A stretch of 21,204 bases of DNA from a virus, in the IMG/VR virus record IMGVR_UViG_3300012351_000030, positions 1 to 21,204 of that record, one strand, 5' to 3'. Of the stretch, positions 1 through 21,204 are shown in pieces (position 1 is the stretch's first letter; each line of letters opens with the position of its first letter). A program made the position numbers and the translations under genes. Under the pieces are notes generated by a model. That model saw only the letters and a list, made by a program, of their open reading frames with translations. It had not been told where the DNA came from and did not search any database.

Positions 1-2
1 GG

Positions 3-92
3 TCTGAAGATCCTCACGAACAGCAGCGGATCTGGAAAGGCCCAATGAGAAATGATGGTAACAAGGTAACAGATGGAGAATGGATAAAATGA
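3..92 (+). CDS. C-terminal end of an unidentified protein (partial)
   Basis: Frame 3 is open from the window edge to a TGA at 90-92 and gives 29 residues ending in DGEWIK. The composition (many charged residues and Trp) looks like protein, and the stop overlaps the next start as ATGA at 89-92, the coupling style used by most genes here. The start lies outside the window and too little remains to recognise a family. Confidence 0.5.
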   Translation, partial: SEDPHEQQRIWKGPMRNDGNKVTDGEWIK

Positions 93-298
93 GGTTTATT
101 ATTCCTCCTATGACGCCTGAAGAAGCAGTCACTTCTGTTCTTAATGTATGTATGCATACTATGAACAATAAACTTCCATGGGATGATGCTCGAAACCTTC
201 TTATGCAGCTAATGCAGGATTCATTTGAAATGGGTATGGCTAAGGCTAAAGAACCGGTCCCAACAGCAAATGGAGAGCACGTTGATAAACTCGCGTAA
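89..298 (+). CDS. Small hypothetical protein, 69 aa
   Basis: I do not recognise this protein. It is Met-rich and probably helical (many Met, Glu and Leu), with no signal peptide or membrane segment. I chose ATG 89 over the in-frame ATG at 80: GGAGA at 75-79 is properly spaced (9 nt) from 89 but directly abuts 80, and 89 gives an ATGA overlap with the upstream stop. The C-terminus overlaps the start of the next gene, a SLOG-like protein, by 29 bases, so the two are probably co-translated. Confidence 0.55.
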   Translation: MRFIIPPMTPEEAVTSVLNVCMHTMNNKLPWDDARNLLMQLMQDSFEMGMAKAKEPVPTANGEHVDKLA

Positions 299-860
299 TG
301 TATGCTTTTCAGGTGGTGCTAAAGGAGCTGATTATCTCTTTGGTGAGTGTGCGGCTCTTTGTGGACATAAAGTCATGCACTTCTCATTCGAAGGACATAA
401 ACCAAAAAGTAAAACTAATATATATGTTTTGCCAGAACAATATCTTCTTAAGGCTGACCCGCATATAAAAAAAGCTAATAGGTTCTTGGAAAGAACTTTT
501 CCTTCTAAATCGGTTTATGTCGATAATATGCTTCGACGCAATTTCTTTCAGATTAAATCAACTGATCGAGTTTATGCTGTCACTTATATGGATCCTAAAA
601 CAGGGCTCCCTTCAGGTGGAACTGCTTGGGCAGTTGTAATGGCAGCACAACGTGGTGTTAAAGAGATTTACCTCTTTGATCAAACAACTCAATGGTGGTG
701 GCAGTTTAGTACATTCAATGGTGTCTTTAATGAAACTATTGATTGGAAACAAATTGACAAACCTCCCACCCCATCAGGACATTATACAGGTATTGGATCT
801 CGAGATCTCACTACTGCTGGTGAAGAAGCAATTGTAAAGTTGTTTGAAGAATGCGAATAG
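270..860 (+). CDS. SLOG/DprA-like Rossmann-fold protein with permuted motif order
   Basis: Predicted nucleotide- or ligand-binding Rossmann-type protein of the SLOG (LOG/DprA/YspA-like) superfamily, 196 aa from ATG 270. The glycine-rich motif FSGGAKGAD is at residues 13-21, a second Gly turn (SGGTAW) at 115-120, and VKEIYLFD at 130-137. Near the C-terminus (172-178) is YTGIGSR followed by LTTAGEEAI. In the usual phage DprA-like proteins YTGIGSR is the N-terminal strand, so here the order looks circularly permuted. An earlier in-frame ATG (225) lies deep inside the upstream gene and adds residues outside the domain. The substrate is unknown; related proteins bind nucleotides, nucleoside-derived signals or DNA. 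The stop overlaps the start of the metallopeptidase gene at 851. Confidence 0.65.
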   Translation: MESTLINSRNVCFSGGAKGADYLFGECAALCGHKVMHFSFEGHKPKSKTNIYVLPEQYLLKADPHIKKANRFLERTFPSKSVYVDNMLRRNFFQIKSTDRVYAVTYMDPKTGLPSGGTAWAVVMAAQRGVKEIYLFDQTTQWWWQFSTFNGVFNETIDWKQIDKPPTPSGHYTGIGSRDLTTAGEEAIVKLFEECE

Positions 861-1321
861 AAATATTAAAAGAACATAAGAAATTTGAAAAGAAGAGGAT
901 TCATAAACTCATTCGAAATGTCATTAAATTTGCTTTGGAAGAAGCACTTCCTGTAGATAAATTTCAAGTAAAAGAATCTTTGATATATGTTGAATTAGAA
1001 ACATTGACAGAAGGAGCTGGTGTTTATGCAATGGACGAAGTCCCGCACCGGCAGTTTAGTATGTCTGTTGCTAATGATTTAAATTTGTCTCAGACAATCG
1101 AAGCAGTTAGTCATGAATGTGTTCATATATGGCAGCAATTAAGAGGGGATCTTATAACTACTGATACAGTAATTCCTTATAATATTTGGAAAGGAAAAAT
1201 TTATCCTTGGGTAGAAAATTACTCTTGGAGATATTTCAATGCTCCTTGGGAACAAGAAGCTTACGCTTTGGCCCCATACCTCTACTACAATTTTTTGAAT
1301 AAAATGAAAGGTGATATATAA
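851..1321 (+). CDS. Putative HExxH zinc metallopeptidase, copy 1
   Basis: 156-aa protein with the zinc-binding helix HECVH at residues 88-92, directly followed by IWQQ. A second conserved-looking motif, APWEQEA (131-137), supplies glutamates (E134, E136) that could be the third metal ligand, as in gluzincin peptidases. The segment between is rich in Trp and Tyr. There is no signal peptide, so it should act in the cytoplasm or on virion proteins. A second protein in this window (2466-2963) shares both motifs and their spacing, so the two are probably paralogues. The start overlaps the end of the SLOG gene and the stop overlaps the next ATG as TAATG. The substrate is unknown; metal dependence and peptidase activity are inferred from motifs only. 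Confidence 0.6.
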   Translation: MRIEILKEHKKFEKKRIHKLIRNVIKFALEEALPVDKFQVKESLIYVELETLTEGAGVYAMDEVPHRQFSMSVANDLNLSQTIEAVSHECVHIWQQLRGDLITTDTVIPYNIWKGKIYPWVENYSWRYFNAPWEQEAYALAPYLYYNFLNKMKGDI

Positions 1322-1560
1322 TGCACTCGAAACCATCAGTTACTTGTCCTGCTAAATTGATAGGAACACCACAACAAAACGTGAAACTTAAGCGTGGGGG
1401 TGTGGGTCGTCAATCTGGAAATGGTCCTTCTGGATATAAAACAAATCCTGCTAAACTTCTTTCGCGCTCTTTGGCTGAAAGAACTGGTGTTAGTTTGGCA
1501 GCTAAAACTCGTCAAGAGGAAAATTTTAAGAGGAAAAGAATTCCTGTTAAGGTAATTTGA
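1321..1560 (+). CDS. Small basic hypothetical protein, 79 aa
   Basis: Not recognised. Strongly basic, with many Lys and Arg (for example KRKRIPVKV near the end) and a Gly/Ser/Pro-rich, low-complexity middle; it contains one Cys and no hydrophobic segment. It could be a nucleic-acid-binding or disordered structural protein, but that is only suggested by its charge. Its ATG shares bases with the preceding stop (TAATG), and it ends one base before the next gene's start, so it sits in the same operon as the metallopeptidase and the small membrane protein. Confidence 0.6.
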   Translation: MHSKPSVTCPAKLIGTPQQNVKLKRGGVGRQSGNGPSGYKTNPAKLLSRSLAERTGVSLAAKTRQEENFKRKRIPVKVI

Positions 1561-1561
1561 A

Positions 1562-1759
1562 ATGAGTAATTGGAAATGGCACTTTGTATGGGCAGCTGCC
1601 CTTACTGGTATTATAACTGCTATTGCTTACAACACAGCTCAATATAACATAGAAGCGGTTAAGCAGGATGCTTTTATGATGAAAGCGTGTATGGATGCAG
1701 GTGGATCTTGGGAAGTAGATTGGAGAACACAAAGAAATTGTAAAAGACCTGGAAGTTAA
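1562..1759 (+). CDS. Small membrane-anchored protein with paired C-terminal cysteines
   Basis: 65-aa protein with one predicted membrane helix near the N-terminus (about residues 6-23, Trp/Ala/Ile-rich) and a short polar tail. The tail has two cysteines (in MKACMDAGGSW and RNCKRP) that could form a disulfide if it faces the periplasm. Such one-helix phage proteins are common and poorly characterised. No lipobox is visible. AAGG at about 1549-1552 upstream of ATG 1562 is a plausible ribosome-binding site. It is the last gene before the tmRNA promoter. A role in lysis or superinfection exclusion is possible but unsupported. Confidence 0.6.
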   Translation: MSNWKWHFVWAAALTGIITAIAYNTAQYNIEAVKQDAFMMKACMDAGGSWEVDWRTQRNCKRPGS

Positions 1760-1774
1760 GATCTTTTATTCTTC

Positions 1775-1805
1775 TTGACATTTGACGTTAAAGATGCTAT
1801 AAATA
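1775..1805 (+). promoter_or_regulatory. Promoter of the tmRNA locus (sigma70-like, also matching T4 late)
   Basis: TTGACA at 1775-1780 and TATAAA at 1798-1803 are spaced by exactly 17 bases, a textbook sigma70 promoter. The -10 region is also TATAAATA (1798-1805), the T4-type late promoter element found at other sites here. Transcription should start near 1810-1812, just before the acceptor piece of the tmRNA. Confidence 0.75.
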
Positions 1806-1810
1806 ACTAT

Positions 1811-1874
1811 GACACTTGTTGATATGAGGTAGGTAGATACTAAGACCTGGGGGCAGTACCCAGCGCCTCCACCA
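1811..1874 (+). ncRNA. tmRNA acceptor piece (T arm, 3' acceptor strand, CCA)
   Basis: The piece runs from the inferred transcription start to CCA at 1872-1874. It holds the 3' strand of P2 (ATACTAA, 1837-1843), a perfect 5-bp T stem with loop GGCAGTA rather than the usual TTCGA, and the acceptor strand CGCCTCC plus discriminator A. This T-loop and the encoded CCA resemble, from memory, alphaproteobacterial two-piece tmRNA. Confidence 0.8.
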
Positions 1875-2048
1875 TGAGAACATCTAGGGATTAAATGCTA
1901 CGCCAATAGCTATTGTCCTAACAAAGTTAGGGAACCAGAAGGTTGGCGCCTTCGAATAAAGTACCGGTCGGAAACCGGAGATAGGATCCAGGTTCGGTTC
2001 CTCTTGTCCTCAGAAGGCAAGTAGCTTAAGGACTGATGTTCTCATGGA
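1875..2048 (+). ncRNA. Structured intervening segment of the permuted tmRNA precursor
   Basis: This 174-base segment separates CCA from the mature 5' end. Its termini extend the acceptor helix: 1872-1884 pairs with 2035-2047 (13 pairs) after a single A/A mismatch. Inside are CCTAAC-AAA-GTTAGG (1917-1931); GAAGG/CCTTC (1938-1953); CCGGT/ACCGG (1964-1978); CTTG-CCT/AGG-CAAG (2003-2021); and GGGAACC (1930-1936) with GGTTCCT (1996-2002), enclosing two hairpins and competing with the first at 1930-1931. Processing by RNase P and other RNases is expected to remove it. No convincing coding frame was found: one frame is open from 1878 to about 2020 but has no ATG, GTG or TTG start that I could support. 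Confidence 0.7.
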
Positions 2049-2176
2049 GGGGGCGAAATAGGATCGATTGGTATTGAGAAGCCGCATGGAGAGTGTATCG
2101 GTGGTCGAGCGACCCGTAATAAATGCAAACGTACTTGCACCTATGGATTACGCCTTCACGGCGTAATCGGGAGTCC
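2049..2176 (+). ncRNA. tmRNA coding piece (5' acceptor strand, tag frame)
   Basis: It starts with GGGGGCGAAATAGGATCGA, close to the conserved 5' end of tmRNA as I remember it. The P2 5' strand is at 2068-2074. An inverted repeat GGTC/GACC (2103-2114) sits where pseudoknot 1 should be, about 11 bases before the tag. The tag frame (2125-2166) ends in a perfect 9-bp helix (2146-2154 with 2160-2168) that contains the stop codon, like helix 5 of other tmRNAs. The 3' end is uncertain; a further 7-bp stem (GGAGAGA/TCTCTCC, 2177-2204) follows and may mark or follow it. Confidence 0.75.
2125..2166 (+). other. Predicted tmRNA tag reading frame: ANVLAPMDYAFTA-stop
   Basis: Reading from GCA at 2125 (the usual alanine resume codon, preceded by TAATAAAT) gives a 13-residue tag ending at TAA 2164-2166. 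The first two residues, Ala-Asn, match typical tags. The last two are Thr-Ala rather than Ala-Ala, which is unusual because ClpX recognises a terminal Ala-Ala. The resume codon is inferred by position; no other start gives a short closed frame ending in the helix. Confidence 0.6.
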
Positions 2177-2204
2177 GGAGAGAACTTAGCAACAGAATCT
2201 CTCC
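2177..2204 (+). other. Hairpin after the tmRNA coding piece, upstream of gp33
   Basis: A perfect 7-bp stem GGAGAGA (2177-2183) / TCTCTCC (2198-2204) with a 14-base loop lies between the tag helix and the gp33 ribosome-binding site. No T-run follows, so it is not an obvious terminator; it may protect the 3' end of the tmRNA piece or separate it from the gp33 mRNA. Confidence 0.5.
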
Positions 2205-2227
2205 ACTTATTCGAAATGGGAGATATT

Positions 2228-2464
2228 ATGATTATACCAGAATTTGTTTCTCCTACAGCCTCTTTTATAGAGGATATAGAACGACTAGTTAAAGAGGATA
2301 ACCTCAATCATTTGGATGCAATCATTCATTGGTCCGAAAGTAAGAATATTGACCTAGATTATGTCGCGACACTTGTCTCGAAGAATTCGACATTAAAGAG
2401 TAAGCTTCGGTCAGAAGCAGAAACCTTAAATCATATTCCAAAGAGTAAGAGGTTGCAAATCTGA
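2228..2464 (+). CDS. 33: gp33-like late transcription co-activator
   Basis: In T4, gp33 binds the beta flap of host RNA polymerase and, with gp55 and the sliding clamp gp45, activates late promoters. This 78-aa protein has the compact helical form seen in gp33 of T4-like phages of cyanobacteria and alphaproteobacteria: an acidic helix with HLDAIIHWSE (28-37), then LKSKLRSEAETLNHIPKSKR (56-75), which matches my memory of the family's C-terminus. ATG 2228 has GGGAG (2218-2222) five bases upstream. A longer frame reaches back to 2123 but would start inside the tmRNA and is rejected. Gene order gp33, gp59, gp32 matches T4. It is shorter than T4 gp33 (112 aa). Confidence 0.75.
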   Translation: MIIPEFVSPTASFIEDIERLVKEDNLNHLDAIIHWSESKNIDLDYVATLVSKNSTLKSKLRSEAETLNHIPKSKRLQI

Positions 2465-2465
2465 A

Positions 2466-2963
2466 GTGCGAATAACCTTCTTAGGTAAATCAAAAAATAA
2501 AAAATTAACAAAGAAGCTCCTCAGGGAGGCATCAAATTTTTATTTAGATTTACTTAACTTGTCTTCCAAAATAAAACGAAAAATACATCTTAAAATTGAT
2601 TTCACTCAAAAATTAGCTACTAATGTAGTAGGTAATAGCGGAGCAGTAGTTTTTGATCTTTCTGATCCAGCTCCTCGTAATTTTGAGATATGCTTACATC
2701 CTAAGATAGGATATAGACCTACCCTTTCCACTTTAGCTCATGAATTAACCCATCTCGAACAATTAGCGACCGGTCGTCGTTATAATTTTGTTAGAGCAGA
2801 GAATATCGTTCGTTGGGAAGGTAAGAATATCGATGAGCAAAAAATAGGATATTGGGATTCTCCATGGGAAATAGAAGCTCATGGAAAAGAAGTTGGTATG
2901 TTTGTACGCTTTAAAAAGCACTTGAAAGTGAAGTATGGAACTCGAAAGAAAAAAGCTTCTTGA
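2466..2963 (+). CDS. Putative HExxH zinc metallopeptidase, copy 2
   Basis: 165-aa protein with HELTH at residues 92-96 (AHELTHLEQL) and SPWEIEAHG at 132-140. It shares the zinc helix, the following Gln, a W-x-GK stretch and the PWE-EA motif with the protein at 851-1321, but is otherwise divergent and more basic. The N-terminus starts MRITFLGKSKNKK; the start codon is GTG, one base after the gp33 stop, with AGAGG upstream. The last residues (RKKKAS) are encoded in bases that, in another frame, form the ERKKLLD start of the next gene. It probably works in the cytoplasm; the target is unknown. Being placed between gp33 and gp59 hints at expression with the late switch, but this is only context. 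Confidence 0.6.
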   Translation: MRITFLGKSKNKKLTKKLLREASNFYLDLLNLSSKIKRKIHLKIDFTQKLATNVVGNSGAVVFDLSDPAPRNFEICLHPKIGYRPTLSTLAHELTHLEQLATGRRYNFVRAENIVRWEGKNIDEQKIGYWDSPWEIEAHGKEVGMFVRFKKHLKVKYGTRKKKAS

Positions 2964-3168
2964 TTATATGGATAAAAGTTTATGGGTCATAGTAACTTCT
3001 ACTTTTGATCCAGATAGATCAGCATTTTTAAAACCTGAACTTGTTAAAGAATTTCCAGATCTCATTGAAGATATACAAAGAGTTTTAGATGAAACATATG
3101 AATATTCTCCTGATGTAGTTCAAGATCTTGTCAATGAAATAATTGCAACCGAATATATAGGTGGATAA
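2935..3168 (+). CDS. ERxKLL-family small protein 1, 77 aa
   Basis: Starts MELERKKLLDYMDK, the N-terminal motif shared by at least six other small proteins in this window (3926, 4200 and 4366 on +; ends at 12307, 12536 and 12778 on -). The rest is acidic and helical with a Pro-rich middle and is not alike between members. The gene overlaps the end of the second metallopeptidase gene by 29 bases, and that gene's TGA falls inside the codons for Leu-Leu-Asp of the motif. No catalytic motif is seen. Function unknown; the shared N-terminus could be a common binding helix or simply a duplicated translation-start cassette. Confidence 0.6.
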   Translation: MELERKKLLDYMDKSLWVIVTSTFDPDRSAFLKPELVKEFPDLIEDIQRVLDETYEYSPDVVQDLVNEIIATEYIGG

Positions 3169-3169
3169 G

Positions 3170-3364
3170 ATGAGTAATCATGGCCTTTATCAATACTCTA
3201 CTAATCAACTAAAAAGAGAATTGGAAAATAGGGATTGTTCCTCATTTCGAGTTCGACTTAATGAACATATTCACAATTTATACTGGGACTTTTGTGAAGG
3301 TAAGATAACCGATCAAAAACTCAAAGCTTTCTTTGCAGCAACGATTGACCAAAGGTTTGTATGA
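3170..3364 (+). CDS. Small hypothetical protein, 64 aa
   Basis: Not recognised. A polar, probably helical protein with a cluster of aromatic residues (HNLYWDF) and two Cys. ATG 3170 is preferred over the in-frame GTG at 3161 because AGGTG at 3159-3163 is spaced six bases from it, and it lies one base after the preceding TAA. The stop overlaps the gp59 ATG (ATGA at 3361-3364), so translation is likely coupled to the helicase loader. Confidence 0.55.
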   Translation: MSNHGLYQYSTNQLKRELENRDCSSFRVRLNEHIHNLYWDFCEGKITDQKLKAFFAATIDQRFV

Positions 3365-3942
3365 ACACATTCCAATGTTTTCAAGAATACACAGCTCTTA
3401 AGCTTTATTTTACTGCCTCTTATGATTACATGAAATATGGAGCTAGAGTAAAATCTGCAACTCCTTTAGCTCTTGAACGTCATAAGAATCGATACGCTTT
3501 CGAAAAATTAGCTAAGATGAGAGATCCTCGTGGGTACTTAATTTCTAATTTTCTTAAGGATCGTGTATGGATTGGGGATATGATTTCTACTGAAGGTGAA
3601 CAAGATTATAAGGCATGGAAGAAACTTAACGACTCTTTAGATTATTCATTGTTGGAAGAAGTTAAGCAGCATGTAGGAGAAGATCCTAGTGCTGCTTTAA
3701 CGGCTACTAAAGGATATCCTCTTTTATTGAAAAAGTATCTTCGTGGTCAGGTTTCAATAGAACTTCTCCTTGCTTTAGACTATTGCGTAAATATAAGGCA
3801 TCATTGGGATCAGTGGATGCATGGCGACATGGTATGGGAAGAACTTAGACACAAGATGGTTAAGTATCAGCCCTTCTTTTATGTCAATGATTTAGAACCA
3901 TTCAAGAAAGGATTGCAGGAATACTATGCTGACAGAACGTGA
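3361..3942 (+). CDS. 59: gp59-like DNA helicase loader
   Basis: In T4, gp59 binds fork DNA and gp32 and loads the gp41 helicase, coupling recombination to replication. This 193-aa protein is near the T4 length (217 aa) and shows the family's features: a basic N-terminal part with a KYGARVKSATPLALERHKNR stretch (26-45) like the YNWCMRVSDAAYQKRRDK region of T4, ISNFLKDRVWIGDM (61-74) like ISNLVANQDAWIGD, and a helical C-terminal domain ending in a Trp-rich segment and KHMV-like basic residues. It sits between gp33 and gp32 as in T4. The start is an ATGA overlap, and the stop TGA lies within the ERxKLL start of the next gene. Confidence 0.85.
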   Translation: MNTFQCFQEYTALKLYFTASYDYMKYGARVKSATPLALERHKNRYAFEKLAKMRDPRGYLISNFLKDRVWIGDMISTEGEQDYKAWKKLNDSLDYSLLEEVKQHVGEDPSAALTATKGYPLLLKKYLRGQVSIELLLALDYCVNIRHHWDQWMHGDMVWEELRHKMVKYQPFFYVNDLEPFKKGLQEYYADRT

Positions 3943-4237
3943 AAAGCTTCTAAAGCACTGGGAAGAAAACCAGGATAATTTTACTCCAGCAGAATGGGGT
4001 ATATTACTAGATGCTAGGAAAGCAGGTTATAAAAATTTTTATGAAACTTTTGATAAGTGTAAAACTCAATATAGTATAAATTATGGTAAAAAGATCTTTA
4101 TTGATATACTAAAAATGTACATTGAAGATATGAAACAAGCTGAAAAGATGCAACAGAAGATGTTTGATGATGCGCTTGATGCAATAGATGAGGCAATGAA
4201 TGACAACTATACAAACAGAAAGACAAAAGCTTCTTGA
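3926..4237 (+). CDS. ERxKLL-family small protein 2, 103 aa
   Basis: Starts MLTEREKLLKHWEE. This is the longest member of the ERxKLL family in the window. After the motif it is amphipathic and probably all helical, with a Met/Lys/Glu-rich coiled-coil-like stretch in the last third (residues about 68-95). AGGA at 3917-3920 is five bases before ATG 3926. It overlaps gp59 by 17 bases upstream and the next family member by 38 bases downstream; its own TGA sits inside that gene's KLLD codons and its last residues (NRKTKAS) echo the end of the second metallopeptidase for the same reason. Function unknown. Confidence 0.6.
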   Translation: MLTEREKLLKHWEENQDNFTPAEWGILLDARKAGYKNFYETFDKCKTQYSINYGKKIFIDILKMYIEDMKQAEKMQQKMFDDALDAIDEAMNDNYTNRKTKAS

Positions 4238-4382
4238 TCATATGGAGAAGAAGAAATATTCATCTTTCAAAATTGAACAAATTATGGTAATAGCTCAAGA
4301 GCGAAGATTAAAAGGTGATTGGACTTTAGATCTTGCGGAAGATATTCGATATATTTTAGAAGAAGATGATGCAAACGACTGA
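4200..4382 (+). CDS. ERxKLL-family small protein 3, 60 aa
   Basis: Starts MTTIQTERQKLLDHMEK, closest at DNA level to the 2935 gene (AAGCTTCTTGAT in both). The remainder is a short helical stretch with an acidic end (EEDDAND). TGAGG at 4189-4193 lies six bases before ATG 4200. It overlaps both neighbours, and its stop lies within the TERE codons of the following gene. No functional motif is visible. Confidence 0.55.
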   Translation: MTTIQTERQKLLDHMEKKKYSSFKIEQIMVIAQERRLKGDWTLDLAEDIRYILEEDDAND

Positions 4383-4623
4383 GAGAGAATTTCTTCTTAA
4401 TCGCATGGACAGGTTTAAACCTGTCCGGCGCTGTAACAAGTGTTTTGGACCTATGAGAAGATCAGGTCGTTTTCCATTTGAAGGTACTAAGGTGTATACA
4501 CCTGATGATCTTTTTAAAGATATGGAGTATATGAGAACTTGGCATAAGGTTGAATATTGGGAATGTCTTGCTTGTGTTCTTTTAACAGCTATATTTCCTT
4601 TAGAATCTCAAATAAACACTTGA
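4366..4623 (+). CDS. ERxKLL-family protein 4 with a CxxC...CxxC zinc-ribbon-like pattern
   Basis: 85-aa protein starting MMQTTEREFLLNRMD, then two CxxC pairs (C23/C26 and C67/C70, as CNKC and CLAC) that could hold a zinc ion. The N-terminal half is very basic (VRRCNKCFGPMRRSGR), which suits RNA or DNA binding; this is inference. It is the only family member in the window with a metal-binding pattern. The gene carries two perfect palindromes (4407-4426 and 4490-4503) and a further inverted repeat. Its stop codon overlaps the -35 box of the gp32 promoter. The start may be ATG 4366 or 4369. Confidence 0.6.
   Translation: MMQTTEREFLLNRMDRFKPVRRCNKCFGPMRRSGRFPFEGTKVYTPDDLFKDMEYMRTWHKVEYWECLACVLLTAIFPLESQINT
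4407..4426 (+). repeat. Perfect 20-bp palindrome inside a coding region
   Basis: GGACAGGTTTAAACCTGTCC is identical to its reverse complement. As RNA it would form an 8-bp stem with a UUAA loop. It codes for part of the basic segment of the zinc-ribbon-like protein about 200 bases before the gp32 promoter. It could be an operator, an RNA-processing hairpin or a recombination site. Confidence 0.7.
4490..4503 (+). repeat. Perfect 14-bp palindrome AGGTGTATACACCT
   Basis: This is the second perfect palindrome in the same small gene, 63 bases after the first. It is overlapped by another inverted repeat: ATCAGGT (4461-4467) with ACCTGAT (4500-4506). Such a cluster in about 100 bases of coding sequence is unlikely by chance. 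Confidence 0.65.
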
Positions 4624-4648
4624 CATTGTTACATAAATACACTATACT
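4620..4648 (+). promoter_or_regulatory. sigma70-like promoter for gp32
   Basis: TTGACA at 4620-4625 and TATACT at 4643-4648 are separated by 17 bases. Transcription should start near 4655, leaving a leader of about 80 bases. This lets gp32 be expressed early and strongly by unmodified host RNA polymerase, besides any read-through from the upstream operon. Confidence 0.75.
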
Positions 4649-4691
4649 AAAGACTTACATTATGTTGATATCCTTTTGAAAATAAAGAAAC

Positions 4692-4737
4692 TATCATACA
4701 AAATATTATCATACAATCATAAAGGAGACATATTACT
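4692..4737 (+). promoter_or_regulatory. A/T-rich gp32 leader with direct repeats and strong ribosome-binding site
   Basis: TATCATACAA occurs twice (4692-4701 and 4707-4716), followed by AAAGGAG (4721-4727) ten bases before the ATG. T4 gp32 represses its own translation by binding an unstructured leader; this unstructured repeat-bearing leader could be the equivalent operator. Autoregulation here is inference. Confidence 0.5.
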
Positions 4738-5673
4738 ATGGCAAAATCATTTGCTGAAATGAAGAAACAACGCGCCGAACAGATGAAGGCGCTTACGTCG
4801 AAACTCAACGACGCTACCGGTCAAACATTTGTAGAAGATGACCGCTTCTGGCAACCCACAGTAGATAAAGAAGGTAATGGATATGCGATCATCCGGTTTC
4901 TCCCAGAAATCGAAGGTGAGGACGTACCATTTGTGCGTATTTGGACGCATGGCTTCCAAGGTCCTGGGGGCTGGTATATCGAAAACTGTCTTACCACGAT
5001 CGGTAAGGAAGATCCTGTTGCGGAATATAATAACATTCTTTGGAATAGTACGACTGATGATAAATCTCCTCAAAGGAAGCAAGCTCGAGACCAAAAGCGA
5101 AAGCTTGGATTTATCTCTAATATTGAAGTTATAGAAGATCCTGCTAAACCAGAATGTGATGGAAAAGTATTCCTGTTCAAGTATGGTAAAAAGATCTTCG
5201 ATAAGATTAAAGAAAAGATGGAACCACCTGAAGCGTTCAAGGATGAAACTCCTATGAATCCATTCGATATGTGGGAAGGTGCAAATTTCAGGCTTAAGAT
5301 TCGTAAGATCGAAGGCTATAGAAATTATGATGCTTCAAAGTTTGAAGAATCTACACCAATAGCAAAAGATGACAAGACAATTGAAAAGATCTGGAAGAGT
5401 GGTTATGCTCTTCAGGAGTTTCTTGCTCCTGATCAATTCAAGCCTTATCCAGAATTGCTTGCAAAGCTCAATAAGGTTCTTGGTATCAACACACAGGAAA
5501 AAACTAACAAGGGACTTCCTGTAAATGAACCTGAACCAGAAAGAGCTGCTCCAAAGTTTAAAGCAAGAGCAGCTGAGGAAGAACCTGCTGATACAGAAAT
5601 TCCTGAAGGACTTGATGATTCTGTTGACGATGAAGATGGGTTGAACTTCTTCAAGAACTTGGTTGACAAGTGA
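4738..5673 (+). CDS. 32: gp32-like single-stranded DNA-binding protein
   Basis: Coats ssDNA in replication, recombination and repair and recruits gp59 and the polymerase. 311 aa (T4: 301). The short basic N-terminus (MAKSFAEMKKQRAEQMKAL) corresponds to the T4 region for cooperative binding. The core has the family's OB-fold features: YAIIRFLPE (49-57), GPGGWYIEN (75-83), KVFLFKYGKKIFDKI (143-157, matching KVFKYRFGKKIWDKI of T4) and a later GANFRLKIRK. The C-terminal tail (about 270-311) is acidic and ends in DDEDGLNFFKNLVDK, the usual protein-interaction tail. The T4 zinc motif is absent: only H71 and C84 lie in the equivalent region and there is no CxxC pair. The first 250 bases are more GC-rich than the rest. 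Confidence 0.93.
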   Translation: MAKSFAEMKKQRAEQMKALTSKLNDATGQTFVEDDRFWQPTVDKEGNGYAIIRFLPEIEGEDVPFVRIWTHGFQGPGGWYIENCLTTIGKEDPVAEYNNILWNSTTDDKSPQRKQARDQKRKLGFISNIEVIEDPAKPECDGKVFLFKYGKKIFDKIKEKMEPPEAFKDETPMNPFDMWEGANFRLKIRKIEGYRNYDASKFEESTPIAKDDKTIEKIWKSGYALQEFLAPDQFKPYPELLAKLNKVLGINTQEKTNKGLPVNEPEPERAAPKFKARAAEEEPADTEIPEGLDDSVDDEDGLNFFKNLVDK

Positions 5674-5933
5674 AGTTAACAGTTCCTGTTATGGGTGGTT
5701 CGGTTGGCGTTGGCGACCGAGTCATCTGGTACTCGAAAACATTCGGGATGCGAAATGGTAAGATCCGTAAAATCGTTCAGGAAGAAGGAAATAATACTTA
5801 CATATCTGTAACTCCTGATAGTGATCCATATACAAGTGTACCTTTAAAGAATTTTCCTTATGTTTTAAAGGAAACTGGTTTCATTAAAAGTATGTTTGAT
5901 TTAAAAGGAGAACAAGATGATAGTTGGGAATGA
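5670..5933 (+). CDS. Small basic beta-rich protein A of a tandem pair
   Basis: 87 aa, GTG start overlapping the gp32 stop (GTGA at 5670-5673). After a short lead it has SVGVGDRVIWYSKTFGMRNG (11-30), a pattern of alternating hydrophobic residues and Gly turns typical of an SH3- or KOW-like barrel. The following gene's product has the same length and a similar segment, so the two look like an old tandem duplication. No family recognised; coupling to gp32 suggests a DNA-related role, but this is weak. ATG 5691 is an alternative start, with a poorer context. Confidence 0.55.
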   Translation: MKLTVPVMGGSVGVGDRVIWYSKTFGMRNGKIRKIVQEEGNNTYISVTPDSDPYTSVPLKNFPYVLKETGFIKSMFDLKGEQDDSWE

Positions 5934-6180
5934 AAAAATAAAAGTAAAAGTTGGAAATGGTGAAGTGAGTATAGGATCCAAAATAGCTTGGGTTCCTAAA
6001 TATGGTAGTGTTCGAACAGGAACAGTAGACCTTATTGCTCAAGTCGGCGGCTGGAATAATTCATGGAAAACAAAAATTCGTGTAGCTGTTGATAAAAAAG
6101 ATGGAGATTTTTATAAGCCTCCTCAGACATTTTATAATCTTAATAGAGTCATTTCTTTACAAAATTTACCTATTGTATAA
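5917..6180 (+). CDS. Small basic beta-rich protein B of a tandem pair
   Basis: 87 aa; AAAAGGAGA just upstream of ATG 5917 is a strong ribosome-binding site. EVSIGSKIAWVPKYGSVRTG (16-35) aligns with SVGVGDRVIWYSKTFGMRNG of the preceding protein: I/V-G-x-x-(I/V)-x-W-x-x-K-x-G-x-R-x-G. The fold is probably a small beta barrel. It is the last gene of the rightward block and ends three bases before the terminator stem begins. Function unknown. Confidence 0.6.
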   Translation: MIVGNEKIKVKVGNGEVSIGSKIAWVPKYGSVRTGTVDLIAQVGGWNNSWKTKIRVAVDKKDGDFYKPPQTFYNLNRVISLQNLPIV

Positions 6181-6183
6181 AAC

Positions 6184-6208
6184 AAAAGGGCCCCGCGGGG
6201 CCCTTTTT
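6184..6208. terminator. Bidirectional intrinsic terminator
   Basis: 6184-6207 is a perfect 24-bp palindrome: four A, GGGCCCC, GC, GGGGCCC, four T. On either strand it yields a very GC-rich stem followed by a T-run. It lies between the rightward gp32 block and the leftward holin/late block, so it can stop both. Confidence 0.93.
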
Positions 6209-6209
6209 A

Positions 6210-6602
6210 CTAACCACCTCTATTAGGTGGAGTTCCGTGTTCATTATCTCCATCATATGCAATCTTTTCACGAGTTCTCCCATAAGCACTAATACCGATA
6301 ATTGCACCAAAACTAAGATGAAATATTGAACCACCAGTAGTAGTTAAAGGTACCCATACAACATTGGTGGTATGGGTTATCATTGAAATAAAAGGCATTC
6401 CAAGAGGAGCCAGAAGAAAATCGAAAAGACAGATAAGAAGATATGTGTAAGCAGCAGTTGGTCTCCAACGAGAGGTATACCAAGATTCTTCTTGAATATT
6501 ACTCTCTGTGCTACTTTTAACGACTACAGTTGATGTAGTATTAGGGGGTGGTTTTGGTGCATTAGGATCTAGAAAACCAGGAAGCGGTGCATCATCTGCC
6601 AT
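6210..6602 (-). CDS. Holin-like membrane protein
   Basis: Holins permeabilise the inner membrane to start lysis. 130 aa with a polar Pro-rich N-terminus, a strong hydrophobic segment at about 50-77 (AYTYLLICLFDFLLAPLG), and another at about 91-107 (GSIFHLSFGAIIGISAY) followed by GRTREKI. The W-x-P-x-T/G-G-x-x-FH pattern and the terminal R-x-x-EK resemble the GTA-type/three-helix holins common in T4-like phages of cyanobacteria and alphaproteobacteria, as I remember them. It follows directly the large gene with lysozyme and amidase domains and has its own late promoter and AAAGGA site. Antiholin function cannot be excluded. Confidence 0.65.
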   Translation of the reverse strand: MADDAPLPGFLDPNAPKPPPNTTSTVVVKSSTESNIQEESWYTSRWRPTAAYTYLLICLFDFLLAPLGMPFISMITHTTNVVWVPLTTTGGSIFHLSFGAIIGISAYGRTREKIAYDGDNEHGTPPNRGG

Positions 6603-6620
6603 ATTATATCCTTTTATTGA

Positions 6621-6628
6621 TATTTATA
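6621..6628 (-). promoter_or_regulatory. T4-type late promoter for the holin
   Basis: TATAAATA on the - strand, 19 bases before the holin start. Its TAA is the stop codon of the upstream 972-aa gene. No -35 box is expected for this promoter type, which needs the late sigma factor gp55 and gp33. Confidence 0.7.
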
Positions 6629-9542
6629 TTGAGCATATTCCTATATGGTCTGGATCTGACTTCTGACCATATCCGTCATTTCCAGGTCCTGGAGACATCT
6701 GTTCAGGATGATGGGTTGGTTTTGTCATAGGTCCTGAACGATCTTGCATCTTTTGAACTGCAGAAGGCTGGGGTGCATCTGATTGATCAAGTCTAGAATC
6801 TCGAGCTTTATCAGCAACTTTCCCAGATTCTACTACAGCTGCAGCATCACCTGTTCCCATAGGATCATCTACTTTTTGTATTCTATCAACAGGAGTGATA
6901 TATGGCTGTACAGGTGAGGCGTCGGGTACTTTGTTAACTGGTGTATCGTATTCTTCCTGTCCTGTAACATTACCCATCTGATCATATGTAGGACGTGTTT
7001 GAGGAGGCTTGACACTTGTATCTGAAGCACCTACAGGATTATCACCTCTATCATGAACATCAGGTAGATCTTCATCTGGAGCAGCTTTGAGTGTAGCTTG
7101 TTCTTCTTTTGTTAACTTAACAGCAGTAGCATCGCCTATAGTAGTAGGAGTTTTTGTTGGTGCTGGTGTAGCATCAGCATTTGGTGTTCCTGCTGTATCA
7201 AGGGTACCTGCACGAATACCTGAAGTGACTCCCATACCTTCATCAGCTTCTTTGTGTCCAGGATTTACTTCCCCGTGACCAAAGACGCTTGTTTTAGGAT
7301 CATATCCCCATTTAGCAGCCCGTGAACCTACAAGTTTAGCAGCAGCTTCCTTTTGAGCAGGTGTTACATCTCTATCATCTTTAGCAATAATTTCAACACC
7401 TTCCATATTGCTATTGCTCTTACCTGCACCTTTCTCACCCCAACCTGTTTTCATATGAGAGGCTTTTGAACCATCAGGAAGAAGTTGATGCACAGTTCCT
7501 TCTCTATCTATAACAAATTGAACACCTAGATTTCTATCTTTAAGTGTATTTTCAACCCCTGATACATCACCGCGGGCGCCTGTATGATGAATGATCATAC
7601 CCTGAACATTATCCATCTTACCTGTAGAAGTAACACCTGATACACCTGAACGGTCATTAATTTTGAAAGCACTTTGTGCACCTGGCATTCCTGCTAGGAC
7701 AGGTTGAGGTTTAGTACCAGGAATAGCTGCAACAGCATCTTTACCTGGGGTAAAGGTTAGACCATTATCAGCAAATCCTTTTTTAACAGATTCAGGAATT
7801 TGATTCTGATACTTTGCAATTTCATTCATATCAAGTTGAGAAGATTTTTCGATATGATCTTTTAAACCTTGTGGGAGTTTCTTATAATCTTCACCCATTC
7901 CATCAATAAGCTTTTGACGCGCTATACCTGTAACCATGGTACTCATTTTACCATCAGGTCCGATTACTGATGCTAATTGACCAGAACCTAATTTAAATCC
8001 TGGTGGTATAGCAACTTGTGCTGGAGTACCTTTTGTTTCAACAGGAACATTAGCACCAAATTCTTTTGGTAAACTAGCAAGATGACCCATACGTTGAGAA
8101 ATAGCTGCACCTGCATTAGCAGGTCTTTCATAATTGGTTACAAGGGCTGATACCATTTCTTGATGGGAAGCATTAGGATTATTAAGTGTATCCCAAGATT
8201 GCTTATAAGATGGATTAGTTTTCATTTCCCAGATAGCAGCTTTTGTTTGTTCTGCTACTGACATATCCTTCGGAAGTTTTCCAAATTGTTTTTCAATAGC
8301 GCCAGCTCTTTGTGGATCCCATTGAACAATACCTTGAGACATATGTTTAACGTCCCAATGTTCATCTGAAGGTTTTCGCAATGACTCACCACTCATATTA
8401 GCTACTAGTGAACGAGCAGCTTTATCCGAAAGTCCTTCTTTAATAGCAGTTTGATAAGCTTCATTTTGATTGACAGCTAAACTACCGGTAGCAGGTCGAC
8501 CGACTGCACCACCTATTCCAGGTCTAAAAGTTGGTGGTGCAGCTTGACCAGTAAATCGTTCATTAAATGAAGCTGGTGCGTTAGAAGGGGTACCTGATTG
8601 TATGCCTGTAGAAGATCTAGTCCCAGTTGTTCCGTCAAGGATACCTCCTAATGATGTTACTCGGCGAGTTTGTTCAAGCATTCTATTAAAGAACCCTGGA
8701 CTATATTGACCCTTATCAGTAACTTCTCCAGAGTTAGGATCATTACCTGCTATTCCAGGACCAGGTGGTGGTGTTTTGGGGCCATTCCATGGAGCTCGAC
8801 CTTCCCAAACATTATCAAGAGCATTGTTTAGTTTAGAAGTAATACCGCTATTTCTAATTTGATTTAAACGATCTGCTTTTTCTTTACCATATTTTTTTAC
8901 ATCATCTGGATATTCATTCTTTTTAGCTTCATCAGATTGTCTTACTGCATGGGTTCCTAAACCTAAGGCAGATAATCCTAATGTGGCTATAGCACCTGGT
9001 AACATTTTTAAAAGCATAGCTGTCATTGCAGCTTGGGTTAACATATTTCCACCACCTGCAGCTACAGGATCTTCTTTTCTCTTGTATAAATCATTTGATG
9101 CATCTACACCGACTGTTTTTAAAGAATCAGCATTAATTTTAGCTAGCTTATATTTGAGACGACTGATTTCATCGGTATTGGATGCAATGGAATCTTTGAG
9201 GTGATCAACCTTTCGACCTACAACATTAATAGAATCTTGCTGTTCTTGAAGAGTACGAGCTACAAAGGTATTAACCTTTTTTGCATCATTCTGGAGAGTA
9301 TTGAGGGCTACAACCGTATTGTCAGCTACTTTTTGGATAGCTTTGACAATATCATATTGATCTACTTTATAATTAGTAAATCTACTAGAAGTAGATGGCA
9401 TGCCGATAGTAGTTACGTTGCTATTATCATTAGCATGGGCTATTTTCTGTGCAATGGTTGTTGTCGCTTTATCACCAAGCAAGGCCTTAAAACTACCCTG
9501 AAGGAGATCTTTTGCAACATTGGTTTGAGTATTTGGAGCCAT
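6624..9542 (-). CDS. Tail protein with lysozyme-like and amidase domains; candidate tape measure
   Basis: 972 aa. Residues 60-140 are heptad-rich (coiled coil); 165-200 form an Ala/Leu/Gly hydrophobic stretch; 240-350 is Pro/Gly-rich. About 355-495 resembles the phage tail lysozyme family, with LVANMSGESL (E386 candidate acid) and QGIVQWDPQRA. About 640-775 is an Amidase_2/PGRP-like domain, with IIHHTG (H652/H653), FVIDREGTVHQL, VEIIAK and GHGEVNPGHKEADEG (H756, D767) giving zinc ligands. The last 200 residues are polar linker. It would cut peptidoglycan during DNA entry or at lysis. The position after gp26 and its frameshift extension is where phages place the tape measure, and the coiled-coil and hydrophobic parts fit. 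Alternative: a virion-associated endolysin only. It has its own late promoter; ATG at 9542 with AAAGG. Confidence 0.75.
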   Translation of the reverse strand: MAPNTQTNVAKDLLQGSFKALLGDKATTTIAQKIAHANDNSNVTTIGMPSTSSRFTNYKVDQYDIVKAIQKVADNTVVALNTLQNDAKKVNTFVARTLQEQQDSINVVGRKVDHLKDSIASNTDEISRLKYKLAKINADSLKTVGVDASNDLYKRKEDPVAAGGGNMLTQAAMTAMLLKMLPGAIATLGLSALGLGTHAVRQSDEAKKNEYPDDVKKYGKEKADRLNQIRNSGITSKLNNALDNVWEGRAPWNGPKTPPPGPGIAGNDPNSGEVTDKGQYSPGFFNRMLEQTRRVTSLGGILDGTTGTRSSTGIQSGTPSNAPASFNERFTGQAAPPTFRPGIGGAVGRPATGSLAVNQNEAYQTAIKEGLSDKAARSLVANMSGESLRKPSDEHWDVKHMSQGIVQWDPQRAGAIEKQFGKLPKDMSVAEQTKAAIWEMKTNPSYKQSWDTLNNPNASHQEMVSALVTNYERPANAGAAISQRMGHLASLPKEFGANVPVETKGTPAQVAIPPGFKLGSGQLASVIGPDGKMSTMVTGIARQKLIDGMGEDYKKLPQGLKDHIEKSSQLDMNEIAKYQNQIPESVKKGFADNGLTFTPGKDAVAAIPGTKPQPVLAGMPGAQSAFKINDRSGVSGVTSTGKMDNVQGMIIHHTGARGDVSGVENTLKDRNLGVQFVIDREGTVHQLLPDGSKASHMKTGWGEKGAGKSNSNMEGVEIIAKDDRDVTPAQKEAAAKLVGSRAAKWGYDPKTSVFGHGEVNPGHKEADEGMGVTSGIRAGTLDTAGTPNADATPAPTKTPTTIGDATAVKLTKEEQATLKAAPDEDLPDVHDRGDNPVGASDTSVKPPQTRPTYDQMGNVTGQEEYDTPVNKVPDASPVQPYITPVDRIQKVDDPMGTGDAAAVVESGKVADKARDSRLDQSDAPQPSAVQKMQDRSGPMTKPTHHPEQMSPGPGNDGYGQKSDPDHIGICSI

Positions 9543-9560
9543 CCGTTAACCTTTTGTTTT

Positions 9561-9568
9561 TATTTATA
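9561..9568 (-). promoter_or_regulatory. T4-type late promoter for the 972-aa tail hydrolase
   Basis: TATAAATA on the - strand, 19 bases before the start at 9542. The stop codon (TAA, 9566-9564) of the gp26 extension is embedded in it, exactly as at 6621-6628. Confidence 0.7.
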
Positions 9569-9827
9569 AGGATGACATCTTTTTAGTACTAACAACGTCG
9601 ATTATGGCTTGATTCTTCTTCCCAGTACTCTTTATAAGTGATAGTTCTTCCTTCGAAAGATTAGTAGAAGTGTTGGTCTTATTCAAGTCATAAAGATATC
9701 CTACATAGATATCACGTTCCCAAAGAATCAGATTCTCCCAATCACTCAAGTTCCACCCATAATGATGTACAAAAGTGAAATTAGTTTTATAATAATTATG
9801 AAGATTGTTATGTACTAAGCAAACGTA
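9564..9827 (-). CDS. -1 frame extension of gp26 (frameshift product)
   Basis: An 87-codon frame continues without stop from the T-run at the end of gp26. It has no ATG or good ribosome-binding site of its own: TTG 9749 starts mid-domain and there is no ATG in frame. The text reads as real protein: VHNNLHNYYKTNF, then VHHYGWNLSDWENLI and WERDIYV. From memory this resembles the C-terminal part of gp26/hub-assembly proteins of T4-like cyanophages, where FFTY-x-L-x-H follows in the same frame. So either a programmed -1 shift makes a gp26 fusion of about 340 aa, as for lambda G/GT or P2 E/E', or a mutation has split the gene. The stop overlaps the next late promoter. Confidence 0.65.
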   Translation of the reverse strand, partial: YVCLVHNNLHNYYKTNFTFVHHYGWNLSDWENLILWERDIYVGYLYDLNKTNTSTNLSKEELSLIKSTGKKNQAIIDVVSTKKMSSL

Positions 9828-10585
9828 AAAAAATCATTTAACGATGACAGAACGATAGTACGATCCTGATCCTCATTATTCTTATACTTAATTTCATAAT
9901 TCAATTGGGGAAGGTTTGAAATCCAATCAGTAAGTTTTTCATACATTGGAATAGGCCAAGAAAGTATAAATTCTTCAGCTTCAGCTTGTGTGAAATCTAT
10001 ACCAATTTTAGTTAATGAACTATTTTCATTATTTCTTATTGTTTCAATACAACTTGCAGCAAGTTTTGTTGTAGCGTCCGCGCCGTTACTGTGTAAGAAA
10101 TTTTTATCAGAATATAGATATGCAGGAGGATAACGAAGCTTTATTAAGGTACCATCTCCTAAAATGACTGTATTACCTGGAGTGTTTGTAGCACCAGGAT
10201 CAGGCATAACAATTTTAACCTTATTAAGATCAACGTCAAAATCTCGTTGTTCTTGATCAACACCATCAATATATGAAACCTTACTGATATTGCTAACACT
10301 CGTTGCACGAAGTTGAATGAATGCCCATTCAAGATCTACTACAGGAAGATCATCTACATTGAGGAAAACAGGTTTAAGGGTTTCAGAATTCTTACCAATA
10401 TCAATTGGGAGAATACAATTCTGAACCACTTGTTTGATTGCTCCAAGAATTTCAGTAGGATCACTGCCTTCTTTAGCAACTAGAAGAATCTTTTCATCTT
10501 TCTGAACCATTGGGCGATATTTTATATCTATTTTACTTACTGGCAAAACCATTCCAAAAATAGGACTTTCAATCTTAGGTATCAT
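9815..10585 (-). CDS. 26: gp26-like baseplate hub protein / tail assembly chaperone candidate
   Basis: 256 aa. The N-terminus (IPKIESPIFGMVLPVSKIDI, then KYRPMVQKDEKILLVAKEG) matches my memory of the T4 base-plate family (T4 gp26): KIKYRPF-x-VKEEK-x-L-x-x-A. The centre has DLEWAFIQLRATSVSNISKV, and the end has PQLNYEIKYKN and DFFTFA-stop. In T4, gp26 is a hub component next to gp51, gp27 and gp29. Here an extension frame in -1 follows a run of seven T at the last codons. The start has AAGGAT upstream and lies three bases after the gp54-like stop. Gene order chaperone-with-frameshift then tape measure would match lambda-type logic; that parallel is inference. Confidence 0.8.
   Translation of the reverse strand: MIPKIESPIFGMVLPVSKIDIKYRPMVQKDEKILLVAKEGSDPTEILGAIKQVVQNCILPIDIGKNSETLKPVFLNVDDLPVVDLEWAFIQLRATSVSNISKVSYIDGVDQEQRDFDVDLNKVKIVMPDPGATNTPGNTVILGDGTLIKLRYPPAYLYSDKNFLHSNGADATTKLAASCIETIRNNENSSLTKIGIDFTQAEAEEFILSWPIPMYEKLTDWISNLPQLNYEIKYKNNEDQDRTIVLSSLNDFFTFA
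9827..9833 (-). promoter_or_regulatory. Slippery T-TTT-TTT heptamer near the gp26 stop
   Basis: On the - strand seven T follow GA: in frame they are the last T of GAT and two Phe codons. Shifting back one base keeps both Phe-tRNAs paired and opens the extension frame, reading Tyr-Val-Cys-Leu-Val-His next. The normal stop TAG is only four codons after the run (9817-9815). Confidence 0.6.
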
Positions 10586-10588
10586 ATT

Positions 10589-11380
10589 TTATCCTTGTGC
10601 TATTGAGCCTGTTAAGTACCAATCTGTAAATGCAAATAATACAGGAATCTGCATAATTGCACCGTCATCTCCCCATCGTACATTAATTTCTTGTACATAA
10701 GTAGGGAAAGCATCACGTAGGACAACTGCATGGGACTCACTGCCATCAGGTCTAAATACGTGCACTTCTATATCAGAAACATATGAAGCTTTATAAGAAA
10801 TCTCATAGGGTTCAGATGGATTGTTTCCGGTTCCACCTGTTCCTGCAGGAACATTACCTCCTGTAGGCATCATTAATCCTCGAGACATATTGAAATTAGA
10901 AATAGATCTAACCCAAGTAGTAAAGAAGTTCCAATTTGTTCCTATATTAGGTCTATCTGGATCAGTTCCACCATCAGCATAGAATGTGAAGTTAAGATCC
11001 TGTACAATATTTCGTACAGGTCTCTTTTCAATCATACCATATCCGTAGCGAGGAACATCCCTTGTCTGTAGGGCAGCTCCGGGTAATGAGGCTGCATCAC
11101 ACCAAAAAGAGAGGTCTCTTCCTGTTTCGAGGAATTCGCTGTTGCCCCACAAACTTGAAGGAATAGGAATTTTTGCAAGGAATTTACTAGGTTTTGCAAA
11201 TCCTCTATCTGCTTCGGTGAGAGCTTTAAATCGTTCAATGTTGAATCCAGCGATTTGTCTATCGTCAGGTAAAAATCCAGGGAACTGATCTCCAGGTCCA
11301 TCAGCGGGGAGATCTGGAGTGGGATCTTGTGTTGTTCCGCCATTTATTATAACCCTTGTTAATGGTGCAGAATCAGCCAA
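10589..11380 (-). CDS. 54: gp54-like baseplate tail-tube initiator (tube-fold protein)
   Basis: 263 aa. The tail tube/gp54/gp48 fold is suggested by LSFWCDAASLPGAALQTRDV (90-109), the RYGYGM-x-x-KRPV segment and LNFTFYADG, the pattern of tube subunits (x-x-A-x-LPG-x-x-x-x-x-x-V-x-x-YG). A FFTTWVRSISNFN helix and a C-terminal W-G-D-D-G / FAFTDWYLTG strand follow, as in gp54-type proteins. The N-terminal 50 residues are Pro/Gly/Asp-rich and probably flexible. In T4, gp54 starts tube polymerisation with gp48 on the baseplate. It uses a TTG start at 11380 with GGAG seven bases away; an in-frame stop lies directly upstream. Which of gp54 or gp19-like it is cannot be settled; gp48 is separately found at 13871. 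Confidence 0.6.
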   Translation of the reverse strand: MADSAPLTRVIINGGTTQDPTPDLPADGPGDQFPGFLPDDRQIAGFNIERFKALTEADRGFAKPSKFLAKIPIPSSLWGNSEFLETGRDLSFWCDAASLPGAALQTRDVPRYGYGMIEKRPVRNIVQDLNFTFYADGGTDPDRPNIGTNWNFFTTWVRSISNFNMSRGLMMPTGGNVPAGTGGTGNNPSEPYEISYKASYVSDIEVHVFRPDGSESHAVVLRDAFPTYVQEINVRWGDDGAIMQIPVLFAFTDWYLTGSIAQG

Positions 11381-11403
11381 TTATATACTCCATTGAAATG
11401 AAG

Positions 11404-11411
11404 TATTTATC
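11404..11411 (-). promoter_or_regulatory. Near-consensus late promoter GATAAATA
   Basis: GATAAATA on the - strand, 24 bases upstream of the gp54-like start, overlaps the upstream gene's stop codon, as the two consensus late promoters further down this strand do. One mismatch to TATAAATA, so activity is uncertain. Confidence 0.35.
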
Positions 11412-12057
11412 ATGCAGTTCTAACTATCTTCACTGACTCTTGCCATACTACAGTCTCAGGCTTTTTAACAAACTTCTGAAGTGGTAGCATCATTGCTAGA
11501 TCCCATTCTGTTGGGTTTATAACGGCCCAGGGGGTTCTAACGTGACCAAAAAGATACCGCTTAACACAAGGTTTGTAGAGACCGGATCGTCCAACTGCTT
11601 TAAGGAGCTTGTAAGAAAGGAGGAGTCTAGATTTGTCCGAGATGCCTTGAGCTTTGTTGGCCATGAAAGTATAGAGATTATCCATGAGCCTGCCTCGCAG
11701 ATTGGGTGGTAAGTAGTGTAGGTTGAGCATGAGGTAGCCATCTGGATATATCTCTAAAGGAAAACCGATTGGGTAAAGGTCATAATAAGGAAGAATCTTT
11801 TTTAATTTTGGGTCATATTGAAACAAAATCATCTTACCTATTAATGTACCCTGACCTTGAGTAACAGTAGGAAATTTAGTTAGTGATTGTGGTTCATTTT
11901 TAATGACAGTTGGTGTAGTAGCAGGTTTGATAGTAGAAGCTGCTGTTCTAAGTTTTTGTGCTTGATCTTTAAACCACTGCCAAGAACCTTTTGTTTTGAT
12001 TTCTTTTTGTTTAGCAGAAAAGTCAATGACCATCTGCTCCAAAGTTTTATTAGCCAA
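11410..12057 (-). CDS. Conserved T4-like structural/assembly protein of unknown role
   Basis: 215 aa, not assigned to a T4 gene. The first 60 residues are polar and helical. The core has GKMILFQYDPKLKKILPYYD (74-93), then PDGYLMLNLHYLPPNLRGRL and KPCVKRYLFGHV, ending MMLPLQKF and a Trp-containing tail. I recall this FxYDPKxKxxLPYYDxxP / LNLHYLPP arrangement from uncharacterised proteins of T4-like cyanophages and pelagiphages near baseplate genes. The tight location between gp4 and gp54 suggests a virion or assembly role. The start is uncertain: TTG at 12057 has a poor ribosome-binding site, while the ATG nine codons in has GGAG only three bases away. Confidence 0.6.
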   Translation of the reverse strand: MANKTLEQMVIDFSAKQKEIKTKGSWQWFKDQAQKLRTAASTIKPATTPTVIKNEPQSLTKFPTVTQGQGTLIGKMILFQYDPKLKKILPYYDLYPIGFPLEIYPDGYLMLNLHYLPPNLRGRLMDNLYTFMANKAQGISDKSRLLLSYKLLKAVGRSGLYKPCVKRYLFGHVRTPWAVINPTEWDLAMMLPLQKFVKKPETVVWQESVKIVRTA

Positions 12058-12307
12058 GACCGTATTCTTCTCTAAAAATTTCCCGCATTTTATCTTTTGC
12101 TACTAATAATAAAAATTGTGAGTCCATTTCTTCACGAGTTAGTTCTGGCCATTTTGCATAACATCTACTTCTATAAAACAACTCTAAGTCACCATGAAGA
12201 AGAATGTTTTTTGTATCAATCCAAAGATCATAAAATTCTAATTCAGTAGGATGTTTTTTATTTTCTATATATTTAAGGAGTTTCTCTCTTTCAGACATCA
12301 GGACCAT
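12050..12307 (-). CDS. ERxKLL-family small protein 5, 85 aa
   Basis: Reads MVLMSEREKLLKYIENKK, then a polar helical remainder with Trp and Tyr residues. AAGGA is eight bases before ATG 12307; ATG 12298 is an alternative but is 17 bases from that site. The upstream gene's TGA lies inside the codons for Ser-Glu of the motif, the same arrangement as in the + strand members. Its end overlaps the next gene's start. Function unknown. Confidence 0.6.
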   Translation of the reverse strand: MVLMSEREKLLKYIENKKHPTELEFYDLWIDTKNILLHGDLELFYRSRCYAKWPELTREEMDSQFLLLVAKDKMREIFREEYGLG

Positions 12308-12536
12308 CAGGACATTCCTTCATATATCTTATGAATTGTTCTTTGTCATATACACCCCAACATTCTGGAATGTTATCTGCCATCAATTCACACAAAGCAA
12401 GAATTGGGTCAGGATCACCAGGTTTACAATAAATTAATCTCATTGATTGTTCCCATATCCTAATCATCTTCCAATCCCATTTCATTGATTTATTCTTATC
12501 TATATATTCGAGGAGTTTCTCTCTTTCAGTTTTCAT
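12291..12536 (-). CDS. ERxKLL-family small protein 6, 81 aa
   Basis: Starts MKTEREKLLEYIDKNK. The rest is Trp- and Met-rich with three Cys (YCKPG, LCELM, PECWG) and ends KECPDGPDV. Its ATG overlaps the upstream gene's stop (ATGA). At DNA level GAAAGAGAGAAACTCCT is identical to the start of the following family member, so these two are a recent duplicate at least at the 5' end. Function unknown. Confidence 0.6.
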   Translation of the reverse strand: MKTEREKLLEYIDKNKSMKWDWKMIRIWEQSMRLIYCKPGDPDPILALCELMADNIPECWGVYDKEQFIRYMKECPDGPDV

Positions 12537-12778
12537 AACTTTTTGATAAATGAGAGGATTTGATTATCAGTTAAAGTAAAGTCAGGATATATTAAGTGAA
12601 AGTTATGAATAATAATATTGTTGCATAGGTGCATAGAATGAGCATCTCCTTCTGCTAAAAGTCTCATACAAGCATATCCTCTTTTAAGATAGCTTCGTTC
12701 GTCTTCGGTCATTTCTATTTCGATAGTTTCTTGTTTACTGTCAATATAGTCTTGTAACTTTGAACGTTCATTTTGCAT
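12533..12778 (-). CDS. ERxKLL-family small protein 7, 81 aa
   Basis: Starts MQNERSKLQDYIDSK; the motif is slightly degenerate (ERSKLQ). The second half has HNFHLIYPDFTLTDNQILSF, which resembles the end of the product of the preceding gene (TYPKASKAYTDDDILRF), pointing to common ancestry over more than the N-terminus. Start and stop overlap both neighbours. Function unknown. Confidence 0.55.
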   Translation of the reverse strand: MQNERSKLQDYIDSKQETIEIEMTEDERSYLKRGYACMRLLAEGDAHSMHLCNNIIIHNFHLIYPDFTLTDNQILSFIKKL

Positions 12779-12977
12779 CTAGTGTTACTCCGAATCTAAG
12801 GATGTCATCATCTGTATATGCTTTAGAGGCTTTCGGATATGTTTTTCTAAACTTTTCAATAAAAGCATTACAAGCTTCTTCACTATCATCACCATAATAT
12901 GTCCAAATATCATTCCATATACCTCTTAAAAAGAAGAGATGAGCTTTTTTATTGCGCTCACTACCAGTTATGGTCAC
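12768..12977 (-). CDS. Small protein related to the ERxKLL family, 69 aa
   Basis: From GTG 12977 it reads VTITGSERNKKAHLFFLRGI, comparable to MTTIQTERQKLLDHM at 4200, and ends with YTDDDILRFGVTLDAK. The upstream gene's TAG lies just before the SER codons, the same overlap pattern as other members. A longer frame starts at TTG 13049 but would overlap the upstream gene by 89 bases and has no good ribosome-binding site, so I prefer the GTG, although its upstream site (CGGGG) is also weak. Acidic/aromatic helical protein of unknown function. Confidence 0.5.
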   Translation of the reverse strand: MTITGSERNKKAHLFFLRGIWNDIWTYYGDDSEEACNAFIEKFRKTYPKASKAYTDDDILRFGVTLDAK

Positions 12978-13212
12978 GAGCCCCGAGCCATAATTTGATT
13001 TGGGCAATGGTTTTTCTTTCACCGAACTCCTCCTGATAAACAGATTCAATATGTTTATTCACCGAAAGTTGATCTGGAAAGCGAACATCTTCTCCTATAA
13101 CGAACGGCAAATTAGTACACAGTATCCTATATTTACGTTTTTTCTGTTCCTCAATATTACGTTCTTTTCGTTGATCTGACAATATTTGTCTATAGCTTGG
13201 AATTGCTGGCAT
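12961..13212 (-). CDS. Small basic hypothetical protein, 83 aa
   Basis: Not recognised. The N-terminal part is strongly basic and helical (SDQRKERNIEEQKKRKYR), the rest mixed with VRFPDQL and a Trp near the end. ATG 13212 shares its A with the stop of the small membrane protein upstream (TAATG), so the two are coupled. No motif suggests a function. Confidence 0.55.
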   Translation of the reverse strand: MPAIPSYRQILSDQRKERNIEEQKKRKYRILCTNLPFVIGEDVRFPDQLSVNKHIESVYQEEFGERKTIAQIKLWLGARDHNW

Positions 13213-13340
13213 TAATCGTATGTCAACTCGCTATGATCTTTTGCGTTCTGCTGAGACCATAAATAAAGACCATAAAGAAATATCCAGAGAGCACCACAAG
13301 CAAAACCAAATGCTACTGCATAACAACCAATTATTAACAT
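13212..13340 (-). CDS. 42-aa single-helix membrane protein
   Basis: A short gene: ATG 13340, stop TAA at 13214-13212. The product begins MLIIGCYAVAFGFACGALWI and continues FLYGLYLW, one long membrane helix, then a charged tail (QQNAKDHSELTYD). GGGAGA about eight bases upstream is a good ribosome-binding site, and both ends overlap neighbours as TAATG, the standard coupling here. It lies in the late leftward operon after gp4. Function unknown; a lysis accessory or host-membrane protein is possible. Confidence 0.65.
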   Translation of the reverse strand: MLIIGCYAVAFGFACGALWIFLYGLYLWSQQNAKDHSELTYD

Positions 13341-13807
13341 TATTTTATTCTCCCAAAAAGTTCATTTTCAGTTAAAATAACAAATTGAGCACCAATCTTC
13401 TCACAATATTTTCTAGCACTTGCCCATTTTGCTTGGTTGACAGCATAGGTTTCTACTTCTTTTATGAAACGTTTGGTCCTACTAGGTTTAGAACCCTTTT
13501 TAACACTTGGCTGTTTTGGGGGAAGTGTTTCTTTGAAAGGTTTAATTTCTATTATTTTAGTACAGGTCTTCCCATTTGTCAACCGTTCTTTGACGATGAA
13601 ATCCGGAAAGTACCTATGTGGACGATTGTCCAAAGGACTTATATATCCGATTGCTTTCTCTTCAGAGGCCCATAATACAATGTTAGGATCATGATCGAGT
13701 TGGAACATTAGTTTAAATTCCCAACCCGAGCGGTAGATAATGTTAAGATAGTTTCCAGCATACTTTTCTGGATGGGCGCATTTAAAGACGCCTTTCATAG
13801 GTGCCAT
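13340..13807 (-). CDS. 4: gp4-like head completion protein (nuclease-fold)
   Basis: T4 gp4 (50/65) completes DNA-filled heads before tail joining. 155 aa (T4 about 150). HPEKYAGNYLNIIYRSGWE (12-30) corresponds to FPEKYLG...ARSSWE of the family; then VLWASEE (44-50), HRYFPDFIV (64-72), KIIEIKP (84-90) and VETYAVNQAKWASARKYC. The pattern E...PDF...E-x-K is that of the TnsA-like/PD-(D/E)xK nuclease fold (E30, D69, E87, K89), though catalysis in gp4 is unproven. AGGAAGAA lies two bases before ATG 13807, and a leftward late promoter lies at 13862-13855. Confidence 0.85.
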   Translation of the reverse strand: MAPMKGVFKCAHPEKYAGNYLNIIYRSGWEFKLMFQLDHDPNIVLWASEEKAIGYISPLDNRPHRYFPDFIVKERLTNGKTCTKIIEIKPFKETLPPKQPSVKKGSKPSRTKRFIKEVETYAVNQAKWASARKYCEKIGAQFVILTENELFGRIK

Positions 13808-13818
13808 GGTTCTTCCTG

Positions 13819-13826
13819 TATAAATA
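13819..13826 (+). promoter_or_regulatory. Rightward T4-type late promoter for gp48 and the baseplate block
   Basis: TATAAATA, followed by the gp48 ribosome-binding site AGGAAGAA and start at 13871. The expected start of transcription is near 13832. It faces the leftward late promoter at 13855-13862, so the two 5' leaders overlap. Confidence 0.75.
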
Positions 13827-13854
13827 ACTCAATAGTCAATATTCGTCATAAATC

Positions 13855-13862
13855 TATTTATA
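13855..13862 (-). promoter_or_regulatory. Leftward T4-type late promoter for gp4 and the leftward late block
   Basis: TATAAATA on the - strand; transcription should start near 13849 and enter gp4 at 13807. TTCTTCCT stands at 13810-13817 and AGGAAGAA at 13862-13869, an inverted repeat made by the two genes' ribosome-binding sites. Confidence 0.75.
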
Positions 13863-13870
13863 GGAAGAAG

Positions 13871-15091
13871 ATGGCCTTAGACGCAACCCAAACAGCAGCC
13901 GTCCAAAACAACCAAAGTACCGGTGCTATTACTTTTCAACCAAACCCACTTAGTCAATCTAATGCATTTCTTCAACCAAATGTACCACAAAGTGCTGATG
14001 TTATTGCATCTACTTTTATGGATTTTCAAACTTTAGCATTTCCATCTGATAAGCCAAAATACTATATGACTCTAAACCTTGCTGCTTATAAAAGACAATC
14101 GGTTAATGTTATTGGAAAACTTGATATATACTCCTCCATTCGACTTCCTCTTCCTACACAAATTGTTGACGGTTATAATATTGCATGGGACACTCGTGCA
14201 TTAGGCTGGGCAGGAGCATTGACACAATCTGCTATAGATAGTTTTAGAGCAGGTAATAATATCGATGCTGCTATACAAGGAGTGGGCGCTGCTGCTGTAG
14301 CAGTAGGTGGTGCTGCTGGTCAAGGAATTGGTCGAAAATTTGCCTCTCCTTTAATTAATGCAGTTGGAGGTGTAGGTGATGCTCTTGCATCAGCAGTTGG
14401 ACAAGCTCCAAATAGATTTATGACTGTTGTGTTTGATGGTCCTCAGTATAAAGAACATACATTTTCATGGAGATTAGTTCCTAGAATACCTGTAGAATCA
14501 GAACAAATTCGTCGGATAGTTAAAAAATTGAATAATGCTGCTTCTCCTTTTGTAGGAGCTACTACTGCTCAATATGGAAGTATACTTTGGGGATATCCAG
14601 ATATTGTTATTGCATCCTATGTCCCAAATCCTAAATATCTTATGAAGTTTAAGCCTGCTGTTATTAGGCGTATCTCAGCTAACTATGCACCAGCAGGTAT
14701 ACCAACATTTTATCATAATGCTACTGCAGGTGTCGAGCAGGTAAATGCTCCAGAAGGTATTGATCTTTCAATATCTTTGCTTGAACTAGAATTTTGGTTG
14801 GGTAACGAAAATCGTAATCAAGATGGTGATTATAATGATTCTAACAATCCTGGTGACGTATACGGCGGTCATACTGGAAATATTACTGATACAAACGGTG
14901 ATACTTCAGGAAATGATCCACGTCAACTTAGGGGTGTAGGATCTGGTGGTCTGACCCTACCAACAAAAGCTGATGGTACTTTAGGTGGTGCCCTAAACTT
15001 CGATACTAATCCTACAACTGATCAATTTGATCAAGCTGAACAAAATGCCATTAATCCAAGTGCTAATCCTTCAAATACGAGTCCTAAATAA
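13871..15091 (+). CDS. 48: gp48-like baseplate tail-tube cap protein
   Basis: In T4, gp48 caps the baseplate and with gp54 starts the tail tube. 406 aa from ATG 13871 (T4: 364). An earlier in-frame ATG (13772) lies inside gp4 antisense and is rejected; AGGAAGAA is directly upstream of 13871. Features: LAFPSDKPKYYMTLNLAAYK (55-74), SIRLPLPTQIVDGYNIAWDT (89-108), an Ala/Gly-rich segment (134-155), then NRFMTVVFDGPQYKEHTFSW (181-200) and RLVPR, then PVESEQIRRIVKKL; the LPLP-x-x-x-x-D and F-x-W-x-L-x-P patterns are those of gp48-type proteins as I recall them. The C-terminal 70 residues are Asp/Asn/Gly-rich and probably disordered. Confidence 0.8.
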   Translation: MALDATQTAAVQNNQSTGAITFQPNPLSQSNAFLQPNVPQSADVIASTFMDFQTLAFPSDKPKYYMTLNLAAYKRQSVNVIGKLDIYSSIRLPLPTQIVDGYNIAWDTRALGWAGALTQSAIDSFRAGNNIDAAIQGVGAAAVAVGGAAGQGIGRKFASPLINAVGGVGDALASAVGQAPNRFMTVVFDGPQYKEHTFSWRLVPRIPVESEQIRRIVKKLNNAASPFVGATTAQYGSILWGYPDIVIASYVPNPKYLMKFKPAVIRRISANYAPAGIPTFYHNATAGVEQVNAPEGIDLSISLLELEFWLGNENRNQDGDYNDSNNPGDVYGGHTGNITDTNGDTSGNDPRQLRGVGSGGLTLPTKADGTLGGALNFDTNPTTDQFDQAEQNAINPSANPSNTSPK

Positions 15092-15978
15092 TGACTGAGA
15101 CCTTTTTTAGCAAATTTCCCGTCATAACTTATAACGGTGTAACAACTCGTAATATCACTGAACGGGTTAACATCATTTCGGGTTCTGGAAAGCGTATCCC
15201 TACACAATATCACCCATGGGAAATTGGAGCAGACATGCGTCCTGATCAGGTTGCAGGTGCTTATTATAAAGATCCTGGATTTGATTGGTTGATATATCTC
15301 ACAAACGGTATCACAGACCCATATTATGATTGGTACTTGACAACAGAGCAATTTGATACATACATTGAAACAAAGTATGGAGACATTCCTACTGCAGAGA
15401 GTACTATTTTATTCTATAGGAATAACTGGAGTGACGATGATATCGGCATGACTGTATCTTCTTTCAATGCATCAGTACAATCAATTCAAAAATACTACGT
15501 CCCTAAGTTTGGGGTAGGTGGTTCAATTATTAACTACATAAGGAGACAAGAAGACTGGACAGCATCAACTAATCAAATTGTTCAAACAAACTTTACAAAT
15601 GCAACTTCAACGTTTACGGAGGGCGCTTATGTCAATTACACAAGCTTGGGAAATGTGGTGGGATCAGGTCAGATTGTCTACGCAAACACAACGATCTTGG
15701 ATGTACAACATATTTCCGGGTTTAACAATCCCGCCGATTATGGGGCGGCCCTTACAGTCATACAAGCCGACGGCAACGCAAGCGCGTCAGTAACCACATC
15801 TATAGTAAAAAAATACGTAATTCCGCTATCGGAAGCAGTTTTCTACTCTCCGGTAGCGGCATTCGATGTTGAGAATGAAAGAAATGAATCTCAGAAATTT
15901 ATATATTTGTTAGATAGTGGATATGCGCTTGGTACAGCTGAAACAATTCGAAAAAAGTTAAATGGTATTGGGATTTAA
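15091..15978 (+). CDS. 53: gp53-like baseplate wedge protein
   Basis: In T4, gp53 joins wedges to the hub during baseplate assembly. 295 aa (T4: 196). The N-terminal third is typical: FFSKFPVITYNG (5-16), VTTRNITERVNI, then GAYYKDPGFDWLIYLTNGI (57-75), DPYYDWYLT and F-x-x-YI-x-x-KYG. The C-terminal FDVENERNESQKFIYLLDSG (258-277) also matches family memory. Between them (about 155-250) is an extra Thr/Asn/Ala-rich beta-like region. DNA at 15661-15840 is about 47% GC against 32-38% in the 120 bases that follow, so this part may be a recombined insert. Start and stop use the TAATG overlap with gp48 and two bases before gp27. Confidence 0.85.
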   Translation: MTETFFSKFPVITYNGVTTRNITERVNIISGSGKRIPTQYHPWEIGADMRPDQVAGAYYKDPGFDWLIYLTNGITDPYYDWYLTTEQFDTYIETKYGDIPTAESTILFYRNNWSDDDIGMTVSSFNASVQSIQKYYVPKFGVGGSIINYIRRQEDWTASTNQIVQTNFTNATSTFTEGAYVNYTSLGNVVGSGQIVYANTTILDVQHISGFNNPADYGAALTVIQADGNASASVTTSIVKKYVIPLSEAVFYSPVAAFDVENERNESQKFIYLLDSGYALGTAETIRKKLNGIGI

Positions 15979-15980
15979 TA

Positions 15981-17231
15981 ATGGCTGATTCTTATTGGGT
16001 TGACCCAACAATTAGTCAGATTAGAAGTATATCAATCAATGGCATTGATGTTACCAGTTATACAAACGCTATCAGAATATTTGAAACTGTTTGCAAACCT
16101 TATATTACGGGTCAGATTACTCTTGTTGACACTAACAATCTTATTGAAAATATGAAACTTCAAGGTGGGGAAACAGTGCGAGGTGCATTTGCAGCACCCC
16201 CTAATGATTCTCCTCCTTATGAATTTGATACTCGAATTTTGACAATCAAAGGACACCCTGCACCTAACTCTTTAAAGAAAGCAATTTATACTATTGATAT
16301 TATAGGTCCTCTTTATTTTCAAGATAGAGGTTCTCTTGTACAATCTGCTCATAAAGGTCAAATTGGTACAAGTGCTATTCAACAAATCTTTGGGCAATAT
16401 TTAGGTGGTGATTCTCTAAAAGTTCTTCAGGAAAGCATTGGTATGCTTGGTGATAAGCAAGGTTTCACTGTAAATAATAAGAAACCATTAACAGCTATCT
16501 CTGATATTGCAAAACAATCCCTTTTTCCTGGACAATCAGGTAATATCCTAATGTTTAGGGATCGATATAATGTCAATTTAGCTCCTTTAGAATACCTTAT
16601 GAACAATCTTTCTGAACAAGAACACTTCATTCAGAAAGAAGTGTGGGGATTTGAAATGGATCCACTTGATATATATCGTGCTATTATCTTTGCAGCTGCT
16701 GACAATTCTAGAGCAGGCGGTCGTGGTGGAATGGGTGAAGTAGCTGCAGTTGCTAATCAAAGTCAAGTTACTTTTGATATGCATACTTCTGATTTAAAGA
16801 TTACTGATGCAGCACCTATTTCAGGTGGATTAATTAGTAATGCATTAAATTCTGTTTCAGGGTTTCTAGGATTAAGCCCTGGCGGACTTGGTGGTTCACC
16901 AAATGTTCAGGTGCATAATACACAATTACAACCTGCAGCAACTGCAGCTTTTAATAAGACAATGAAAGAGAAGATGTATAGTGCGCAAGCACGAGGTGGA
17001 CCTCAATTGCAATGGAAAGTACCGCTTCAAACAGGTATCAATGTAACTGTAGGTCGTGGTGCTCGAGTACTTTTAGCACCACCTACTGATCTTCCTGTTG
17101 ATCTCAATTCAATAGGTACTAACGGTCTTTATTTTGTCACTGATTTAGCTCATGAACTTGTTGTTACTGAATTAGGAGATGTTGTAGGTACAACTACGTT
17201 TCAAGGATTATTGGGTGGATATGGCAAGTGA
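15981..17231 (+). CDS. 27: gp27-like baseplate hub protein
   Basis: gp27 trimers form the hub that carries gp5 and is the base of the tail tube. 416 aa (T4: 391). The N-terminus has SISINGIDVTSYTNAIRIFE (17-36), with PYITGQITLVD as in tube/hub beta domains; PLYFQDR and the region around ILMFRDRYNVNLAPLEYLM correspond to the family's middle. The C-terminal part ends VGRGARVLLAPP, TDLAHEL and VGTTTFQGLL, a beta-rich ending. It is immediately followed by the OB-fold spike protein via a GTGA overlap, which is where gp27's partner is expected. Confidence 0.75.
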   Translation: MADSYWVDPTISQIRSISINGIDVTSYTNAIRIFETVCKPYITGQITLVDTNNLIENMKLQGGETVRGAFAAPPNDSPPYEFDTRILTIKGHPAPNSLKKAIYTIDIIGPLYFQDRGSLVQSAHKGQIGTSAIQQIFGQYLGGDSLKVLQESIGMLGDKQGFTVNNKKPLTAISDIAKQSLFPGQSGNILMFRDRYNVNLAPLEYLMNNLSEQEHFIQKEVWGFEMDPLDIYRAIIFAAADNSRAGGRGGMGEVAAVANQSQVTFDMHTSDLKITDAAPISGGLISNALNSVSGFLGLSPGGLGGSPNVQVHNTQLQPAATAAFNKTMKEKMYSAQARGGPQLQWKVPLQTGINVTVGRGARVLLAPPTDLPVDLNSIGTNGLYFVTDLAHELVVTELGDVVGTTTFQGLLGGYGK

Positions 17232-18121
17232 CAGAATCTAATAACCTTTCTTTAAGACCATTTGCTACTATAGGTGCCGAAGGGATGCCTGCTAAGTTGG
17301 TCTCTAAAGATGATCCTGAAAAGAAAGGTCGTATCAAGGTTAGGATGATACATCAGTTAGAATCATTGATTCCAGATGATAAACTCCCATGGACACAACC
17401 TGAAGGACAAACTACTGCTGGTGCAGGTGATTTCAAATTAGGTGATTATATCATCGGTCAGTGGTTTCATGTCATGACACGAGATGACGGTCAAACTATT
17501 TCTATCGATAAAACTCTTACATCTCCTGGAAAAAGTAATACTAATAACAATTCATGGACAACTCACTTCCCAACAAAATCTCAAGAGAATAAGTTTCTTA
17601 AGAAGATCATGGCTGGAACTGGTGATATCAAGAATGATCAGAAGGTTCAGTTAGAAGAAGGTGATAAATCTCACCATGATCAAGGACGTGATGTAAACAA
17701 TGGAAAAGCTGAACATGCAGATAAAAAGCCTATAGGACAAAGAGAATTTGATAAAGGAAATGAGATCCTTGATTTCATTAAGAAAGTAGATCCAAGTAAT
17801 AGTTCAGGAGCTGTTCAACCTGCTGTAGATATTATGAAAAAATTACTAAATAACACAAATCCTCTCAATGCTATTCAAGGTATGATGGGTGGTGATCTAT
17901 ATAATATTATGAACCAAGTTATGGCACTTATCAATAAAGCAGGTGGTGGGGGTGGAGGTAGTAATGGAGGCATTCAACCTCAGATGCCTTGTTCATTGAT
18001 TGATCCTAAAACTAAACTTCCTGTACTAGGTACACTTCAGTATGATAGAAATGCAGTTATTACATGCATACCTAATAATCCTGATGGAACACCAGGTCAT
18101 CCACCAGGAGTAGGTGTATAA
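17228..18121 (+). CDS. 5: gp5-like spike protein, N-terminal OB part without lysozyme
   Basis: In T4, gp5 has an OB domain, a lysozyme domain and a beta-helix needle. This 297-aa protein has only the OB part: VSKDDPEKKGRIKVRMIHQL (25-44) then PWTQP and GDYIIGQWF (72-80), the D-x-x-x-x-GR-x-x-V-x-x and G-D-x-V-x-V patterns. No lysozyme motifs follow; instead a Lys/Asp/Asn-rich stretch, a helical segment and a poly-Gly linker near 240, ending in a Pro/Cys-containing tail. The beta helix is the next gene, so gp5 is split into two chains, and the enzymatic role probably moved to the 972-aa tail hydrolase. GTG start, overlapping the gp27 stop. Confidence 0.75.
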   Translation: MTESNNLSLRPFATIGAEGMPAKLVSKDDPEKKGRIKVRMIHQLESLIPDDKLPWTQPEGQTTAGAGDFKLGDYIIGQWFHVMTRDDGQTISIDKTLTSPGKSNTNNNSWTTHFPTKSQENKFLKKIMAGTGDIKNDQKVQLEEGDKSHHDQGRDVNNGKAEHADKKPIGQREFDKGNEILDFIKKVDPSNSSGAVQPAVDIMKKLLNNTNPLNAIQGMMGGDLYNIMNQVMALINKAGGGGGGSNGGIQPQMPCSLIDPKTKLPVLGTLQYDRNAVITCIPNNPDGTPGHPPGVGV

Positions 18122-19026
18122 TGGCTGATCAGAAGGAATATGGAAATTATGATCAAAAGATTTCTAATCGTCAAGATAAACGATTAAAGAAAACTCAAGA
18201 TTATGCAGGAGATAACTACAATCAAGAAGAATACAATCCAGAAATGGTTGTACATGTTACTCCTGCAGGACATGTCAAAGGGTATGATAACACTAAGGGC
18301 AAAGAACGTACTTTTGACTGGCATATGTCAGGTACTGGATATGAAATCCTTAAAGATGGAAGTAAGATAGAAAAGACAATAGGTAATCATTGGTCCTATA
18401 TCAAAGGTGGATCGAATGTTACAACACAAGGAAACGCTGATTTAAAGTATGTAGGTCATTTTCGTCAAAGCATCGATGGGGGTAGTCATGAAGAAATTAA
18501 AGGGAATAGTACTCAGTATGTTGGTGGCTCCTCTGCAAACCATACAGTTGGAAATCATACTCGTTCAAGTACAGGTTCTTTCACTATGGCTTCAGAACAA
18601 GCACTTGTTCTTACTTCAAAGGGTAAAGGTCAGAATAAGGGACAAGTAACAATCTCTCTAGGAGGAAAGACAGGCACCCTTTACATTAGTTCTTCAGTTA
18701 AGCATGTAGTTTTTAAAAGCACTCAGGATTTTATGGTTGAAGCACCTAAAGTGGGGTTCAAATGTGATAAGTTCTCAGTAGATTGTTCGGGTGATATAGA
18801 AATTAAAGCTGGAGGAAAACTTCATGCTGGTGCTGGTGGTGAACTTCACTTAGGTTCTGATCATGTATTTCTTTCAAAGAATATTGCTGAATCTCCTCAA
18901 ATGAAAACAACAGTTATTGGTACTGGTAATGCTGCTAGTGATCCAAGTCCTGATTTTACAGATCATTTCCCTGAGCAGGAAGATGACGTTATGGCAGATG
19001 CTCCTTCAAACACCACTCCAGCGTAA
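18121..19026 (+). CDS. gp5C-like beta-helix spike protein
   Basis: 301 aa corresponding to the needle domain of T4 gp5. Residues about 75-170 carry repeats of the V/I-x-G-x-x-x-x-x type (KTIGNHWSYIKGGSNVTTQG, then YVGHF, QYVGGSSANHTVGNHT), and 205-250 has further short beta repeats (FMVEAPKVGF, GDIEIKAGGK, LHAGAGGELHLGSDH). The N-terminal 60 residues are charged and the C-terminus is acidic (DDVMADAPSNTTPA). It probably forms a trimeric needle that caps the OB protein encoded just upstream. TAATG overlap at the start. No PAAR-type metal site was seen. Confidence 0.75.
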   Translation: MADQKEYGNYDQKISNRQDKRLKKTQDYAGDNYNQEEYNPEMVVHVTPAGHVKGYDNTKGKERTFDWHMSGTGYEILKDGSKIEKTIGNHWSYIKGGSNVTTQGNADLKYVGHFRQSIDGGSHEEIKGNSTQYVGGSSANHTVGNHTRSSTGSFTMASEQALVLTSKGKGQNKGQVTISLGGKTGTLYISSSVKHVVFKSTQDFMVEAPKVGFKCDKFSVDCSGDIEIKAGGKLHAGAGGELHLGSDHVFLSKNIAESPQMKTTVIGTGNAASDPSPDFTDHFPEQEDDVMADAPSNTTPA

Positions 19027-19038
19027 GGTAAATAATAC

Positions 19039-19458
19039 ATGATCCGAGCTCTCAAATTTACCGCAAAGTCTAAAACACCTGTATATTATACAGATTTTAC
19101 GACTAACTTAGATCTTAATCCTATTACAGATCAAATACAGCTATTGACTAACGAAGATTCTATATCTAATGCTTTAAAAACACTTCTACTTACAAATCTA
19201 GGTGAAAGATTTTATCATCCTGAAATAGGATCTCGTCTTCAAGCAGGTTTGTTCGAAATGGATGATCAACAAGCACAAGATTTTATTCAGATGGAAGTAG
19301 GACAGACAATAAAGAACTTTGAAAAAAGGGTAACAGTGCGTTCTATTAATACTAGGATAGATCAAGCTCATGGCGGGATTTATGTTTCCGTGTCATATTC
19401 TTTAATAAATATTCCAGAGATAATAAACACAACTTTCCTAGTGAAAAGATCAAGGTAA
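19039..19458 (+). CDS. 25: gp25-like baseplate wedge protein
   Basis: 139 aa (T4: 132), the typical length. NLGERFYHPEIGSRL (53-67) is the conserved motif of the gp25 family (related to VgrG-associated TssE), in which the E-x-x-x-P-x-x-G-x-x-L core is kept. The N-terminus (YYTDFTTNLDLNP) and the end (VSVSYSLINIPE) also fit. In T4, gp25 binds gp6 and gp53 and holds the sheath initiator site of the wedge. AAGG lies upstream of ATG 19039. gp6 follows after three bases. Confidence 0.95.
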   Translation: MIRALKFTAKSKTPVYYTDFTTNLDLNPITDQIQLLTNEDSISNALKTLLLTNLGERFYHPEIGSRLQAGLFEMDDQQAQDFIQMEVGQTIKNFEKRVTVRSINTRIDQAHGGIYVSVSYSLINIPEIINTTFLVKRSR

Positions 19459-19461
19459 TTT

Positions 19462-21204
19462 ATGGCCGCAAATTCTTCATCCTCAGTCGTTAACCTTGAT
19501 TTTGATGTATATAAGCAAGACCTAATAGCATTCCTTGGTGGCCAGCAAGTCTTTAAAGGTTACGATTTTGCTGGTGATAACATGAATGTCCTTATGGATC
19601 TTCTTTCGTTTAACACTAACAAATTAGCATTCTTTTTGAATATGGCTATAAGTGAAGGTTTTCTTGATAGTGCACAATTGCTTAATACCGTTAGGTCACA
19701 CGCTAAAGATCTTAATTACACGCCAAGATCTAGCACATCTGCTAAGGCAAATATCACTTGCACCTTCCAAGCACTTGGTACAAACCAGCCATATGTCATA
19801 CCTAAGGGTTCTACTTTTTCGTCTATTATCAAAAACAACAGTGTCATCTTCTCTGTTGCGGACACAATTACTGTGGCCTCAGCCAACACAACATTTTCTT
19901 TCACGGCAGATATTTTTGAAGGTATCTACGTAAAAGATAGCTATGTATTTGTAAGTAGTGATGCTGATCCACAACCAAAATTTGCACTTACTAATCCAAA
20001 TATCGATACTAGTTCGCTCGCTGTTACAGTATTTGAAGATGGAAACGTTGTAGGTGATACATACAAGCTTTCGGCTACACTTCTTGATATAAACCTCAAT
20101 TCTAAAGTATTCTTTATTCAATGTTCAGCAATAACAGGAAATTATGAAATACTTTTTGGAGACAACAATCTTGGTAGAAAACCAAAAGAAGGTTCGACCA
20201 TTGTTCTAGATTATAGAATTTCTAGTGACACAAAAGGTAATGGTGCTGGTATATTCAATATTAACTTTGATCCTACAGGTTCAGCTAATGAGTTGCAAGG
20301 TGTAGTTACCACAACTACAAATACAAATGCTATTGGTGGTGCATCTTCTGAAAGCATTGAAACAACAAGATTCTATGCTCCTCGTTATTTTCAGACACAA
20401 GAACGTTGCGTTACTTCAAATGATTATAAAATTGCTCTGAAGACTCAATTTCCAGAGATCAATGCTGTTAATGCTTTCGGTGGAGAACAACAAACACCCC
20501 CACAATTTGGTAAGGTTGTTATCGCTGTTGATTTGACTGGAATCGATGGTATTCCAACATCTAAGTTATTTGATTATTTTGTTTTTATTAAAGATCGTTG
20601 TCCCTTAACTATAACACCTATTTTCGTTGCTGCCGATCATACATATATTTTAATAGATAGTATGGTTAATTATAATATCAATGTTACTAGTGAATCTAAG
20701 CAACGAATTTCAACACTTGTTACTAGTGCTATTGAAAACTTTAATGAAACATTTTTGGATAATTTTAATACAACATTTAGATATTCAAAATTCATCAATA
20801 TAATAGATAATGCTGATCCTTCAATTATTTCAAATAATACAAAAGTTTTTGCATATAAAAAACTAATACCTTTGGTAAACACAAATCAAAATCTTCTTAT
20901 TAATTTTTCATTACCACTTGAAAATACTTTACCAGCGTTACCCTTCACTCATGCAATTACAAATGAAAAGGTTCTCTCATCTTCTAACTTTACATATAAT
21001 GGTCAATTATCAACCTTAGAAGATGATGGAAATGGAGCAGTTCGCATTGTTCAACCATCTGGTAGTAATTTTACTACTGTAACAATTATTGGTACTATAA
21101 ATTATGATAATGGTCTAGTTACACTTCAACAATTTAAGATTGATTCTTATGAAGGAGATTCTTTGAAAATAATTGTAAGACCTCTTGATAATGACATTAA
21201 TGTA
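19462..21204 (+). CDS. 6: gp6-like baseplate wedge protein (3' end beyond window)
   Basis: gp6 forms the inner ring of the baseplate and is the most conserved wedge component. ATG 19462 (AAGG eight bases upstream) opens a frame that continues without stop for 581 codons to the window edge; T4 gp6 is 660 aa. The N-terminus has DFDVYKQDLIAFLGGQQVFK (13-32) then DYNVL-like DNMNVLMDLLSFNTN and FFLNMAISEGFLDSA, as in gp6/gpJ-type proteins (GYDF-x-G-D-N...D-L-L-x-x-NT). QERCVTSNDYKIALKTQFPE and NAFGGEQQTPPQFGKVVIAV further in match the family core. Position after gp25 is as in T4. Confidence 0.93.
   Translation, partial: MAANSSSSVVNLDFDVYKQDLIAFLGGQQVFKGYDFAGDNMNVLMDLLSFNTNKLAFFLNMAISEGFLDSAQLLNTVRSHAKDLNYTPRSSTSAKANITCTFQALGTNQPYVIPKGSTFSSIIKNNSVIFSVADTITVASANTTFSFTADIFEGIYVKDSYVFVSSDADPQPKFALTNPNIDTSSLAVTVFEDGNVVGDTYKLSATLLDINLNSKVFFIQCSAITGNYEILFGDNNLGRKPKEGSTIVLDYRISSDTKGNGAGIFNINFDPTGSANELQGVVTTTTNTNAIGGASSESIETTRFYAPRYFQTQERCVTSNDYKIALKTQFPEINAVNAFGGEQQTPPQFGKVVIAVDLTGIDGIPTSKLFDYFVFIKDRCPLTITPIFVAADHTYILIDSMVNYNINVTSESKQRISTLVTSAIENFNETFLDNFNTTFRYSKFINIIDNADPSIISNNTKVFAYKKLIPLVNTNQNLLINFSLPLENTLPALPFTHAITNEKVLSSSNFTYNGQLSTLEDDGNGAVRIVQPSGSNFTTVTIIGTINYDNGLVTLQQFKIDSYEGDSLKIIVRPLDNDINV

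Follow-up and report, generated by a model that had tools for sequence, protein, structure and literature searches.

A circularly permuted tmRNA gene of alphaproteobacterial type upstream of gp33 in a fragment of a T4-like phage

The permuted ("cut and swapped") two-piece form is the rarer kind of ribosome-rescue RNA, and an earlier note on a viral contig placed such a gene at positions 1811-2176. The window analysed here is the whole stretch of 21,204 nt (positions 1 to 21,204 of the IMG/VR record IMGVR_UViG_3300012351_000030). The locus raises the questions of whether the gene is genuine, when a phage would express it, and what is held in the long segment between its two pieces.

A covariance-model scan, the kind of check proposed in the earlier note, gave full-length plus-strand matches to two Rfam permuted-tmRNA models: alpha_tmRNA (RF01849) at 1771-2207 with 80.3 bits, E 1.2e-20 and model positions 1-355 of 355, and tmRNA_permuted (RF04321) at 1813-2166 with 75.2 bits and model positions 1-213 of 213. 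Both scores exceed the curated cut-offs, which are 50 bits for RF01849 and 47 bits for RF04321, and a permissive Rfam scan of 1700-2300 returned only these two families, otherwise chance matches. The presence of a real, full-length alphaproteobacterial-type permuted tmRNA gene in the window is thereby confirmed. ARAGORN reported no tmRNA or tRNA over the window, perhaps because the intervening segment is long and the sequence divergent; annotation by this tRNA-finder would thus have overlooked the gene.

The arrangement is that of a circularly permuted two-piece tmRNA, as had been claimed, with the acceptor half, bearing CCA at 1872-1874, preceding the mRNA-like half, whose mature 5′ end is at 2049. 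The elements of the gene, all on the plus strand, are as follows.

1811-1874: tRNA-like (acceptor) piece, from the RF01849 and RF04321 alignments
1837-1843 with 2068-2074: P2, its 5′ arm in the acceptor piece and its 3′ arm in the mRNA-like piece
1847-1863: T stem-loop, stem 1847-1851 with 1859-1863, from the covariance-model alignments
2049-2055 with 1864-1870: acceptor stem of 7 counted base pairs, including G3-U70
1871: A73
1872-1874: encoded CCA
1875-2048: intervening segment of 174 nt, without an ORF
2049-2207: mRNA-like piece, to the end of the RF01849 match; the acceptor 5′ strand (2049-2055) is followed by GAAAUAGGAUCGA
2125-2166: tag reading frame, with resume codon GCA at 2125-2127 and stop codon UAA at 2164-2166
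2146-2154 with 2160-2168: predicted 9-bp hairpin enclosing the stop codon
2177-2183 with 2198-2204: predicted 3′ terminal hairpin of 7 bp

The pairings listed in the earlier note, namely the 7-bp acceptor stem with G3-U70, P2 and the T stem, are all present, as is the encoded CCA. The core of the gene also lies where it had been placed, but its limits do not hold, as the terminal hairpin reaches about 2204-2207 and a promoter lies at 1775-1805. All seven acceptor pairs are kept in 226 of 242 relatives and likewise in the window copy, which, when tested for alanine identity, showed the 7-bp acceptor with G3-U70. Alphaproteobacterial permuted tmRNAs (RF01849 and RF04321, for example that of Caulobacter) have all the helices, G3-U70, CCA and the GCA resume codon in common with the window copy, and differ in a segment of about 30 nt against 174 nt; the window copy is further set apart by a tag ending in FTA, a phage promoter and a separate phage lineage. 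Taken together, sequence, structure, synteny and conservation, from which the timing of transcription, processing, charging and activity are judged, indicate that this is very probably a functional phage-borne ssrA of the permuted alphaproteobacterial type.

By its gene content, the window belongs to a T4-like phage, of which it covers a part. The following features surround the tmRNA gene.

1562-1759, plus strand: small ORF upstream of the tmRNA, 65 aa with a hydrophobic N-terminal stretch, from the ORF list
2228-2464, plus strand: gp33-like late-transcription coactivator, 78 aa (phrog_254, E 1.6e-14)
from 3361: gp59-like helicase loader (PHROG search)
from 4738: gp32-like ssDNA-binding protein (PHROG search)

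The phrog_254 match bears out the claim that the tmRNA of a T4-like phage lies directly upstream of gp33. A PHROG search with the 65-aa ORF gave no match. The tmRNA-gp33 pair is flanked by two related ORFs (851-1321 and 2466-2963) that share phrog_10499/16532 and both contain HExxH; they are possible metallopeptidases. The location had been called unusual, a view contradicted by the isolate Methylophilales phage Melnitz (MZ577097, PMC9004378, published in 2022) and by more than 40 further viral contigs in which ssrA lies upstream of gp33. The order ssrA - gp33 - gp59 - gp32 recurs in dozens of viral contigs, and the location is thus typical of the kind. The conserved mature 5′ end, used as a query against viral contigs, matched at least 120 stretches. 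A search with gp59 returned a single near-identical fragment, beginning downstream of the tmRNA.

Like the window, Melnitz is a T4-like phage with an alpha-type permuted tmRNA, and it shares the order ssrA - gp33 - gp59 - ssDNA-binding protein and the promoter TTGACA-17-TATAAATA. It departs from the window in three features: a glutamine riboswitch follows its tmRNA (L202 6364-6412), its tag is ANDNYVPVDYALAA, and its 142-nt intervening segment contains an ORF. For phage genomes the Melnitz paper reports a total of 53 two-piece tmRNAs, of which 50 are marine or aquatic (PMC9004378). The window tmRNA joins a known kind, already found in aquatic T4-like phages, in which ribosome rescue borne by the phage appears to be old and conserved rather than occasional.

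The promoter directly upstream of the gene bears on when the tmRNA would be made.

1775-1805, plus strand: composite promoter, with TTGACA at 1775-1780, a 17-nt spacer and TATAAATA at 1798-1805

This site fits the -35 and -10 elements of host sigma70 near-perfectly, and its -10 element doubles as a T4 late -10 box. TTGACA-17-TATAAATA precedes 58 of 124 viral tmRNA genes and none of 116 bacterial ones; TATAAATA alone was found before 78 of the 124 viral genes (2 in shuffles) against 1 of the 116 bacterial. It is the sole composite site in the window, where further TATAAATA boxes occur among the tail genes. A simple promoter scan overlooked 1775-1805 because its rule requires T at the sixth -10 position. 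The composite promoter supports expression of the tmRNA both early and late, with both halves presumably in use. Melnitz ssrA is placed behind an early promoter in the available part of its description, which contains no mention of an early/late overlap (PMC9004378). The composite promoter of phage permuted tmRNAs is apparently new. Its conservation provides a testable claim on when phages need trans-translation.

According to the proposed mechanism, a single precursor would be transcribed from about 1811, in early infection by host RNA polymerase with sigma70 and later a second time by the late-transcription apparatus of the phage. Host tRNA-processing enzymes would cut after CCA 1874 and before G2049, the 174-nt segment being discarded, and the two pieces would be held together by the acceptor stem and P2. 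Host AlaRS would charge the molecule with alanine via G3-U70. The window covers only part of the genome and showed no smpB, so SmpB would have to come from the host; together with it, the tmRNA would free ribosomes that have stalled and append the tag ANVLAPMDYAFTA, maintaining rescue capacity during the breakdown of phage and host mRNAs. The conservation of the promoter and the atypical tag make both roles suggested in the earlier note, rescue after host shut-off and an altered tag, plausible.

The tag raises an alternative. LAA-type tag ends are the signal for ClpXP, and the 13-residue tag of the window ends in FTA, that is in TA and not AA. Tags were extracted by a simple motif rule from a subset of the copies; an AA ending was read in 96 of 98 viral tags and in 72 of 73 from bacteria. 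The TA ending could weaken recognition by ClpXP or could reflect an error in the contig. It is possible, though rather doubtful, that the tmRNA still rescues ribosomes while its tag is a poor degradation signal, so that partial phage products are released or the host tmRNA is competed with. The rarity of the ending would agree with this, as would the confinement of the base changes at the tag end to the hairpin loop, the stem being spared; a tag-less phage tmRNA form, that of DS6A, reportedly inhibits the endogenous tmRNA (PMC11915505). Against it, the FTA tag is known from one contig, and two base changes may equally be drift or contig error.

The aberrant tag end has also to be weighed in asking whether the window holds a captured host gene that is now decaying or inactive. 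With alpha_tmRNA, ten relatives tested scored 92-143 bits against 80 for the window copy, the lowest of the phage copies compared. In a tree of 232 tmRNAs the window copy groups with its nearest tmRNA, that of viral contig L182 (support 95), on a long branch (0.33) that leaves its exact place uncertain; the low score and the long branch make partial decay possible. However, every defining helix is preserved, together with the resume codon, the tag frame, the hairpins at the stop codon and at the 3′ end, and a strong promoter. The same tree separates viral and bacterial tmRNAs near-completely (3 label changes versus 78 in shuffles); phage tmRNAs form lineages of their own, largely apart from bacterial copies, which argues against recent capture. 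A decaying or inactive host copy is thus very unlikely, and a functional phage gene remains the preferred reading. L182 likewise has a peptidase-like ORF, a homologue of 2466-2963, between gp33 and gp59.

The 174-nt intervening segment exceeds the bacterial median of 30 nt (n=117; 90th percentile about 49 nt) and the viral median of 86 nt (n=124). Its ends pair as a precursor stem (1875-1884 with 2035-2044) that prolongs the acceptor, a usual feature of these genes. A long segment is also found in tmRNAs whose intervening sequence contains a tRNA gene or a repetitive element (PMC11915505); unlike these, the segment of the window contains no tRNA or T arm according to ARAGORN, and the permissive scan of 1700-2300 found no known RNA within it. 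A structured RNA was also rejected, as the z-score of -6.2 for the whole precursor loop is owed to the terminal stem and the core without it has z -1.47; the fold ranks 18 of 89, and other segments fold more stably than their shuffles. The longest nested ORF has only 13 codons, and no homologues of the segment were found in phage records, in viral contigs (exact 27-mer) or in the fetched loci. The length of the segment, and the protein genes that occupy the equivalent slot in relatives, would be explained if it had a function of its own as a small regulatory RNA or were the relic of a nested gene, but lacking an ORF, a significant core fold and any homologue, it is unlikely to owe its length to this. 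The segment is taken to be a non-coding spacer or a relic; the chance that it has a function of its own is small.

In relatives the slot is often occupied. Viral segments of 90 nt or more number 60, and in 44 of them an ORF covers at least 60% of the segment, where 17 are expected from shuffles. Non-synonymous changes per site are fewer than synonymous ones in all 34 comparable ORF pairs (pN/pS 0.00-0.58; members of one family do not give independent pairs), which indicates that the comparable nested ORFs are under purifying selection. Many of the nested ORFs carry a Shine-Dalgarno sequence. The stop codon of many is placed either one base ahead of the mature 5′ end (UGAU|GGGG) or among the initial codons of the mature piece (GGGGGCGAAAUAG). 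Several have homologues that are ordinary free-standing genes next to the tmRNA of other phages, among them the gene directly upstream of Melnitz ssrA, so genes appear to have entered or left the segment slot. PHROG families gave no match for the 10 nested ORFs tested. Loci with ORFs in the segment are listed below.

L057, L073, L084, L117: small ORFs of the MKNPLVKK family
L019/L101/L105/L106 and L018/L036/L111/L005: small ORFs
L027/L082, L035/L112, L025, L028, L074, L110, L116, L004: further small ORFs
L202 6043-6184: the 142-nt segment of Melnitz, its ORF unannotated

In the part of the literature covered, no description of protein genes nested in the excised tmRNA segment was found; such genes in phage tmRNA segments are apparently undescribed, and the window is without such an ORF. 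There is about an even chance that the phage tmRNA gene is a compact dual-phase unit, combining an overlapping early/late promoter with an excised segment that serves as a gene slot; this would hold a small mRNA with a Shine-Dalgarno sequence in many relatives, with its stop at or just past the cut site, and 174 nt of non-coding sequence here. In that case, the cutting of the tmRNA precursor would have the further effect of releasing translation of the nested gene, and might also limit it. If confirmed, the nested protein genes of relatives would be a new form of gene packing, a protein gene within a structural RNA gene, freed by RNA processing.

Three other loci differ in detail. The 499-nt segment of L024 contains a 120-aa ORF whose homologue (37-59% identity) is a free-standing gene in about 15 further contigs with a tmRNA. 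L039 has a glutamine riboswitch aptamer (1019-1072) directly after the tmRNA, as in Melnitz and absent from the window. The 193-nt segment of L155 holds a second mature 5′ start (TGATGGGGGCG), as though the segment end had been duplicated.
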